DNA of 64,000 nt from positions 4,875,001-4,939,000 of the forward strand of contig NZ_CP120737.1 of NCBI RefSeq assembly GCF_029581195.1. The letters run 5' to 3'. Below, piece by piece: positions 1 to 64,000 of the stretch. Numbering within the stretch: the stretch's first letter is position 1; every line of letters begins with the position of its first letter. The notes under the pieces are model-generated. The model had not been told where the DNA came from. It saw nothing but the letters and a program-made list of their open reading frames with translations, and did no database searches. This DNA is from Solwaraspora sp. WMMD791 (lineage in GTDB: Bacteria > Actinomycetota > Actinomycetes > Mycobacteriales > Micromonosporaceae). Position numbers and translations under genes: made by a program.

Positions 1-2274
1 GACGGCGGGCCGGGCGTCGCTGGCGTCGGACATGACCGCAGCGTATCGACGCCACCCACGACAGCCGATGCGCGGCTGACCCGGATTCGGGAGCTGGCGG
101 CCCACTACACCGCCGCCGACCCGCCGACCCGGCTGGCGCTGCGCGCCGAGATCGGCGTACTCGTCGACCAGCTCGGCCTGACCGGCGGCACCCCGCAGGC
201 GTACGCGCGGTGGGCGCAGCTGCCGCCGGACCTGGCGAACCTGCTGCTGCGGCTCACCTCACCGGCGCTCGCCCCGGAGACCGTACTGGCGGTGCTCGGC
301 GCGGACCCGGCGACGCTGACCGAGCCGCAACGTGCCCAGCAGCGCGACTACCGGGCCCGGCTGGTCCACAACGGGTACGTGCCGTTCGCGCCGCAGCTCA
401 CCGAGCAGCTGCACCGGCTCGTCGTCGACGCCGAGCACGGTCAGCAGAGCCTGCCGACGTTGCCGGCCTCCGCCGGCCAGGTGATCGGGTTGCGCCCGGA
501 TCAGATCGCGCAGCTGCGGGCCGTCGATCCGGCGCTGGCCGCGCGGATCGCCCGCGACGGCGTGTACGTCGACCTGACCGGCCGGGTCGACATCAGCCCG
601 TACGTGTTGGCGAACGCGCCGCAGGTCGACGTGGGCGGCGTACACCCTGGGTTTGACCTGGCGACGGACGCCGGCCGGCGGGCGCTGCTGGCCGAGGACA
701 CCCGCCGGGCGTACGCGACGATCACCGCGACGTACGGGCAGAACCCGGAGGTCGTCCGGCTGCTCGGCAGCCACCGCTTCCACTACCTGGGGCAGAGCCG
801 CACGATGGTGCTGGTCTCGGATGCGCTGACCCGGTCGATCCTCAACCTGGCGCCGAGCGACCCGGTCGGGCCAGCGTCCGCGTCGGCTGAAGCTGCGCCC
901 GAGGCAGCACCGCTCGCCGCCGGTCCGACCGAGATCCACGTGTACGCCGACCACCCCACCCTGCCGGAGCCGGATCCCGGGGAGGTGGCACCGGAGTACG
1001 GCCGCCCGGTGGATCCGCGCTCCGGTGCACCGGCACCCCTGTGGAACGGGCCGCCCCGGCGGGAGCACGTCGCGCAGGGAGCGCTCGGCGACTGCGGCAT
1101 GTTGGCGTCGATCGGTGCGATCGCCGGGCACAGCCCGCAGACGATCGGGCACCTGTTCCAGCCCAACCCGGACGGCACCGTCGATGTCGTGCTGCACGAG
1201 AGCAGCCTCCCCGGTGACCGGACCGCTCCGACCGGGCGACGGTTGCGGATCACTGTGACCCCGGACGTTCCGGTGCACGCCATCATGCCGGGTCAGGCCG
1301 CCTACGCTGACCAGTCGCAGGTGGGGGCGGCGTGGGCGAGCATCCTGGAGAAGGCGCTCGCGGCGGTCGACCGGACCTGGACCGCGTCCCGGCAGGTCCA
1401 CTGGCAACAGCAGTGGCAGGGTTGGCAGGGTCGGACCGATCCGCATCGGGCGGCACCGCTGGGCTACGCCCGGATGAACCCCGGCAGCACCCCGGACCTG
1501 TGGGCGGAGCTGCTGACCCAGCTCACCGGCGAGCCGGCCCGCACCGGGCGGTTCCCCATCGCGCCGGGCAGCGAGCCTGCCGCCGAGGCGACGTTGGCCC
1601 GGCTGCTGGCCCAGGGGAAACCGGTGATCGCCAGCACCAAGCCGCCGGACCGCTACCTGCATCTGCCGAACGGAACACCGCCGTACGGGCTGTATGCCGG
1701 ACACGCGTACGAGGTGGTGGCGGCACAGGGCGGGCACGTCTGGCTGCGCAACCCGTGGAACCATGGCCATCCGCAGCCGATCCCGGTGCGGGCGTTCCTC
1801 GACCTGATGAGCAGGGACTACGCCCACCTGGATCGTGCACCGGTGGTGCCGCCGCCCCCGCCGGTGCCGCCCGTGGCGGAGCAGGCGAGCGGGCCAGGTG
1901 AGTCGATGGCGCAAGCCCGGGTCGGCGGGTCGGCCGGTGTGGCTTCCACCGCGCTGACCGCTGCGGGGCCGGGCCGTACGGTGGTCGACCGGGGCGGCGC
2001 GTACTTCATCTACTACGTGGACCGGGGCCCGGCCGGTGAGCTGGTCCAGTTGGTGGCCGTCGAGGTGGGACCGGACGGGCAGCAGCGGTCGACAGGGTGG
2101 AGCGCTGGTCGGGTCGGTGTGGCGGCACCGCCGACAGCCGGTGCGGTGGCCCCGCTGGCAGCCGGTGCCGAACGCCTGCCGGTGAGCCGGGCGGAGGCTG
2201 AGCAGGTGGCGCGCAGCGAGTGGGGCTTCGAGTTGCCGGACGAGCCGACGCTGCATGAGATGCTCGGTGGCTGA
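1..2274 (+). CDS. Calpain-like cysteine protease / polymorphic toxin, 5' end outside window
   Basis: The reading frame is open from the first base, so the true start lies upstream and at least 757 residues are visible. A papain-fold calpain (peptidase C2) domain runs from about residue 340 to 610 in window numbering. The Cys motif QGALGDCGM places the nucleophile at codon 365, GHAYEV places the His at codon 568, and LRNPWN places the Asn at codon 584; all three calpain landmarks are present. A Pro-rich linker follows, then a short C-terminal domain. The next gene encodes a SUKH-type protein, the usual immunity family of polymorphic toxins, so an exported or injected protease effector is inferred. 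The missing N-terminus would show the delivery module. An intracellular regulatory protease is the alternative. Confidence 0.75.
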   Translation, partial: DGGPGVAGVGHDRSVSTPPTTADARLTRIRELAAHYTAADPPTRLALRAEIGVLVDQLGLTGGTPQAYARWAQLPPDLANLLLRLTSPALAPETVLAVLGADPATLTEPQRAQQRDYRARLVHNGYVPFAPQLTEQLHRLVVDAEHGQQSLPTLPASAGQVIGLRPDQIAQLRAVDPALAARIARDGVYVDLTGRVDISPYVLANAPQVDVGGVHPGFDLATDAGRRALLAEDTRRAYATITATYGQNPEVVRLLGSHRFHYLGQSRTMVLVSDALTRSILNLAPSDPVGPASASAEAAPEAAPLAAGPTEIHVYADHPTLPEPDPGEVAPEYGRPVDPRSGAPAPLWNGPPRREHVAQGALGDCGMLASIGAIAGHSPQTIGHLFQPNPDGTVDVVLHESSLPGDRTAPTGRRLRITVTPDVPVHAIMPGQAAYADQSQVGAAWASILEKALAAVDRTWTASRQVHWQQQWQGWQGRTDPHRAAPLGYARMNPGSTPDLWAELLTQLTGEPARTGRFPIAPGSEPAAEATLARLLAQGKPVIASTKPPDRYLHLPNGTPPYGLYAGHAYEVVAAQGGHVWLRNPWNHGHPQPIPVRAFLDLMSRDYAHLDRAPVVPPPPPVPPVAEQASGPGESMAQARVGGSAGVASTALTAAGPGRTVVDRGGAYFIYYVDRGPAGELVQLVAVEVGPDGQQRSTGWSAGRVGVAAPPTAGAVAPLAAGAERLPVSRAEAEQVARSEWGFELPDEPTLHEMLGG

Positions 2275-2296
2275 ACTCTCGACGGAAAGGGACAGG

Positions 2297-3097
2297 ATGG
2301 TGCCGTCGCACCCCGATGTGCTGGTGATCCGGAACAACACACAGCTGAACATGGGTACGTTCAGCCTCGGTGCCGGTGGGGCGAACCCGCGTCGGCCGGT
2401 GACCGCGCAGATTGTGGTGGCCTACCCCGGGTCCGCCGATTCGACGACGCATCTGCTGCGGCTGGGTGAGACCTTCCCGATCGGTGCCGATTACTGGTAC
2501 TTCGCCGGGGCGCATTTCGAGAACGCCGGCCGGTGGCGGGTGACGGTGCGACGGCTGGGGCCGGGTGAGGTGCCGCCGGTGGTGGACGAGTCGACGGCGG
2601 TGACGGGGTGGCGGCCGGCGCAGCTGCAGCCGTTCGGCCAGCTGGACGAGGCGCGGTTGCAGGCGTTGGAGCAGGCGTTGGGTCGCGAGTTGACGGGCGA
2701 CTACCGCGACTGGCTGGCCGAGACGAACGGGGTGCAGCCGATGGAGCCGCAGTGGGTGCCGGGTGCGCCGTTCACGCTGTTTCCGGGGCGGCCGTTGTTG
2801 GGCGTCCATCCGGAGTATCCGGCGTACGACCTGCTGACCGCGGAGCGGGAGTGGCGGGTCGGGAAGCTGTCGACGGACTTCCTGGTGATCGCCGTACCGA
2901 TGGAGGGTCTGCTGCTGCTGCGGTTGACGGACCCGCATCCGGGGACGGTCGGCTTCCTGCCGAACGATCTGCTGGCCGGCCCCGGTACGCCGGAGGTGGT
3001 CGCCTGGCGGGAGCGGCAGGTGGTCACCACCGGCCTGGGTTGGTCGTTCGGCGACTTCCTCGGCCGACTCACCCCACTCGACGCGCCGACCGCCTGA
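2297..3097 (+). CDS. SMI1/KNR4 (SUKH) family protein, probable immunity protein
   Basis: This 266-residue product has two parts. The first ~95 residues are beta-rich and not confidently recognised. The rest carries the SMI1/KNR4 pattern: an ELTGDYRDWLAETNG helix-turn followed by a hydrophobic strand region ending in VGFLPNDLL. SUKH proteins commonly neutralise polymorphic toxins encoded immediately upstream, and the calpain-like gene ends 22 bp before this start. I chose the ATG at 2297 because GGAAAGG sits 6 nt before it; an in-frame ATG at 2255 would overlap the upstream gene and lacks a visible Shine-Dalgarno. The direct toxin-immunity relationship is inferred from position and family. Confidence 0.75.
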   Translation: MVPSHPDVLVIRNNTQLNMGTFSLGAGGANPRRPVTAQIVVAYPGSADSTTHLLRLGETFPIGADYWYFAGAHFENAGRWRVTVRRLGPGEVPPVVDESTAVTGWRPAQLQPFGQLDEARLQALEQALGRELTGDYRDWLAETNGVQPMEPQWVPGAPFTLFPGRPLLGVHPEYPAYDLLTAEREWRVGKLSTDFLVIAVPMEGLLLLRLTDPHPGTVGFLPNDLLAGPGTPEVVAWRERQVVTTGLGWSFGDFLGRLTPLDAPTA

Positions 3098-3104
3098 CGC
3101 CGAT

Positions 3105-3587
3105 TCACCGGCTGCCGGTGGGGGCGGAGCCGATCACCAGGAAGGTGTTCTCGGGCCACGGGTAGGAGTCGGTGTCACCGGGTTCGGCCGGTCGGAGGAA
3201 GACGATCCGCACGAGGCGGGGCCACCAGCGGGTCGGCTCCGACCAGGTGCACTGGACCTGCCGTTCGCCGGTGTCGGCGCAGTCGCCGACCTGTTCCCAC
3301 CCGTCGAGTTGGCCGGCGACGTCGGATCGGACCTGGTCCCAGGTGGTGGCGGCCGGCATGGCGTAGGTCGCCACCTGCGGTGCGCCGCGTTCGCTGCGCA
3401 GGTCGGTGGCGACTTCAGCGGTACGGTTGTCGACGACCGCCTCGTACTCGCCTTCGGGCAGCGCCGTCGACGCCCCGGCCGGTGCCGCGACGGGGACCGG
3501 CTCGCCGGCGGTCGTCCAGCGCACACCGGCCACCGCTGCCGCACCGAGCACGAGGACCGCCCCGGTAACCGCAAGAATGACTCGCAC
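3105..3587 (-). CDS. Membrane-anchored exported protein of unknown function
   Basis: A 160-residue product with a GTG start. Residues 4-24 form one hydrophobic segment without a lipobox, so it is either a signal anchor or an uncleaved signal peptide. The rest is a soluble extracytoplasmic domain with two cysteines (motifs GDCADT and QCTWSEP) that could form a disulfide. Paired Trp residues in TRWWPRL and SYPWPEN are notable. No family is recognised. It is convergent with the SUKH gene, with 7 bp between the stops, and a CACCGG/CCGGTG inverted repeat lies at 3106-3120. Confidence 0.6.
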   Translation of the reverse strand: MRVILAVTGAVLVLGAAAVAGVRWTTAGEPVPVAAPAGASTALPEGEYEAVVDNRTAEVATDLRSERGAPQVATYAMPAATTWDQVRSDVAGQLDGWEQVGDCADTGERQVQCTWSEPTRWWPRLVRIVFLRPAEPGDTDSYPWPENTFLVIGSAPTGSR

Positions 3588-3696
3588 AGCCGGAGTCTAG
3601 GAACACCGGTCCAGCCGGCACGGCACCCTGCACAGCCGGTCGGTCAGTCGACCGGCCGACCTGCCGGTTGCCCGCTGGTCGTTGCCCGCTGGCTGG

Positions 3697-3942
3697 TCAC
3701 GCCGGGCTGTAGGGCAGCACCCGGTAGCCGACGGACTGGCCGTACGTCATCAGTGGGCGCAGGGTTGGGACCAGCTCGGTCGGCTCGGACGCCCAGTGGC
3801 GTCCCCGGTTGCGTTCCATCCGGCGCTGCCGGATCGCCGCCTGCTCGCGCCGCAGGTGTGCAAGTCGTCGGGATGCCGTGGAGCGACCGGAGTGCCAGTC
3901 CAGCCAGCGCAGCCACCAGTCGCGAATCATTTCGGTGATCAT
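3697..3942 (-). CDS. Small basic protein, third gene of a small-gene operon
   Basis: An 81-residue protein rich in Arg and Trp (WWLRWLDWHSGRS near the N-terminus, then an RRLAHLRREQ helix). No transmembrane segment or known domain is recognised. The start is supported by AGGAG about 6 nt upstream on the minus strand. It lies 13 bp after the stop of the preceding 88-residue gene and so is the last of three co-directional small genes, which are divergent from the XRE regulator at 4578. Confidence 0.6.
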   Translation of the reverse strand: MITEMIRDWWLRWLDWHSGRSTASRRLAHLRREQAAIRQRRMERNRGRHWASEPTELVPTLRPLMTYGQSVGYRVLPYSPA

Positions 3943-3955
3943 TTCTTCTCCTTGA

Positions 3956-4222
3956 TCAATTGTCAGGGTGTCGTCGCCGGGACAAGCGGTAGAGCCCGCG
4001 ACGCTGCACGAATATCTCCCGACGTTCGGCGGCGTTGCCGTAGCCGTCGATGACGTAACCGGTGATCCAGATCCAGCCGTCGTACGTCCACTTCCGGTCG
4101 ACCGAGATCACCCGCATCCGGAAGCCCCGGCCGTCGGCGAACTGCACGCTCGCCTCGCGGCCGATCAGCAGGACGTCTCCCGGTTTCGGCTCGGGTGTGG
4201 CGACCAGGCGGCTATCCGCCAC
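3956..4222 (-). CDS. Conserved small protein, second gene of the operon
   Basis: The 88-residue form begins at a GTG inside a longer open frame. It contains the block GDVLLIGREASVQF, then a TYDGWIWITGYVID strand pair and an RREIFVQRRGL ending. This pattern matches a short conserved hypothetical family I know from Micromonosporaceae genomes, often next to XRE-DUF397 loci; its function is unknown. The GTG start overlaps the end of the upstream 58-residue gene by 11 bp, which suggests coupled translation. The in-frame sequence upstream of the GTG is low-complexity and is probably not translated. Confidence 0.6.
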   Translation of the reverse strand: MADSRLVATPEPKPGDVLLIGREASVQFADGRGFRMRVISVDRKWTYDGWIWITGYVIDGYGNAAERREIFVQRRGLYRLSRRRHPDN

Positions 4223-4388
4223 GCCGGTGCAGTGGCCACGTCGGACGGCCGCACACCGGGCACCACCTGGACTTGACCTTGAACGACCACAGCCCGGCAC
4301 AGAAGCCGAGCAGCGCCGCCCCGACAACCGCCCCGAATCCCAGCATCGGTATCCCTTCCGGCGGCACCGTGGCCGCCATCGCGATCAT
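4212..4388 (-). CDS. Small membrane protein with a C-terminal CxxC motif
   Basis: A 58-residue protein with one hydrophobic segment (residues 15-34), a basic junction (SFKVKSRW) and a CPVCG zinc-ribbon-like half-site near the C-terminus. Short actinobacterial proteins with the same layout are common, but their role is not established. GGAG lies 5 nt before the ATG. It is the first gene of the three-gene minus-strand unit, and its promoter must lie in the 189-bp gap shared with the XRE regulator. Confidence 0.6.
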   Translation of the reverse strand: MIAMAATVPPEGIPMLGFGAVVGAALLGFCAGLWSFKVKSRWCPVCGRPTWPLHRRGG

Positions 4389-4415
4389 GAAAACTCCGTC
4401 ACTCGCGTCGATGGG

Positions 4416-4478
4416 ACCCCGGAGAGCAATCCAGCCGGGGGAACTCTCCGGGGTCAATTTCCACCCTGGACTCTCCGG
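4416..4478. promoter_or_regulatory. Inverted repeat in a divergent intergenic region (operator candidate)
   Basis: Perfect 11-bp arms ACCCCGGAGAG (4416-4426) and CTCTCCGGGGT (4444-4454) are separated by 17 bp, and a third half-site CTCTCCGG lies at 4471-4478. The block sits between the divergent starts of the small-gene operon and the XRE regulator, the expected place for an operator bound by that regulator. No clear -10/-35 boxes were identified. Confidence 0.45.
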
Positions 4479-4577
4479 CCCGACAAGAGCAAGATGCCAA
4501 CAGGGCAACGGAAAGCCGCCGGCAGTGGTCCGGCAGCCAGTGGACAAAGTCGAGTGATTTGGGGGACGTGAAGACCT

Positions 4578-5360
4578 ATGTCTGCGAGCGAGTATCTGGT
4601 AATAGAGCTACGCCGCATCCGGGAGTCGCTGGGGCTCACCCAGGAGTCGTGGGCGGAGCGCGTCCACTTCTCGGCAAAGCACGTGGGCTCCATCGAGCGC
4701 GGTGAGCGGCCGGCGTTGCCGGACTATCTGGCCTCGGTCGACAAGGCGTTCGGCACCGCGTTGATGAAGTTCTACCGGGAGTTCGTCGTCGGCGAGCGCA
4801 CGCCGGTCTGGTTCCGGCCGTTCAGCGACCACGAGGGCGGTGCGACGCTGATCCGGGCGTTCCAGCCGCTGCTGATCCCCGGCCTGTTGCAGACCGAGGC
4901 GTACGCCGATGCGGTGCTGACGGCCTACCGGGTGCCCGAGGAGGCGGCGGCGATCGCGTTGACCACCCGGATGGGTCGGCAGGCCATCCTGCGGCGGGAG
5001 AAGCCCTGCCAGCTTGCCGCCGTCATCGACGAGAGCGTGCTGACCCGGCGGGCCGGCAGCCCCGAGATCATGCGGGAGCAGTTGACCGCACTGGTCGAGG
5101 CCTGCCAGCGGCCGAACATCCAGGTGCAGGTGGTGCCGTCGGAGGTGGGCGTCTACCCGGGGATGGACGGCGCGTTCGTGCTGGCCAGCGTCGATGGCCG
5201 CACGGTCGGCTTCCTGGACAGCCATCTGGACGGCCGGGTGGTGGAGGCCCCGGACGATACGGCGGCCTTGGAGGGGACCTGGGAGACAATCCGGGGGTAC
5301 GCTCTGCCACATCACCAGAGCCTTGACCTGATCACGAGGACGGCTGAGAAATGGACCTGA
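4578..5360 (+). CDS. XRE-family regulator with DUF5753 domain
   Basis: This 260-residue protein has an N-terminal helix-turn-helix (LRRIRESLGLTQESWAERV, roughly residues 9-30, then HVGSIERGERPA). A DUF5753 sensor domain follows from about residue 85, with the typical FQPLLIPGLLQTEAYA opening and an NIQVQVVP core. In Streptomyces and relatives such proteins pair with DUF397 partners in the BldB/WhiJ-like group and can influence development or antibiotic production. The DUF397 gene overlaps its 3' end by 10 bp. The operator-like inverted repeat upstream suggests autoregulation and control of the divergent small genes. Confidence 0.9.
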   Translation: MSASEYLVIELRRIRESLGLTQESWAERVHFSAKHVGSIERGERPALPDYLASVDKAFGTALMKFYREFVVGERTPVWFRPFSDHEGGATLIRAFQPLLIPGLLQTEAYADAVLTAYRVPEEAAAIALTTRMGRQAILRREKPCQLAAVIDESVLTRRAGSPEIMREQLTALVEACQRPNIQVQVVPSEVGVYPGMDGAFVLASVDGRTVGFLDSHLDGRVVEAPDDTAALEGTWETIRGYALPHHQSLDLITRTAEKWT

Positions 5361-5536
5361 GCACCGCCCCTAGTTGGCGCACTAGCACCTACTCCGAAGC
5401 CGGCTCCTGCGTCGAGGTGGCCGACAACCTGCCCGGCCGGGTCCTGGTCCGGGACACCAAGGACCGCAGCGGCCCGATGCTGACCTTCGGCCCGGCCGCC
5501 TGGCGCTCCTTCGTCGAGCTGGCCAAGCAGCACTGA
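5351..5536 (+). CDS. DUF397 domain protein
   Basis: A 61-residue DUF397 protein with the family hallmarks: WRTSTYSEAGSCVEVA at the N-terminus, VLVRDTKDRSGPML in the middle and WRSFVEL near the end. Its ATG overlaps the 3' end of the XRE gene, a conserved arrangement in actinomycetes. DUF397 proteins are small partners or antagonists of their XRE-DUF5753 neighbour. The 34-bp terminator hairpin that follows closes the transcription unit. Confidence 0.9.
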   Translation: MDLSTAPSWRTSTYSEAGSCVEVADNLPGRVLVRDTKDRSGPMLTFGPAAWRSFVELAKQH

Positions 5537-5569
5537 CGGCCTGACGCCTACCCCGGCGCGACAGCCGGT

Positions 5570-5603
5570 GAGCGCCGACCCTGCTTCGGTAGGGTCGGCG
5601 CTC
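5570..5603 (+). terminator. Hairpin terminator after the XRE-DUF397 pair
   Basis: A perfect 13-bp stem, GAGCGCCGACCCT (5570-5582) with AGGGTCGGCGCTC (5591-5603), closes on an 8-nt loop containing CTTCGG. There is no T tract, as is common for actinobacterial terminators. Confidence 0.75.
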
Positions 5604-5805
5604 CCGCATCGCTCGCTGGGCGCAGCGAGGCTTCCGGGCGCGAGTTTCAATTTTGAATCGCGGTTGACGCAGCAGCTTCCTCGGGAGCTGCCCTTGAATG
5701 AGTGCCTTGGCCTGGCAGTTGGTCGAGAACATCCTGCGGCGCTGGCTCGGTGGGTGGGACTGCGGGGAGGCGTGCAGCGGTGGCGTCCGGTAGTAGGTTC
5801 GGCGG

Positions 5806-5976
5806 GTGACGCCCGACGAGACCGCTCCTGAGCCGCTTACGGCAGCGCAGCGCTTGGCGGCTGCCCTGAGTCAGGCGCCGCCGCTTCCGCTGAGCGCGGA
5901 TGAGTTTGCGGAGTTGGAAGCGGCGCAGGACCGCGCGGACGCCGACGCTGAGCTGATCTGGGGCGTACGGGGGTAG
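5806..5976 (+). CDS. Possible small Ala/Glu-rich protein
   Basis: A 56-codon frame starting at GTG encodes an acidic, helical peptide (AAQRLAAAL, then LSADEFAELEAAQDRAD). Third-position GC and amino-acid pattern look coding, but no clear Shine-Dalgarno is visible and no family is recognised. The acidic helices recall small antitoxin-like or adaptor proteins, without further support. The remainder of the 640-bp gap around it (5537-6176) holds only the two hairpins listed separately. Confidence 0.4.
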   Translation: MTPDETAPEPLTAAQRLAAALSQAPPLPLSADEFAELEAAQDRADADAELIWGVRG

Positions 5977-6056
5977 GCAGCGGCCTGAGGCTGCGCCCAC
6001 CACAGGTCTTCGACGGCTCGGCACCGATTGAGGCAAGGGCGACCGGAGTCGCGCGT

Positions 6057-6115
6057 CGAGTGGAGGGCTCAGGTACCTAATCCTGCAATGGTGAGGTGTC
6101 TGAGCCCTCCACTCG
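6057..6115. repeat. Long inverted repeat upstream of methyltransferase gene
   Basis: Perfect 16-bp arms CGAGTGGAGGGCTCAG (6057-6072) and CTGAGCCCTCCACTCG (6100-6115). After a 2-nt mismatch the pairing resumes for 4 bp, leaving a short loop. It lies 61 bp before the methyltransferase start. It could terminate upstream transcription or be a remnant of a mobile sequence; there is no T tract. Confidence 0.6.
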
Positions 6116-6176
6116 ATGTCGTTCGGCACCATCACGGGCGCCTCATGGCTGGCCGTTTCTGTGGTTCCCTGCTCCT

Positions 6177-6956
6177 ATGCCTTCGTCTGCCAGCAGGTTG
6201 CGCGCCGCCGACCAGATCGCCTACCTCGACCAGGCGGCCTCCAGCGATCCGGGGCGTCGGTACAAGCAGCAACTGTTGACGGCGTTGGACCTGCGACCAG
6301 GACACACCGTGCTGGACGTCGGCTGTGGACCAGGCACTGACCTGCCCGCGATGGCTGTCGCCGTGGGCGGCGACGGAGCCGTCCTCGGCATCGACCACGA
6401 CCCCGAGATGGTGCAGCAGGCCCGGCACCGGACGGCAGCGTACCCGCAGGTGTCCGTCCGGTCCGGTGACGCCCATGCCCTGCCGTTTGACGACGCCAGC
6501 GTCGACCGTGCCCGTACCGATCGGGTGCTGCAACACCTGGCCGACCCTGGTCAGGCGGTGGCCGAGCTTCGACGGGTCGTCCGCCCCGGCGGGCTGGTCG
6601 CGTTGGCCGACCCGGACTGGGACACCCTTGCCATCGACGCCGTCGACACCGCGACGAGCCGGGCGTACACCCGCTTCATCGTCAGTGACGTGGTGCGCAA
6701 CGCCGACGTTGGCCGGCGACTCGGCCGGCTCCTGGCTGACGCTGGTTTCGAGGTCGTCGCTGTGGACGCGACCGTCGCGATGTTCCGCGACTACCGCGAA
6801 GCGGAGGCCGTACTGCGGATGCCGGCAGTGGCCCGACATGCCTGGCAGTCCGGAGTGCTCGACGAGGCCAGCGCGCGGTCCTGGCTCGCCAGCCTGACCG
6901 ACGGCCCGTTCCTGGCCGTCGTCATGTTCTTCACCGCCATCGGCCGCGTCCCATAA
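6177..6956 (+). CDS. Class I SAM-dependent methyltransferase
   Basis: A 259-residue methyltransferase. Motif I is VLDVGCGPGTDLPA (about residues 44-57), motif II ends in GIDHDPEMV, and the post-motif region contains GDAHALPFDDASVDRARTDRVLQHLADP, the pattern of the UbiE/COQ5-like small-molecule group. Motif III follows as LRRVVRPGGLVAL. The substrate cannot be predicted. The ATG at 6177 starts the conserved region; a longer in-frame start at 6096 would run into the inverted repeat. It stands alone, with no obvious operon partner. Confidence 0.85.
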   Translation: MPSSASRLRAADQIAYLDQAASSDPGRRYKQQLLTALDLRPGHTVLDVGCGPGTDLPAMAVAVGGDGAVLGIDHDPEMVQQARHRTAAYPQVSVRSGDAHALPFDDASVDRARTDRVLQHLADPGQAVAELRRVVRPGGLVALADPDWDTLAIDAVDTATSRAYTRFIVSDVVRNADVGRRLGRLLADAGFEVVAVDATVAMFRDYREAEAVLRMPAVARHAWQSGVLDEASARSWLASLTDGPFLAVVMFFTAIGRVP

Positions 6957-7068
6957 CCGAGGGCCAGCGCCCGTGCAAGCGGAGCACGAGAGGATCGGTT
7001 GCGGAGGGCCTGCGGTTTTTATCCTTTCTTGCGCCGCCTCACGCTTGAAAGTTCAGTCGGTGCGACTA

Positions 7069-7596
7069 TCAGATGAGGTATCCAGCCAGTGACAAGACTA
7101 TGGTGAGCTCGCCAGATGCCAGTGCTAGGTATCCAGCATCTCTGGCTCTCTCCTTGCTCTTCATGTCATATGGCTTTAATAAGAGCTTGTTGTAGACGGA
7201 AATGTCCCCTGCTGTCGTTCGCGAACGAACCACAGTAACGAGTCCAGCCACGGCGACAGCAAGGCCGCCGGCGGCGACTCCTGGCAAGGGTGTCAGGGAG
7301 TCTCCCCACTGCAGAATTAGGAGCGATGCCGACACCATGGCGAAGGTCGAAGCTGCCCCGATTCCAGTCCTGATCTCGCTCGGGCGAACAAAGAGTGGGG
7401 GGTGATCGCGAATGTATTCATCATCATCATCCTTGAAGTTGAGTGAATCTCGATTGCGCCAGAATGCCGTCTCCTCTGGTTGCGCGTTGAGTCGCCCGTC
7501 CTTCTTGTCGCGGTTCATGTAGGACAAAACCGTGAAAATCGCACTCACGACACTTGCGATCATCGCAATGAATGCGACAGTGTTGCTATCCAACAC
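7069..7596 (-). CDS. Membrane protein of unknown function, atypically low GC
   Basis: A 175-residue protein with about four hydrophobic segments: residues 7-25, 78-97, 103-122 and 155-173. Between the first and second lies a charged loop with an Asp run (KDDDDEYIRDH). No family is recognised. The DNA is clearly less GC-rich than its neighbours and codon use is relaxed, which suggests recent acquisition. AAGGAGG stands directly before the GTG at 7596, so the adjacent TTG codon at 7593 is an equally likely start. It neighbours the truncated restriction gene, consistent with an island. Confidence 0.6.
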   Translation of the reverse strand: MLDSNTVAFIAMIASVVSAIFTVLSYMNRDKKDGRLNAQPEETAFWRNRDSLNFKDDDDEYIRDHPPLFVRPSEIRTGIGAASTFAMVSASLLILQWGDSLTPLPGVAAGGLAVAVAGLVTVVRSRTTAGDISVYNKLLLKPYDMKSKERARDAGYLALASGELTIVLSLAGYLI

Positions 7597-7711
7597 GCCT
7601 CCTTTGGACCGCTGTCCAGGCTGGATTCTACCCTGGCTACGAAAGGCGCGTCGGCGGTGCTAAACCCGTCAGTCGATCCGCTCCACCTCAGCTGAAATCC
7701 AACTCGGCGGG

Positions 7712-9781
7712 TCAGTGCTTTGCGGCTTGGCCGTTAGGTGCCCACTCGTCGGCGAAGGTTTCCATCTGGCGGATCACCAGGTCGACGGCGGCCCGCTCGT
7801 GGTCCGGCGGGTAGTCGTAGCGGGCCAGTAGACGGCGGATGTGGGTCCGCAGCTTGGCGCGCACCGGCTCGCGGGAGAACCAGTCCACGGTGATCGACGA
7901 CTGGATCGATTTGACCAGCTCCCGGGCGATGTCGGCGAGGGTGCCGACCCCCATCAGCTCGGTAGCTGCTTCGTTCTGCGCGACGGCGTCGTAGAAGGCC
8001 AGCTCGGCGTGGTTGAGCGGCGGGTCGAACCGCTGGCCGCGCCGGGCGTCCGCAGACACCTCTTTGGCCAGCTCGACCAGCTCGACGATCAGCTGCGCGC
8101 TGGTCAGCTGCTGCCGCATGTAGCGGCCCATCAGGTCTTCGAGGAGGGCGGAGAAGCGCTCCTGGCGTACCACGTTGTGTTTGGTGACCTCGCGCATCTT
8201 CTGCTCGATCAGCCGGCGCAGCGCGGACACCGCCAGGTGTGGGGTTTCCGAGTCTTGCAGGCGCTGCAGCGCGACCCCGTTGAGGTCGGTGATGTCGAGC
8301 CGGCCGAGCCCGGCCTCCTCGTAGATGTCGGTGATGTCGGCGGCGTCGACCACTTGGGCGGCGAGATGGGCGAGGTAGCGCTCCACCTCGGCCGTATTGG
8401 GCAGCCCTTTGGCTTCCCGGTCGGCGGCCTCCTCCTTGACGATCCAGACCCGGACGTCCCGGAAGAACGTGATGTCGCGGCGCAGCCGTTGGATGTCGCC
8501 GGCCCGCTCGACGAAGTCACGGCTGGTGGCGCAGAGCGCGTAGAAGCGCTCCAGCCGGCCAGCCGAGTCACGGAACCGCTGGTGCAGCGGCTTGGTGCCG
8601 GGCTCGACGGTGTTGCCCGGGGTACGCGGGTCGCGCAGGTAGTTGGCGACCTTGCGTACTGCCCGCACCCAGCGGGTCCGGTCCTGACCGTTGGCGAGGA
8701 TCTCCCGCCACTTCACTGGGGCCGGGGCAAGCATCGCTTCGATGACGGCGATCTCGTTGTGCACCTCGCCGATGGCCCGATCGATCTCCCGGCCGAGGGT
8801 CTGGTCCTCCTGGTCGCGCCGGCTGTACTCGGTGAGCGCCTTCCGCAGGTTCTCGGTCAGCGGGGCGTAGCCGACCAGCAGACCGTCCTGCTTGCCCCGG
8901 AAGCGGCGGTTGACCCGGGCCAGGGCCTGCATCAGGTTGGCGCCCCGCATCGGCCGGTCCATGTAGATCGTGTGGATCGGCGGCGCGTCGTAGCCGGTGA
9001 GCAGCATCGAATGCACGATGAGCAGCTCCAGCTCGTCGTCCGGGTCCTTCGCCCGAGCCTGTACGGTCTTGAGCTGCGACGGGCGCAGGTGATGGGGGCG
9101 CAGCAGCTCGTCGTCGGTGGGCACCCCATGGAAGACGATCTTCATCTTGCCCTTGTCGACGGCCGGGTCCGCCCAGTCGGGCCGCAGCTTGGCGATGGCG
9201 TCGAAGATGCGGACGCAGATCTCCCGGGTCGCGCCGACCAGCATCGCCTTGCCCGGCCCGCCGAGTTGCGGCTCCATCAACGTGCGCCGCTCATCCCAGT
9301 GCTCGACCAGGTCCTTCGCCAGGGTTTCGACCCGGTCAGGGGCACCGTAGATCGTGTTCAGGGTCGCCACCTTGGCTTCGGCTTTGCGCCGCTCCCCGTC
9401 GTCCAGGCTGGCGGTGAGCTGCTCCACCTCATCGTCGATGGTGTCGGGGTCGATGTCCGGTGGCAGCGACACCGGGATGATCCGCGGCTCGTGGTAGACC
9501 CGCACGGTCGCCTCGTCGTCGACGGCCCGCTTCAGGTCGTACACGTCGATGTAGTCGCCGAAGATGGCGCGGGTGTTGACCTCGGCGGTGGAGATCGGGG
9601 TGCCGGTGAAGGCGATGAACGTCGCGTGCGGCAGCGCGTCGCGCAGGTGCCGGGCGTAGCCGTCGAGGGTGTCGTAGTGGCTGCGGTGCGCCTCGTCGAC
9701 GATCACCAGGATGTTGCGGCGCTCGGACAGGAGCGGATGCGACCTCCCGGCCTGCCGGTCCGCGATCGAGGCAGTGAGCAT
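7712..9781 (-). pseudogene. hsdR: Type I restriction endonuclease HsdR, 5' part missing
   Basis: The 689-residue frame is the C-terminal two-thirds of HsdR, the translocase/nuclease subunit of type I restriction systems, which is normally about 1000 residues. The DEAH box (VDEAHRSHY, residues 29-32), the FTGTPIS motif and the second helicase lobe ([32 protein letters not shown]) are intact, followed by the helical C-terminal region. The N-terminal nuclease domain and the Walker A motif are absent. HsdR similarity starts only at about residue 15 ([10 protein letters not shown]), and the sequence beyond belongs to the oppositely directed gene at 9780. No hsdM or hsdS is in the window. Without motif I and the nuclease it should not restrict DNA. 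Confidence 0.85.
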
Positions 9782-10061
9782 GGACCGCTACCGGACCGAA
9801 CAGCACCGGCTCGGTACGCCGTACCAGACAATCCAGCAGGCGCTCGGCGATGCCCACGGCGTGAAGGAGGTGCTCAGCCTCGGACTCTTCAACGGCATCG
9901 TGCCCCGACCGGAGCTGTTCACACGCCTCGACCGGGACTACGGCCGGGACGCGTCCCGGACGGTCCAGGCGGTTGCCCGCGCGGTCCACGGATACCCGAG
10001 CGGCATGCCGACCCGGCAGATGCTCAGGAACACCACGGCACTGGTGGAGGGGCTGCGATGA
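9780..10061 (+). CDS. Unknown protein, first gene of a coupled pair
   Basis: A 93-residue, predicted mostly helical protein of unrecognised family ([34 protein letters not shown] is spread over residues 50-82). The frame stays open upstream into the junction with the truncated hsdR gene, so the N-terminus may itself be cut. The stop overlaps the next ATG (ATGA), indicating coupled translation with the 128-residue partner. Any toxin-antitoxin idea would rest on this arrangement alone. Confidence 0.5.
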
Positions 10062-10444
10062 ACCAGTCCGTCCACCTCGCCACCGCTGACCGGATGCTGA
10101 CCACTGTGGTCCGGGGCACCCGAGGTGCCTGGCCGCGGGCATGTGCCTGGCTGCTACGGCACGAGCTCGAAGCAGCCATGGACCGCTACTGGGCCCGGGT
10201 CTGTCCGACGATCGGCCAGACCCGGGTGCAGCGGCCGAAGCTGCTCCTGCTCGCCCACTACGCCGGGCCACAGCTGGCGGGCCGGGCCAGCTACCTGTGG
10301 TGGGCCCTGTCCCGAGCCGGACACCACCACCACTACGAACTCGGCGTCACCGCTGCCGAGCTGACGCGGTTTCGCACCGAACTCCTCGAAATCGTCGGGC
10401 TCCTAGACCACGCGGAGCCATCGCAACACGGACAGCGCAAGTAG
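10058..10444 (+). CDS. Unknown all-helical protein, second gene of the pair
   Basis: A 128-residue protein, predicted all-helical. It contains a YWARV segment, a PKLLLLAHYAG segment, and a WALSRAGHHHHYELG motif with four consecutive His, then TAAELTRF. Short actinobacterial proteins with the same SRA-HHH-YEL pattern exist, but I know no function; the His-rich helix recalls HEPN-type folds only loosely. Its ATG overlaps the preceding stop by 4 bp. Confidence 0.55.
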   Translation: MNQSVHLATADRMLTTVVRGTRGAWPRACAWLLRHELEAAMDRYWARVCPTIGQTRVQRPKLLLLAHYAGPQLAGRASYLWWALSRAGHHHHYELGVTAAELTRFRTELLEIVGLLDHAEPSQHGQRK

Positions 10445-10465
10445 GCCAGTGCTCCCGCATCGGCG

Positions 10466-11056
10466 TCAGTCCAACTGGGTCACGACGTTGCCGTCGGCGT
10501 CGTGACCGACGACGGCGGTGATGTCGGAGAGGTTCATCCCGTCGCGCTTATCCCCGTTTCGAGGAAGCCAGACCGCGTAAGCGCCGACCTGGCGATTTCG
10601 GGTGGCGGGGAGCCGGTGGACGGCGGCCGTAGCGGTCTGGCCGAACATGGTCACGGATACGCTGGTCACGGCACCGCGTACGGGCCCGACCAGGATGATC
10701 TCCCGCTGCTGCGGGTCCAGCGGGGCGACGTACGGCATCGGCTTGGTGGGCAGCAGTGGTGGACCCACAGTGTCCAGAGCCTCCGGTGCCGGATCACAGA
10801 AGACGAACTCGTTCTCCTTGCCCTCCCTGCGCTTACCGTCGACGCGGGCGACGCGCACGCAGAACGCGTCCTCGGCGAGCCAGGCGGCGGTCTCCCAACC
10901 CGGTACGCGGGCATCCAACACCACGGGCTGTCCGACGGTCGGGGTGGGCGGGGGCGCCTCAGGGGCAGGAGTAGCGTCAGCGCAGCCTTGCACAGCGAGT
11001 AGCCCGGCTACGACGGTCAGGATGATGCGGGCGCGCATGCTGACAGTATTGCGCAT
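10466..11056 (-). CDS. Exported lipoprotein of unknown function
   Basis: A 196-residue protein with a type II signal sequence. A hydrophobic stretch ends in LLAVQGC, giving a lipobox cysteine at about residue 26, followed by a Pro/Thr-rich tether. The mature part contains a conserved-looking WETAAWLAEDAFCVRVAR region and a later C (VFCDPAPE). No domain is recognised. An in-frame ATG 6 codons downstream (MRARIIL) is an alternative start with a better-proportioned signal peptide. The next gene on the same strand starts over 1 kb upstream and probably has separate control. Confidence 0.65.
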   Translation of the reverse strand: MRNTVSMRARIILTVVAGLLAVQGCADATPAPEAPPPTPTVGQPVVLDARVPGWETAAWLAEDAFCVRVARVDGKRREGKENEFVFCDPAPEALDTVGPPLLPTKPMPYVAPLDPQQREIILVGPVRGAVTSVSVTMFGQTATAAVHRLPATRNRQVGAYAVWLPRNGDKRDGMNLSDITAVVGHDADGNVVTQLD

Positions 11057-11123
11057 GTCTGAGAGATCTCCGGCTTGATGTCCCCGTGGCGGCCGATGAC
11101 CGCCACGGGGAAGAGGTGGGCGA

Positions 11124-12080
11124 TCAGCAGAAGCAGGCGTATGTCCAGCCGATCCGATAGTTCATGTACACGATGGGTGTGCTCCACGGGAGTCGGACAG
11201 TGCTGGCGCCCGACGCGCTGCGGCTGTCGTTCTGGCCACCTGTGCTTGCGCCATGCCACTCCACCTTATGGAGTGTTTGGTTCCACGTCACATCCCAGCC
11301 GTCGTCGCAGAGCGGCACCTGGTATGAGAGCGAGATGATATGGGACAGGCCGATGGCGAAGCTGGCACAGTTGTTCCCGGATTGGTTGGCCGACGGCGAT
11401 GCCTCGACGATTTCTGCGCCGCTACCCGACCAGGTGACCTGGCTGTACCCTTTTTGGAGTTCCTTACCACCGCCAAGTACACCGGTGCCCCAGCCGTGCG
11501 CCGAACCGGAGCCTGCACCGTACCAGGCATTGAGATCCGACGCGTCCACGTCGTACAGCTTGTAGCAGCCGGACCATTCAAAGTCGGGGTCAGGGTAGGA
11601 GGTCTCGCTGTAGACGCAACCGGAACTCACGATCGGCGGTTCGTTCATCGCGATGGAGCTGTCGTCCCAGTGCGCCTGCCGCCGCGCTTCGGTCGGGCTG
11701 AAGCCGGCGGCAATCGCGTCAGCATAGACGCTGCGGCCGGCAGCTGAGTAGGCGGCGGCGTCTGCAGTCGATGATCTGCCAAGGCCATGCGGGTCGATAA
11801 CCTGCACGGCACGGTCATAGACGCGCCGGCCGTCGGCCGTGGTGATCGAGGCCCCAGGGCCATCGAAGATCACCTTCGCGCCAGCGGACGATACGACAGT
11901 GATGCCCTCCGTGTAGCGCAGGCGAACGGCCGAGCCGTCGTACAACGGCTCAGCGGAGATCAGGATCGGGCTCCAGATCTTCTCTCCGACGGCAGGTACA
12001 GCCTGTGCTGTTCCCGTCAGCAGCATCGGAGCCGCCAAGACGACTGCAGCGACGGCGACGGCCTCGCGTTGCATCCTCAT
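11124..12080 (-). CDS. Secreted protein of unknown function
   Basis: A 318-residue precursor with a Sec signal peptide (basic MRMQRE start, hydrophobic core, cleavage after GTAQA near residue 27). The mature protein has several cysteine pairs (SSGCVYSET / WSGCYKLYD, NNCASF / VPLCDDG, and a C-terminal YACFC) and many Trp, Tyr, Gly and Ser residues, so it is probably a disulfide-stabilised beta protein outside the cell. The start is chosen at the ATG preceded by GGGAGG about 10 nt upstream. Its 5' end lies inside the 3' end of the sigma-factor gene, making sigma-linked expression likely. Confidence 0.65.
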   Translation of the reverse strand: MRMQREAVAVAAVVLAAPMLLTGTAQAVPAVGEKIWSPILISAEPLYDGSAVRLRYTEGITVVSSAGAKVIFDGPGASITTADGRRVYDRAVQVIDPHGLGRSSTADAAAYSAAGRSVYADAIAAGFSPTEARRQAHWDDSSIAMNEPPIVSSGCVYSETSYPDPDFEWSGCYKLYDVDASDLNAWYGAGSGSAHGWGTGVLGGGKELQKGYSQVTWSGSGAEIVEASPSANQSGNNCASFAIGLSHIISLSYQVPLCDDGWDVTWNQTLHKVEWHGASTGGQNDSRSASGASTVRLPWSTPIVYMNYRIGWTYACFC

Positions 12081-12657
12081 CGACAGGTTCCTCCCCTGTA
12101 GTGCCTTGAGGTGTTGCTGAGTACACGTGGCCGAAGGCGATGCATGCTGCATAGGGCGGAGGTCGATTCTGCAGATGGTGACGCAGCGTCTCGAGGGCTC
12201 GCACCGTCTGGCTGGTGACGGTTCCCGGCGCGCACCCCAACGCTCGCGCAGTCTGTTCTACGCTCAGGTCGCGAAAGAAGCGCAGCGTCACGACGGTGCG
12301 CTGACGGGAGCCCAGGCGTCGTAACGCGGGCAGCAGTATCGAGCGGTCGTCAACTGAGGTGTGTGAATCCATGGCCTGGACGGCGTCCGCCGCCACAGAT
12401 ATCGGTACCTCGCGCTGCCAGCGCGACCGACGACGTTCGGTCAGGAAACTACGGACCATGGTGCGCCGGGCGTACGCCCCGAGCTCTGCGCGCCGATCCA
12501 GTCGGTCCCAGCGTTGGTACACGTTCCAGAGCGCCACTTGGACGAGATCGTCGGCTTCGTGCCAGTCGCCGCAGATGTCGTAGGCCTCCCGGCGCAGCCA
12601 GCGCCGTATCACCCGGACGAATGCCTCAAACTCCACCACGCTCGCATCACTCGTCAT
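11950..12657 (-). CDS. SigE-family ECF RNA polymerase sigma factor with unusual C-terminal tail
   Basis: Region 2 is recognisable in residues 8-75 (REAYDICGDWHEADDLVQVALWNVYQRW) and region 4 in residues 110-165 (LPALRRLGSRQRTVVTLRFFRDLSVEQTARALG, then GTVTSQTVRALETL). This is the SigE-type ECF group common in actinomycetes, normally about 170 residues. Here the frame continues for about 65 Arg/Asp-rich residues that overlap the downstream secreted-protein gene by 131 bp. The tail resembles out-of-frame translation of that gene, so a frameshift that removed the natural stop is possible. No anti-sigma gene is adjacent. Confidence 0.85.
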   Translation of the reverse strand: MTSDASVVEFEAFVRVIRRWLRREAYDICGDWHEADDLVQVALWNVYQRWDRLDRRAELGAYARRTMVRSFLTERRRSRWQREVPISVAADAVQAMDSHTSVDDRSILLPALRRLGSRQRTVVTLRFFRDLSVEQTARALGCAPGTVTSQTVRALETLRHHLQNRPPPYAACIAFGHVYSATPQGTTGEEPVDEDATRGRRRRCSRLGGSDAADGNSTGCTCRRREDLEPDPDLR

Positions 12658-13161
12658 CAGCGATCCCCCGTTCCCGTTGCCATGATCATTTCGGGTGCAG
12701 CATCAGGAGGTCATCAAGGCGTGTATGCCTGTAGATCAAAATTACCCAGGCAAGGCCAAGTGTACATCAACCAACATAAATGTTGCATCACGCGATCTCG
12801 TCGGTTCGGGGGTGCTGTTGCGGCTGGCCTGGAAAGTCGATCGTGTACGCGGACTCAAACTGGTGATCTTCCTGCCCTAGCCTGTGCCGACGTCGGCACA
12901 GGTCGGTCCGATCATCGACGACCTGGCGATTCGAAGACTTCGGCGTGCTGATCAGGAGCTATGCGTGCCGGACTTCGGCTGCGCAGCAACCGTGCTGGCC
13001 TCGCAGGGACAGAGCCGGGGTCGGTTTCGGCCGGCCGGATCGCGAGTTGAGGTGTGAGGAAGGAGTGCGTAGGTCCTGGTCACTCGTTCTCGCGGCGCGC
13101 TGGACGTGGGTGGAGTGGATGTCGGGCCAGCATGCGTAGCTGTTACGACCCACTGGCGGTC
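12658..13161. other. Intergenic region without a convincing gene; one palindrome
   Basis: About 500 bp upstream of the sigma factor. The first 130 bp are AT-richer than the surroundings and contain CAACAT-AA-ATGTTG (12772-12785), a plausible operator or promoter element for the sigma gene. The short open frames here lack coding character. Confidence 0.4.
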
Positions 13162-13350
13162 CTACCGGCCGCCACCGCGCAGTTCCTCGACAGCCTCGTT
13201 CAGCCGGCGGGCGTTGGCGGGGCTGGCCACTCGATCGGGCCAGTTCACTGCGGCGGCCAGTTCCTGTTTGCCGGCCTCGACGGCCTGTTCGCCCCCGGCT
13301 CGCTCGACATGGGCCGCGCGGATGTCGCGCCAGCGTCGGTAATTGATCAT
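13162..13350 (-). CDS. Small protein, third gene of an IS-split operon
   Basis: A 62-residue protein. Its first ~35 residues (YRRWRDIRAAHVERAGGEQAVEAGKQEL) resemble the N-terminal segment that precedes the helix-turn-helix in some actinobacterial XRE regulators, but here the helix-turn-helix is replaced by an ANARRLNEAVEEL helix. The ATG abuts the left end of the insertion element. In the reconstructed empty site, it would lie 2 bp after the stop of the zinc-ribbon-like gene, with AGGGG as Shine-Dalgarno. After the insertion, the element's own end supplies AAAAGG before the same ATG. It may be an antitoxin-like or regulatory peptide; that is a guess. Confidence 0.5.
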   Translation of the reverse strand: MINYRRWRDIRAAHVERAGGEQAVEAGKQELAAAVNWPDRVASPANARRLNEAVEELRGGGR

Positions 13351-13412
13351 TGAGCCTTTTCCAAGCTGATCTTGCAGGTCAGGGCAGGCGCAGCAAGCCA
13401 GGAGAGCGCTGA

Positions 13413-13489
13413 GGGCGAGGCTCCAGGTAAGACAGCAGTCGACCAAGATCCGATGCCCCGACCGGGAGCCTCGCCCGTGCTGTCTTACC
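13413..13489 (+). promoter_or_regulatory. Two interleaved inverted repeats covering the transposase ribosome site and start
   Basis: Segment A GGGCGAGGCTCC (13413-13424) pairs perfectly with A' GGAGCCTCGCCC (13465-13476), and segment B GGTAAGACAGCA (13426-13437) pairs perfectly with B' TGCTGTCTTACC (13478-13489). A' holds the Shine-Dalgarno and B' holds the last two bases of the GTG start. The order A-B-A'-B' means that each pairing masks translation. Confidence 0.7.
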
Positions 13490-14259
13490 CCTCCACGATC
13501 CCGCTGTCCAGCCGCACCCTCAACCACCTCACCGACCTCATCCGAGCCCACCGCAACCAGCATCGATCCCGATGGCGGCGCCTCGACCCCGGCCGCCAGG
13601 CACTACTCGCCCTGGCCCACCTACACAACGGCGACACCTACACCCGGCTCGCCGCCGGGTTCGCCGTCGGCGTCGCCACCGCCTGGCGGTACGTGCAGGA
13701 AGCGATCGCCCTGCTCGCCGCGGTCGCCGAGGACCTGGCCACGGCGATGCGCCGCATCCGACACCTGGCGTACACGATCCTCGACGGCACGCTGATCCCG
13801 ATCGACCGCGTGGCGGACCAGAAGCCGTACTACTCCGGCAAACACCGGCGCCACGGCGTGAACGTGCAGGTCATCGCCGACCCCGCCGGCCGGCTCGTCT
13901 GGGCCTCCCGGACACTGCCGGGCTCGGCGCACGACCTCACCGCCGCCCGTGTCCACGGCATCACCCACGCGCTGACCAGCGCCCAGGTGATGACCTTCGC
14001 CGACAAGGGCTACCAGGGCGCCCGAGGCACCGTCCGCACCCCGTTCAAGCGCCACCGCTCCCGGCCGAAGCTGTCACGCCGCCAGAAGACGATCAACCGG
14101 GCACACGCGAAGATCCGAGCACACGGCGAACGGGCCATCGCCACGCTCAAGACCTGGAAGATCCTGACCAAGCTGCGCTGCAGCCCACACCGCGCCACCG
14201 CGATCGTGCAGGCCATCCTCGTCCTGCACCACGTCGAAGCCAACCGCTACACAGGATGA
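13477..14259 (+). CDS. IS5-family transposase (DDE_Tnp_4 type)
   Basis: A 260-residue transposase counted from the GTG at 13477, which follows GGGAG and opens the family pattern LSYPSTIPLSSRTLNHLTD. An N-terminal helix-turn-helix (TYTRLAAGFAVGVATAWRYVQEA) precedes the catalytic core. The first Asp is in ILDGTLIPID, the second in TFADKGYQG and the Glu in AHGERAIATLKTW, so the DDE triad is complete. It catalyses excision and insertion of its own element. Expression is probably limited by the interleaved inverted repeats that cover its start region. The frame is open upstream, but that part lies in the element's left end and is unlikely to be translated. Confidence 0.9.
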   Translation: MLSYPSTIPLSSRTLNHLTDLIRAHRNQHRSRWRRLDPGRQALLALAHLHNGDTYTRLAAGFAVGVATAWRYVQEAIALLAAVAEDLATAMRRIRHLAYTILDGTLIPIDRVADQKPYYSGKHRRHGVNVQVIADPAGRLVWASRTLPGSAHDLTAARVHGITHALTSAQVMTFADKGYQGARGTVRTPFKRHRSRPKLSRRQKTINRAHAKIRAHGERAIATLKTWKILTKLRCSPHRATAIVQAILVLHHVEANRYTG

Positions 14260-14272
14260 AAATGGCTCATTG

Positions 14273-14881
14273 CTACCCCTGGCTGGCGTCGTTGCCCGGT
14301 AGGAGGGCGGTGTAGGTGTCGCGGAGGGCGGTGAGGCGGTCGCGGCGGAACCGGCCCGGTTCGCGGCGTCGCATCCGCTGCCCGACCTCGCTGGTGACGG
14401 TGTCGGGCGGCACCTCGTCGGCGTCGGCCGGGATGAACTTGAGCACCTCGTCGAGCGCGGCGACGGCCCGGGACAGGGCGGCCGCCGCACGCCGCCGCAA
14501 CGGGTCGGCAGCATCCGGATCAACAGAGTCGACAACAGCAGCGTCCGCAGCGGCGAAGTCGGCGGGGACCAGGTCGGCGTACTGGTCGGCGACGGCGAGC
14601 CACTCGCCAGGGTCGATGAGTCGCGACGGCTCCGGACCGCCGTACGCGAAAGCGGCGCCGGCGGCCGGGCGCAGCGGCTCGGCGGGCAGCCGGAACAGGA
14701 ACTCCCGGGCGGTGCCGCAGCCGGCGCAGTTGCCCTGGTAGCGGGTGGCGAGGTCGCCGTCGGCGAGCGCGACCACCTCGACCTGGGGGGTGAAGCGCGC
14801 CTCGCCGCAGTCGCACGGGTGCAGGTCGAGGTAGAGGCGCGCTTCGGCGCTGCTGCGTGCCGCCGGCAGGACGGCGCTCAC
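14273..14881 (-). CDS. Conserved actinobacterial protein with zinc-ribbon-like CxC/CxxC pairs
   Basis: A 202-residue protein. Residues 15-65 form a probable treble-clef or zinc ribbon: LHPCDCGEARF supplies a CxC and GNCAGCGTARE supplies a CxxC, flanking beta strands. The C-terminal half is helical (ALSRAVAALDEVLKFIP, then a REPGRFRRDRLTALRDTY motif). I recognise this as a conserved actinobacterial hypothetical family that recurs around polymorphic-toxin and secretion loci; no activity is known. Its ATG overlaps the stop of the upstream glutamine amidotransferase gene (ATGA), so the two are translationally coupled. The IS5-type element sits directly after its stop. Confidence 0.65.
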   Translation of the reverse strand: MSAVLPAARSSAEARLYLDLHPCDCGEARFTPQVEVVALADGDLATRYQGNCAGCGTAREFLFRLPAEPLRPAAGAAFAYGGPEPSRLIDPGEWLAVADQYADLVPADFAAADAAVVDSVDPDAADPLRRRAAAALSRAVAALDEVLKFIPADADEVPPDTVTSEVGQRMRRREPGRFRRDRLTALRDTYTALLPGNDASQG

Positions 14882-15819
14882 AACACACCGCCGACCGTCG
14901 CCGGCACCCCGGCGACCGCCGCCGGGACTGCGGGCAGCGCTGCCGGCACCCCGCCGAGCACGGCTGGCTTTCCGGCGACCGGTGCCGGGTCGGCGACTGG
15001 GGTGAGCCGTGGCTGACCTGGGCGGACGTGGTACCGCAGCCAGTTTGCCAGCAGCCGCCGGGACGTGGCGACGATCTGCGCCTCACGCGCGTACAGGGTG
15101 GCGGTGAAGGCGTCGAGATCGGCGTCGTCCGGGCCGATCCAGCCTTCGCGGACCAGGGCGCCGCGCCGGCTGCGGGCCAGCGCCGCGACGATGGTCGCGG
15201 TGATCTCGGGGTGGGCCTGGATCGTCCGTACGGTCGGACCGATGGCCAGCGCCTCGTTGCGGTAGAGCCGGCTGTACGCCAACTCGACGACCGCCCCTTC
15301 GGCGGCGCGCGCCGGCACCTGGTCGACCACGTCGACGTGCGAGGTGAACAGGTCGAACTCGTCGGGCAGACCGGTGAACAGCGGGTCGAGCCGGCCGGCC
15401 GGGGTGAGCCGTACCGTGTCGACGCCGAACCGGCGGCCGTGCCCGCCGATCGTCGCCCGGCCGCCGATCGACTCGGCGCGGGCCTGGTGTGACCAGCAGA
15501 TGTGCAGCTCCGGTACGCCGGCCGCAGCGGCGGCGCGGAAGAACTCCTTGGTCCGGGTGATCCACGGCAGGTGTTCGTACGCGGAGTGCCCGGAGCCGCC
15601 GCCGATGACCGCGTCGGCCTCGATGGTGTCGGGCAGGGGTTGCCCGTCGGCGACGTCGATGGTGACGATCTGGCTCGGGTCCAGCCCGGTCGCCTCGGCG
15701 ATCCACTGCGGATAGCTGGTGAGGCCGATCGCGGTCAGCAGGGCGCGTTCCTGCGTGTTGACGAAGAGCAGGCGGATCCGGTCCCGGAGCCGGTGGGAGG
15801 TGCGCACGTGGTGGGGCAC
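14878..15819 (-). CDS. Class I glutamine amidotransferase-like protein
   Basis: A 313-residue protein with a complete class I glutaminase triad: Cys108 in HICWSHQA (an S in place of the usual G before HQ), His203 and Glu205 in QAHPEI. The fold would release ammonia from glutamine for a synthase partner, or act as a peptidase/hydrolase of the same superfamily; no synthetase is adjacent. The C-terminal 40 residues are a low-complexity Ala/Val/Pro tail. The start may be shorter, since family similarity begins at VNTQERALL near residue 20. It heads the minus-strand operon with the zinc-ribbon-like gene. Confidence 0.75.
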   Translation of the reverse strand: MPHHVRTSHRLRDRIRLLFVNTQERALLTAIGLTSYPQWIAEATGLDPSQIVTIDVADGQPLPDTIEADAVIGGGSGHSAYEHLPWITRTKEFFRAAAAAGVPELHICWSHQARAESIGGRATIGGHGRRFGVDTVRLTPAGRLDPLFTGLPDEFDLFTSHVDVVDQVPARAAEGAVVELAYSRLYRNEALAIGPTVRTIQAHPEITATIVAALARSRRGALVREGWIGPDDADLDAFTATLYAREAQIVATSRRLLANWLRYHVRPGQPRLTPVADPAPVAGKPAVLGGVPAALPAVPAAVAGVPATVGGVL

Positions 15820-15923
15820 CTGCCGGAGACTACCGGCTGGGTGATGATCGTCGGCCGATCGGCGGCAGGAAAGCGCTTACTCGACCCTGTCGGGTAACGG
15901 CACATTCACTGATACTGGTCGAC

Positions 15924-17375
15924 GTGGTGATCGAACTGCCGACCGTGGACCGGCGTACGGTGTCGTTCGCCGCACCGGACCCGCCGCGTACCGCCCCGAT
16001 CACCTGGGGCCAGCGGGCACTGTGGATGGCGATCCGGCGGCACGGTGCCGGCCAGGTCATGTTCGCGCTGAAACGGTGGGTCGCCGTACCGCGCCGGGCG
16101 CAGGCCGACCCCGACCGGGTGTACGCCGCGATCGCCGCCCTCATGGCCCGGCACGCCTCGCTGCGGACCAGGTTGGCGTTGACCGGCGACGAACCCCGCC
16201 AACTGGTCGCGGACGCGGGGGAGCTGCCGGTCCTGCTGGTCCCGACCACACCGGGTGACGGGGTCGGCAGCGGGCCGGGTGACGGGGCCGGCGACCCGGC
16301 GGCGGCCGCGCGGCGGGTCGCCGACGAGCTGGCGTCGGTGCCGTTCGCGCACGCTGACGACTGGCCGCAGCGGGTCGCCGTGGTGACCCGCGACGGGGTA
16401 CCGCAGCAGGTCGTGGTGGTGTTCAGCCACACCACGGTCGACTTCCGCGCCGCCGAGCTGGTGCTGCGGGACCTGCGGCTGCTGCTCGCCCGGGGCCGCA
16501 TCGACGGCGCGCCCGGCCTGCAGCCGGCCGACAGCGCGCCCGGTCTGCAGTCGGCCGACATCGCCGACCTGGAGCGGCAGGACCGGCTGCGGCGGCGGTC
16601 GGCGCGGGCGGCGGCGTACTGGGTCGACGTCACCCGCCGGTTGTCCCGCGACACCCGGCTGCCGGCGCGCGAGCCGCTGTCGCCCCGGTTCCGGCGCGGG
16701 GTGCTGGTCTCGGCGGCGGCCGACACGGCGGTGCGGCTGCTCGCCGTACGGCTGCGCACGACGACCTCGACGGTGCTGCTCGCCGCCGTCGCCCGGGTGG
16801 TCGGGGACTGGTCCGGTAACGACCTGGTCGGCATGCACACGATGGTCAACAACCGGGTGCCCGACGGCTATCCGATGGCGATCGCCAAGCTCAACCAGCT
16901 GGCGCTGGTGCCGGTCGACCTGACCGGGGCACCGACGGTGGCGCAGCTGGTGCCCCGGGTGTGGCGGGCGGCGCTGGACGGCTACCGGCACGGCTACTAC
17001 GACCCGCAGACCCTCAGCGACGCCTTCACCGCGGCCGGGCTGCCGTACGCGACCGGGGTGAACCCGCACTGCTATCTCAACGACATCCGGCTGTCGGCCG
17101 ACGACGACCTGTTCGGGCGGGACGTCACCGAATCGGCGGTTCGTGCCGGGATGGCCGCGACGACCTATGCGCCGACCGACGGGTTCGCGCGGTTCACCTG
17201 GCGTACCCGGGTCGAGATCCTCGACCGGCCGGGCGCGCTGGGGCTGGCGCTGACCGCCGATACCACCTACTTCGCGCTCGACGACATCGAGCGGTTCCTG
17301 CGGGCGCTGGAGGCCCACCTGGTGGACGCGGCGTTCGCCGGCCCGCCGGTGAGCGGGCCTCGACTCGCGGAATAG
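15924..17375 (+). CDS. Free-standing condensation-domain protein (NRPS-like)
   Basis: A 483-residue protein that is a single condensation (CoA-dependent acyltransferase superfamily) domain, without adenylation or carrier domains. The HHxxxDG active-site motif appears as SHTTVDF at residues 168-174: the catalytic second His and the Asp are kept, while the first His is Ser and the final Gly is Phe. The N-terminal RHASLRTR motif is also typical. Such enzymes join two acyl or amino partners held on carriers or CoA. The next genes, a flavin monooxygenase and its reductase, run in the same direction and suggest a small biosynthetic unit. The starting GTG is directly followed by a second GTG. Confidence 0.8.
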   Translation: MVIELPTVDRRTVSFAAPDPPRTAPITWGQRALWMAIRRHGAGQVMFALKRWVAVPRRAQADPDRVYAAIAALMARHASLRTRLALTGDEPRQLVADAGELPVLLVPTTPGDGVGSGPGDGAGDPAAAARRVADELASVPFAHADDWPQRVAVVTRDGVPQQVVVVFSHTTVDFRAAELVLRDLRLLLARGRIDGAPGLQPADSAPGLQSADIADLERQDRLRRRSARAAAYWVDVTRRLSRDTRLPAREPLSPRFRRGVLVSAAADTAVRLLAVRLRTTTSTVLLAAVARVVGDWSGNDLVGMHTMVNNRVPDGYPMAIAKLNQLALVPVDLTGAPTVAQLVPRVWRAALDGYRHGYYDPQTLSDAFTAAGLPYATGVNPHCYLNDIRLSADDDLFGRDVTESAVRAGMAATTYAPTDGFARFTWRTRVEILDRPGALGLALTADTTYFALDDIERFLRALEAHLVDAAFAGPPVSGPRLAE

Positions 17376-17450
17376 TTGACGCAGCAACTATGTTTGGTCG
17401 GGTAGTCCGAGGGAACCCCAACCGGCCCTCGCCGCGAGGAGGAGCAGACC

Positions 17451-18593
17451 ATGCAGTTCGGCGTCTTCACCGTCGGTGACGTCACCGTCGACCCGACCAA
17501 CGGCCGGGAGCCGACCGAGCGTGAGCGGATCAAGGCCATGGTCGCCATCGCGCTCAAGGCCGAAGAGGTCGGCCTCGACGTCTTCGCCACCGGCGAACAC
17601 CACAACCCGCCCTTCGTCCCGTCGTCGCCGACCACCATGCTCGGCTACATCGCGGCGAAGACCGAGCGGCTGCTGCTGTCCACCGCGACCACGCTGATCA
17701 CCACCAACGACCCGGTGAAGATCGCCGAGGACTACGCGATGCTGCAGCACCTCGCCGACGGCCGGGTCGACCTGATGATGGGGCGCGGCAACACCGGACC
17801 CGTCTACCCGTGGTTCGGCCAGGACATCCGCAACGGTATCCCGCTGACCATCGAGAACTACGACCTGCTGCGCCGGCTGTGGCGCGAGGACGTCGTCAAC
17901 TGGCAGGGCAAGTTCCGTACCCCGCTGCAGAGCTTCACCTCGACGCCGCGTCCGCTCGACGACGTACCGCCGTTCGTCTGGCACGGCTCGATCCGCAGCC
18001 CGGAGATCGCCGAACAGGCCGCCTACTACGGTGACGGCTTCTTCGCCAACCACATCTTCTGGCCCAAGGAGCACACCCAGCGGATGGTCGGCCTCTACCG
18101 CGAACGGTTCGCCCACTACGGCCACGGCACCGCCGACCAGGCGATCGTCGGCCTCGGCGGGCAGGTGTTCATGCGCCGCAACTCGCAGGACGCGGTGCGC
18201 GAGTTCCGGCCGTACTTCGACAACGCCCCGGTGTACGGGCACGGTCCGTCGTTGGAGGACTTCAGCTCGCAGACGCCGCTCACGGTCGGCAGCCCACAGC
18301 AGGTCATCGACCGTACGCTGTCCTTCCGCGAGTACGTCGGCGACTACCAGCGGCAGCTGTTCCTGATCGACCACGCCGGCCTGCCGCTCAAGACCGTCCT
18401 GGAGCAGCTCGACATGCTCGGCGAGGAGGTCGTGCCGGTGCTGCGCCGCGAGTTCGCCATCGGCCGGCCGGCGCACGTACCGGACGCCCCCACCCACGCC
18501 TCGCTCGTCGCCGCCGCCCGGCAGGCAGCCGAGGCACCGGCCGGTGCCACGGCCGACCACGCCGACAACGCTGCGACCCCGGCGGCGGTGTGA
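17451..18593 (+). CDS. LLM-class flavin-dependent monooxygenase, CE1758 family
   Basis: A 380-residue luciferase-like monooxygenase. It opens with MQFGVFTVGDVTVDPTNG and contains the EEVGLDVFATGEHHNPPF motif of the family and the LADGRVDLMMGRGN FMN-binding segment near residue 110. Together with the next gene it forms the CE1758/CE1759 duo known from many actinobacteria, in which an FMN reductase feeds reduced flavin to the monooxygenase; the natural substrate is unknown. GAGGAGGAG lies about 6 nt before the ATG. The C-terminal 35 residues are an Ala-rich tail not needed for the fold. Confidence 0.9.
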   Translation: MQFGVFTVGDVTVDPTNGREPTERERIKAMVAIALKAEEVGLDVFATGEHHNPPFVPSSPTTMLGYIAAKTERLLLSTATTLITTNDPVKIAEDYAMLQHLADGRVDLMMGRGNTGPVYPWFGQDIRNGIPLTIENYDLLRRLWREDVVNWQGKFRTPLQSFTSTPRPLDDVPPFVWHGSIRSPEIAEQAAYYGDGFFANHIFWPKEHTQRMVGLYRERFAHYGHGTADQAIVGLGGQVFMRRNSQDAVREFRPYFDNAPVYGHGPSLEDFSSQTPLTVGSPQQVIDRTLSFREYVGDYQRQLFLIDHAGLPLKTVLEQLDMLGEEVVPVLRREFAIGRPAHVPDAPTHASLVAAARQAAEAPAGATADHADNAATPAAV

Positions 18594-19258
18594 CGATGCC
18601 GGGCCGACGCCGCCTGGCGGTAGTCACCGCCGGCGTGAGCCAGCCGTCGACCAGTCGGCTGCTCGCCGACCAGCTCGCCGCGGCCGCCCGCGCCGAGCTG
18701 GTCGGCCTCGGCACCGAGGTCGAGACCACCGTCGTCGAGGTACGCGACCACGCCCACGAGGTCGTCGACAACACACTCACCGGCTTCCCCGCCCCGGCAC
18801 TCAAGCAGGCGCTGGACGCGGTGACGGCGGCGGACGGGCTGATCGCGGTCAGCCCGGTCTTCAACGCCTCGTACAGCGGACTGTTCAAGGCCTTCTTCGA
18901 CGTACTGCCGGAGGGCGCCTTGACCGACAAGCCGGTGCTGATCGGAGCCACCGGCGGCACCGCCCGGCACTCGCTCGCCGCCGACCACGCGTTCCGGCCG
19001 ATGTTCGCCTACCTGCGTGCCGTGGTCGTGCCGACAGCGGTGTTCGCCGCCCCGGAGGACTGGGCCGGTGCAGCTGACAGCGGGCGCGGCGGCGACGACA
19101 GGGGCGGGGGTGCCGGTGGGGCGCTGCGTCGGCGGATCGTCCGGGCCGGGCAGGAGCTGGCCCGCGAGGTGCACCGGCGGGAGCCGGCGCAGGTGGCGGA
19201 CCCGTTCGCCCTGACCACCGACTTCGCACAACTGCGGACCAATTCGAAACTCACCTGA
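18590..19258 (+). CDS. NAD(P)H-dependent FMN reductase, CE1759 family
   Basis: A 222-residue flavodoxin-like reductase with the fold's nucleotide loop (TAGVSQPSTSRLLADQL), the SPVFNASYSGLFKAFFDVLP flavin motif near residues 88-107, and GATGGTARHSL. It reduces FMN for the adjacent LLM monooxygenase. Its GTG overlaps the monooxygenase stop by 4 bp (GTGA), showing tight translational coupling. A low-complexity Gly/Asp insert occurs at about residues 160-175. Confidence 0.9.
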   Translation: MTMPGRRRLAVVTAGVSQPSTSRLLADQLAAAARAELVGLGTEVETTVVEVRDHAHEVVDNTLTGFPAPALKQALDAVTAADGLIAVSPVFNASYSGLFKAFFDVLPEGALTDKPVLIGATGGTARHSLAADHAFRPMFAYLRAVVVPTAVFAAPEDWAGAADSGRGGDDRGGGAGGALRRRIVRAGQELAREVHRREPAQVADPFALTTDFAQLRTNSKLT

Positions 19259-19299
19259 ATACCGGGTTACCAAAGGCTTGCCGAGTGTAAATGGGGCAG

Positions 19300-19330
19300 C
19301 GCGACTATGTGCACTGTCGCTATAGTCGCG
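19300..19330. repeat. Inverted repeat between reductase and surface-protein genes
   Basis: Perfect 9-bp arms CGCGACTAT (19300-19308) and ATAGTCGCG (19322-19330) with a 13-nt spacer. It lies 41 bp after the reductase stop and 24 bp before the next start, so it can act as a terminator hairpin for the upstream operon or as an operator with half-sites two helical turns apart. Confidence 0.5.
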
Positions 19331-19354
19331 ACTTCCCCCGCACTCAGGAGCAGC

Positions 19355-20953
19355 ATGAAGCTGAATACTGCAAGCTGGGCCCGGATCGGCGCCAGCGCGG
19401 TCATCGCCGGCGCCACCGTCGTCGCGGTCGCCGCGCCGGCAGCCGCCCAGGAGCCGAAGCCGGACCTGTCCGCCTCGTTCGACCGGTACCCTGCCGTCGA
19501 GGTGGACAACTCCGACCTCTACCTCGGGACCTACGTCAACAACTACGGCGAGGCCACCGCGAGCGACGTCACGATCGTCATCGACGCCACCGGGGTCGAC
19601 GACCGTGTGGAGCTCGCGTCGGCCGACCAACCCGGCTGCGAGCTCACCGGCCGGACCGTGACCTGCCTGTACGGCTTCCTCCCCGCCGGTGTCGGCGACT
19701 ACTTCCACCCGGTGATTCTGACCAGCCGGTCCGGCGCGGCACCCGGTGACGCCGGCACGCTGCGCGTGACGATCAGTTCCGCTGAGGAGGACGCCAACCC
19801 GGGCGACAACTCCGAGTCGGTCCCGGTGACCGTGCTGGCCTCCGGCCCTGACCTGGTGGCCGTGGCCGACGACCTCAACACGGCGGCGGATCCGGTCGGG
19901 CCGGGCGACACCGCCCCGCTCTACGCCGCCGTGGCCAACGAGGGCGACAGCACCGCCGACAGCTGGACGATCGGGCTGAACCTGCCGACCGGTATCGGCT
20001 TCGTCGACCAGTACGACGACTGCGAGTACACCTCCTACTGGCCGAACGACCCGAAGCTCGACGGGTACGCGTACGGCCCGAGCCGGGTCACCTGCGCGCT
20101 GACCCTGCCGCTGGCCCCGGGCGACGTGCTGTTCTTCGTCGACGAGCAGGGCGAGTCCCTGTTCGACCTGTACTTCGGCAACAACCTGGCCGGCCCGGAG
20201 GAGACCAGCGGATCGTTCGAGACCTGGCTGGGCGCCGGCGACCCGTCGCAGGCACGGGCGTCGACGGCCGGCGGAAAGTCGATCAACGAGGCACTGGCGA
20301 AGGCACAGGAGTCGGCGGGTCGCGCCGCCGCGTCGCGCCTCGATGAGATCGACACCGACGACAACGTCGCGTGGTTCGCCGTGCACACGAAGCCGAACAC
20401 GTTGGACGTCGAGGTGACGGCCCCACCGGTGACCGGGGAGCCGGGCGACACGGTGGACCTGACGTACACGGTGGTCAACAACGGTCCGTCCGACGGTGGC
20501 GGCCCGGGTGTGACGATCACCGCGCCGACCGGTACGGTCCTGCTGCCGGCCGACTGGTGCTACACCGAGGGTGAGCCGGGCACCCAACTTCCCGAGTCGC
20601 CCGCCCTGCGGTGCAACTTCGAGAGCATCTTCCCGGCCACCGCCTCCGGTGCCGGGCGGATCACCCACACCGTACGGCTGAAGATCCTCTCGACGCCCGG
20701 CGACGATGGCACGATCACCGCCGGCAGCGGGGGACCGTCGACCGAGTCCGACCCGTCGGACAACACGGTGCCGATCGTCTTCACCGCCCCTGGTGGCGGC
20801 CCCGGCGGCGGGGGTGGTGGTGGCGGGGACGACGAGCTGCCGATCACCGGCGCCTCGACCGGGACGATCGCCGCCGTCGGCGGCGCGGCGGTGCTGTTCG
20901 GCCTGCTGCTCGTCGCTGGTGCCCGCCGACGGGCAGCGGTGACCACGCGCTGA
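19355..20953 (+). CDS. Surface protein with CARDB/DUF11-like repeats and LPITG sorting signal
   Basis: A 532-residue exported protein. A signal peptide ends at AAAQEP near residue 32. The body holds three beta-sandwich repeats of the CARDB/DUF11 kind (patterns such as VNNYGEATASDVTI, VANEGDSTADSWTI, VVNNGPSDGGGPGVTI). The C-terminus has a Gly-rich spacer, then LPITG, a hydrophobic helix and a basic RRR tail, which is a class of LPxTG cell-wall sorting signal. It should be covalently anchored by a sortase and project from the cell. AGGAG precedes the ATG at 19355. No sortase gene is nearby. Confidence 0.85.
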   Translation: MKLNTASWARIGASAVIAGATVVAVAAPAAAQEPKPDLSASFDRYPAVEVDNSDLYLGTYVNNYGEATASDVTIVIDATGVDDRVELASADQPGCELTGRTVTCLYGFLPAGVGDYFHPVILTSRSGAAPGDAGTLRVTISSAEEDANPGDNSESVPVTVLASGPDLVAVADDLNTAADPVGPGDTAPLYAAVANEGDSTADSWTIGLNLPTGIGFVDQYDDCEYTSYWPNDPKLDGYAYGPSRVTCALTLPLAPGDVLFFVDEQGESLFDLYFGNNLAGPEETSGSFETWLGAGDPSQARASTAGGKSINEALAKAQESAGRAAASRLDEIDTDDNVAWFAVHTKPNTLDVEVTAPPVTGEPGDTVDLTYTVVNNGPSDGGGPGVTITAPTGTVLLPADWCYTEGEPGTQLPESPALRCNFESIFPATASGAGRITHTVRLKILSTPGDDGTITAGSGGPSTESDPSDNTVPIVFTAPGGGPGGGGGGGGDDELPITGASTGTIAAVGGAAVLFGLLLVAGARRRAAVTTR

Positions 20954-21069
20954 CGGCGCCGACCACGTCCCGGCGGTGGCCGCCCTCCTGACGAGAGACG
21001 GCCGGCCCCGTACGGGAAGTGGAAGCCGGATGTCGCGCCAGAGCAGGATGCATCGACCGGCGTGACCCT

Positions 21070-21082
21070 CCACCATTGGTGG
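21070..21082. promoter_or_regulatory. Short palindrome at the ribosome-binding site
   Basis: CCACCA-T-TGGTGG ends 1 bp before the ATG of the serine hydrolase; the right arm contains the only Shine-Dalgarno-like GGTGG. It could serve as a DNA operator or reduce ribosome access. Confidence 0.35.
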
Positions 21083-21083
21083 C

Positions 21084-22406
21084 ATGTCAAACATTTTTCG
21101 GACACTGAGGATCGTGGCCACCAGCGCGACGCTGGTGGCCACGATCGCTGTCGTACCCGCATCCGCCGCAGCGCGGCCCGGCCCGTCGGCCGGTCCGTCC
21201 GTTGGTCCGTCGGCCGATGCCACCACCGGAGGGTCGCCGGCCGGCGGCCAGGGCGCTGACAGGCTCGACCGGGCCGAACTACGGGCCGCGCTCGCCGGCG
21301 TGCCCGAAGCCGGCGTGCCCGGCGTGCTGGCCGCTGTCCACGACGGCCGGCACGAGTGGCGTGACGCCGCCGGTCAGGCGTACCTGACGACGATCCGACC
21401 GATGCGGCCGCAGATGCGTCACCGCATCGGCAGCATCACCAAGACGTTCGTCGCCACCACGGTGCTGCAACTCGTCGACGAGGGCAGGCTCGGCCTCGAC
21501 GACCCGATCGGGCAGTGGCTGCCCGAGATCGTGCCCGGTGAGCTCGGGGCCGCCGTCACCGTCCGGATGCTGCTCAACCACACCAGCGGCATCGGCAACT
21601 ACACCAACGTGATGGTCGACTCGTACGCCGCCATCGACCGTCTGCAGGTGACGACCTACGAGCCGGCGGACCTCGTCGCGCTCGGGCTGGCCATGCCGCC
21701 GACCAACGCACCCGGTGCCGAGTACAGCTACTCCAACACCAACTACGTCCTGGCCGGACTGCTGATCGAGAAGGTCACCGGCAACGAACCGGCCGACGAG
21801 GTGCAGCGGCGGATCTTGCGACCACTGAAGCTCACCGGTACGTCCTTCCCGGGCACCGAGCCGACCATCCGGGGGCCACACAGCGGCGGGTACTTCGCTC
21901 CGTTCGCCGCCCGTGACCTCAGCGAGTTCAACATGAGCTGGCTGTGGACGGCCGGCGAGATGATCTCCACGACGACCGACCTGAACACGTTCTTCCGGGC
22001 GCTGCTCGACGGTGACCTGCTGAGCCCGGCCACCCTCGACGAAATGCTCACCACGGTGCCGTACCTGCCGGAGCTTCCTGAACTCGGCGGATACGGGCTC
22101 GGCATCTACTCGCTGTCGACCCCGTGCGGCGAGTTCTGGGGTCACGACGGCGTGGTCATCGGCCACCTGGCGTACTCGATGCACCGCCGCGACGGCACCC
22201 GGCAGGTCTCCTCGGGGATCAATGTGAGTCACTACGGCATCGCCGGACTTCCCGATCCGCACCCGATCGACCTTGCCTGGCAGACGTTCCTGCTCACCGC
22301 GATGTGCCCGAGCGGTGACGTCGCCGGCCGCTCGACTGAGACGGTGCCGCAGCTGCCCAGCGTGACCCGGATGCCCGGCAACGACGCGGTGGTGCCGGTC
22401 GGATAG
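21084..22406 (+). CDS. Secreted serine hydrolase (beta-lactamase / DD-peptidase family)
   Basis: A 440-residue exported enzyme of the class C beta-lactamase-like family (peptidase S12). A signal peptide ends near SAAARP (residue 30) and a Pro/Ser/Gly linker follows. Catalytic motifs are SITK (SxxK, around residue 117), YSNTNY (YxN, around 215) and a late HDGVVIGH corresponding to the KTG/HxG position. Such proteins act as D-Ala-D-Ala carboxypeptidases, D-aminopeptidases or esterases; which applies cannot be told. A perfect 37-bp palindrome (17-bp arms, 3-nt centre) lies at 21110-21146 within the signal-peptide codons. Confidence 0.85.
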   Translation: MSNIFRTLRIVATSATLVATIAVVPASAAARPGPSAGPSVGPSADATTGGSPAGGQGADRLDRAELRAALAGVPEAGVPGVLAAVHDGRHEWRDAAGQAYLTTIRPMRPQMRHRIGSITKTFVATTVLQLVDEGRLGLDDPIGQWLPEIVPGELGAAVTVRMLLNHTSGIGNYTNVMVDSYAAIDRLQVTTYEPADLVALGLAMPPTNAPGAEYSYSNTNYVLAGLLIEKVTGNEPADEVQRRILRPLKLTGTSFPGTEPTIRGPHSGGYFAPFAARDLSEFNMSWLWTAGEMISTTTDLNTFFRALLDGDLLSPATLDEMLTTVPYLPELPELGGYGLGIYSLSTPCGEFWGHDGVVIGHLAYSMHRRDGTRQVSSGINVSHYGIAGLPDPHPIDLAWQTFLLTAMCPSGDVAGRSTETVPQLPSVTRMPGNDAVVPVG

Positions 22407-22413
22407 CCGTACG

Positions 22414-22977
22414 TCAGCAGAGGTCGTACTCAGCTGGGGCGGTGTTGAGCACCCAGGCGAGCGGCATGGTTGCCTTGGCCTGGTAGCGACCCCCGTCATT
22501 TCGGAACATCGTCACTGTCTGTCCCGGGTCCTGGCCGATCGTCCAGTACTGCGGGATGCCGGCACCGGCGTACTCGGCCGGCTTCGCGACGGTGTCCGTG
22601 GCCTCGGATCCGGGAGAAATGATCTCGACTACCAGCAGGACATCGTCGACTGACAGCCACACGCCGTCGGCCTGTGCCTTGCTCCAGACAACCAGGTCGG
22701 GAATGCGGCCACCGACGGTGCCAGCGCCCCCAGGTATGCGTAGGCCGACGGTCTGGGCAATGCGGTCGGCGTGAATGCCCGCGGCGAGTAGCCAGCCGGT
22801 GAGCCGAGTGGCGATGACCGCGTGCAGGTACCCGGCCGGTGGCATGACCGACAGCACTCCCTCGGGGCTGATCTCGTACCGATGGTGCTCGTCCTCGGCC
22901 ATCATCGCGGTGAGGTCGTCGAGCGTGATTACCGAGGGCATGTGCCGGCCGACGGCTTCTGCGCTCATGTCGCCCAT
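22414..22977 (-). CDS. Uma2-family endonuclease (DUF820)
   Basis: A 187-residue protein of the Uma2/DUF820 group, a PD-(D/E)XK-fold family expanded in cyanobacteria and actinomycetes. It has the RYEISPEGVLSVMPPAG entry motif, then PDLVVW and VLLVVEIISPGSEATD, which hold the acidic metal ligands, and a closing IPQYWTI segment. Function in cells is poorly known; many are thought to be mobile-element or defence-related nucleases. The start is either ATG at 22977 or the nearer ATG at 22968. It ends close to and convergent with the serine hydrolase gene. Confidence 0.8.
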   Translation of the reverse strand: MGDMSAEAVGRHMPSVITLDDLTAMMAEDEHHRYEISPEGVLSVMPPAGYLHAVIATRLTGWLLAAGIHADRIAQTVGLRIPGGAGTVGGRIPDLVVWSKAQADGVWLSVDDVLLVVEIISPGSEATDTVAKPAEYAGAGIPQYWTIGQDPGQTVTMFRNDGGRYQAKATMPLAWVLNTAPAEYDLC

Positions 22978-23016
22978 CGTAACGGACCACCCAGGCCCGG
23001 CGGCGGACATCGGGCG

Positions 23017-23051
23017 GGGACAGTGTCCCGGTGACGCCGGGACACTGTCCC
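23017..23051. promoter_or_regulatory. Two copies of a 13-bp palindrome, 22 bp apart (operator candidate)
   Basis: GGGACAGTGTCCC (23017-23029) and GGGACACTGTCCC (23039-23051) are each perfect palindromes around one central base and are themselves inverted to one another. Their centres are 22 bp apart, two helical turns. They lie between the divergent Uma2 gene and the large secreted-protein gene, so cooperative binding by a dimeric regulator is likely. Confidence 0.6.
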
Positions 23052-23135
23052 TGTCCGCCGGGACGACCCACCCGACACCGTGTGCGCCACAGGGAGCGGG
23101 CCAGGCAACGGCCCGCCTGGCCGAAGGAGCATGTG

Positions 23136-26100
23136 GTGCGTACCAGACAGAGACCGCGCGGGCCCGGACGGCCCGGCGCCGGTCGGTGGGGGCGCGGCGT
23201 CGCCGCCGTCCTCGCCGGGCTGATGGTGGTGACGGCGCAACAGACACCGGTACGGGCGGCGGACCCGGTGGCATTCGACGAGAGCCAGGCACAGGCGGCA
23301 CTGTTCGCCGCCGCCGTCGCGTTGACCGGCCCGGACACCGCCGGGCTGAAGAACGCCCTGGTCACCGCCGAGTTGCTGGACTGGCGGGCGGCCAACCCGG
23401 CCGCCAGCAGCGGCGACGTGGCCGCACACGCGGCGACCGTCCGGGCCCTGGCCGACCAGGCCGTACCGGACGGTCGGGGCGACCAGCAGACCCGGTTCGC
23501 GTTGGCCTCGGCGGTGCTGGCCAAGCTGGCCGCACCGGGCAGCCCGGCCACGATGGACGGCCCGGCGGTCCGGGCGTTCCTGACCAGCACCGTCGGCACC
23601 GAAGGCGCCAACGTGGTGCAGAACGCGCTGGACCTGATCCGGGGCGGCTACCAGGACGCCGCCTGGAACACCCAGGTCCGCGCCGTCGCCGGCACGACCT
23701 GGCGGACCCTGCACCAGCGGGCGGCCACCGACGACGCCCTGGCCGCCGGCTGGGACGCGGCGTTCGCCGCGCGCACCGGCACCGGGGTGCGGGCCGACGA
23801 GTCGACACTGCTGGCCGTCCAGGTGCACCCACCGAGGTCCGGCAACCCCGGCACACTCGGCCACTACGTACCGATGGCGGCGCTGCGGGCCGCGAGCGGT
23901 GCCGCCGACACGTACCAGGCGTTGGTCGAACAGCAGGCCACCCGGGCGCTGACGGTGCTGCACGCCGACGGCAACACCCGGATCACCGAGGTGGTCGCCT
24001 ACTCCACCACGTACGTGCTCAACCAGGATCCGAAGCCGGACGCCGCCACCCGCGAGGCCGAACGGATCAAGACCGAGAGCAACAAGAAGATCTTCGAGGG
24101 TCTCGGTGAGACGGTCAACGTGCTGTCCACCCTGATGGGTTTCGTCGACCCGCGCTTCGGCAAGCAGCTGCAGACCATCGGCAAGGCGGTGGTCACCTCG
24201 GTCACCGCGATCAACTCGTACCTGACGACGGTGCTCGGGCAGGGGTTGACGGCGGCGGCGACCGCGATGGGCACCGCGGTGCTCACCGGCAACCTGCTCG
24301 GCGCGGCGATGAGCCTGGTCACCCTCTTCACCGGCGGCGGCCCCGACCCCAACGCCCTCATCCTCGGCGAGATCGCCAAGCTACGGCAGCAGATCAACCA
24401 GCTCGCGACGGGGATGACCCAGCGGTTCGACCGGATCGAGACCGCACTCAACACGATGTACACCGACCTGGTCGGCATGCTGACCGAGCTGACCCGCTCG
24501 GTCGCGGAGGTCCGCGCCCGGATCGGCCACATCGCCACTCAGCTGCAGGTCGTCGAACGCAAGGTCGACTCGCTGGCGCTGGCGGTCCACGTCGCCCTGC
24601 AGAACATCGCGAAGACCGAGCTGAACACGGTGATCACCACGTACGTGCACCACAAGGAGATCGCCGGGGTGCCGATCCCGGACTACGACACGATCTACTA
24701 CCCGAAGGCCGAATCTCCGACGTTCCGGTTCGCCACCGTCGACGCCCTGGGCGAGGGGACGTACACCGCGCCGGCCGGCACCAGCCTGACCGACCCGATC
24801 CCGGTGCTCGACACCTACCTGCCCGAGGGAGCGATCAACTACCTGACCAGCTGGGCCGCCGACCAGCTCGACCAGAGCTGGCCCAACGAGCGGGTGGCCA
24901 ACCCGGCGGCGTGGAGCACCGCCGCGCGGACCTACAACATCCTGCAACTGGAGAACCCGCAGTACGCCGCCCGGGTGCACAGTGCCCGCGCGGACGAGGT
25001 CGCCGAGACCGGGGAGGACATCAACGACCTGGTACGGCGGTTCAGCGCCCCCGGCGACGACGGTGCCACCAACGAGCTGTTCGACACACTGGTCCAGAAC
25101 TACCGCGACGCCCTGACCGGCTGGGCCGAGCAGGTGAAGGAGATCGAGGCGGCGGTGAGGTGGAACGGCCACGACGTGCCGCTGCCGCAGTACGACCTGT
25201 GGGGCACCGCCGACCAGGCAGTCGCGGCCCGCATCCCGGAGGTGTCGACGATGTCGTCCTGCTCCGGCACCCAGGGCGCCAGGTCCGTACCGGCGACGCT
25301 GCTGCGGGCCACCCTGCCCAACGCGTACCACCTGGCCGACCACGGCCTGCCGACCGCGCAGCGGCCCCAGTTCCACACCTGCTACGAGGCGAAGTACGTC
25401 AACATCGTCGAGAACGAAGGCCCCCGGTTCCACACCACCAGTGGCGACCTGCAGGTCACCGTACGGTCGCGGGTCAAATGGCACGGCGGTGACTGGCAGG
25501 TGGCGCAGACCGCGACCCGGGTCTTCCCGGTCGGTGTCTACTGCTCGTGGGACGTGCGGTCCCCGGAGCCCAGCGGCTACTGCCGGGACGAGGTGTATTA
25601 CCTCAACCAGCTGTGGAACGCCAGCTACCGGCCGGGCTTCGAGACGGCGCCGGTCGCTCCGGTCGCCGCCGCGACCGCCACCGCCCGCGCCAAGGCCGCC
25701 GCCATGCTCGCCGGCCGGCAGCGCTACTTCTACCGGGTGCTGGTCGACGGCAGCGGCGTCACCCCGCCGGCCGGCGGACACAGCTGGGACAACTCGCGGA
25801 TCCTCTGGGAACGCGGCCGTGAGGTCACCACGGCCGTCCGGATGCTGCAGGCGTACTCGGAGCTGGGTTGGGCCACCGCGCTGGAGTCCGACGACGCGAT
25901 GAACGGCATGCTGTTCGGCACCCGGGCGCTGCCCAGCGACTGGACCCGGCCCCGCACCGACACCAGCCAGGCACCCAACCAGCACTTCTCCAACGCCTTC
26001 CGGCACGCGCTGGGCAACTACGACGAGTGCGTGCAGGGACAGGTGTGGGACCCGTGCGCCGGAGACATGTCCGGGTTCGACCCACGCAAGGATCAGCCGC

Positions 26101-26318
26101 AGTACGGCAGCGCCTGCCCGCTGACCGAGACGCCCGAGCGGCCACGGGACGCGATCGCCGGCTGCCTGTTCAGTGTCGGCGGCATCCGGGTCGGGCTGCT
26201 CGCCGACCGGTACGCGTACTGGTCGGGCCGGATCGCCGCCGGCAGCCACGTCGAAGGCCTGCCGAAGGTACGGGCGTTGGTCGACCACACCCGGGCGGTC
26301 GACGCGAACCTGCACTGA
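23136..26318 (+). CDS. Large secreted protein with helical, possibly pore-forming core
   Basis: A 1060-residue exported protein of unrecognised family. A long basic N-region and hydrophobic core form a signal peptide ending at VRAADP, near residue 45. Residues ~50-300 are helical. Residues ~310-500 contain amphipathic helices, then a hydrophobic stretch (LGQGLTAAATAMGTAVLTG and a further segment to LVTLFTGG), then a coiled-coil-like region (LRQQINQLATGMTQRFDRIETALNTM in pieces). A hydrophobic hairpin between long helices is the layout of alpha-pore-forming toxins such as the HBL/Nhe and ClyA groups; this is a structural analogy only. The last ~500 residues are a cysteine- and aromatic-rich domain. 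The GTG at 23136 has AAGGAG 6 nt upstream; the GTG at 23133 is an alternative. Confidence 0.6.
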   Translation: MRTRQRPRGPGRPGAGRWGRGVAAVLAGLMVVTAQQTPVRAADPVAFDESQAQAALFAAAVALTGPDTAGLKNALVTAELLDWRAANPAASSGDVAAHAATVRALADQAVPDGRGDQQTRFALASAVLAKLAAPGSPATMDGPAVRAFLTSTVGTEGANVVQNALDLIRGGYQDAAWNTQVRAVAGTTWRTLHQRAATDDALAAGWDAAFAARTGTGVRADESTLLAVQVHPPRSGNPGTLGHYVPMAALRAASGAADTYQALVEQQATRALTVLHADGNTRITEVVAYSTTYVLNQDPKPDAATREAERIKTESNKKIFEGLGETVNVLSTLMGFVDPRFGKQLQTIGKAVVTSVTAINSYLTTVLGQGLTAAATAMGTAVLTGNLLGAAMSLVTLFTGGGPDPNALILGEIAKLRQQINQLATGMTQRFDRIETALNTMYTDLVGMLTELTRSVAEVRARIGHIATQLQVVERKVDSLALAVHVALQNIAKTELNTVITTYVHHKEIAGVPIPDYDTIYYPKAESPTFRFATVDALGEGTYTAPAGTSLTDPIPVLDTYLPEGAINYLTSWAADQLDQSWPNERVANPAAWSTAARTYNILQLENPQYAARVHSARADEVAETGEDINDLVRRFSAPGDDGATNELFDTLVQNYRDALTGWAEQVKEIEAAVRWNGHDVPLPQYDLWGTADQAVAARIPEVSTMSSCSGTQGARSVPATLLRATLPNAYHLADHGLPTAQRPQFHTCYEAKYVNIVENEGPRFHTTSGDLQVTVRSRVKWHGGDWQVAQTATRVFPVGVYCSWDVRSPEPSGYCRDEVYYLNQLWNASYRPGFETAPVAPVAAATATARAKAAAMLAGRQRYFYRVLVDGSGVTPPAGGHSWDNSRILWERGREVTTAVRMLQAYSELGWATALESDDAMNGMLFGTRALPSDWTRPRTDTSQAPNQHFSNAFRHALGNYDECVQGQVWDPCAGDMSGFDPRKDQPQYGSACPLTETPERPRDAIAGCLFSVGGIRVGLLADRYAYWSGRIAAGSHVEGLPKVRALVDHTRAVDANLH

Positions 26319-26415
26319 CGGTCTGACCGGCCGGGGTGGGTCGGGACGACCGGGGGGCGTCCCGACCCACCCCGGCCCAGCACAATCGACATACGATCTT
26401 GACGAGGAGCATCCG

Positions 26416-26883
26416 ATGACTCTGGACAGTGGCGCCGGACCGGACGGCCGGATCCTGCTGATCGCCGCCGACGACACCTTCGCGCACACCTACGCCGACC
26501 TGGCGGAGCTGCTGGCGGAGCCGGCCGACGGCGACAAGTTCGGCGGCGCCGTCGAGTTCTTCGACACCACCGGCCGCCGACTCGCGCCGATCTTCGACGC
26601 GCAGTGGCAGCTGACCGGGCTGGCCCCGGCCGGCGGACCGGTCGACCCGGCCGCCGTGCAGCAGCGGCTGCAGGCCGTCCGCGACCACGTCGAAGGGTTC
26701 CTGCTGCGCCACCCGGAGGTGGCGGCCCAGGCCCGGCTCAGCGTCGCCGAGGCGGTGGCGACCCTGCCGCAGCTCGGTGCCAGCCTGACCGACGACATCG
26801 ACCTGATGCCGTGGCATCAGCACGGCAACCGGGGCAACTTCCTGCACAACGCGATGCACGCCGCCGGATGGGCGACGCACTGA
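26416..26883 (+). CDS. Small acidic protein of unknown function
   Basis: A 155-residue soluble protein, acidic in the first half (ILLIAADDTFAHTYADLAELLAEP) and ending in a His-rich stretch (MPWHQHGNRGNFLHNAMHAAGW). No signal peptide and no known domain. GAGGAG is placed 6 nt before the ATG. It lies 97 bp after the large secreted-protein gene and overlaps the histidine kinase gene by 16 bp, so it most likely belongs to the same transcript. It may be a cytoplasmic partner of the sensor system; that is only contextual. Confidence 0.55.
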   Translation: MTLDSGAGPDGRILLIAADDTFAHTYADLAELLAEPADGDKFGGAVEFFDTTGRRLAPIFDAQWQLTGLAPAGGPVDPAAVQQRLQAVRDHVEGFLLRHPEVAAQARLSVAEAVATLPQLGASLTDDIDLMPWHQHGNRGNFLHNAMHAAGWATH

Positions 26884-28886
26884 CCGGCGACGGCGGCCCG
26901 GCCGACGGCGGTACCCCCGCGGTCCTGCGGCCGGCCGGCCGTCGCCCCGGCCGTCGCCGCTGGCTGACCGCCGGAGCGACGGCCGCCGTCGCGGTGCTCA
27001 CCGTGGCCGGACTGCTGCTCCAGCGGGACGCGGCCCTGATCGGCCCCGGCGCGGTGACGGCCGCCGTCGCGGCGGCGTTCACCGCACTCGGCGCACTGGT
27101 GCTCGCCGGGGTCCCCGGCCACCCCGTCGGGCGGCTGATGCTCGCGGCCGGCGCGCTGGCCACCGTCGAACTGGTCGCGTTGAGCTGGTCGTCGTGGCTG
27201 CCGGCGGCCTGGACGGCACAGTGGCTGTGGTGGCCCCCGTACACCCTGGTCTTTCTCGCCCTGCTGCTGTTCCCCGACGGACGGCTGCCGGGCCGGCGGT
27301 GGTGGGTCGTCGCCGGCGTGCTGGCCGGCGGCGGCGCGATGGTCACCGTGGCGTTCGCGGTCGCCGCCATCGACGCACCGTTCGACCTCCTGCTGCGTGG
27401 CGAGACCGCCGCGACCGGCCGGTCGCAGCTGCTGGTACGGATGGCGCTGCTGGCGATCGCCGGGCAGTTGCTGGCGGTGACGGCGGTACTGGCCTCGCTG
27501 GCCGTGCGGTGGGGGCGGGCCGTCGGGGTGACCCGCCAGCAGCTGGCCTGCCTGCTGGTCGCCGGCGCGGTGTTCCTGCTCGGTCTGGTACTCGACGGGC
27601 TGAACCTGACCGGTGCCTGGGTGCTGATGGTCGTCGCCATCCCCGCCGGGCTGACCCTGGCGGTGTTGCGCTACCGGCTCTACCAGCTGGAACAGGTGAT
27701 CAACCGGGCGCTGGTGTGGACGGTGATGAGCCTGCTGGTGATCGCCGGGTTCGTCGCCGTCGTCGCGCTGCTGCGCGACGTGCTGCTCGCCGGGGACACC
27801 TCGACGGCGTCGCTGGCCGCCACCGGGCTGATCGCGGTGACCTTCGAACCGCTGCGGCAACGGGTGCAGCGCGGGGTCAACCGGCTGCTGTACGGCGAGC
27901 GGGACGACCCGTACGGGGTGTTGACCCGGCTCGGCGAGCTGCTGGCCGACACCGTGCAGCCACACGCCGTACCGGCGTTGTTGACCGGTACCATCGCCCG
28001 CTCGCTGCAGGTGCCGTACGTCGCCGTCGAAGTCGACGAGCCGGCCGGCACCGACCTGACCGAGGCGGTGCACGGCCAGCCGACCGGGTCGGTCGAACGC
28101 TTCGACATGGTCAACCACGGCGAACGGGTGGGCCAGCTGGTGGTGGCGCACCGGCGTCCCGGTGACCGGTTCACCCCGGTGGAGCACCGGCTGCTGGGCG
28201 ACGTGGCCCGGCACGCGGCAGTGGCGGTGGCGACCGCCGGGCTGATCCGCGACCTGCGGGACTCCCGCGAACGGCTGGTCCTGGCCCGCGAGGAGGAACG
28301 CCGCCGGCTGCGCCGGGACCTGCACGACGGTCTCGGTCCGACCTTCGCCGGCATGTCCATGCAGGTACGGGCGGCCAGCAGACTGGCGTCCGGTACGCCG
28401 CGCCTGGCGGCGATCCTCGACGGGCTCGCCGGTGACCTGCGGTCCGGTACGGCCGAGGTGCGCCGGCTGGTCGACCAGCTCCGACCGGCGGCGCTCGACC
28501 AGGGGCTGGCGTCGGCGCTGCGGGCCGAATGTCAGCGCTTCGACGGCCCGAACCTGCGGGTACGGCTGTGCGTCGACGACGAGCTGAGCCGGTTGCCGGC
28601 GGCAGTGGAGGTGGCGGCGTACCGGATCGTCACCGAGTCCCTGTCGAACGTGGCCCGGCACGCCGGCGCCGGCCGGTGCGAGGTCCGGGTCGGCCGCGAC
28701 GGCGGCGTGTTGCGGGTCGAGGTCGTCGACGACGGAGTCGGCGCGGCCCGGCCCCGGGCCGGCGGGGTCGGGCTGGAGTCGATCCGGCAGCGGGCCGCCG
28801 AGCTGGGCGGCGGCTGCGAGATCGGCGACGGGCCAGCCGGCGGGACGGTGGTCCGGGTGACCCTGCCGGTGCCGCACGATATCTGA
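26868..28886 (+). CDS. Sensor histidine kinase (HisKA_3, NarL-type system)
   Basis: A 672-residue sensor with about eight to nine transmembrane segments in residues 30-330 and no large extracytoplasmic domain. A GAF-like segment spans about 370-470, followed by the dimerisation/phosphoacceptor motif EEERRRLRRDLHDGLGPTFAGM (His near residue 485) and a HATPase domain with YRIVTESLSNVARHAGA (N box) and VEVVDDGVG (G1). It phosphorylates the response regulator encoded next, whose ATG overlaps this stop (TGATG). The membrane-embedded input region suggests sensing of envelope or lipid signals. It may control the upstream secreted-protein gene. Confidence 0.9.
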   Translation: MGDALTGDGGPADGGTPAVLRPAGRRPGRRRWLTAGATAAVAVLTVAGLLLQRDAALIGPGAVTAAVAAAFTALGALVLAGVPGHPVGRLMLAAGALATVELVALSWSSWLPAAWTAQWLWWPPYTLVFLALLLFPDGRLPGRRWWVVAGVLAGGGAMVTVAFAVAAIDAPFDLLLRGETAATGRSQLLVRMALLAIAGQLLAVTAVLASLAVRWGRAVGVTRQQLACLLVAGAVFLLGLVLDGLNLTGAWVLMVVAIPAGLTLAVLRYRLYQLEQVINRALVWTVMSLLVIAGFVAVVALLRDVLLAGDTSTASLAATGLIAVTFEPLRQRVQRGVNRLLYGERDDPYGVLTRLGELLADTVQPHAVPALLTGTIARSLQVPYVAVEVDEPAGTDLTEAVHGQPTGSVERFDMVNHGERVGQLVVAHRRPGDRFTPVEHRLLGDVARHAAVAVATAGLIRDLRDSRERLVLAREEERRRLRRDLHDGLGPTFAGMSMQVRAASRLASGTPRLAAILDGLAGDLRSGTAEVRRLVDQLRPAALDQGLASALRAECQRFDGPNLRVRLCVDDELSRLPAAVEVAAYRIVTESLSNVARHAGAGRCEVRVGRDGGVLRVEVVDDGVGAARPRAGGVGLESIRQRAAELGGGCEIGDGPAGGTVVRVTLPVPHDI

Positions 28887-29596
28887 TGGGATGCCACGTG
28901 GACGACGCTGTGCCGGACGGGCCGGACCTGGCCCGGGTGTTGATCGTGGACGACCATCCGGTGGTCCGCCGGGGGCTGCGGGCGATGCTCGACGGTGAGC
29001 CGTGGGTGGCGCAGGTGCTGGAAGCGGCGTCCTGCGCCGACGCGCTCGCCACGGTCGCCCACGAGCAGGTCACCGTGGTCGCGATGGACATCGCCCTGCC
29101 CGACGGTGACGGGGTGCAGGCCGCCGCGCGGATCCTGCGGCACCGACCAGGTACGGCGGTGCTGATGCTGACCATGGCCGACGACGACGCGCTGGTCGCC
29201 CGGGCGCTGCAGATCGGAGCCCGGGGTTACCTGCTCAAGGACACCGACCCGGACGTGGTGGTCGACGCGCTGCGTACCGTCGCCGCCGGTGGGCTGGTGC
29301 TCGGCCCGGGGGTCCGGCTGGCCGGCCTGGCCGACCCGGCAGGCCGGTCGGCGGCGTCGGCGACGCGGTTGCCGCCGCCGTTGGACCAGCTCACCGCGCG
29401 GGAACGGGAGATCCTGCGGCACATCGCCGCAGGTGAGGGCAACGCGCAGATCGCCCGTCGGTTCGGGGTCAGCGACAAGACGGTACGCAACCAGGTGTCG
29501 ACTGTGTTCGCCAAGCTCGGGGTGAGCGACCGCGTGCAGGCGGCGCTGCTGGCCCGCGACGCCGGAATGGCACCGCCGGGCCGTCAGGATCAGTGA
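28886..29596 (+). CDS. NarL/FixJ-family response regulator
   Basis: A 236-residue regulator. The receiver domain (residues 15-135) has the acidic pocket DD in LIVDDHPVV, the phosphoacceptor Asp in VAMDIALPDGDG and the Lys in GYLLKDTDPD. The LuxR-type helix-turn-helix (LTAREREILRHIAAGEGNAQIARRF, then SDKTVRNQVSTVFAKLGV) is at the C-terminus. The partner is the upstream kinase, with overlapping stop and start codons. Its 3' end overlaps the convergent methyltransferase gene by 7 bp. Confidence 0.93.
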   Translation: MGCHVDDAVPDGPDLARVLIVDDHPVVRRGLRAMLDGEPWVAQVLEAASCADALATVAHEQVTVVAMDIALPDGDGVQAAARILRHRPGTAVLMLTMADDDALVARALQIGARGYLLKDTDPDVVVDALRTVAAGGLVLGPGVRLAGLADPAGRSAASATRLPPPLDQLTAREREILRHIAAGEGNAQIARRFGVSDKTVRNQVSTVFAKLGVSDRVQAALLARDAGMAPPGRQDQ

Positions 29597-30330
29597 CGCG
29601 GCAGGAGGGTCAGCACCTGGGTACGGTCGATCAACGAGTCCTCGGCGGCGCCGGTGGCGATCCGGTAGCTGACGACCGGGGCGAGCCGGTCGAGTCCACC
29701 GTGACCGCGGCCCGGATCACCCACCAGCACGTGCACGCCACGGTCGGCGAGCCGGTCGAGGAACGGCAGCACCCGGGTGGCGAGTTCGGCGTTGTACAGC
29801 GCGTCGCCGACCAGCACCAGGTCCACCTCGGTGACGGTGCCGTCGAGCAGATCGTCGACCGTGGTGGTGAGCACGACGTCGTTGACCACGGCGTTGAGCG
29901 CGATCGCGGTCGCGGCGTACGGGTCGATGTCGTTCGCGGTGACCGTCGCGGCACCGGCCATGGCCGCCGCGATGGCGACCAGACCGGACCCGGAGGCGAG
30001 ATCGAGGACCCGCCGCCCGGCGGCCACCTCGCGGTGGTCGAGCAGGTAGCGGGCCAGTGCCTGGCCACCCGCCCAGGCCGAGGCCCAGTACGGCGGCGGT
30101 AGCCGGTGGCCGGCAGCGGCTTCCAGCCGGGCCCACAGCAGCGTCGGATCGTCGGCGAGGAAGAGCCGGATCTCGGCCGCGAGCGGCACACTGGTCAGCC
30201 GGAGCTGGTCCGCGCCGCCGGTGTCGGTGCCGGCGGCATCGTGGAAGAGTTGCCGTTGCAGGGGGTCAGGGGAAGGCCCGCCCTGGGACGACGACGCCGT
30301 CGACGGCCGCGTCCCAAGGGACGGGGACAA
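29590..30330 (-). CDS. SAM-dependent methyltransferase, ETFB/PrmA-like
   Basis: A 246-residue enzyme whose motif I is VLDLASGSGLVAIAAAMAGA, followed by TANDIDPYAATAIALNA and a VLVGDALYNAELA motif IV. This pattern fits the METTL20/ETFB lysine methyltransferase or PrmA-like group, which modify proteins; small-molecule N-methyltransferases share it. PYWASAWAGGQALARYLL before motif I supports the ETFB-like assignment. The first ~25 residues are low-complexity and a later start is possible. It lies just downstream of the cold-shock gene (2-bp gap) on the same strand and may be co-transcribed with it. Confidence 0.75.
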   Translation of the reverse strand: MSPSLGTRPSTASSSQGGPSPDPLQRQLFHDAAGTDTGGADQLRLTSVPLAAEIRLFLADDPTLLWARLEAAAGHRLPPPYWASAWAGGQALARYLLDHREVAAGRRVLDLASGSGLVAIAAAMAGAATVTANDIDPYAATAIALNAVVNDVVLTTTVDDLLDGTVTEVDLVLVGDALYNAELATRVLPFLDRLADRGVHVLVGDPGRGHGGLDRLAPVVSYRIATGAAEDSLIDRTQVLTLLPRH

Positions 30331-30332
30331 CC

Positions 30333-30536
30333 TCAGATCACCCGGATGTTGGCCGCCTGCAGGCCCTTCTGCCCCTGCTCGACGTCGAACTCCACCCGCT
30401 GGTTCTCTTCGAGGGTGCGGAATCCGCTGGACGCGATAGCGGTGAAGTGGGCGAAGACGTCGGCCTCTCCGCTGTCCTGGGTGATGAAGCCGAAACCCTT
30501 GTCAGCGTTGAACCACTTCACGGTGCCGGTTGCCAT
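30333..30536 (-). CDS. Cold-shock protein (CspA family)
   Basis: A 67-residue cold-shock-domain protein: [18 protein letters not shown] carries RNP1 (KGFGFI), DVFAHFTAI carries RNP2, and the fold closes with [17 protein letters not shown]. It binds single-stranded RNA/DNA and acts as an RNA chaperone. AAGGAG precedes the ATG. No other gene lies in the ~230 bp upstream (30537-30763), which fits the long 5' untranslated leader typical of cold-shock mRNAs. Confidence 0.97.
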
Positions 30537-30763
30537 GTCTGCTCCTTGCCGGTGACGGGTCCGCGACGTGCGGACCCCTGTTCTGCCGCACTCATCAATC
30601 TCCATCCGGAGAGAGCGGCAGGAACTGCCAAACGCCCGGCTGCTGCCACCTGCGGTCAGGCATGCGGCATGAGGAAATCAACTGCAACGCCGCAAACCTA
30701 GCATGTCGCGGAGTTCCGGGTGGGCCCAAGCCGGGGCGTCGGCGCGTTGCGTGCCGGACCCGC

Positions 30764-30800
30764 CCGGTGACCCCGCACCTGGCAGGTGCGGGGTCACCGG
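30764..30800. terminator. Strong hairpin terminator for the SWIM/MoxR operon
   Basis: Perfect 17-bp arms CCGGTGACCCCGCACCT and AGGTGCGGGGTCACCGG with a GGC loop, 36 bp after the stop of the last operon gene on the minus strand. The symmetry lets it work in both directions and insulate the cold-shock gene. Confidence 0.85.
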
Positions 30801-30835
30801 GGCCGTACCTGAGGTGAGCTGTGGCCGGTGTGGCG

Positions 30836-33736
30836 TCAGCCCACCCCGAGCAGGATGGCCGCCGCGCCGGCCGGCACCGGGTGGGCCTCGAGCAGGGCGA
30901 CCAGCTCGACCCGGTGCTGCCCGCCGGTCGGCTGCCCGCCGGTCGCCTGGTCGCCGGTCGCCTGGTCGCCGGTCGACCCGTCACCGGTGGGCGGCGCGAC
31001 CGCGCAGTCGAACAGGTCCGCCACCGCGACCGTTGCCAGCGGGAAACCGGCCAGCAGCTGCGGCACCGGTCCGGTCATCGCGTACCGGACGGGTTGCGCT
31101 TCGGCCGGACCCGGCGGCGGTGTCGCCGGGTCCGCCCACGGTGGCGTCCAGGCGTCCACCGCCGGCAGCGCCGCCGGGAACGTCCGACCAGCCTCGCGTA
31201 CCAGCACCGGCAGCAACTCGCCGGCCTGCTCGCGCAGCGTGGTCAGCAACGTCGGCAACCACGGCAGCAGCACCCGGTCGGGCAGCTTCCCGAACGCCGT
31301 CGACAGCACCTCCACCACGAACGGCGCCAACGTCGGCACCGGCTCCAACGCCTGCACGAACCCGCTCAGGTAGTGCGGGAACGCGCCGACGGTCAGCGGA
31401 CTGGCCAGCAGTTGCGTGCAGCGCTCCCGCAGCTGCGCCAACGGCAGCTGACCGAGCTGGGACTGCGCCGCCCAGAGCAACGCCACCTTCGCCGGGGCCT
31501 GCGGATGGGACTGGCGTACCGCCAGCTCCAGCTGGGCCCGGTCGCAGCCGAGCGCCATCGCCAGGCTCTCCATGCTCATCAGGAAGCCCAGCATCGCGGC
31601 CACCTGACGCAGCCCGGTCTCGTCGTCGACGAACGCCGTCGGCAGCAGGGTGCAGTAGTGGGCGTACCCGGTGGTGACGAACGCCTGACACCAGGCCGGC
31701 AACTCGGCCGTACCGCTGGTGCGGTAGTAGACCAGCAGCCGGCGGATCCGGTGCAGCACCTCCGGGGCGTCGTCGACGGTACGTTCGGCGGCGAGCAGCT
31801 GCACCGCGCGGGCCCCGAGCTCGTCGGTGAACCGCCGGTTGGTCAGGTACAGCAGGGAGTCCTCCACGGCGGCGAGGGCCTTCGCCGCCGTGGCCTGCGG
31901 ATCCCAGGCGGCCTTGCGCAGCCGCTGCTCCAGCACCTGCTCGATGGTGACGCCCTCGTAGCCGAGCTCGATGATCGACCGCTGGTGGCGACCGATCGCG
32001 ACGTCCCAGCTCTCCTGCACGGACCGTTCACCGAGTCGACGCTCGCCCATGATCGGGCGGACCGCCTCCGGTGGCAGCAGCCGGCGCAGCGTCCACAGCA
32101 GATCCGAGCAGGGTTGCAGCTGCGGCTCACCCTGCAGGTCCAGCAATGCCCGCTGGACCGTACGTTTCTGCAGATCGAGGCCGAGCGGCGCCAACCGGTC
32201 GTGCACGTCGCGGGCCAACGGTGGCAACGCGTCGTAGCCGACCCGGCCCAGCCGGTCGCCGCCGAACATGATCTCGCAGAGCCGGCGGACGTCACGCCGG
32301 CCCGGCACCACGTCCTTCTCGATGCAGGTGACGGCCGCGTCGGCGAAGTCGTACGGCGTCGGCCGGCGGCGGTTACGCATCTCGGCCAGCAACACCGACG
32401 TCTCGACCACGGCGATCGCGTCGGCCGTGCTGGCCAGGTAGCCGTTGCGCCGGGCCAGCCGGACGATGTCGACCGACCAGCCCAGCAGCTCGGCCTCGTC
32501 GAGCTCACCGGGGCGGGCCGGGGTGGCCAGGAAGCCGCTGAGCCGGTCACCGGCGGTCGCCGTACCGGTAGCGGTCGGCGCGGCGGCCTTCGGCTTGCGG
32601 GCCGCCCGCTTGCGGCCACCGGCCTGCCCGGCCAGCCGGTACGGGGTGACCCGGCCGGCGGTCAGCGCCTTCTGCCAGGTGGCGGCGGCGATCGACACCG
32701 CTCCACCGGCCAGCCCGAACTGTGCCTCGATCGCCGAATGGCTGGACGGGATCAGCCCGTACCGCCAGACGGTGGCGGTCCGCGCGGTGATCTCGAACGG
32801 GGCGTCGGAGTGGACGCCGAACTGCTCCACCCGGCTGGCGGCGTGGGCCGCGCCGCAGACGTACAGGCAGTCGGCCGGGTCGGCACCGGACGCGGCCAGG
32901 TGCTCGCGCATCCGGGTCCACATGAATCGTTCCCGGTCCTCGTCGCGGTCGGCGCGGGCGGCGTCGGTCGGCCGTAGCCGCCGGAACAGGCTACCGATCA
33001 TGACCATGACCTGCCGGTACGTGTCATGGTCGGCGCCGATCAGCGGCTGTTCGACGTACTGGTCCCACCACTCCGACCAGTGCCGCACCTTGCCGTGGTG
33101 CAGCAGGTACGCCTCCAGCTCGGCGAATCCGGGCCGCAGGTCGCCGATCTCCAGCCCGACGGCGTCACCGTGCAGCGCCTTCTCGTCCGCCTGGGTCGGG
33201 TCACCCGCGTCGTCGGGGTCCGTCGTGGTGGCCGCCGGCGCGTCCTCGTCGGGCGGCGACTGCCACTGGAACACATGGTCGGCGGAGCGGTCGACCAGCA
33301 GCAGCTCCACCCCCGGCGTCTCCAGGGCGTACGCGATCGCCTGGTACTCGGCCGACGCCTCGGTGATCGGGGCGATCACACTCAGCGGGCCGGACCCGGC
33401 CGGGAAGCCGGCCAGGTCGCTGGCAAACGCCTGCAACGCCACCGGCAGTTCGCAGTTGCGCAGCTCGGTCAGCAGCGGCTGCAGGTCCTCGCAGAGCTCC
33501 AGGTAGATCACCTTGGGCTGTTTCTCGCGCAGCCGGCGGACCATCGCCAACGCCGAGGACGGCGAATGGTGACAGACCGGGAAGATCTCCAGCTCCTCGG
33601 CGAGCGCCCGGTCGACGTCGTCGACCATGCCGGCGAGGATGCCGGTCAGCGCGTCCGGGCTGTCGGCGAACGCCGTCGCGGCGTCCGCCAACTGCTCCCG
33701 CAACGCCCCGAACCGACCGTCCGACGACGCGCTCAT
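30836..33736 (-). CDS. DUF5682 family protein
   Basis: A 966-residue cytoplasmic protein. The N-terminal part has IFPVCHHSPSSALAMVRRL and KVIYLELCEDL, the His-His-Ser/Gly-Pro and acidic motif that relate DUF5682 to TraB/EreA/ChaN-type hydrolases; catalysis is not proven. CLYVCGAAHAASRVEQF later adds another His. A Lys/Arg/Ala-rich linker separates it from a large helical C-terminal region. The far C-terminus has short TGDQA tandem repeats. It is the last gene of the SWIM/DUF5691/VWA/MoxR operon; its ATG overlaps the MoxR stop (ATGA). DUF5682 regularly occurs with MoxR and VWA partners in actinobacteria, in a system of unknown purpose. Confidence 0.85.
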   Translation of the reverse strand: MSASSDGRFGALREQLADAATAFADSPDALTGILAGMVDDVDRALAEELEIFPVCHHSPSSALAMVRRLREKQPKVIYLELCEDLQPLLTELRNCELPVALQAFASDLAGFPAGSGPLSVIAPITEASAEYQAIAYALETPGVELLLVDRSADHVFQWQSPPDEDAPAATTTDPDDAGDPTQADEKALHGDAVGLEIGDLRPGFAELEAYLLHHGKVRHWSEWWDQYVEQPLIGADHDTYRQVMVMIGSLFRRLRPTDAARADRDEDRERFMWTRMREHLAASGADPADCLYVCGAAHAASRVEQFGVHSDAPFEITARTATVWRYGLIPSSHSAIEAQFGLAGGAVSIAAATWQKALTAGRVTPYRLAGQAGGRKRAARKPKAAAPTATGTATAGDRLSGFLATPARPGELDEAELLGWSVDIVRLARRNGYLASTADAIAVVETSVLLAEMRNRRRPTPYDFADAAVTCIEKDVVPGRRDVRRLCEIMFGGDRLGRVGYDALPPLARDVHDRLAPLGLDLQKRTVQRALLDLQGEPQLQPCSDLLWTLRRLLPPEAVRPIMGERRLGERSVQESWDVAIGRHQRSIIELGYEGVTIEQVLEQRLRKAAWDPQATAAKALAAVEDSLLYLTNRRFTDELGARAVQLLAAERTVDDAPEVLHRIRRLLVYYRTSGTAELPAWCQAFVTTGYAHYCTLLPTAFVDDETGLRQVAAMLGFLMSMESLAMALGCDRAQLELAVRQSHPQAPAKVALLWAAQSQLGQLPLAQLRERCTQLLASPLTVGAFPHYLSGFVQALEPVPTLAPFVVEVLSTAFGKLPDRVLLPWLPTLLTTLREQAGELLPVLVREAGRTFPAALPAVDAWTPPWADPATPPPGPAEAQPVRYAMTGPVPQLLAGFPLATVAVADLFDCAVAPPTGDGSTGDQATGDQATGGQPTGGQHRVELVALLEAHPVPAGAAAILLGVG

Positions 33737-34848
33737 GACAGGGTCGCGATGCTCTGGCGGCCGCCTTCGAGGAACGCCGGCCACTCGCCGCCGTCGGCCT
33801 TGCTGCGCGGCTCGATCACCCCGTGCCAGAACTTGTTCAGGATCGCCAGGTCCTCCGGGCTGCGCCGGGCCAGCGAGCCGACCATCGAGCTGGCCAGGGT
33901 CTCGGCGCGCAGGGTCCGGTCGCCGAAGAACTGGCTGTGCAGGATCGCGTCCTCCAGCACCCCGATCTGCTCGGCGGTGGACAGCGCCGACTCCAACTTC
34001 TCGTCGTCGCTGGTCGCCGACGCGGCGGCGGTACGCAGGTCGGCGAAGCTCTGCAGCAGCACGTCCAGCAGGGTCGGCGGCACCTCCAGGTCGATCTGGT
34101 GGCGGCGCAGCAGTTCGGTGGTCCGGAACCGGACGATCTCCGCCTCGCTGCGCTTGTTGGTCACCACCGGGATCCGGACGAAGTTGAACCGTCGCTTCAA
34201 CGCCGACGACAGGTCGTTGACGCCCCGGTCGCGGCTGTTGGCGGTCGCGATGATCGAGAAGCCGGGCTGGGCGAAGACGATGTTGTCCGAGTCCAGCTCC
34301 GGGATGGAGACGTACTTCTCGGACAGGATCGAGATCAGCGCGTCCTGGACGTCGCTGGTGGAGCGGGTCAGCTCCTCGAACCGGCCGATCACGCCCTGCT
34401 CCATCGCCGTCATGATCGGCGACGGGATCATCGACTGCCGGGACTGGCCCTTGGCGATGACCATCGAGACGTTCCACGAGTACTTGATGTGGTCCTCGGT
34501 GGTGCCGGCGGTGCCCTGCACGACCAGGGTCGAGTTGCGGCTGATCGCGGCGGCCAGCAACTCGGCCAGCCAGCTCTTGCCGGTGCCCGGGTCGCCGATC
34601 AGCAGCAGGCCACGGTCGGAGGCGAGGGTGACGATGCTGCGTTCGACGAAGCTGCGGTCACCGAACCACTTCTGCGGGATCTGCCGGTCGAGGCCGTCGG
34701 CCGGCTCGGAGCCCAGGATGAAGGTGCGCACCATCTTCGGGCTGAGCCGCCAGCTGAACGGCTTCGGGCCGTCGTCGATCGACTCGAGCCAGTCGAGCTC
34801 CTCGGCGTACTTGATCTCGGCGGGGGCGCGCAGCATCTCTGCGGTCAT
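33733..34848 (-). CDS. MoxR-type AAA+ ATPase
   Basis: A 371-residue AAA+ protein. Walker A is GDPGTGKSW (about residues 81-89), the Walker B region surrounds ISILSEKYVSIPELDSDN, sensor 1 is SIIATANSRDRGVND, and an arginine-finger-like LKRRFNFV follows. MoxR ATPases act as chaperones that remodel or insert metal or partner proteins together with a VWA protein, whose gene lies directly upstream. It overlaps the DUF5682 gene by 4 bp. An 87-bp gap with three 18-bp repeats separates it from the VWA gene. Confidence 0.92.
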   Translation of the reverse strand: MTAEMLRAPAEIKYAEELDWLESIDDGPKPFSWRLSPKMVRTFILGSEPADGLDRQIPQKWFGDRSFVERSIVTLASDRGLLLIGDPGTGKSWLAELLAAAISRNSTLVVQGTAGTTEDHIKYSWNVSMVIAKGQSRQSMIPSPIMTAMEQGVIGRFEELTRSTSDVQDALISILSEKYVSIPELDSDNIVFAQPGFSIIATANSRDRGVNDLSSALKRRFNFVRIPVVTNKRSEAEIVRFRTTELLRRHQIDLEVPPTLLDVLLQSFADLRTAAASATSDDEKLESALSTAEQIGVLEDAILHSQFFGDRTLRAETLASSMVGSLARRSPEDLAILNKFWHGVIEPRSKADGGEWPAFLEGGRQSIATLS

Positions 34849-34873
34849 GGTGCGGTTTCTCCTAGTCGAAGGT

Positions 34874-34927
34874 GCTCGTACGGCGAGCGGTGTTCGTACG
34901 GCGAGCGGTGTTCGTACGGCGAGCGGA
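34874..34927. repeat. Three tandem 18-bp repeats between VWA and MoxR genes
   Basis: Units at 34874-34891, 34892-34909 and 34910-34927 share TTCGTACGGCGAGCGG with one substitution in the first. They occupy most of the only sizeable gap inside the operon and include the palindrome CGTACG three times at 18-bp spacing. The set also creates repeated codons in overlapping frames, but no gene is seen here. Confidence 0.8.
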
Positions 34928-34935
34928 AAGGGGGA

Positions 34936-36264
34936 TCAGGTGAGGAAGTTCTTGAGCTCGACGACGAGCTTGCGGACGTGCCCGGACAGCACCGGGGTGC
35001 CCTGGTCCTTGAGCCGTTGGCGGAACCACGGGTTGACGCTCTGCTGGCCGCCGCTGGAGACCGAGCCGACCGGGATCAGCTTGGCGCCGCTGCGGTGCAC
35101 CGACTGCAGCCCGTCGAAGACCTCCTGCGACTTCCACTCGTAGAAGTCGGAGATCCACACCAGCACGGTGTTGCGCGGGTCGACGATCTTGGGTCGGGCC
35201 AGCTCCAGTGCAGCCATGCCGTCGGTGCCGCCACCGAGCTGGGTACGCAGCAGCACCTCGAACGGGTCGTGCACCCACGGCGTCAGGTCCAGCGCCCGGG
35301 TGTCGTACGCGACCAGATGCACGTCCACCTTGGGCAGACCGGCGAAGATCGAGGCCAGGATGGTGCAGTTGACCATGGCGTCGACCATCGAGCCCGACTG
35401 GTCGACCACGACGATCATGCGGGCCGGAGTGGTCCGCTTCGCGGTCTGCTTGTAGAACAGCCGGTCGACGTAGAGCCGCTCGTCGCTCGGGCTCCAGTTC
35501 GGCAGGTTCTTCCAGATGGTGCGGTCCAGGTCCAGGTTGCGGAACACCCGCTTCGGCGGGATCGACCGGTCGATGGTGCCGACGCTGGTCTGCTGCACCT
35601 GGGTCTTGAGCACCTCGGCGACCTCGTCGACGAAGCGCCGGATCAGCGCCTTGGCGTTGGCCAACGCCACCCCGGACAGGTTCGACTTGTCCCGCAGCAG
35701 CTGCTCGATCAGCGACATGCTCGGGGTGAGCTGACGGGCCAGCGCCGGGTCGGCCAGCACCTCCCGCAGCCGCATCCGGCGGACCAGGTCGGCCTCGATG
35801 GTGCCGAGCAGCCCGTCGCGGCGGCCCGGCTGCACACCGCAGGCCTGCTGGTACCAGCCGGCGTCGGACTGCCAGCAGGCCAACTGGGTCGCGGAGACGT
35901 CGCCGCTGCCGGTGGCGAAGATGTTGAGCAGCAGCTTGGAGGCCAGCGCGGCCCGCCGTACCTCGTCGGCACCGACCTGGCCGGTGTCGGTGTCGGCGTC
36001 GGTGTCGGTGTCGGCAGTGTCGTCCTCGGCCGGCGGTGCGAGCAGTCCCGGAAGCTCCTCGGCCAGCTCCGGGAACCGCTGCACGACCGTGTCGATGGAG
36101 ACCGACGGGTCGAGTACGGCGGCCGGCAACCCGATGTCGTCGACGATCGACACGCTGGCCCGCTCCAGAGCAGCCTGCTCCTGCCCGTCGAACAGCCGGG
36201 CCAGCAGCCGCCAGTAGAGCACCTGCCGGCGGTTCTCGTGATGGTTCCTGATGTCAGTGGTCAT
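34936..36264 (-). CDS. VWA-domain protein (CoxE-like partner of MoxR)
   Basis: A 442-residue protein. The C-terminal half is a von Willebrand factor A domain with the MIDAS motif VVDQSGSM (near residue 285), TQLGGGTDGMAAL (Thr of MIDAS) and LVWISDFYEW. The N-terminal half is helical and contains a short Asp/Thr microrepeat around residues 82-93, encoded by GTCGGT-type tandem triplets near 36000. VWA proteins of this type bind metal and cooperate with MoxR ATPases. Its start overlaps the stop of the DUF5691-like gene (ATGA). It probably bridges the ATPase to a client. Confidence 0.9.
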   Translation of the reverse strand: MTTDIRNHHENRRQVLYWRLLARLFDGQEQAALERASVSIVDDIGLPAAVLDPSVSIDTVVQRFPELAEELPGLLAPPAEDDTADTDTDADTDTGQVGADEVRRAALASKLLLNIFATGSGDVSATQLACWQSDAGWYQQACGVQPGRRDGLLGTIEADLVRRMRLREVLADPALARQLTPSMSLIEQLLRDKSNLSGVALANAKALIRRFVDEVAEVLKTQVQQTSVGTIDRSIPPKRVFRNLDLDRTIWKNLPNWSPSDERLYVDRLFYKQTAKRTTPARMIVVVDQSGSMVDAMVNCTILASIFAGLPKVDVHLVAYDTRALDLTPWVHDPFEVLLRTQLGGGTDGMAALELARPKIVDPRNTVLVWISDFYEWKSQEVFDGLQSVHRSGAKLIPVGSVSSGGQQSVNPWFRQRLKDQGTPVLSGHVRKLVVELKNFLT

Positions 36265-37673
36265 TTCCGCAGCAACCGTCCCGCCCGTTCGCGGAGCACG
36301 GCGATCGGGTCGCCGGAGCGGGCCACCGCCTTGGCCACCTTCGGGTCGGTCGGGCCCTGCGCCCAGTCGCCGGTGTGGACGGCGACCTTCTTGCGTTTCA
36401 CCGTGGCCTGTACGCCGATCGGCTGCACCGACCAGCCGCCGCCGTCGAGGTCGCCGGCACCGGCTTCCCAGCGCAGCAGCCCGAGGCAGGCCGTCGAGGC
36501 GGCGACCAGGTCGACGGTGAGCGGGCCGCAGGCCGGCAGCCGGTCGGCGGCGACCGCGATCCGGGCCCCGTCGACGTCGAAGGTCAGGCCGCCGTCGGTG
36601 TCGACCGTGTAGCCCTCCAGCAGCACCGGCTCGGCGATCGTGGCCGGATGCCGGTCCAACGGCGGTACGGCCGGTGCCAGGGCCTCACCGAGCTGCACCC
36701 GGGCCACGGCGAACGGATCGGCCGGCTCGCCGGGCCGGGCCTGCTCGTCGCGCCACACGAGGTCACCGCTGGGGTGCAGGAGCAGGTCGGTGACGTCGAG
36801 GCTGAGCCGGCCGGCGAGCGCGGCCAGCAGCACCGGATGGTCGCTGAACAGCTGCCAGAGCACCGGGCCGACGATGGTGTCGACCTTGGCTGCCGAGACG
36901 GTGACCCGGACCAGCCGCGGCGACTCGCCGCCGGTCTCGAGCAGGGCGTGCACCTGGAGCGCCACGGCGGTGCCGTGCTCGTGTACGTCGACGCCGAGCG
37001 GCAGCAGCCGGCCGGAGACCGGCTCCGGTGCGGTCGGCGCATCCGGCGGGCTGGTCAGCAGCATGCTCCGGGTCCACAGGTCGGCCCACCGGCGCACCGG
37101 CAGCCGGTCCAGGGTGGCGACCGGGCTGGCGTAGGCCAGCTCGGCGGCGAACCCGTCGAGCAGCACCGCGCAGCGGCGCAGCGTCGGCTCGGCCAGCAGT
37201 GCGTGCAGCGCCTGCTGGCTGGTCGACACGATGTCGTGGTCGACGTTGCGCCAACCGGTGATGACGAGTTCGGCCAGCCAGGAGCGGGCGGCGAGCAGCC
37301 GGCCGTCGACCGCACCGGTGGCGGCGGTCGGCACCGGCCAGTCGGCCCGGGGCCGGCCGAGTGCGGCGTCGAGCTGGTCGCGCAGCGCGTCGTGGACGGC
37401 ACCGACGATCGCCGTACGGGCACCGGCGAGCCGTAGCAACTGCTCGTCGCCGACGGAACCGGCCGCCACCTTGTCGACAGCTTCGGCGACGGCGGCACCG
37501 AGCGGCGTCGCGGCGAGGGCGCCGGCCACCTCGGTCAGCGCGGCTGTCTGCTCCGGGCCGAGCCGGCTCAGCCCGGCGACCAGGGCGCGGTCGAAGCCGT
37601 CGACGACGTCCCACGCCTGCGGCACCCCGGCCGGTACGCCGCCGGTCAGGTCGGCGAGCTGTGCGCCGCGCAT
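36261..37673 (-). CDS. DUF5691-like conserved protein
   Basis: A 470-residue protein with no transmembrane segment. The N-terminal 230 residues are helical, of the sort seen in HEAT-like scaffolds. The second half contains beta-rich segments and a basic VKRKKVAVHTGDW patch. By position and composition it matches the DUF5691 proteins that accompany SWIM, VWA and MoxR genes, but I cannot verify the domain from memory alone. It is coupled on both sides: a 1-bp TGATG overlap with the SWIM gene and an ATGA overlap with the VWA gene. It could be the substrate-binding or scaffold component. Confidence 0.6.
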   Translation of the reverse strand: MRGAQLADLTGGVPAGVPQAWDVVDGFDRALVAGLSRLGPEQTAALTEVAGALAATPLGAAVAEAVDKVAAGSVGDEQLLRLAGARTAIVGAVHDALRDQLDAALGRPRADWPVPTAATGAVDGRLLAARSWLAELVITGWRNVDHDIVSTSQQALHALLAEPTLRRCAVLLDGFAAELAYASPVATLDRLPVRRWADLWTRSMLLTSPPDAPTAPEPVSGRLLPLGVDVHEHGTAVALQVHALLETGGESPRLVRVTVSAAKVDTIVGPVLWQLFSDHPVLLAALAGRLSLDVTDLLLHPSGDLVWRDEQARPGEPADPFAVARVQLGEALAPAVPPLDRHPATIAEPVLLEGYTVDTDGGLTFDVDGARIAVAADRLPACGPLTVDLVAASTACLGLLRWEAGAGDLDGGGWSVQPIGVQATVKRKKVAVHTGDWAQGPTDPKVAKAVARSGDPIAVLRERAGRLLRK

Positions 37674-38185
37674 CAGGCAGCCACCGCCCCGGCCGGGAAC
37701 CAGTGCAGCTCGGGCAGCGGCTCGGCGCTGCCGGGCAGCTCCAGGTAGGACAGGTGGCGCAGGAACCGGCTGAACACGGCGGCCGCCGGTGACTCTGCGG
37801 CGGTCTTGACGTAGCGGTCCAGGCTCCAGACGATCTGGTGGCCCATCGTGACCTCGCCGTCGATCTCCATCCGGAGGAAGCGGAGTACGGGTTCGGCGCC
37901 GTACTGCACGATCGCCTCCTCGGCGAGCAGGACGATGTGGTTGCAGGCCGCGCCGTGCAGGCCGCCGCAGGGCCGGTTGTTGTTGGTGCTGCAGCTGAGC
38001 TCGTGCGTGCCGGCGGCGATCGACGACACGTAGACGCGCCCGATGTCCGATCCGCTGGACACGACGCCCTGCAGGCGACCGTCGGCCATCTCGACGAAGG
38101 GCACCTTCGTCAGTTTGCGGGGTCGTGTGGCGGGCACCACCCGCGCCGTGCTGCGCCGCTCGACCGCGGCGTCGTCCGCATCCAC
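37673..38185 (-). CDS. SWIM zinc-finger protein
   Basis: A 170-residue protein with a SWIM zinc finger: HELSCSTNNNRPCGGLHGAACNHI (residues ~60-85, in a CxC-like plus CxH arrangement). Downstream is a helical region with FLRHLSYLELPGSAEPLPELHWFP. SWIM fingers bind nucleic acid or protein. It is the first gene of the five-gene operon, and its promoter must lie in the gap shared with the divergent excisionase-like gene. An RNA- or DNA-contacting sensor role for the operon is a possible reading. Confidence 0.8.
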   Translation of the reverse strand: MDADDAAVERRSTARVVPATRPRKLTKVPFVEMADGRLQGVVSSGSDIGRVYVSSIAAGTHELSCSTNNNRPCGGLHGAACNHIVLLAEEAIVQYGAEPVLRFLRMEIDGEVTMGHQIVWSLDRYVKTAAESPAAAVFSRFLRHLSYLELPGSAEPLPELHWFPAGAVAA

Positions 38186-38355
38186 TGAGTTGCCCTCCAG
38201 GCATGTCGACCGCAGCGGTCACCCGCCGTCACCGGCGACGGCTCCGCTGCGGATCGGGTGATCCGTACGCGAGAAGTTGTATCGAACCGGTGCGACAAAT
38301 CGAGGTGACCGGCGGCGACGGGGGCGGCGAAACTGGCGGCACAGCCAGTGCCCGC

Positions 38356-38396
38356 TATACTTCCCTGTCAGCATGTATTGAGGCCATGATAGGGAA
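38356..38396 (+). promoter_or_regulatory. -10-like box and inverted repeat overlapping the ribosome site
   Basis: TATACT (38356-38361) looks like a -10 element. It is followed by TTCCCTGTCA (38361-38370) and TGATAGGGAA (38387-38396), arms matching at 9 of 10 positions around a 16-bp spacer. The right arm includes the AGGGA Shine-Dalgarno of the next gene, so it can work as a DNA operator or an RNA hairpin that hides the ribosome site. Confidence 0.55.
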
Positions 38397-38398
38397 CA

Positions 38399-38875
38399 AT
38401 GAGTAAGCAGTGGCTGTCCGTTGAGCAGGTCGCGGAGCGCCTTGACCTGCACGTGCGTACGGTGCGTGGTTACATCCGTGACGGACGGCTGCCGGCCGTA
38501 CGGATCGGGAAGCAGTACCGGATCGCGGCGGCCGACCTGGATGCCTTCACCGGTCGATCACCGAATGTGACCGCTCCGGACCGCCCGGTTGTCGAGGTGT
38601 CGGCCGTCGTCGACCTCGACGGTGTCGACGCGGGCGACGCCGACCGGCTCGGCACCCTGCTTGTCGCCGGGGCGGAGAGCGGCAGCGGGGCGTCGGCCGA
38701 GCCGCCGCTGCGGCTGCAGACCGGGTACGACCCGGCGCGCGCCCGGCTGAAGATCGTCGTCTTCGGCGGCCCGGCTGACGTCGCGGCGATCCTGTCCACC
38801 ATCGACCTGATGACGAGACCGGGCAGCGGCATGTTCCACTCGAGCACTGCTGAAGGGGCAGGGGAGGATGGCTGA
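38399..38875 (+). CDS. Excisionase-family (MerR-like) DNA-binding protein
   Basis: A 158-residue protein whose first 50 residues are a winged helix of the HTH_17 type: LSVEQVAERLDLHVRTVRGYIRDGRLPAVRIGKQYRI. The rest contains an acidic linker and a small alpha/beta domain of unknown role (RLKIVVFGGPADVAAILSTIDL). It is the likely repressor of its own promoter through the inverted repeat upstream. The DUF4180 gene overlaps its end by 8 bp, indicating a two-gene unit. It is divergent from the SWIM/MoxR operon and might also control that operon. Confidence 0.85.
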   Translation: MSKQWLSVEQVAERLDLHVRTVRGYIRDGRLPAVRIGKQYRIAAADLDAFTGRSPNVTAPDRPVVEVSAVVDLDGVDAGDADRLGTLLVAGAESGSGASAEPPLRLQTGYDPARARLKIVVFGGPADVAAILSTIDLMTRPGSGMFHSSTAEGAGEDG

Positions 38876-39227
38876 CGAGATCGTCGAGGTGGCCGGCGTA
38901 CCGGTGCTGGTCTGCGCCGCCGACGGGCCGCCCATCGCCAGCGAGCAGGACGCCCTCGACGTCATCGGTGCGGCCTTCGCCGGTGCCGAGATCGTCGCCG
39001 TCCCGGTCGGGCGGCTGGACGAACGCTTCTTCGCCCTGCGCAGCGGGGTCGCCGGCGGCATCATGCAGAAGTTCGTCAACTACCGGCTGCGGCTGGTCGT
39101 GGTCGGCGACATCACGGAGCACACGGCCGGCAGTACGGCCCTGCGTGACCTGGTCGTCGAGTCGAACCGGGGCCGGCAGGTCTGGTTCGTCGACGACCTC
39201 GACGCCCTCGCCACCCGCCTCAGCTGA
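38868..39227 (+). CDS. DUF4180 protein
   Basis: A 119-residue protein of the DUF4180 family, with AFAGAEIVAVPVGRLDERFF, SGVAGGIMQKFVNYRLRLVVVGDI and a closing GRQVWFVDDLDAL. The fold is predicted alpha/beta (STAS-like in appearance). It often follows an HTH_17 or MerR regulator, as here with an 8-bp overlap, but its biochemical role is unknown. It converges with the TetR gene, overlapping its end by 8 bp. Confidence 0.9.
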   Translation: MADEIVEVAGVPVLVCAADGPPIASEQDALDVIGAAFAGAEIVAVPVGRLDERFFALRSGVAGGIMQKFVNYRLRLVVVGDITEHTAGSTALRDLVVESNRGRQVWFVDDLDALATRLS

Positions 39228-39828
39228 GCGGCCAGTTGCGCAGGGCGGCGTCGGCCATCGCCTGGAGTTCGTCGCGGCCGATCCCGCTCGCGGCCTGGAC
39301 CGCGATACCGAACGCCAGGGTCGTGACGTAGCGGGCCAGTAGCCCAGCATCGGTCTCCGGAGGCAGTTCGCCTTCGTCGACTGCGCGCTGGAACCGTTCC
39401 CGGACGGCGGTGCAGCCGTTGTTGCGCCAGGCGGCGAGCAGGTCACGGGCTGGCTGCCCGGGGTCGCCGGTGGCCAGGGCACCCTGTACGCCCAGGCAGC
39501 CGTGGGGGTGGGCGGGGCGCGTGGTGGTGCGAACGGTGCCGGCCAGGATCGCGGTGGCGACGCCGAGCGCGGTTGGCTCCGCCAATGCCCGGGACAGGTA
39601 GCCGCCCGGCCCCTCGGTGTAGCGCTCCAGCGCCTTGCGGAACAGCTCCTCCTTGTTGCCGAAGGCCGCGTACAGGCTGGTGGTGGAGATGCCCATCGCC
39701 TTGGTCAGGGTGGCCAGGTTGGCCCCCTCGTAGCCGTGCTCCCAGAAGACCAGCACCGCGCGATCGAGTGCCGCGTCGGCGTCGAATCCCCGCGGCCGGC
39801 CGATCGGGCCGGTCTGTCGCTCCCCCAC
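39220..39828 (-). CDS. TetR-family transcriptional regulator
   Basis: A 202-residue TetR protein. The helix-turn-helix spans residues 15-60 (ALDRAVLVFWEHGYEGANLATLTKAMGISTTSLYAAFGNKEEL in parts), followed by the ligand-binding core with HPHGCLGVQGALATGD, typical of the group that regulates divergent SDR genes. It most likely represses the SDR gene at 39922 and itself through the two palindromes in the 93-bp divergent gap. The ligand is probably a small hydrophobic or reactive compound; unknown. Confidence 0.92.
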   Translation of the reverse strand: MGERQTGPIGRPRGFDADAALDRAVLVFWEHGYEGANLATLTKAMGISTTSLYAAFGNKEELFRKALERYTEGPGGYLSRALAEPTALGVATAILAGTVRTTTRPAHPHGCLGVQGALATGDPGQPARDLLAAWRNNGCTAVRERFQRAVDEGELPPETDAGLLARYVTTLAFGIAVQAASGIGRDELQAMADAALRNWPLS

Positions 39829-39843
39829 CCTCCCAGCCTACCG

Positions 39844-39903
39844 CTTTTGCAGCGATCGCTGCAGAAGTGCTAGCCTCCTGGTTCTGTAGCGATCGCTGCA
39901 GAA
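39844..39903. promoter_or_regulatory. Two palindromic TetR operators
   Basis: Operator 1 has the perfect core TGCAGCGATCGCTGCA (39848-39863) inside longer CTT/AAG symmetry. Operator 2 (39882-39903) is TTCTGTAGCGATCGCTGCAGAA-like with one asymmetric pair. Centres are 37 bp apart. The gap between the divergent TetR and SDR starts holds nothing else, so both promoters must lie under these sites. Confidence 0.85.
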
Positions 39904-39921
39904 GTAGAAGGGGTTTCTCAC

Positions 39922-40674
39922 GTGGGACTACTTGAAGGCAAGACCGCTCTGGTCACCGGCGGCAGCACCGGCATCGGCCTGGCCAGCGCCGTACGCTTTG
40001 CTGCTGAGGGCGCACACGTGTTCATCACCGGCCGGCGGAAGACCGAACTCGACGCGGCCGTCGAAGCGATCGGCCCGGCGATGAGCACCGCAGTGATCGG
40101 CGACATCGCGAACCTGGCCGACCTCGACCGGCTCTACGAGACGGTCCGTAGCCGGGGACGGGGCCTGGACGTACTGTTCGCCAACGCCTCCATCGCTGAA
40201 ATCGTGCCGCTCGAGCAGATCACCGAGGAGCACTTCGACACCATCTTCGGCATCAACGTCCGGGGCACCCTGTTCACCGTGCAGAAGGCCCTGCCGTTGC
40301 TCAACGACGGCGCCTCGGTGATCTTGAACGGCTCTACCAACGTGGACGTCGGAGTGGAGGCGTTCGGTGTCTACGCGGCGTCCAAGGCGGCGACCCGATC
40401 GTTCGCCCGGACGTGGGCCAACGAGCTCAAGGGACGTGGTATCCGAGTCAATACGATCACGCCCGGCCCGACCGACACCCCAGGTCTTTCCGGGCTCGCC
40501 GCCGACCCTGAGCAGGCCGCCGGCTTCCGGCAACACCTGGCTGGTCAGGTGCCGCTGGGTCGGCTAGGGCGCCCGGAGGAGATCGCCGCTGCCGTAGCCT
40601 TCCTCGCCAGCGCCCAGAGCAGCTTCATCACTGGCTCCAGCCTCTACGTCGACGGCGGCCTCAACCAAGTCTGA
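39922..40674 (+). CDS. Short-chain dehydrogenase/reductase
   Basis: A 250-residue classical SDR. The cofactor motif is TGGSTGIG (residues 12-19), the NAG-like motif appears as FANASIAE, the catalytic Ser is in LNGSTNVDVG, and YAASKAATRSFARTWANEL holds Tyr and Lys. The GRR-KTEL end of the second strand suggests NADP(H) preference. It is predicted to reduce or oxidise a small carbonyl compound. The divergent TetR gene and operators indicate substrate-inducible control. Confidence 0.93.
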   Translation: MGLLEGKTALVTGGSTGIGLASAVRFAAEGAHVFITGRRKTELDAAVEAIGPAMSTAVIGDIANLADLDRLYETVRSRGRGLDVLFANASIAEIVPLEQITEEHFDTIFGINVRGTLFTVQKALPLLNDGASVILNGSTNVDVGVEAFGVYAASKAATRSFARTWANELKGRGIRVNTITPGPTDTPGLSGLAADPEQAAGFRQHLAGQVPLGRLGRPEEIAAAVAFLASAQSSFITGSSLYVDGGLNQV

Positions 40675-40703
40675 GCAGCGCAGGCGCCTACCCGCGAAGT
40701 GCG

Positions 40704-40760
40704 CACGGAACTCCGGGGGGACGTGATCTGTAGGAGGACCACTTCCGCCGGAGTTCCGTG
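40704..40760. repeat. Inverted repeat after the SDR gene
   Basis: Perfect 13-bp arms CACGGAACTCCGG (40704-40716) and CCGGAGTTCCGTG (40748-40760) with a 31-bp spacer, beginning 30 bp after the SDR stop. It may terminate the SDR transcript or be the remnant ends of a lost small element next to the two decayed genes. Confidence 0.55.
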
Positions 40761-40839
40761 TCTCCACCCTGGCGACCCGGCTGAACGGGCGATTCCCATA
40801 CTTTTCGGGCGGTCACCTCCGTGCATGTGTCATTGCCCG

Positions 40840-41099
40840 GAATGGCGCGATACTGCCGCGATGCTTGCCGACGCCGGGCCCGGCTCGTCGGCATCGACAG
40901 CGTCAACATCGATGACATGTACAGCGGCGGGCAGCGACCGGCCCACTCGATCCTGCTCGACGCGGGTGTGCCGATGCTCGAACACCTCACCGGCCTGACC
41001 GACCTCCCCAACACCGGGGCCCGCCTCCATGCGGCACCACCACGGGTACGCGGCTTCGGTACGTTCCCAGTGCGGGCCTACGCCGTCGTGCCGCAGTAA
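40840..41099 (+). pseudogene. Decayed cyclase/arylformamidase-family gene, 3' fragment with frameshift
   Basis: The last 70 residues read LVGIDSVNIDDMYSGGQRP, then LLDAGVPMLEHLTGL and PPRVRGFGTFPVRAYAVV, the C-terminal part of the cyclase/kynurenine-formamidase family. Just upstream, AAMLADAG continues the family pattern in another frame; one missing G near 40880 (GCCGGGCCC in place of GCCGGGGCCC) would explain the shift. The metal-binding N-terminal domain is absent. The TAA stop overlaps the ATG of the next decayed gene, so both were once a coupled unit. Confidence 0.7.
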
Positions 41100-41401
41100 T
41101 GGCGATGCCTGTCACCGACGCCGTTGGCTGGGTCGGCGCAGCCTGACTTCTGCTCGCCTACGCCCGACTTTCCAGCGGACGGCTCGCTGTGGGGATGCGG
41201 TACCACCTGCTCGATCTCGCGGGTGCCGGCGGGCTCGCAGTCAACGGCGCGTTTCACCAGGCATGGCCGTCGACCGCGCTCGACCTCATCTGGCTGGGCA
41301 TCGGCCTCACCGCATTGCGTGGTGGCCTGCCTCGACGGGAGGCACTGCGCTCACCCGCAGGCCATCCGGATCTGCTCGGTGACGGCATCGACGACACGTG
41401 A
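41099..41401 (+). pseudogene. CBU_0592-type membrane protein with in-frame stop codon
   Basis: From the ATG at 41099 the frame reads MAMPVTDAVGWVGAA, then TGA at 41144-41146, then LLLAYARLSSGRLAVG, YHLLDLAGAGGLAVNGAFHQAWPS and LIWLGIGLTALRG. The continuous pattern matches the CBU_0592 family of small membrane proteins with about three transmembrane helices. Only the TGA at codon 16 interrupts it. Re-initiation at the ATG at 41189 would give a product lacking the first helix. The nonsense codon could also reflect a sequencing error, but the adjacent frameshifted gene favours real decay. Confidence 0.75.
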
Positions 41402-41496
41402 AGTCTCCACACGTTCTGCACATGGGCACCACAGCACGTGCACCGCGGCGAGCGACGGTGAACGTGTTGGTGACCGACGCGAACGGAGGAGGAGTC

Positions 41497-42183
41497 ATGA
41501 ACAGGAAGACTCGGCTGGCGACAGCGCTGGTGGCCGGTGGCGTCCTGACCGTCGGAGCGGTGACGGTGACCGCGCCGGCGATTGCCGGCGCTGGACCGTT
41601 CGGCAGGCCGACAGCGAGCACATCGTGGTTCGGGACGGGCCAGGGAACGGCCGGCAACGGCATGGGGACCGCCGCCGGCAACGGCATGGGGTCGGCCCTG
41701 CGTGACGGCAGCTGCCTGTCGCCGTCGGCGAGCGTGCCGTCAGGCACGTTGAGTGAGCAGCAGAAGACCACCCTCGCCAGCATGGCGCAGGAGGAGAAGC
41801 TCGCCGGTGACCTGTACCGGGCGTTCGCCGACACGTACCCGGCGGTGGTCTTCGACCGCATCGCCGCCGCCGAGGACCAGCACCTCGAAGCGGTGCGTAC
41901 CCTGCTGGCCCGCTACGGGATCGGTGACCCCACCGCGGACCGGCCGGCCGGCCAGTTCTCCGACCCGGCCGTGCAGGCGACCTACGACCGGCTGCTTGCC
42001 GAAGGCTCGGCCAGTCAGAGCGCGGCGTTCGGCGTCGGGCAGCAGGTCGAGCAGGCCGACATCGCCAGCCTGCAGCAGGCCCTCACCGGGCTCGACGCGG
42101 CTGACGTGGCCCAGGTGTACCGGCACCTGCTGGCCGCTTCGCAGCACCATTTGACCGCGTTCACCACCTGGGCGACCCGGTAG
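41497..42183 (+). CDS. Exported DUF2202 (ferritin-like) protein
   Basis: A 228-residue exported protein. A signal peptide ends near APAIAGAG (residue 31), a Gly/Ala/Asn-Gly-Met-Gly linker follows, and residues 85-228 form a DUF2202 domain. This is a ferritin-like four-helix bundle with metal-ligand candidates in MAQEEKLAGDLYRAF (Glu), AAAEDQHLEAVRTLL (Glu, His) and a final ASQHHLTAFTTW. The family is thought to be involved in metal or redox handling. GGAGGAGGAG precedes the ATG. A strong terminator follows the stop by 14 bp. Confidence 0.85.
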   Translation: MNRKTRLATALVAGGVLTVGAVTVTAPAIAGAGPFGRPTASTSWFGTGQGTAGNGMGTAAGNGMGSALRDGSCLSPSASVPSGTLSEQQKTTLASMAQEEKLAGDLYRAFADTYPAVVFDRIAAAEDQHLEAVRTLLARYGIGDPTADRPAGQFSDPAVQATYDRLLAEGSASQSAAFGVGQQVEQADIASLQQALTGLDAADVAQVYRHLLAASQHHLTAFTTWATR

Positions 42184-42196
42184 CTGCGCACGGGAC

Positions 42197-42239
42197 CGGT
42201 CGGTGGGCCCGCGCCCGTACGGTGCGGGCCCACCGACCG
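42197..42239 (+). terminator. Hairpin terminator after the DUF2202 gene
   Basis: Perfect 16-bp arms CGGTCGGTGGGCCCGC (42197-42212) and GCGGGCCCACCGACCG (42224-42239) with an 11-nt loop. There is no T tract. Confidence 0.85.
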
Positions 42240-42255
42240 TGGCTGCGGCCGGACC

Positions 42256-42343
42256 GGCGTCAGCCCAGGTGCCGTACGGCGTCAGCCCAGGTGCCGTACG
42301 GCGTCAGCCCAGGTGCCGTACGGCGTCAGCCGAGGTGCCGTAC
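42256..42343. repeat. Four tandem 22-bp repeats upstream of a response-regulator gene
   Basis: Units at 42256-42277, 42278-42299, 42300-42321 and 42322-42343 share GGCGTCAGCCCAGGTGCC and GTAC; the fourth has one C-to-G change. Each junction recreates the palindrome GCCGTACGGC, giving the same symmetric site every 22 bp, about two helical turns. The array ends 63 bp before the response-regulator ATG and fits a binding array for cooperative autoregulation. Confidence 0.85.
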
Positions 42344-42406
42344 GGCGGGTGCCGACGGGCCGGCCGGCTCTGCCGCCCACCCGCCCGCCCACGATGGGAT
42401 GAGACC

Positions 42407-43099
42407 ATGGCCGGCACGGTGCTTGTCGTCGAGGACGATCGGGAGATCCGCGAGCTGTTGCGTCGCTACCTGGAGCGGGCCGGCTTGACGGTCCACACCA
42501 CCCACTCCGGAGCCGAAGCCGTCCGCCTGCTCGACGAGGGCGGCATCGACCTCGTCGTACTCGATCTGGGACTGCCCGACATCGACGGCCTCGACGTGCT
42601 CGCGGCGGCCCGTGGCACCGGCGGTGTGCCGACCATCGTCCTGACCGCCCGCAACGCAGTGGAGGACCGGATCCGGGGGCTGCGGCACGGTGCCGACGAC
42701 TACGTCACCAAGCCGTTCAGCCCCACGGAACTCGTCCTCCGGGTGCAGGCCGTCCTGCACCGCCTACGCGGTGGTGCCACCGAGCCGGGCCCGGCCTCCT
42801 ACGGGCACGGCCGGCTCCGTATCGACGAGGCCCGGCACGAGGCATGGCTGGCCGGCCGGCTGCTGGAGCTGACCCCGACCGAATGGGGACTGTTGACCAC
42901 CATGGCCGCCGCGCCCGGCCGGGTCTTCTCCCGTTACGAGCTGGTCAACCGGGTCCGGGGCTACGAGTTCGCTGGATACGAACGGACCATCGACTCGCAT
43001 GTGAAGAATTTGCGCCGCAAGCTCGCCACCGACCCTGGCGAGGTCATCGCGACCGTGCTGGGCGTCGGATACCGGCTGGTCCTCGGCCGTGACCGGTGA
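42407..43099 (+). CDS. OmpR/PhoB-family response regulator
   Basis: A 230-residue regulator. The receiver domain has VVEDDREIRE (acidic pair), VVLDLGLPDIDG (phosphoacceptor Asp near residue 54) and DYVTKPFSPTEL (Lys). The winged-helix domain contains LTPTEWGLLTTMAAAPGRVFSRYELVNRV and RTIDSHVKNLRRKL. It works with the histidine kinase encoded next, whose GTG overlaps its stop by 11 bp. The four 22-bp repeats upstream are likely targets. Confidence 0.94.
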   Translation: MAGTVLVVEDDREIRELLRRYLERAGLTVHTTHSGAEAVRLLDEGGIDLVVLDLGLPDIDGLDVLAAARGTGGVPTIVLTARNAVEDRIRGLRHGADDYVTKPFSPTELVLRVQAVLHRLRGGATEPGPASYGHGRLRIDEARHEAWLAGRLLELTPTEWGLLTTMAAAPGRVFSRYELVNRVRGYEFAGYERTIDSHVKNLRRKLATDPGEVIATVLGVGYRLVLGRDR

Positions 43100-44456
43100 T
43101 CCGACCGCTGTCTTCGGCCCGCTCGGCCGGCGGTTGCTCGCCGCCTTCGCCACGGTGGCCCTCTCCTCGGTCCTCATCCTGACCATCGCGGCGCTCATCG
43201 GCACCGACCGTGGGCTGGCCACCGCCGAACGCGCCAACCGTGCGGCGGTCGCCGCGCGTACGGCGGACGCGGCCGCCGACGGCTACTCCGCCACCGGCGG
43301 CTGGGCCGGTGCCGATCTGACCGCCGCACAGGCCGTCGCCGAGGCGGCCGGTGCCCAGCTGGTGGTCCGGGACGCCACCGGCGCGATGGTGTGGCCCGGC
43401 CGGGCTCCCGTCGGCGCCGGCCCCGGGCGGGGTGCCCACGACACCACCAGCTTCGGGGCGACCGCCACCGTCCGGGTCGCCGGGCAGAACGTGGGGACCG
43501 TCGAGCTTCGCTTCGGCCATACATCTGTCGCTGGCGGACGCGCGGTCGCCTGGCAGTGGGTCGCCGTCGCTGCCGCTGCCGCGCTGCTGCTCGCCCTGGC
43601 CGTGAGCTGGTACGTCGCCCGCCGGCTCAGCGTGCCACTGGTCGCGGTCACCCGGGCCGCCCGTGCCTTCGCACGCGGCGACCGGGCCGTACGCGCCCGG
43701 CTGCGTGCACCCGGCGAGTTCGGCGAGCTCGCCAGCGCCGTCGACGCGATGGCCGATCAGGTGACGCAGGCGGAGCAGCTGCGCCGGCAACTGTCCGCCG
43801 ACGTCGCCCATGAACTCCGTACCCCGTTGGCCTGCCTGCAGGCCGGCCTGGAGGAGCTCCGCGACGGCCTGGCCGAGCCGGACCCGGTCCGGTTGGCCAG
43901 CCTGCACGACCAGAGCCTGCGGCTGGGACGGGTGGTGGAAGATCTCGCCGAGCTGTCAGCGGCCGAGTCCGCGGCGCTGTCGTTGCGCCGCACCGAGGTC
44001 GATCTCGCCGACGTCGTCACCGCTGCGCTCACCGGCCAGGAGTCCCGGCTGCGCAGCGCCGGCCTGCACATCCACCGTGACATCGGCTCCCGGGTCGTGG
44101 TGGACGCCGATCCCGACCGGCTGCACCAGGCCGTGACCAATCTGCTGACCAACGCCGCCCGGTACTGCCGACCCGGCGACCACGTACACATCGGAGTGGA
44201 CACCGTCGGCCAGCAGGCGCGGATCCGCGTCACCGACACCGGACCTGGCATCGATCCCGCTGACCTGCCGTACGTGTTCGACCGCTTCCGACGCGGCCGC
44301 AACAGCCGGTCTGCGGTCGGCGCCGGAATCGGCCTCGCGGTGGTCCGCGAACTCGTTGCGGCTCATGGCGGTACCGCTGACGTGGCGTCGCGATCCGGCC
44401 ACGGCAGCACCTTCACCATCCGGCTTCCGCTGCGTAGCGCCGGCTCCAGCGGTTGA
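43089..44456 (+). CDS. Sensor histidine kinase (HAMP, HisKA, HATPase)
   Basis: A 455-residue kinase with two membrane segments (about residues 15-38 and 157-177), a ~115-residue extracytoplasmic sensor, a HAMP linker, the HisKA motif SADVAHELRTPLACL (phosphorylated His near residue 240), N box LLTNAARYC, G1 DTGPGID and G2 GAGIGLAVV. Its partner is the preceding OmpR-type regulator. The overlap of start and stop shows coupled synthesis. The signal is unknown; the external domain is Ala/Gly-rich. Confidence 0.93.
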   Translation: MTGDPTAVFGPLGRRLLAAFATVALSSVLILTIAALIGTDRGLATAERANRAAVAARTADAAADGYSATGGWAGADLTAAQAVAEAAGAQLVVRDATGAMVWPGRAPVGAGPGRGAHDTTSFGATATVRVAGQNVGTVELRFGHTSVAGGRAVAWQWVAVAAAAALLLALAVSWYVARRLSVPLVAVTRAARAFARGDRAVRARLRAPGEFGELASAVDAMADQVTQAEQLRRQLSADVAHELRTPLACLQAGLEELRDGLAEPDPVRLASLHDQSLRLGRVVEDLAELSAAESAALSLRRTEVDLADVVTAALTGQESRLRSAGLHIHRDIGSRVVVDADPDRLHQAVTNLLTNAARYCRPGDHVHIGVDTVGQQARIRVTDTGPGIDPADLPYVFDRFRRGRNSRSAVGAGIGLAVVRELVAAHGGTADVASRSGHGSTFTIRLPLRSAGSSG

Positions 44457-44465
44457 CTGGTCCGC

Positions 44466-45206
44466 TCAGAGCACCGTCGCGCCAACCAGCTGCCCGATGG
44501 CGAAGGTGACGGCCATGGCCAGGGCACCGCCGGCCACGAGTCGGACGACCGCCCGACCCAGGCGGGCCGAGCCCAGCCGCGCGCTCACCGCACCCGTCGC
44601 CGCGAGCGTGAGCAGCACGACGACGAACGTCACGGGAACCCTCGCGTCGGGCGGCGGCAGCAGGATCGCGACGAGCGGCAGCAGCGACCCGAGGGTGAAG
44701 GCGATCGCCGAGGCGGCAGCCGCGTGCCAGGGGTTGGTCAACGACTCCGGGTCGATCCGCAACTCGACGTCGGCGTGCGCGGCGAAGGCGTCCTTCGCGG
44801 TCAGTTCCTCCGCCACCAGCCGTGCGGTCCCGGCGGTCAGGCCCTTCGCGACGTACAGCGTGGTCAGCTCGTCCAGCTCCTGCTCGGGGAAGCGTTCGAG
44901 CTCCATGCGCTCCTTCGCCAGCAGCGCCCGTTCGGAGTCACGTTGGCTGCTGACCGACACGTACTCGCCCAGGGCCATGGAGACGGCGCCCGCCGCCACC
45001 CCCGCGACCCCGGCGGTCAGGACCGGTCCGGTGGCGACCGTCGCGCCGGCCACGCCGACGACGAGACCCGCCGTCGACACGATGCCGTCGTTGGCACCCA
45101 GCACCCCGGCTCGCAACCAGTTCAACCGGGTGGAGATCCCGCCGGCGTGCGGCTCGTCCAGGTGGGTCACACCGGATCGACCGGCTCCCGTACCTTCGGC
45201 ATTCAT
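44466..45206 (-). CDS. VIT1/CCC1-family membrane transporter
   Basis: A 246-residue protein of the vacuolar iron transporter family. It has the N-terminal LRAGVLGANDGIVSTAGLVVGVAGA motif in the first membrane segment, then ALGEYVSVSSQRDSERALLAKER, whose acidic residues line the cytoplasmic metal-binding region, and three C-terminal hydrophobic segments (AFTLGSLLPLVAILL and so on). It is predicted to move Fe2+ or Mn2+. It faces the upstream two-component pair tail-to-tail, with 9 bp between stops. Confidence 0.9.
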   Translation of the reverse strand: MNAEGTGAGRSGVTHLDEPHAGGISTRLNWLRAGVLGANDGIVSTAGLVVGVAGATVATGPVLTAGVAGVAAGAVSMALGEYVSVSSQRDSERALLAKERMELERFPEQELDELTTLYVAKGLTAGTARLVAEELTAKDAFAAHADVELRIDPESLTNPWHAAAASAIAFTLGSLLPLVAILLPPPDARVPVTFVVVLLTLAATGAVSARLGSARLGRAVVRLVAGGALAMAVTFAIGQLVGATVL

Positions 45207-45396
45207 TCAGATCACCTGCCACCGCAACGGTACGGCGGGCGTCCCGCCACGGCAACGAAGCCAAGCCTGTGCTACCGCAGTGGTCCGACGGTGCAGTTGG
45301 TGTCTGCCGGTACAGCCGTGACCGGGCCGGCTAGCCGGCCCGGCGGATGTGGTGGTGCCGGGTTAGCTCGCGCAAGCATCGGGTACGCGCGCCGAC

Positions 45397-45852
45397 ATGC
45401 GGCGAATCTGGAGCGGGTTGCTGGCCGGTGCCGCCGGCACCAGCGCCCTCAACATGGTCACCTACCTCGACATGGCCGGGCGGGCCCGGCCGGCGAGCAG
45501 TACGCCGGAGCGCAGCGTCGGCCGGCTCGCCGAAACGTTGCACGTCGACCTCGGTGACGAGCAGACCGCCAGCAACCGGCGGGCCGGGCTGGGGCCGCTG
45601 CTCGGCTACGCGACCGGGCTCGGGGCCGCCGCGTTGTACGCGGTGGCCGGCCCCCGCCGGGCCCCGGTCTGGGCGGCCACCGGGCTGCTCGCGGCGTTGG
45701 CGATGGCTGGCTCGGACGCGCCGATGACCCTGCTCAAGGTGTCGGACCCGCGGCAGTGGAGCGCTGCCGACTGGGCGTCGGACATCGTGCCGCACCTGGC
45801 GTACGGCCTGGTCGCCGCCGCCGCACTGCACCGGCTGCAGCACCGCGACTGA
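45397..45852 (+). CDS. Conserved membrane protein of unknown function
   Basis: A 151-residue protein with about three to four hydrophobic segments: LLAGAAGTSALNMVTYLDM, LGPLLGYATGLGAAALYAV, AATGLLAALAMAGSD and the C-terminal LAYGLVAAAALH. The pattern resembles short actinobacterial membrane proteins seen next to stress genes; no function is known. It stands alone, separated by 190 bp from the divergent transporter gene and by 52 bp from the convergent regulator. Confidence 0.65.
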   Translation: MRRIWSGLLAGAAGTSALNMVTYLDMAGRARPASSTPERSVGRLAETLHVDLGDEQTASNRRAGLGPLLGYATGLGAAALYAVAGPRRAPVWAATGLLAALAMAGSDAPMTLLKVSDPRQWSAADWASDIVPHLAYGLVAAAALHRLQHRD

Positions 45853-45904
45853 CTGCGCGACTGACGACGGACGCCGCGCCGGCGCACGGCGTACCGCCGG
45901 ATTT

Positions 45905-46528
45905 TCAGAGCCAGTCGTGTTCGCGGGCGTAGCGGGCGGCGTCGTGCCGGGTCCGGGTCTGGGTCTTCTGCATCGCGTTGGACAGATAGTTTCGGACGGT
46001 GCCCTCGGCGAGGTGGAGCCGGACGGCGATGTCGGCCACCGAGTAGCCGTCGCCGGTCGCCCGCAGCACGTCGACCTCCCGATCGGTGAGTGGGCAGTCG
46101 TCGATGACGGCGAGCGCCGAGACGTCCGGGTCGACCCACCGCTTGCCCGCGTGCAACGTGGCGATGACCGAGGCGATGTGCGCTGGCTCCGCCGACTTGC
46201 TGACGAAGCCCTGGACGCCGAGCCGGAGCGCCTTCCGGAGCACACCTGGTCGGGCGTGCCGGGTCAGCATCAGGATGACCTGTTCGGGCCGGGTCTGCCG
46301 GATCTGGGCGACGGCGCCGAGCCCGTCCACGCCGGGCATCTCCAGGTCGATGACGAGGACGTCGGGCCGGTGCTGGAGGGTCGCGGCGACGGCCGACGCG
46401 CCGTCGGCGGCCTCGGCGAGCACGGTGATGTCGCCTTCGAGCGGCAGCAGCGCGGCCATCGCCTTGCGCAGCAGCGCCTCGTCGTCGGCGAGCACCACGG
46501 TGGTCGCTGGGGCGTCGGCCTGCGTCAT
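45905..46528 (-). CDS. NarL/DesR-type response regulator, separated from its kinase by a TnpB element
   Basis: A 207-residue regulator with receiver motifs LADDEALLRK, VLVIDLEMPGVDG (phosphoacceptor Asp) and GFVSKSAEPAHI (Lys), and a LuxR-type helix-turn-helix LTDREVDVLRATGDGYSVADIAVRLHLAEGTVRNYLSNAM. It is DesR/LiaR-like and should pair with the kinase at 47837-48994. GGAAGGA about 6 nt before the ATG supports the start. Removing the mobile element would overlap this ATG with the kinase stop (TGATG). It now needs readthrough across, or a promoter within, the element. Confidence 0.93.
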   Translation of the reverse strand: MTQADAPATTVVLADDEALLRKAMAALLPLEGDITVLAEAADGASAVAATLQHRPDVLVIDLEMPGVDGLGAVAQIRQTRPEQVILMLTRHARPGVLRKALRLGVQGFVSKSAEPAHIASVIATLHAGKRWVDPDVSALAVIDDCPLTDREVDVLRATGDGYSVADIAVRLHLAEGTVRNYLSNAMQKTQTRTRHDAARYAREHDWL

Positions 46529-46540
46529 CAGAGTCCTTCC

Positions 46541-47840
46541 GTGGATACTCCGGCCTGCAGGCCGGAGAGGAAACGGAACCCCTGCGGAGCAGGGCAGGGA
46601 TAGCCGATCCGCCGCCAGGGCGGATCGGCGTCCGTCCACACGCCACCGCAAGGCTCACCGGTCGGATTGTTGGACTGTGGACTGTGTCCAGGACCGTGAA
46701 GCGGGCGTTCAGGTACCGCTTCCACCCGACCCCCGGGCAGGCGTGGACCCTGGGTCGGGAGCGGGTCACCTACCACGCCACGTCGGCGATGCTGACCGGG
46801 TGGAAGAAGACCGACGAGTTCGCGTTCCTCAACGACGTCTCCTGCGTCCCTCTGCAGCAGGCGCTGCGGCATCTGCAGGTCGCGTTCACCAACTTCTGGG
46901 CGAAACGGGCCCGGTATCCGTCGTTCAAGTCGAGGAAGCGGTCGCGGCGGTCGGCGGAGTACACCGCGAGCGCGTTCTGCTGGCGCGACGGCCGGCTGAC
47001 CTTGGCGAAGATGTCTGATCCGTTGGACATCGTGTGGTCGCGGCCGTTGCCTGCTGGTGTGGCGCCGTCGACGGTGACGGTGTCGCAGGACGCGGCGGGC
47101 CGTTGGTTCGTGTCCCTGCTCTGCGACGACCGGATCGAGCAGGCCCCGGCCACCACTGCTGTGGTGGGGGTCGACGCCGGACTCGACAGCCTGTTCACCC
47201 TGTCGACCGGGGAGAAGGTCCCCAACCCGGGGCACGAACGCCGCGACCGGGCCGCCCTGGTCCGTGCCCAGGGGAACCTCGCCCGTAAGGCCCGAGGTTC
47301 GGCGAACCGGGCCAAGGCCCGACTGGCGGTGGCCCGGGTTCATGCCCGGATCGCCGACCGCCGCCGCGACCACCTGCACAAACTCACCACTCGGCTCGTT
47401 CGTGAAACCCAAACGATCGTGATCGAGGACCTGACCGTCCGCAACATGATGGCCAATCACAGTCTGGCCCGCGCCATCTCGGATGCGGGCTGGCGGCAGT
47501 TCCGCACCATGTTGGGGTACAAGGCGGACTGGTTCGGCCGGGACCTGGTGGTCGTGGACCGCTGGTTCCCGTCGACCCGGCTGTGCTCCGCCTGTGGTGC
47601 GCTGGCTGACCGGATGCCGTTGACGGTCCGGTCGTGGACCTGCCGGTGCGGGCGGACCCACGACCGGGACGTCAACGCGGCCCGCAACATCCTCGCGGAG
47701 GGGCTCTCCGTGATTGCCTGTGGAGGCGGTGTAAGACCTCACCGGGAGTCCTCCTCTCGGACGGGGCGGTCGTCGGTGAAACAGGAACCCCCTGGGGCGA
47801 CCCAGGGAATCCCCGTCGGTTAGGGCGGGGAGGAAGTCAA
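46541..47840 (+). mobile_element. IS200/IS605-type element with tnpB only, 1300 bp
   Basis: The left end carries two perfect hairpins: CTCCGGCCTGCAGGCCGGAG (46548-46567) and GCCGATCCGCC with GGCGGATCGGC (46603-46613 and 46619-46629). The right end has CCTGGG-GCGA-CCCAGG (47791-47806) and CCCCG...CGGGG (47811-47815, 47826-47830), and finishes in TCAA, which matches the right cleavage site known for IS608. No Y1 transposase gene (tnpA) is present, so mobility needs help in trans. There is no target duplication, as expected. Boundaries come from these features and from the reconstructed empty site; they may be off by a few bases. Confidence 0.8.
46684..47823 (+). CDS. tnpB: TnpB RNA-guided nuclease (IS605 OrfB family), N-terminal internal deletion
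   Basis: A 379-residue protein with a GTG start. RuvC residues are present: Asp164 (VVGVDAGLDS), Glu248 (TIVIEDLTV) and Asp329 (HDRDVNAARNI). The zinc-finger cysteines are in CSACG (301-304) and WTCRCG (320, 322). Compared with my memory of actinobacterial relatives, about 24 residues are missing between PTPGQA (residue 20) and WTLGRERVTY, the segment that normally holds RTFGC-VYN. Family TnpBs are nucleases guided by an RNA from the element's right end. The gap lies in the guide/DNA-recognition part, so activity is doubtful. Confidence 0.9.
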   Translation: MSRTVKRAFRYRFHPTPGQAWTLGRERVTYHATSAMLTGWKKTDEFAFLNDVSCVPLQQALRHLQVAFTNFWAKRARYPSFKSRKRSRRSAEYTASAFCWRDGRLTLAKMSDPLDIVWSRPLPAGVAPSTVTVSQDAAGRWFVSLLCDDRIEQAPATTAVVGVDAGLDSLFTLSTGEKVPNPGHERRDRAALVRAQGNLARKARGSANRAKARLAVARVHARIADRRRDHLHKLTTRLVRETQTIVIEDLTVRNMMANHSLARAISDAGWRQFRTMLGYKADWFGRDLVVVDRWFPSTRLCSACGALADRMPLTVRSWTCRCGRTHDRDVNAARNILAEGLSVIACGGGVRPHRESSSRTGRSSVKQEPPGATQGIPVG

Positions 47841-48994
47841 CGGTCCTCCACGGGTGCTCCGGCCGGCGCACCGGGGCCGGGGCGCGGAAAGGTGGCGGCA
47901 GTCGGGAAGGTCGCGGCGGTCAGGAAACGTCCGTCGGTCTGCTCCACGGTGAGCTCACCGGCGCTGCCGGCCACCCGTTCGCGCAGCGTGGCCAGGCCGT
48001 GCAGCTCGGGTAGCGGGCTGGACGGTGCGCCGTCGTTGACGACGGTGATGCCCGATCCGGTCAGGGTGATCTTCACCTGGGTGGCCTGCGCGTGTCGCAG
48101 GATGTTTGTCGTCGTCTCGCGCAGGACCTGGCCGAGCAGTTCGTCCGCGTGGGTGTCGACCTCGGCCTCGCGGTCGACGTGGACCCGGATGCCGGCGGCT
48201 TCGAAGAGGTTCTTGGCGTTCTCCAACTCGGCGGAGAGGTTGAGTCGCCGCTGCGCGTAGGCGAGTTCCTTGGTCTGTCTGATGGTGTCGCTGACCAGCG
48301 CGTAGATCTCCCGCAACTCGTTGTCGGCCCGGTCGGGGTCGCTGCGGACCAGTTTGCGGGCCAGCGCGATCTTCAGCTTCACCACGTGCAACGTGTGGCC
48401 CTGGATGTCGTGCAGGTCGCTGGCGAACCGGACCCGTTCCCGGATGACGGCCAACTCCGCCTCCCGTCTGCGGGACTCCTGCAACTCCTCGACGACGTCG
48501 TAGAACCGCTTGTTCGGAAACATCAGGCCGGTGATCACCGCGACGGCACCGGCGGGCAGGACGACGTACTGCAGGAGCACGTCGGAGACGCCCTCGGACG
48601 ACACCAGCAGCCGCGTCGCGCCGACCGCCGCGACGTAGCCGACGAGACCGACGGCCGCCGCGGCCCGGTACCGCTTCAGATTGGGGACGACGAGGGAGCC
48701 GGCGAGGGCCAGGCCGTAGGACGCGCGCGGGCTGTCGATCATCAGTACGCCGAGCGGCCAGACGGCGGCGGTGACGATCAGACAGTACGGGGCGAACCGG
48801 GGCAGGTCGCGCGCCGTCCATCGCTCGAAGGCGACCAGCGCCGCGACCACGCCCGAGGCCAGGATGACCGCGTCCCACCAGGTGCGGGAGTCCGCCACCA
48901 CCACGGCAGCCCCGCCGACGGTGAGCGGCGGGACCAACATGACGAGGTTGAGCTTGCGCAGCCGTCGTCGCGTGGGCTCGGTGTGCTCGGGCAT
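47837..48994 (-). CDS. Sensor histidine kinase (DesK/LiaS-like), 3' end altered by TnpB element
   Basis: A 385-residue kinase. Five or so membrane segments lie in residues 20-160. The HisKA_3 motif is RVRFASDLHDIQGHTLHVV (His near residue 207), with an N box of VLRETTTNILRHAQ and a reduced G1 region VVNDGAPS. The C-terminal tail has a duplicated TAATFP. The TGA stop is provided by the mobile element's right end; without the element the tail would end EGL and overlap the regulator start. It is divergent from an ABC transporter, the classic arrangement of Bce/DesKR-type modules that respond to antibiotics or membrane stress. Confidence 0.9.
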   Translation of the reverse strand: MPEHTEPTRRRLRKLNLVMLVPPLTVGGAAVVVADSRTWWDAVILASGVVAALVAFERWTARDLPRFAPYCLIVTAAVWPLGVLMIDSPRASYGLALAGSLVVPNLKRYRAAAAVGLVGYVAAVGATRLLVSSEGVSDVLLQYVVLPAGAVAVITGLMFPNKRFYDVVEELQESRRREAELAVIRERVRFASDLHDIQGHTLHVVKLKIALARKLVRSDPDRADNELREIYALVSDTIRQTKELAYAQRRLNLSAELENAKNLFEAAGIRVHVDREAEVDTHADELLGQVLRETTTNILRHAQATQVKITLTGSGITVVNDGAPSSPLPELHGLATLRERVAGSAGELTVEQTDGRFLTAATFPTAATFPRPGPGAPAGAPVEDR

Positions 48995-49030
48995 CTCCTG
49001 AGTATTCGTCCGGATCCGGGCAGGCCACCA

Positions 49031-49045
49031 GTGACACTACGTCAC
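49031..49045. promoter_or_regulatory. Palindrome in the kinase / ABC transporter divergent gap
   Basis: GTGAC-ACTAC-GTCAC lies 37 bp upstream of the kinase start and 84 bp before the ABC transporter start. A looser GTCA...TGAC pair follows near 49064-49082. These are candidate binding sites of the DesR-like regulator. Confidence 0.4.
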
Positions 49046-49128
49046 GGGTTCACCAGCGGGAATGTCATCGTGAAGTGGTGACACGGCCGCACTGACCGGT
49101 GGGCGCGGTGAGGGCTGGAATTGACGGC

Positions 49129-50019
49129 ATGTCCACCACACCAGTCATCGACGTCGAACGCCTCAACGTCTCCTACGGCGGTTTCCACGCCGTCAAGGAC
49201 CTTTCCTTCCAGGTACGCCGAGGTGAGCTCTATGCCCTGCTCGGCACGAACGGGGCCGGCAAGACCTCGGCGCTGGAGACCATCGAGGGCCACCGTACGG
49301 CGACCTCGGGTGTCGTACGGGTCTTCGGGCGCAACCCCGGCGACCGCGCGGCCGTGCGACCCCGGACCGGCATCATGCTCCAGGAGAGCGGATTCTCCCC
49401 GGACCTCACCGTGCGGGAATCGGTCCGGCTGATCGGCAAGCTCAGCCAGCGGGTCGACCACGTCGACCGGGTGCTCGACCTGGTCGGCCTCACCGGCAAG
49501 GCCGGCACCCTGGTCGCCCAGCTCTCCGGCGGGGAGAAGCGGCGGTTGGATTTCGCCACCGCCGTGTACGGGGCACCAGAGTTGATCTTCTTGGACGAGC
49601 CGACCACCGGCCTGGACATCCAGTCCCGTGACGGCCTGTGGGAGGTCGTCGACAACCTGCGTGCGGACGGCTCGACGGTCGTGCTCACCACCCACTACCT
49701 GGAGGAGGCGCAGCAGCGCGCCGACCGGATCGGGCTGATGCACCAGGGGACCCTGCGCCGGGAGGGGACCGTCGCCGAGCTGACCCGGTCCCTGCCGGCC
49801 GTGATCAGCTTCTCCCTGCCGGCGTCCGTATCGAGTCCGGCGCTGCCGCTGCCGGCCGAGCCGGGCGACGGCGGCGCGGTACGCATCGAGACCCTCGACC
49901 TTCAGCGGGACCTGCACACCCTGCTGCGCTGGGCGCAGGACCACGACGTGGAGCTGCGTGGCCTCGAAGCCGGGCCGACCCGGCTCGACGACGTGTTCCG
50001 CGCCATCGGCACCGACTGA
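49129..50019 (+). CDS. ABC transporter ATP-binding protein
   Basis: A 296-residue ATPase: Walker A GTNGAGKTS (residues ~43-51), Q loop MLQESGF, signature LSGGEKRRL, Walker B ELIFLDEPTTG and H-loop LTTHYLEE. The C-terminal ~80 residues form the extension common in drug/lipid export (DrrA/CcmA-like) ATPases. It works with the permease encoded 53 bp downstream. The divergent DesK-like kinase probably controls it. The substrate is likely a hydrophobic compound or antibiotic; not determinable. Confidence 0.95.
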   Translation: MSTTPVIDVERLNVSYGGFHAVKDLSFQVRRGELYALLGTNGAGKTSALETIEGHRTATSGVVRVFGRNPGDRAAVRPRTGIMLQESGFSPDLTVRESVRLIGKLSQRVDHVDRVLDLVGLTGKAGTLVAQLSGGEKRRLDFATAVYGAPELIFLDEPTTGLDIQSRDGLWEVVDNLRADGSTVVLTTHYLEEAQQRADRIGLMHQGTLRREGTVAELTRSLPAVISFSLPASVSSPALPLPAEPGDGGAVRIETLDLQRDLHTLLRWAQDHDVELRGLEAGPTRLDDVFRAIGTD

Positions 50020-50072
50020 CCCCCGCGTCTACTGACCCCGTACCGACCTTCTCCCGAACGGACCGTGTCGCC

Positions 50073-50792
50073 ATGCTCTCCATCGCCGGCAGCGAACTCA
50101 TCCAGATCTTCCGGAACCGGCTCGTGCTGGTCACGAGCTTCATCATGCCCGTCGTCGTCAGCGCCTTCTTCATCTACCAGCACGAATCGTTCGCGACCCT
50201 CGGCAGCCTCGGCTACATCGCCGGGGTGGTGGTGTTCACCGTGGGCGCGTTCGGGCTGTACGCCACCACGGTCACCACGCTGGCCTCCCGTCGGCAGAAC
50301 CTCTTCCTCAAGCGGCTGCGCTCCACCACCGCCACCGACGCCACGATTCTCGCCGGCCTGCTCACCCCGGCGACCGTCATCGCCGGGGTCCAGGTGACGG
50401 CGATGCTGTCCGTACTGGGGGTGGTGTCCGACCGACCGGCGAACGTGCCGCTGCTGGCGGCGGCCGTCCTCGCGACGATGATCATGTTGATCGGTCTCGG
50501 CCTGGCCACCGCCGGGCTGACGAACTCCCCCGAACACGCCCAGGTGACCACGCTGCCGGTCAGTCTCGGCGTCATCGCCGTGACGAGCTGGGTCGGTATC
50601 AGCGGCACCGAGAATCTCACCCTGCTCAAGCGGATTCTGCCCGGCGGCGCGGCCACCGAACTCGTCGTCGACGCGTGGAACGGCGGCGTCGCCGTGACCG
50701 ATTCGCTGGCCCTGCTCGCACCCACCCTGGGCTGGGTCGTCGTCGCCCTCGCCCTGGCCGCCCGACTCTTCCGCTGGGAACCGCGCCGCTGA
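50073..50792 (+). CDS. ABC-2-type permease
   Basis: A 239-residue protein with about six transmembrane segments (first at residues 18-38 VTSFIMPVVVSAFF, last at 210-230 LGWVVVALALAARLF). The family segment RRQNLFLKRLRSTTATDATILAG lies after the second helix. It forms the membrane channel for the upstream ATPase. No Shine-Dalgarno is obvious at the ATG at 50073; the frame is open upstream but lacks start codons. Confidence 0.9.
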   Translation: MLSIAGSELIQIFRNRLVLVTSFIMPVVVSAFFIYQHESFATLGSLGYIAGVVVFTVGAFGLYATTVTTLASRRQNLFLKRLRSTTATDATILAGLLTPATVIAGVQVTAMLSVLGVVSDRPANVPLLAAAVLATMIMLIGLGLATAGLTNSPEHAQVTTLPVSLGVIAVTSWVGISGTENLTLLKRILPGGAATELVVDAWNGGVAVTDSLALLAPTLGWVVVALALAARLFRWEPRR

Positions 50793-50837
50793 CGGCACCC
50801 GTCGCCGGTCGCGCCGTCGACGGCATCCGACGAGATC

Positions 50838-52595
50838 TCAGTACGTCAGCCCATGGCCGTAGCGGAACAACGGGTCCGGGTCGTCGAACGGCGTGTCCGG
50901 CTGCCCGACGAGCACCGCCTGCTGGCTGCGCGGCAGGTCGAACGGCAGCCGGCCGGCCGGCGGTGCCTGCCCGGCGAGCACGTCGACCAGGGCGGCGTCC
51001 TCGACACCGAAGCTGACCAGCAGGGCGGCGACCCGGTCGACGAGTGCGGTGAGCACCGCCGGCCGGTCCAGGTAGACGTCCACGACGGTCGGCACCCGTG
51101 CGGCGATCGCCAGCACCCGGTCCAGGGCACCCGGTGGATGTTCCAGCGGGCCGGCGTGGAAGTACGCCTCGATCTGGCCGGTCCGCCGCTCGAACGGCGC
51201 CGCCAGCCGCAGCACCGCCACGTCGGCCTGGCCCGGATCGGTCACCACCGTCCAGCGGGGTGACAGGGCGGCGCGCAGCGGGCCTTCGGCGTACACCCGC
51301 AGGCCGGCGGCGAGCGGCAGCCGGGCGCACCCGCCCGGCGCGGCGTTGCGCAGCAGCGTCACACAGGCCCGCTGGGCGGCCAGCCCGTCGGCCCGGGCCG
51401 CCGCGTTGCCGACCTCCTGCGCCGCCTGCTCCGGGTCGACGTACCGGTGGTCGAACAGCCCGAGCCGCACCTTGTCGGCCAGGATCCGGGCGGCCGAGGA
51501 GTCGATCCGGTCCTCGGTGACCTGGCCGGTACGGACCAGGTCGACCACCAGGTCCGGGCGGGCCTCGCCGCCGAACTGGTCGACCCCGGCGTGCAGCGCG
51601 GCGCGCAGCCGCTGCGCCGGGTCGAGATGCTCGACACCCCAGGCGCGGGCCGGCCGGTGTTCACCCCGGAAGCAGGCATCGGTCAGCACCCCCCAGTCGG
51701 CGCAGATCACCCCGTCGAAGCCGAGCTGGCGGCGCAGCAGACCGGTCACCACCTCGTGGTTGAAGGCGAACGCGACCGGCGGCAGTTCGGTGCCGACCGG
51801 CAGCCCGTAGCCGAGCATGACCTGCGCGGCACCGGCCCGGACGGCGGCCACGAACGGCGCCAGGTGGGCAGCGAGGCGGCCACCCGGGTAGGCCTGTTCG
51901 GCGCCGTACCGGAAGTGGGGGTCCTCGCCGGTGCGGACCGGGCCGCCGCCAGGGAAGTGCTTGACCAACGCGGCGACGCTGCCGGGTCCGAGCGTCGGGC
52001 CCTGCAACCCCTGCAGGTACGCCACCGTCAGCCTGCTGACCAGCTCCGGGTCCTCGCCGAAGGTGCCCAGCACCCGTGGCCAGCGCGGATCGGTCGCCAC
52101 GTCGGCCTGCGGATGCAACGCGGCCCGGATGCCGACCGCCAGGTACTCCCGGCGGACCGTGTCGGCGTGTCGGCGGACCAGCTCGGGGTCGCCGATGGCG
52201 GCCAGGCCCGCCGGCTCCGGCCACGTGGAGAAGGCACCGGCCAGGGCAGCGGTGTTGGGGTTGGCCGACCGGGAGTGCCGGGGATCGGTGGAGACCGTCA
52301 CCGGTACGCCGAGCCGGGTCGACGCCGCCAGGTCCTGCAGGTGGTTGTGCCACCGGGCGAGCTCCTCGGCCGACGCGGTGCCGACCAGGTTGACGTGGTT
52401 GATCCGGCGGCACAGCACCAGATCCTCGGCGGCGAGAAGCCCGGCGTCGGGGTCGGCGGCGGCGAGGGTGCCGCCCGACCCGATGCCGATCATCGGATGG
52501 AACAGCAGGCCCGCCTTCTCCGGCAGGCTCATCCGGGCCAGCAGGTCGTCCACCTGGGGTGCCGAACGGGTGATGGTGCTGGTGCGCAGGGTCAC
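50838..52595 (-). CDS. Glycoside hydrolase family 3 (beta-N-acetylglucosaminidase/beta-glucosidase type)
   Basis: A 585-residue enzyme. The GH3 barrel has DPRWPRVLGTFGEDP, the KHFPGGGP motif and the catalytic nucleophile Asp in FDGVICADWGVLTD. A C-terminal alpha/beta sandwich follows (VDVYLDRPAVLTALV, GRLPFDLPRS and RYGHGLTY at the end), so it is a two-domain beta-glucosidase-like form. No signal peptide is seen, implying a cytoplasmic enzyme. The GTG at 52595 is my start, since upstream in-frame sequence is low-complexity; no Shine-Dalgarno supports it strongly. It is divergent from the glycosyltransferase gene. Confidence 0.88.
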   Translation of the reverse strand: MTLRTSTITRSAPQVDDLLARMSLPEKAGLLFHPMIGIGSGGTLAAADPDAGLLAAEDLVLCRRINHVNLVGTASAEELARWHNHLQDLAASTRLGVPVTVSTDPRHSRSANPNTAALAGAFSTWPEPAGLAAIGDPELVRRHADTVRREYLAVGIRAALHPQADVATDPRWPRVLGTFGEDPELVSRLTVAYLQGLQGPTLGPGSVAALVKHFPGGGPVRTGEDPHFRYGAEQAYPGGRLAAHLAPFVAAVRAGAAQVMLGYGLPVGTELPPVAFAFNHEVVTGLLRRQLGFDGVICADWGVLTDACFRGEHRPARAWGVEHLDPAQRLRAALHAGVDQFGGEARPDLVVDLVRTGQVTEDRIDSSAARILADKVRLGLFDHRYVDPEQAAQEVGNAAARADGLAAQRACVTLLRNAAPGGCARLPLAAGLRVYAEGPLRAALSPRWTVVTDPGQADVAVLRLAAPFERRTGQIEAYFHAGPLEHPPGALDRVLAIAARVPTVVDVYLDRPAVLTALVDRVAALLVSFGVEDAALVDVLAGQAPPAGRLPFDLPRSQQAVLVGQPDTPFDDPDPLFRYGHGLTY

Positions 52596-52743
52596 CGGGT
52601 CGACGCTAGTGCGCGCGGTGGCCGGGGGAGCGGTGGTTGCGCCACGACCGCCGGTTTGGGTCACCGACCGCAGGGAAACCGCGCCTCGGCCGGGTACCGA
52701 CCACGCTCGCCGGCCGGGGAACCGGGCGGGGTGGGAGGCAGGG

Positions 52744-53925
52744 ATGCCGCGACGACGGGTGCTGATCTTCAGCATTCCCAACGAGGGTCACCTGAACATC
52801 CTCAAGCGCCTGGTCCGGGACCACCGGACCGAGGAGACGTTCCGGATCGTGCTGGTCGACCGGCAGACCACGGTGCCCCGACTCGGTGACCTGGCCGGGT
52901 TGACCGTCGACCTACCGGGGTGCCGGGTCTTCCGCAACACTCCGGCCGACCAGGTGTTCGCCCGGGCGTACCGATTGTTCGACGAGTGCCTGGCGGCGGG
53001 CCGTGACTTCCGTCCGGACCTGGTGGTGTACGACTTCTGCGCGGTGGAGGGCCACCTGGTCGCCCGGCGGCTGGGGGTGCCGGCGTGGAGTTCGGTGCCG
53101 GGGCTGGTCGGGCCGATGACCGACACCGGCTACCTGCGGCGGGCGCTTGCCTCGCCAGCGAACGCGGCGGCGCTGTCCCGGCTGCGCCGGCGGTACGGCG
53201 TCGACGTCGACCCCGCTACGGTCGAGCTGGTCTCGAACAGCCTGCACCTACCCGGTACGCAGAACATCCTCTGGTCGTACCCGTCGGTCACGCCACGCGA
53301 CTTCGGCCGTGGCCGGGCACCGGCCCGCTACCGGTTCGCCGGCTACCTCTCCGACGGCTGGCGTCGACCGGACCGGCCGGCCAACCGGCCGCTGATCTAC
53401 CTGTCCTTCGGCACGGAGGTGCTGGACAACCTGTGGCACAGCGACCCGCCGCTGGTCGGCGCGCTGCGCCGGTGCCTGGCCGGCCTGGCCCGGCACTGGT
53501 CCACCGCCGACGTCCAGGTGGTGTTCCCGACCCGGGGCCGGCGGATCCTCGACCGGTACCCGGCCAACTGGACCGTGACACACGTCGTCGACCAGCAGCA
53601 GGTGCTGAGTCGGGCCGACGTGTTCGTCACCCACGGGGGCAGCAACAGTTTCCACGAGGCGATCCTGGCCCGGGTGCCGATGGTCGTGGTGCCGTTCTTC
53701 GGTGACCAGCCGCTGGTGGCCCGGCAGGTGCAGCGGCTCGGGATCGGCATCGACCTGGACGCGGGCGCGGACACCGACCGGGACGCGGCGCACCGGCTGC
53801 TCGACGCCGGCTGCGCCGACCGGATCGCCGGCGCCGTGACCCGGGTCCTCGGCGACCGGTCCTACCGCGACAACCTGGACCGGCTTTCCCTGGCCGGCGT
53901 ACTACCGTCGCCGCTTCCGGTCTGA
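52744..53925 (+). CDS. Glycosyltransferase, MGT/UGT type (GT1)
   Basis: A 393-residue two-domain GT-B enzyme. The acceptor half starts MPRRRVLIFSIPNEGHLNILKRLV. The donor half has the GT1 signature in VFVTHGGSNSFHEAILARVPMVVVPFFGDQPL (His, Gly, Glu and Asp-Gln contact the nucleotide sugar). Such macrolide-type glycosyltransferases decorate small molecules, sometimes for self-protection. GGGAGG stands 8 nt before the ATG. Divergent GH3 and convergent GH15 genes surround it, a sugar-handling cluster. Its last 64 bp overlap the GH15 gene on the other strand. Confidence 0.9.
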   Translation: MPRRRVLIFSIPNEGHLNILKRLVRDHRTEETFRIVLVDRQTTVPRLGDLAGLTVDLPGCRVFRNTPADQVFARAYRLFDECLAAGRDFRPDLVVYDFCAVEGHLVARRLGVPAWSSVPGLVGPMTDTGYLRRALASPANAAALSRLRRRYGVDVDPATVELVSNSLHLPGTQNILWSYPSVTPRDFGRGRAPARYRFAGYLSDGWRRPDRPANRPLIYLSFGTEVLDNLWHSDPPLVGALRRCLAGLARHWSTADVQVVFPTRGRRILDRYPANWTVTHVVDQQQVLSRADVFVTHGGSNSFHEAILARVPMVVVPFFGDQPLVARQVQRLGIGIDLDAGADTDRDAAHRLLDAGCADRIAGAVTRVLGDRSYRDNLDRLSLAGVLPSPLPV

Positions 53926-55781
53926 CCGGCATCGTCGATGTCGGCCCGACCGGCATCGCCGTCACCGCTCTGACCGGCGGGTGCGGCACCGGCCTGTTCG
54001 ACCTGGGAGATCGTCCACGCCGCGTTGATCAGACCGATGTGCGACAACCCTTGCGGGAAGTTGCCGATCAGGCTGTCGTCGCGGCGGTCGACCTCCTCGG
54101 CGAGCAGCCCCAGATCGTTGGCGCAACGGGTGGCCCGGTCGAACACCCGCCGGGCCCGGTCCGGCCGACCGGCCAGGGCGAGGGCCTCGGCCAGCCAGTA
54201 CGAGCAGATCAGGAAGGCCCCCTCGTCATCGCCTCCGGTCCAGCGCTGCACCAGGCCGTCGTGGCCCAGCTCCCGTTCGATGACGTCGACGGTCGACACC
54301 ACCCGCGGATCGCTGCCGGGCAGGAACCCGGTCATCGGCATGATCAGTACTCCGGCGTCCAGGTGCGGCGAACCGAACGCGCCGGTGAACGCCTGCCGGT
54401 CGGCGTCCCAGCCGTGGTCGAGGATCGCCGCCCGGACGTCCTCGCGGGCCCGCCGCCACCGGCTCACCTCGGCGTCCGCGCCGAGCAGCCCGGCCAGGCG
54501 CACCCCACGGTCCAGCGCCACCCAGCACATCAGCTTCGAGGTGACGTAGTGGCGGTCACCTTCCCGGCCCTCCCAGATCCCGGCGTCGGGCTCGGCCCAG
54601 CCGGTCGCCGCCCGGTCGGCGACGGTCCGCAGGAACCCGGCGGTGCCCGCCGACAGCCCGCCCAGATAGTCCCGCATGATCCACGCGCCGTGCAGCACCT
54701 CGCCGAGGACGTCGAGTTGCCGCTGCCGCCAGGCGTCGTTACCGACCCGCACCGGCCGGGAGCCCTGGTATCCGGCGAGGTGGTCCAGGGTGTGTTCGGT
54801 CAGGTCCCGCTCACCGCCGACCCCGAACATCACCGGTACGGGCTGACCGGCCGGCAGCCCGTGCCCGTCGGTCGGGACACCCGTGGACCCGGCCATCCAG
54901 TCGAAGAACCGTTGCGCCTCGTCGGGGCAGGCGGCCACCCACAGGGCCTGCATGGTGAAGGCACCGTCACGCAGCCACCCGTACCGGTAGTCCCAGTTGG
55001 CGCCGCCGCCGACCTCCTCCGGGAGCGACGTGGTGGCGGCGGCCACCACCGCCCCGGTCGGCTGGTACGTCAGCGCCTGCAGCACCAGCGCGCTGCGCCG
55101 TACCTGGTCGCGGTAGGGGCCCTGGTAGCTGTGGTGCAGGTCGTCCCAGGACTGCCAGCCGGCGACGGTGTCCGCGAGCGCCGCAGGCGCAAGCGGTACG
55201 GCCGGTGGGGCATCGGCCGGCGAGTGGGCCAGCGTGAAGTGGACGGTCTCGCCGGCGGTGAGCCGCAGCAGCGCGGTGGCACCGCCGGCGACGACGGTCA
55301 GCGGCGCGTCGCCGGTCAGGGTCAGCCGGTCGGCGCCGCCGGTCAGCTGGATCAGCCGCCCGTCGCCGGAGACCACCGGTGTGACCAGTCCGTACGACGG
55401 CCGGGCCGCAAGCTCGACCTGCACCGCCACCGTGCCGGTGAGGGCCTGCACCTGGCGCAGCAACTGGTGTGGCGCGGCCGTCCCGATGTGGTGACCGCGT
55501 TCGCCGCTGCCCAGGGCCAGGGCGTCGGTGACCCGGACGTCACCTGTCGGGGTGTGGAAGTCGGTCTGCAGCACCATCGTGCCGTCGAGGTAGCGCCGCG
55601 ACGTCGCGTACGGGCCGACCGGGGCGATGCTCCAGTGCCCGGCCTGCGGGTCGAGCAGCCGGGCGAAGACGCTCGGTGCATCGAACCGGGTCGGGCACCA
55701 CCAGTCGACCGACCCGGTCCGCGACACCAGGGCGGCGCCCTGGCAGTCACTCAGCAGCCCGTAGCCGGCGATGTCGGTCAC
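53862..55781 (-). CDS. Glycoside hydrolase family 15 (glucoamylase/trehalase-like)
   Basis: A 639-residue cytoplasmic enzyme. The N-terminal beta domain opens with GYGLLSDCQGAALVSRTGSVDWWCPTRFD, typical of actinobacterial GH15 trehalase-like proteins. The (alpha/alpha)6 barrel holds NWDYRYGWLRDGAF, the catalytic Glu in GIWEGREGDRHYVTSKLMCW and the second Glu in LLAEEVDRRDDSLIGNFPQ. It hydrolyses alpha-glucosides such as trehalose or maltodextrin. The last 35 residues are a low-complexity tail that overlaps the glycosyltransferase gene, so the tail may be dispensable. Confidence 0.92.
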   Translation of the reverse strand: MTDIAGYGLLSDCQGAALVSRTGSVDWWCPTRFDAPSVFARLLDPQAGHWSIAPVGPYATSRRYLDGTMVLQTDFHTPTGDVRVTDALALGSGERGHHIGTAAPHQLLRQVQALTGTVAVQVELAARPSYGLVTPVVSGDGRLIQLTGGADRLTLTGDAPLTVVAGGATALLRLTAGETVHFTLAHSPADAPPAVPLAPAALADTVAGWQSWDDLHHSYQGPYRDQVRRSALVLQALTYQPTGAVVAAATTSLPEEVGGGANWDYRYGWLRDGAFTMQALWVAACPDEAQRFFDWMAGSTGVPTDGHGLPAGQPVPVMFGVGGERDLTEHTLDHLAGYQGSRPVRVGNDAWRQRQLDVLGEVLHGAWIMRDYLGGLSAGTAGFLRTVADRAATGWAEPDAGIWEGREGDRHYVTSKLMCWVALDRGVRLAGLLGADAEVSRWRRAREDVRAAILDHGWDADRQAFTGAFGSPHLDAGVLIMPMTGFLPGSDPRVVSTVDVIERELGHDGLVQRWTGGDDEGAFLICSYWLAEALALAGRPDRARRVFDRATRCANDLGLLAEEVDRRDDSLIGNFPQGLSHIGLINAAWTISQVEQAGAAPAGQSGDGDAGRADIDDAGQTGSGDGSTPARESRSRLSR

Positions 55782-55808
55782 CTCGTCGGCTACCCCGCCG
55801 GTGCGGGT

Positions 55809-56993
55809 TCATGCCGGCGGTGTCTGCCCGACCGTGGCACCCGGGAGCGGGCCGGTGGCACCGGGCTCCGCGCCGAGCTGGGTGACCCGACCCGAGTCCA
55901 GGAAGACCACGTAGTAGGCGAGGGTCCCGGCCGCGTCCGGGTCGTCCGCCGGCAGGTCGACACGTTCGTAGCCGAGCAGCCGACCGGTCGCGCTGTCGAC
56001 GACGATCGTGTCGCGTGTCGGTGTGCCGTCCATCGTTCCGGTCGCGCTGATCGCCACCCCGGACCGGCCGGCCCGGTCCAGCACCGGCCCGTGGGTGTAC
56101 AGCTCGGCGTCGGCGAGCACCGCCAACGCGGCAGCCCGGTGCGGCGCGGACAGGTCGTGGAACCGGTAGAGGCCGACCACGGAGCGCAGGACGGCCTGCG
56201 GACCTTCGTCCAGCGGCTGTTCCTCGGCGAGCTGGCCGGCCAGTACGGTCCGGTCGGCGGACGGGTCCGGCACGGCCACGCCGAGTGTGCCCGGCCGGTA
56301 GCGCACCAGCTCCGGCGGCGCCTGCGGGTCAGCCGGGTCGGTACGGGTCTCCTGTCCGGAGCGGTCGCCGGTCCACCACAGGCGTTGGTCGTAGGAGCCG
56401 GTGGTGAGTCCGGTGGCCGGGTCGTCGCCCCACCAGGTGCGCAGGTGGACGTAGGTGTACCGGCCGCTGGCCGTGAGGTCGGGCTGGCTGTCGACGTGCC
56501 GGGCGATCCCGGCGAGCTGGTGCCGGGCCGGCGTGACACCCCGTCCGGTGGTCAGCGGCAGCGGTGCGTCCCGGGTGCCGGTGGGGTCCGCTGCGGTGGA
56601 GCCGGGTTCAGGTGGGCCGCTGACGCCGTACGGCCGTAGGGCGCCGATGCCGCCGACCAGCAGCACCACGACCGCGGCGATGAAGACGGGCGGACCCCAC
56701 CGTCGGAGCCGGTGCGGGCCTGACCGCAGCCGCGCAGGCCGGGACTCCCCCGGCGGGCCGGTCCAGCGGGTGCGCGGCCGGTCCGGCAGCAGCGGGCGCG
56801 GCCGGTCGGCCCAGGCGCCGTGCAGCAGGGTCGCCCAGCGTCGCGCGGGGCGCCGGTGGGCGGCCACGATCAGTCCGACGACGTCGATGTCGGGTGGTGG
56901 CGGAATCCTGCCCGACCTGGGCAGCAGGACCTTGCCGGCCAGCTGTACCAGCTCGTCGCGGCGGAAGTCTTCCTCGCTGGTCTGTCGATCCAT
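55809..56993 (-). CDS. Membrane-anchored protein paired with ECF sigma factor (CU044_5270-like)
   Basis: A 394-residue protein with one transmembrane helix near residues 102-121 (VFIAAVVVLLVGGIGAL). The ~100-residue N-terminal part is cytoplasmic and Arg/Pro-rich, and the rest is external with the repeated pattern YTYVHLRTWWGDD, VLRSVVGLYRFHDLS and DTIVVDSATGRLLGYERV. This resembles CU044_5270-type proteins that sit next to sigma-70 factors in actinomycetes and probably act as their membrane partners or anti-sigma factors. The sigma gene lies 4 bp upstream on the same strand. Confidence 0.75.
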   Translation of the reverse strand: MDRQTSEEDFRRDELVQLAGKVLLPRSGRIPPPPDIDVVGLIVAAHRRPARRWATLLHGAWADRPRPLLPDRPRTRWTGPPGESRPARLRSGPHRLRRWGPPVFIAAVVVLLVGGIGALRPYGVSGPPEPGSTAADPTGTRDAPLPLTTGRGVTPARHQLAGIARHVDSQPDLTASGRYTYVHLRTWWGDDPATGLTTGSYDQRLWWTGDRSGQETRTDPADPQAPPELVRYRPGTLGVAVPDPSADRTVLAGQLAEEQPLDEGPQAVLRSVVGLYRFHDLSAPHRAAALAVLADAELYTHGPVLDRAGRSGVAISATGTMDGTPTRDTIVVDSATGRLLGYERVDLPADDPDAAGTLAYYVVFLDSGRVTQLGAEPGATGPLPGATVGQTPPA

Positions 56994-56997
56994 CGGA

Positions 56998-57549
56998 TCA
57001 TCCCCTTCCGTGTGCCGGAGCCCGCCGCCGGGCCTGCCGGCGGATCACCTCGTCGCGCACTTTGTGCAGGGCACTGCGGGTGCGGTACAGCGACTGCCGG
57101 ACCGCTGCCGGGCTCATCCTCAGCATCGCCGCGATGTCGGCGGTGCTGACGTCGCAGATCGTGAGCCGCAGACACTCACGGTCCTTCTCGCTCAGCCGCC
57201 GGCACACTCGGGACACGTCCTGGCGCAGCTCGCTGGCTCCCATGTCGCCGTCGTTGCTGACGACCAGGGACAACGCGACGAACTGCCAGGCGCTCCGGTC
57301 CTGCCGGCTCTTGGCGAGGTGGCGGGCGGCCAACCGGCAGGCGACCCGGTAGAGCCACGCCTTCGGGTGTCTGATCCGGTGTCCGGCCCGGCGGTACTGC
57401 CATGCCCTGATGAACGTCTCCTGCAGAAGATCCTCGGCGTCGCCGGTGTCGCCCAGCCGTTGAACCAGTACCGTCCACAGCAGAGATCCCTGCTCGCGTA
57501 CCTGATCCGCGAGCCATGCGTCGATCTCTGCCGCATCCTCTGCGTCCAC
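56998..57549 (-). CDS. ECF-type RNA polymerase sigma factor
   Basis: A 183-residue sigma factor starting at GTG. Region 2 is LLWTVLVQRLGDTGDAEDLLQETFIRAWQYRRA (residues ~22-55) with RHPKAWLYRVACRLA. Region 4 is LSEKDRECLRLTICDVSTADIAAMLRMSPAAVRQSLYRTRSALHKV (~120-165). It recruits RNA polymerase to its own regulon, probably under control of the membrane protein encoded just downstream. The AT-rich 350-bp gap upstream separates it from the secreted inhibitor and protease genes, which are candidate targets. Confidence 0.9.
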   Translation of the reverse strand: MDAEDAAEIDAWLADQVREQGSLLWTVLVQRLGDTGDAEDLLQETFIRAWQYRRAGHRIRHPKAWLYRVACRLAARHLAKSRQDRSAWQFVALSLVVSNDGDMGASELRQDVSRVCRRLSEKDRECLRLTICDVSTADIAAMLRMSPAAVRQSLYRTRSALHKVRDEVIRRQARRRAPAHGRG

Positions 57550-57939
57550 AACTCTCCTTGCTCCTCGTCCGGCGGAAGGTCGCGGCCGGGGGTGCCGTCG
57601 TCGACACCCGCCATATAAGAGGCGTCAGCGTGCCCGATCGTGATGAGGAAATCTCGTCGATCTTGGTGGAATCGTCCACCATGTGGACCATGAAACCCGT
57701 ACGCATCTGAAATCGATCTTGGTTCTCGCAAACCTGCAGGTGATACCCGGAAAAGCGGATGCGATACAGTCTCATCTATTTACCAGCAACAATATGCGGA
57801 TATTGATGGAACACTGGAGTGGTGGGCGATGACCTGCTGTCCTCGTCGTACCTGCTGATCGCCCTGAGCGCGGCGACAGTGTCCCGTCAGTCAGTCAGTC
57901 GGCCGGTCGGACCGGCCGACACCAACCGTGGAGATCGAC
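57550..57939. promoter_or_regulatory. Intergenic region with AT-rich promoter segment and palindrome
   Basis: The stretch 57640-57820 is clearly AT-richer than the surroundings and must hold the divergent promoters of the sigma gene and the inhibitor gene. Near the right end, GTCA is repeated (57886-57900) and runs into the 23-bp palindrome GTCGGCCGGTC-G-GACCGGCCGAC (57898-57920), 19 bp before the inhibitor ATG. No other gene is seen. Confidence 0.5.
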
Positions 57940-58488
57940 ATGGCGCTGCCCATCCGTAACCATCGTCCCGGCCGGTGGCTGCTTCCCGCCGCCCTGATCC
58001 TGACCCTGCTGGCCACCGGTGCCCCCGCCGTGGCGCGACCAGTGGCCGATCCCGACCCGGCCAACCCGACCATCGAGCAGCAGATCGCCGAATACCTCGC
58101 CGCACACCCCGGCGGTGTCCGGATCAACGAGACCGAGCTCGCCTACTCCGACGGTCGGTTCATCGTCAGCGTGGCCCGCCCGGCCGGCACCGCGCCCCTC
58201 GCCGGACCCGACTGCCCGAGCGGATGGTTCTGCTTCTACGACGGCACCAACTACGGCTACCCCCGAGGGCGGCTCAGCGACTGCGGCTGGCAGGACCTCG
58301 GCAACTGGGGATGGCGCAACCGCACCGAATCAGCGCACTACCATCTCGGCTACGGCAGCACCACGTTCCTCGACGAGACCGGTGCCACCGACAGCAAACT
58401 CTTCGTGATCAGCGCCGCGAACCGGGCCGTCGCCGACGTCAGCCCGCACCGCAACCGGGCCGACTACGTCTACCGCATCTGCAGCTGA
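57940..58488 (+). CDS. Secreted peptidase inhibitor I36-like protein
   Basis: A 182-residue exported protein. A signal peptide ends at VARPVA near residue 36. The C-terminal half has CPSGWFCFYDGTNYGYPRG, SDCGWQDLGNWGWRNRTESAHYH and a final YRICS, which is the crystallin-like pattern of the I36 metalloproteinase-inhibitor family from Streptomyces; four cysteines fit two disulfides. The ATG at 57940 is preferred (GGAG 7 nt upstream) over the GTG at 57928. The secreted trypsin-like protease follows on the same strand, so an inhibitor/protease pairing is plausible. Confidence 0.8.
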   Translation: MALPIRNHRPGRWLLPAALILTLLATGAPAVARPVADPDPANPTIEQQIAEYLAAHPGGVRINETELAYSDGRFIVSVARPAGTAPLAGPDCPSGWFCFYDGTNYGYPRGRLSDCGWQDLGNWGWRNRTESAHYHLGYGSTTFLDETGATDSKLFVISAANRAVADVSPHRNRADYVYRICS

Positions 58489-58715
58489 CCGAACCGCCCG
58501 GGCCTGTCCGTAACCGATCGAGCCCGCCGGTGTTCCGCAGCCGCCGATACGGTCAGTGATGTCTCTGCGAACATGATCCGTTGTTCTCCGTGTCCGAATA
58601 GGTAGGCGATAGCCCGTGTCCGGTGGGCGGTGAATCGTTCTAGGGTCGGTGGAGCCCATCGATCCCAAGCTGTCGTCGGGGGCGCGCCGGCGGCACCATC
58701 TCCAGAGGAATCCAC

Positions 58716-59495
58716 GTGTCCCGTACGCTCGTCTCCCGCCTGACGAAATCAGCGCTGGCACTGGCCGTCGCGGCCGGTCTCGCCGCCACGATCGCCGGAC
58801 CGGCCGCCGCCGTCGCCAACGGGGAGATCGTCCCCGAAGGCCAGTACCGGTTCTCGGTGAAGCTGACCATGACCGGTATCCCGACCGCCGACGGCGGCCG
58901 CCGCGACAGCGCCTGCTCCGGGGCGCTGATCGCCCCGCAGTGGGTGGTCACCGCCGGTCACTGCTTCCGGGACTACACCGGTACCCGCGTCGAGCGGCCG
59001 GTCGCCGACCTGACCACCGCGACCGTCGGGCGCGCCGATTTGTCCGGCGACAACGGTACGGTCCGCACCGTCGTCGCGGTCCGCCAGTCACCCACCAACG
59101 ACCTGGCCCTGGCCAAACTGGACGCCCCGGTATGGCATATCGCACCGGTCGCGTTGAGCAAGCGGGCCCCGAAGGTCGGCGACCTGGTGCGACTGACCGG
59201 GTACGGGGCGGTCGAGTCGGTCGCGCCGACGCCCTCCACCGTGCTGCGTACCGGTCAGTTCCGGGTGACCACGATCGCCGAATCGACCATCGGGGTGACC
59301 GGCCACCAGCCGGCGGCGGACACCAGCGCCTGCCCGTACGACTCGGGCGCGCCGTACTTCCTCGAGCCGAAGTACGGCCCGCCGAAGCTGATCTCGATCG
59401 AGAGCTTCGGCCCAGGCTGCCCGCACTCGGACGTCGAGACGACCTCCCGGATCGACAACATCCTCGGCTGGATCTGGCAGGCCATGCGGAGCTGA
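58716..59495 (+). CDS. Secreted trypsin-like serine protease (S1 family)
   Basis: A 259-residue precursor with GTG start and a signal peptide ending near AAAVAN (residue 35). The S1 triad is present: His in VVTAGHC, Asp in TNDLALAKL, Ser in CPYDSGAPYF. The Ser motif is YDSGAP in place of the common GDSGGP, which could alter the oxyanion region. An RNGEIV-like activation site (VANGEIVPEG) follows the signal peptide directly, so there may be no long propeptide. GAGG lies 8-9 nt before the GTG. The 227-bp gap after the inhibitor gene holds no recognisable gene. Confidence 0.88.
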   Translation: MSRTLVSRLTKSALALAVAAGLAATIAGPAAAVANGEIVPEGQYRFSVKLTMTGIPTADGGRRDSACSGALIAPQWVVTAGHCFRDYTGTRVERPVADLTTATVGRADLSGDNGTVRTVVAVRQSPTNDLALAKLDAPVWHIAPVALSKRAPKVGDLVRLTGYGAVESVAPTPSTVLRTGQFRVTTIAESTIGVTGHQPAADTSACPYDSGAPYFLEPKYGPPKLISIESFGPGCPHSDVETTSRIDNILGWIWQAMRS

Positions 59496-59506
59496 GCGCG
59501 CCGGCC

Positions 59507-59571
59507 GACCACGCGGCGCCCCGCTGACCACGCGACGCCCCGCTGACCACGCGGCGCGCCGCGTGGTCAGC
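59507..59571. terminator. Bidirectional terminator: 30-bp palindrome after 19-bp repeats
   Basis: Repeats GACCACGCGGCGCCCCGCT (59507-59525) and a near-copy (59526-59544) run into a perfect 30-bp palindrome at 59542-59571 whose arms are GCTGACCACGCGGCG and its complement, with no spacer. It lies between the convergent protease and PP2C genes and includes the stop codon of the latter. Confidence 0.75.
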
Positions 59572-62122
59572 GTCCGGGCAGGGTGATGGTGACCCGGGTG
59601 CCGCCGCCGCTGAGGTCGAGCACGAGACGTCGGGCCATCCGGTTGATCAGATCGAGGCCGCGACCCCGTTCCGAGCCGTTGTACGAATGCCCCCGCCAGT
59701 GGCCGCGGTCGGTCACCTCGATCCGGACCTGGTGCCGGTCGAGCAGCATCACCTGCAGTGCGACCGGCCCGGTCGCCCGACCGTGGTAGGCGTGCTCCAA
59801 CGAGTTGATCAACGCCTCGTTGCAGGTCGCCAGCAACGCATCCACCTGGTCGGGGGAGAGTTCGTTCCCGGCGGACCAGTCCCGCAGAGCCCGCCGGGCC
59901 GTCGACAGGTCGGCCGGAGAGGTCAGGGTCAGGCGCAGCACCGGTGCGTTCGCCGAGTCAGCCGGCAGGCCGCCCAGACGGACACAGGCCACCACGGTAT
60001 CGTCGACGATCACCCGGTCGTCGGCCATCGCCTCGATCAGCCGGTCGCACCAGACCTGCGGCTCGGTGCCGGACAGACCGGCTGCGGCCCGCCGCAACCG
60101 GTCCAGTCCGGCGTCGATCACCTGATCGCGGCGCTCGACCAGACCGTCGGAGTACCAGACCAGCATCGCCGGCTCGGGCACCGTGAGCTGTGCCTGGGTG
60201 CGTGCCTGGGAAGTCAGCCGCAGCGGCAGGGAACGTGCCTCGGTCAGGTACCGGCCGACACCGTCGGCGACCAGCAGCGGCGGCAGATGCCCGGCGCAGG
60301 CGTAGGTGAGCAGCCGGTCGGTCGGGCTGTACTCGGCGTACCCGACGGTGGCGAAGTCGGCACCGTCGATCGTGTGGCAGGCGATGTCCAGCGCTTCGAG
60401 GACCTCGACCGGGGTGGCCCCGGTCTGCGCCACCGACCGCAGCGACTGCTGCAACCGCCCCATGGTGATCGCCGAGGCCAGACCGTGGCCGACGACGTCG
60501 CCGACCGCGATCCCCACCCGGTTGCCGGGCAGCTCGAACACGTCGTACCAGTCGCCACCGACGTCGCGGCCGCGTTCGGCGGGCCGGTAGCAGACCGCGG
60601 CGGTGACTCCCGGCAGGTCGGTGGAGATCTGCGGCAACAGGGCCCGCTGCAGCTGGTGTGCGGCCGCGTGCTCGGCCTCGTACAGCTCGGCCCGGTCGAC
60701 CGCCTGGCCGGCGAGTTCGGCGAGGGTCTGGGCGATCGAGGCGATCTCCGGGGTGATCGCGTCGTCGCGGTGGAAGCTGAACGCCAACGCGCCCAGGCAC
60801 CGATCACCGACCCGGACCGGCACCACCAGCAGGCTGCGGGTGCCGGTCTGCGCCTGAGTCTGGGCCACCGCCGGGTATCGGGCGGTGACGGCGGCGAGGT
60901 TCGGCAGCCGGATCGGCTGGCCGGTGCGGACGGCGTCGACGATGGGCAGCCGGCCGGCCTCGGTCAGCGGCAGCTCGGAGAAGCGGACGGCGAGCTGCTC
61001 CGGTACGGCGCTGGTCGTCCAGGTCCGCAGTTGCGCCCCGGCGGCGTCGACGATCGCCACCGCGCCGTGGTCGGCGACCAGACCGACGCCCCGGTCGACG
61101 AGGACCCTGATCATCTGGTCCGACGTGGCAGCGGTGGCCAGGCCGGCGGTGACGTCCTGCAGGGTCTGCAGGCGGCGGCGGGCCGCCACCTCACGTCGGG
61201 ACTCGGCCTGGGCCCGGTCCCGTTCGGCGACGGCGATCGCCAGAGCCCAGGCGCCGAGGACCACCACGGCGAGGTAGACCTGGAGCGAGGCCGCCTCCAA
61301 CCGCGGCTGGCCGGCCAGCACCGACCACGGTCCGTGGCCGGCGGCGCTGAGCAGATTGGCGGTGAACGCCATGACGAATCCGGCCGCGCCCACCGTCGCC
61401 ACCCTGCCCCGGAAGCCGACCGCCAGCAGTACCGGCACCGGCAGGTAGGCCAGCGGCACCTCCCGGGGCCAGAAGCCGATCGTGGTCAGCGCACCGGTCG
61501 CGGCGAGCGTCGCCCCGCCGCGCGTCAACTGTCCGGCGTGCAGCCGGCCGCGCAGCGAGTCGAGTCCGACCAGCGCGGCGCCGAGGGTGAGCACGGCCAG
61601 GCCGTCGCCGGCCCAGAACTGGCCGAACGCCTCCCACCAGCTGGATCGCATGGCCAGCGCGCTGGTGCTGGCCCCGATCACGGCACCGACCAGCGGGCCG
61701 GCGCCGACCCCGCAGAGCAGGAACGCCAGCGCGTCACGGTAGCGGGTCAGGTCGATCCGCTGGGGGCGTAGCTGCCGGAGCAGGGTGGCACCGACCAGGG
61801 GCTCGGCCACGTTGGTGACCACGAAGCCAGCGGCGGTCAGCGGATCGAGCCCTTGCCACAGGTCGATACCGAGCTCGGTGACACCGGCCGCACCGAGGAT
61901 CCACGGCCAGTGCCGCCGATGGGCCAGCACCAGCGCGCCGAGGGTCACCCCGGCTGGCGGGAAGAAGACCGCGCCGACGGCCGAGGCGTGGAAGAACAGC
62001 CAGGAGCAGCCGGAGCCGAGGGCGTACCCGACCGCGACGGTCGCAGCGATCAGGAGGGAGGTGCGCAGCCGCCGGCGGCGATCGGGGTGCCGGCCGGCCG
62101 GGGAGCCGGCGACTGGTGTCAT
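59567..62122 (-). CDS. Multidomain PP2C (SpoIIE/RsbU-type) phosphatase with membrane sensor, GAF and ATPase domains
   Basis: An 851-residue signalling protein. Residues 15-320 hold about eight transmembrane segments of a MASE1-like sensor. A GAF domain follows (QTLQDVTAGLATAATSDQM to LVVPVRVGDRCLGALAFSF, about 350-500). Then comes a SpoIIE-type phosphatase (ERGRDVGGDWYDVFELPGNRVGIAVGDVVGHG; later ADFATVGYAEYSP and LVWYSDGLVERR), with metal-binding Asp residues present. The C-terminus is an RsbW-like HATPase (CNEALINSLEHAYHGRATGP). It probably regulates an anti-sigma/anti-anti-sigma partner switch in response to a membrane signal. The start at ATG 62122 follows GGGTGA. Confidence 0.92.
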   Translation of the reverse strand: MTPVAGSPAGRHPDRRRRLRTSLLIAATVAVGYALGSGCSWLFFHASAVGAVFFPPAGVTLGALVLAHRRHWPWILGAAGVTELGIDLWQGLDPLTAAGFVVTNVAEPLVGATLLRQLRPQRIDLTRYRDALAFLLCGVGAGPLVGAVIGASTSALAMRSSWWEAFGQFWAGDGLAVLTLGAALVGLDSLRGRLHAGQLTRGGATLAATGALTTIGFWPREVPLAYLPVPVLLAVGFRGRVATVGAAGFVMAFTANLLSAAGHGPWSVLAGQPRLEAASLQVYLAVVVLGAWALAIAVAERDRAQAESRREVAARRRLQTLQDVTAGLATAATSDQMIRVLVDRGVGLVADHGAVAIVDAAGAQLRTWTTSAVPEQLAVRFSELPLTEAGRLPIVDAVRTGQPIRLPNLAAVTARYPAVAQTQAQTGTRSLLVVPVRVGDRCLGALAFSFHRDDAITPEIASIAQTLAELAGQAVDRAELYEAEHAAAHQLQRALLPQISTDLPGVTAAVCYRPAERGRDVGGDWYDVFELPGNRVGIAVGDVVGHGLASAITMGRLQQSLRSVAQTGATPVEVLEALDIACHTIDGADFATVGYAEYSPTDRLLTYACAGHLPPLLVADGVGRYLTEARSLPLRLTSQARTQAQLTVPEPAMLVWYSDGLVERRDQVIDAGLDRLRRAAAGLSGTEPQVWCDRLIEAMADDRVIVDDTVVACVRLGGLPADSANAPVLRLTLTSPADLSTARRALRDWSAGNELSPDQVDALLATCNEALINSLEHAYHGRATGPVALQVMLLDRHQVRIEVTDRGHWRGHSYNGSERGRGLDLINRMARRLVLDLSGGGTRVTITLPGR

Positions 62123-62207
62123 GGACTCACCCTGCCACGTACGGTGGGCGGGCCCAAGTCGGCGCGTTCCTGGCTGCTCGGGGCGGCAGGCGTACACCCG
62201 GGATGGT

Positions 62208-63554
62208 TCACAGGTGGCGGCGGCGCCAGTCGGTCTCTTCGCTCTCCAACGCCTGCTGCTCGGCGAGCCGGGCCTCGCGCAACTGCTGCCGCTCGCCGCT
62301 GGCGTGCCGGTTCTCCAGCACCGTGGCGGTGACCGTGACCAGGCTGAGTACGGCGAGCGCCGCCAGCGGCGGGACGTGCTCGGCGACCGGCAGCAGGGCG
62401 CCGAGGAGCAGGACCGGTACGACGGAGACCGGCCGTACCGTGCGGATCGTGCGGGCCTGGAAGGCGAGCAGGGCGATCAGGTAGATCAGCACGCCGCCGT
62501 AGAGCACGCGCAGGTGGACCGGGTCGAGCACCGCGGTCTGCTCACCGCTGCTGGCGACACTGGAGAGGTGGGCGAGGACCTGCTTGACACCGAGGGAGAG
62601 CAGGATGATGCCGAGCACCATCGGGAAGTGCAGCAGGGTGTACGCGTCGCGGGCCAGCCGGATCCGGGCGGTGCCCTGGGTGCGGTGCAGGACCTGCTCG
62701 GCGGCGATCGACCGGGCGTCGAAGTAGGTCCACCACAGGGCGCAGATCAGCGCGATGCCGAGGACGACGGCGCTGATCAGCTGCAGGGTCAGCGGCGTAC
62801 CGGCGGTCAGATCGGCACCGATGCCGATGGAGATGACCGTCTCGCCGAGGGCGATGAGGATGATCTGGGCGTGGCGTTCGGCCCAGTGCCCGGCTGAGAC
62901 GATGGCGAGGGCGCTGGTGCGCAGGACGGCCAGGTAGGCGACGGCGATCGCGGCCACCCAGGCCCCGACGAAGACGGCCAGCCGGGCGTTGCCGTCGAGC
63001 CGCGGCGGCACGATCGCGCCGAGGACGAGCAGTACGGTACTGAGTGTCAGCGCCGGGGCGCTGCGCAGCCAGATCTGGCGCAGCCGGGGGTAGCCGCGGG
63101 CCGCGTACCGCAGGGCGAGGATCTCCAGCACCCAGATCAGGCAGAAGCAGGCCGGGAAGACGAACTCCCCAGGTAAGGACAGCGGGGCCCGGTCCGGGGC
63201 TGGCGGCGCGGACTCCTCGGTGCTCGTGTCGGGCAGGATCGTGACGGAGATGAAGATCGCGGTCATGATCGCGAAGCCGACGATCGGCATGACGCCCTGG
63301 TCGGCCCGCAGGTTGTTGCCGAGTACGGCGAACCGCGACCAGACCAGCCACAGAGCGGCGAGCAGCAGGGTTATCGCGATCAGGCTCGACCGGTCGAGAT
63401 GGTCGACGGTCAGCGTGTTGAGGTGGATGAAGGCGAAGACGAACACCAGGTCGAAGAAGAGCTCCAGCCGGGTGACCTTGGCACCGGGTGCCGCCGACCG
63501 TACGCGTACCGCAGGGCCCGCACCGTCCACTTCTGGAGAATATGCGGGGATCAA
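62208..63554 (-). CDS. ltrA: Low-temperature-requirement protein A (LtrA family) membrane protein
   Basis: A 448-residue protein with about eleven to twelve transmembrane segments. The first has the family motif VTRLELFFDLVFVFAFIHL and the centre has HWAERHAQIILIALGETVISIG, both diagnostic of LtrA. Named from a Listeria cold-growth gene, its biochemical function is unknown. The C-terminal 40 residues are a charged, Glu/Arg-rich cytoplasmic tail. It lies 85 bp upstream of the PP2C gene on the same strand and could share its transcript. Confidence 0.9.
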   Translation of the reverse strand: MIPAYSPEVDGAGPAVRVRSAAPGAKVTRLELFFDLVFVFAFIHLNTLTVDHLDRSSLIAITLLLAALWLVWSRFAVLGNNLRADQGVMPIVGFAIMTAIFISVTILPDTSTEESAPPAPDRAPLSLPGEFVFPACFCLIWVLEILALRYAARGYPRLRQIWLRSAPALTLSTVLLVLGAIVPPRLDGNARLAVFVGAWVAAIAVAYLAVLRTSALAIVSAGHWAERHAQIILIALGETVISIGIGADLTAGTPLTLQLISAVVLGIALICALWWTYFDARSIAAEQVLHRTQGTARIRLARDAYTLLHFPMVLGIILLSLGVKQVLAHLSSVASSGEQTAVLDPVHLRVLYGGVLIYLIALLAFQARTIRTVRPVSVVPVLLLGALLPVAEHVPPLAALAVLSLVTVTATVLENRHASGERQQLREARLAEQQALESEETDWRRRHL

Positions 63555-63610
63555 GGTGGCTTGTCAGATTATCCGCCCTTTGGTGAAGCGGGTGATCTGC
63601 CCGGAGCACA

Positions 63611-63658
63611 CCCTGGCCGGACCGGAGTGCGCCGTCCACGCATCCGGTCCGGCCAGGG
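63611..63658 (-). terminator. Hairpin terminator after the small conserved gene
   Basis: Perfect 15-bp arms CCCTGGCCGGACCGG (63611-63625) and CCGGTCCGGCCAGGG (63644-63658) with an 18-nt loop, 4 bp downstream of the minus-strand stop at 63663. Confidence 0.75.
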
Positions 63659-63662
63659 CTGA

Positions 63663-63854
63663 CTAGCGCGCGCCCTTTGGCCCGAGGCCGCGTTCGGTGC
63701 GCACCACGCCCTGTCGACCCCGCTCGTCCTGCAGGATCTCGTTGGCGCGTTCGTCCGCACCGCGGTCGTTGGCCTGCCCCGAGTCCTCGAGTTCCTTGCG
63801 GAGGCGGGCGCGCTGGATGTCGTACCCCTTGCTGCCGGGCCGCTTACCGGACAT
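63663..63854 (-). CDS. Small conserved hydrophilic protein
   Basis: A 63-residue, highly charged helical protein (GYDIQRARLRKELEDSG, then RGADERANEILQDERG). The pattern recurs as a conserved actinobacterial hypothetical; it may bind nucleic acid or be a stress-type hydrophilic protein. GAGGAGGAG precedes the ATG. It has its own terminator hairpin. Confidence 0.7.
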   Translation of the reverse strand: MSGKRPGSKGYDIQRARLRKELEDSGQANDRGADERANEILQDERGRQGVVRTERGLGPKGAR

Positions 63855-64000
63855 GGCTCCTCCTCGGTTGCTCCTGGATGCGGGCGTACCCACGATCCGG
63901 CGAGGTATCCGGGCCGCTGTACCGGCGCCGACCGGGTTATATCGTTCAGTATCTATCTAATGGGGTTCTGGTGCAACCGTTCGAGTCACCGGTGGAAACG
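63855..64000. other. Intergenic end of window
   Basis: This segment contains the promoter region of the small minus-strand gene, with AT-rich GTTATATCG and TATCTATCTAA stretches near 63935-63960. A plus-strand gene may begin at the GTG near 63974, but too little is visible to judge. Confidence 0.3.

Follow-up and report, generated by a model that had tools for sequence, protein, structure and literature searches.

TnpB-only insertion elements lie mostly at host start codons and carry ends that resemble translation signals of the host strand

Introduction

What becomes of two overlapping genes when a TnpB element inserts between them? This question is raised by a locus of Solwaraspora sp. WMMD791, where a sensor kinase gene and a response regulator gene, both on the minus strand, are separated by such an element. 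Throughout, the window denotes the whole 64,000-nucleotide stretch of DNA that was analyzed. The initial annotation of the window held that the insertion disrupts the pair. We compared the locus with the other genomes of the genus and then with copies of the element elsewhere. We put at roughly three in four the probability that it belongs to a TnpB-only family of the IS200/IS605 type that inserts beside (N)TCAT, mostly at start codons, and whose ends look like translation signals when read on the host-gene strand.

Results

The element separates an overlapping gene pair and spares both reading frames

The annotated placement of a TnpB element between kinase and regulator was confirmed in the sequence and by domain matches (Table 1). 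The kinase was matched in six of the seven genomes of the genus, the window's own included, the sixth sister (G004) giving no match at E <= 1e-60. In all five kinase-bearing sisters (L016-L020) the site is empty and the two genes meet in an ATGA overlap, as in GTG GAG GAC CGA TGA CG, which upholds an insertion of the IS200/IS605 type, without target duplication, that parted an overlapping pair. Alignment to the empty sites shifted the left boundary from the annotated 46541 to 46529, with 46530-47841 equally allowed by a one-base C ambiguity; bases 46529-46540 were assigned to the element and not to the host because these 12 bases recur, slightly changed, at the left ends of other copies. The proposed check of relatives therefore succeeded for the empty site and failed for the predicted TGATG junction, which occurs in none of the five sisters.

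Table 1. Features of the insertion locus (positions within the window)
Feature	Position	Strand	Remarks
Inserted TnpB element	46529..47840	+	1312 bp from left to right end; missing from five kinase-bearing sisters; ends match other copies
Host target motif GTCAT	46524..46528	+	Complement of ATGAC, the regulator start; present in empty sites; putative TAM
SD-like GGAAGGA in left end	46534..46540	-	5 nt from regulator ATG; predicted pairing -9.0 kcal/mol
Left-end palindrome	46548..46567	+	CTCCGGCCTGCAGGCCGGAG
tnpB, 379 aa	46684..47823	+	OrfB_IS605 and TNB domains
Right-end GTCAA	47836..47840	+	TTGAC on the gene strand; kinase TGA at 47837-47839; GTCAA also ends other copies
Presumed guide-encoding flank	47841..47860	+	Follows the right end; role and match to the empty site expected from the family
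Response regulator, LuxR-type domain	45905..46528	-	Response_reg and GerE domains; start codon at left edge of the element
Sensor histidine kinase, full length	47837..48994	-	HisKA_3 domain, orthologues; stop within the right end

The kinase stop is indeed supplied by the element, its TGA falling inside the right-end GTCAA. The three residues that the kinase was thought to have lost are not missing: the protein ends in ..EDR* in the window as in four of the five sisters (..AETP* in L020), the junction codon having changed synonymously from CGA in the empty to CGT in the filled state. The regulator ATG is unaltered by the insertion. Near the kinase C-terminus an AATFP stretch that is single in the sisters is repeated, a small in-frame duplication.

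By predicted pairing with the anti-Shine-Dalgarno (anti-SD) sequence, the native regulator leader scores -9.3 kcal/mol vs -9.0 kcal/mol for the leader that the element places there. Given this SD-like leader of near-native predicted strength, the sequence gives no sign of a loss of regulator translation, and the insertion probably leaves both proteins intact and the pair unbroken. A loss of tight termination-reinitiation coupling is possible, as is reduced transcription through the 1.3 kb of the element, whose left end holds one weak terminator-like hairpin (46594-46580, minus strand) that precedes the regulator on the gene strand.

The window TnpB matched PF01385 and PF07282 (OrfB_IS605 and C-terminal TNB/zinc-ribbon domains), and the stretches GVDAG, VIEDL and DRDVNAAR, which we take to hold the D-E-D triad of RuvC, are all present, so that the apparent RuvC residues are kept. 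No tnpA gene for a Y1 transposase was found between the element ends in the window sequence or its open reading frames; TnpB-only copies are usual in the IS1341-like group. The Y1 transposase family PF01797 matched five of the seven genus genomes and not the window strain's own, and from six loci read, the Y1 transposases of the genus were rejected as part of this element. The window tnpB lacks about 24 residues found in relatives (translations compared by eye, with a gap in the DNA matches); for this reason, and for want of a Y1 transposase match in its genome, the copy is probably immobile at present.

Five Rfam matches were obtained (E <= 1, window positions 46400-48000), all far below the gathering score, and the element was therefore rejected as a known RNA family; no intron family was among them, which likewise eliminated a group I intron. 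One of these sub-threshold matches, to HgcC (47704-47849, plus strand; 18.7 bits, gathering 50), covers the tnpB 3' end and the right end, where an omega-RNA would lie. A 447-amino-acid minus-strand frame running through the element (46528-47871) probably reflects chance in GC-rich DNA.

The same arrangement recurs next to TCAT

The element region was matched 17 times in the strain's genome (6.93 Mb, one contig), a count that includes the window copy; three other copies start with CRGATTCCTTCCGTGGATACT right after TCAT and have GTCAA right ends. An internal left-end pattern, one mismatch allowed, occurred in 41 of 354 genomes of the host's family, including all seven of the genus. From these matches a part, 111 distinct copies, was read (the family set), found with a search pattern that contained CCTTCC. 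TCAT stands at the left edge in 108 of the 111; removal of five duplicates left 106 sites, 103 with TCAT, 91 of these GTCAT, and exclusion of L063, which has no CAT, left 105. Element sizes cluster near 1380 bp, with a second group at about 280-365 bp; the short copies examined share the left end of the others and resemble them at the right end.

For ten further copies, 200 bases of the left flank were searched against the seven genus genomes, and nine had at least one empty orthologue, where the target motif directly adjoins the right flank and is not duplicated. The window and nine of ten further copies thus show insertion 3' of a short motif with no target duplication; L117 was a filled site alone among the loci listed. 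TCAT was rejected as element sequence, being already present in the empty sites. In the empty alleles of several copies (among them L088, L105 and L120) a native SD is visible, which the element parts from the ATG when the site is filled.

As a sample not chosen by its left end, we took the best 80 of 310 relatives found by TnpB protein alone (the named set), from Streptomyces, Actinomadura, Micromonospora, Dactylosporangium, Actinoplanes and other genera; their left ends were located partly by a loose match to the family pattern. A recognizable left end was present in 74 of the 80, with NTCAT adjoining in 74 of 74. Six without a recognizable left end with CAT and one duplicate were set aside, leaving 73 distinct sites. 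Judged from these insertion sites, NTCAT may be the TAM of this TnpB family. In L065, L067, L148, L149 and L151 the left end differs in that TCAT and the SD-like tract are three bases farther apart.

Insertions are enriched at start codons

Reading away from the element from the left-edge CAT, we scored a frame if it ran for 100 codons or more or met no stop before the available sequence ended. Such frames were found at 83 of 105 family sites vs 95 of 233 control ATGAC sites in the same DNA and window (Fisher p ~4e-11), and, in the named set (best 80 of 310), at 61 of 73 sites (62 with L193 corrected) vs 268 of 681 controls. The arrangement therefore recurs beyond chance.

The frames encode recognizable proteins. 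In the named set, again the best 80 of 310, a Pfam family is encoded from the edge ATG at 53 of 73 sites (67 scanned, six too short; L160, L169 and L219 only below the curated cut-off), and at 52 named sites the best family starts within the first 15 profile positions; among 22 control sites drawn, 20 were scanned and five matched, one starting that near the profile start. By domain, the genes struck include an SdhB-like iron-sulfur protein, ABC transporter parts, a response regulator, a peptidase M55 and short-chain dehydrogenases.

The right end provides a stop codon to the upstream gene

A right-end candidate was available for 78 of the 111 copies, and 56 passed filters for score, size, uniqueness and flank length, three being excluded by hand. 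At 26 of these 56 sites the frame expected from an ATGA overlap has 100 or more open codons, vs 18 and 11 sites for the other two frames, and at 22 of the 26 the last residue survives the change imposed on its third base. Furthermore, among nine plasmid loci, selected for an annotated CDS that terminates on that strand close to the right end, the upstream CDS ends in the element's right-end TCA in eight. These include a tail gene on a Salmonella plasmid and the glucose-1-phosphate thymidylyltransferase genes of three Streptomyces plasmids (L241, L243, L246), in which the element lies between that gene and rfbB. In L246, rfbB is annotated from TTG and the edge reads GTCAA.

The left end carries a conserved SD-like sequence

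In the named set (best 80 of 310), 72 of 73 leaders reach a predicted anti-SD pairing of -6 kcal/mol or better (median -9.5), a value attained by 26% of shuffles, 15% of opposite strands and 7% of deeper element segments, the last drawn from both the family and named sets. The first core found in these 73 sites is GAAGG in 28, GGAGG in 28, AAGGA in eight and AGGAGG in three, with others in the rest and none in one; the distance from core end to host ATG is 4-8 nt. In predicted pairing the 67 distinct leaders surpass all 300 column-shuffled sets (-9.08 vs an average of -7.37), a test made optimistic by kinship among the copies. Across 56 family sites, the element leader reaches -6 in 53 and the native leader in 29, and the element leader is the stronger at 37, the two being about equal in the window.

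A purine tract at the left end could also be read as a recognition sequence for the transposase or TnpB, the start-codon positions being what purifying selection left of the insertions of a TCAT-recognizing element into a gene-dense genome, and the SD likeness incidental. TCAT by itself would be enough as a target motif, and GTGGATAC beside the tract is conserved as well. Moreover, copies without a long frame at the edge have equally strong leaders (-9.05, n = 22, vs -9.3, n = 83), so the SD does not track gene presence. Yet the cores vary while anti-SD pairing and the 4-8 nt spacing are kept, and a different IS605 element of the genus, TCAT-independent with the target GCTAC, lacks the tract: its leaders score only -0.6 to -5.6, and an SD-like sequence was absent in six of six loci. 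The tract is also kept in relics where the native SD is gone, described below. On this evidence we regard an incidental likeness as unlikely.

About as doubtful is an outward promoter in the left end beside the SD, by which the downstream gene would receive both transcription and translation signals. Intergenic copies such as L088, L105 and L120 speak for it, as they part the gene from its upstream region as well as from its native SD and the long frames persist; against it, a scan for sigma-70-type promoters, that type alone, gave no match at 45800-49200 of the window.

Related elements in other bacteria and relics before prfA

Among wider relatives, the left edge adjoins an annotated start codon in the copies on Azospirillum, E. 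coli, Salmonella and two cyanobacterial plasmids, whose leaders score -6.6 to -12.1. In Azotobacter (L283) the start codon stands at the edge and the leader scores only -2.8. By eye, no SD was evident in Bifidobacterium L284 and no TCAT edge in L247, L248, L249, L251, L289 or L290; on the E. coli plasmid L294 no evident element edge coincides with the annotated start.

The Salmonella element was matched in 393 of 5426 E. coli genomes, with 345 places chromosomal, and ybhB was the site in two of the four E. coli loci fetched. In L293 a related InsQ/TnpB element (1783-3073) separates bioA from ybhB and abuts the ybhB start codon, and exact empty alleles are found in L297 and L298. There AAGGAGGG precedes the ybhB ATG; in the filled allele the native SD is displaced, this sequence lying at a distance of 1291 bp, and the element puts GGAGG in its place.

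In three of the seven genus genomes (L299, L300, L305), a left-end relic with no remaining element precedes the start of a gene that, by its N-terminus, we take to be prfA (release factor 1). The SD of the other four genomes (L301-L304), GAAGGAG or AAGGAG, is missing before this gene in the relic genomes, where the leader is weaker (-6.9 vs -8.2 to -9.0). Since the native SD is gone, the relic must serve prfA, provided that the gene is SD-translated in those strains; these relics are the strongest indirect sign that the left end functions.

Discussion

The preferred reading, a family whose ends resemble the translation signals of the genes that it enters, can be set out as follows. A target preference for (N)TCAT, the complement of ATGA, would bring the element to start codons, often to the ATGA stop/start overlaps within operons. 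The left end would then give the host ATG an SD-like sequence 4-8 nt away in place of the displaced native signal, and the right-end GTCAA, reading TTGA on the gene strand, would offer an in-frame stop to the overlapping upstream gene, usually with a synonymous last codon. In the window, the kinase C-terminus and the regulator start would be kept in this way, and ATGA coupling was probably exchanged for initiation at the element SD. Copies that spare genes would survive, and ends resembling an SD and a stop would make insertions cheap. The comparisons establish the element boundaries, the empty sites, the target motif, the enrichment at start codons, the conservation of the SD-like sequence and the position of the stop. 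Beyond these, ribosomes would use the element SD, transcription would pass through the element or arise from it, and the underlying cause would be selection for low-cost insertion.

The initial annotation had instead proposed that the insertion breaks the translational coupling of kinase and regulator, leaving signaling to the divergent transporter altered or constitutive; the lost ATGA overlap and the hairpin upstream of the regulator fit this, but the kinase keeps every residue, the regulator leader is about native in predicted strength and the identical arrangement recurs at many genes, so that we consider this reading very improbable.

With IS200/IS605 and IS1341-like TnpB-only elements, the E. 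coli InsQ type among them, the present family shares TnpB, a subterminal palindrome, insertion 3' of a short motif, absence of target duplication and a TCAA-type right end; it differs in that its target is the start-codon motif NTCAT and its ends carry an SD and a stop on the host-gene strand. Protein and ends thus place it in the known IS200/IS605 family, and the habit of targeting start codons with translation signals in the ends was found undescribed in the open-licence papers searched. In a review of translational coupling (PMC12548453), a term search gave no occurrence of ATGA, AUGA, transposon or insertion sequence. IStrons, which combine a group I intron with an IS605-type element, are likewise selfish elements that spare host genes; they splice out of RNA (PMC4227781), whereas the neutralizing step of the present element would be translational. 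TldR proteins, nuclease-dead TnpB regulators, are similar as TnpB-derived proteins with guides near gene starts (PMC13418256); unlike them, the present TnpB still belongs to a mobile element and has retained its apparent RuvC residues.

On a wider scale, we lean, with less assurance than for the reading above, towards a widespread TnpB clade, spanning Actinobacteria, E. coli, Salmonella, Azospirillum and two filamentous cyanobacteria, that has the ATGA start as its target and an SD and a stop as its ends, is transparent to translation, and can permanently take over the ribosome-binding site of a host gene, prfA included. The natural ybhB polymorphism of E. coli and the prfA relics render the proposal directly testable. 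If true, it would account for the persistence of TnpB-only elements in gene-dense genomes, and would provide a translational counterpart of IStron splicing in the avoidance of harm by a selfish element. The family would also supply host genes with new ribosome-binding sites and, more speculatively, would place TnpB guides beside gene starts, which could favor their domestication as repressors.
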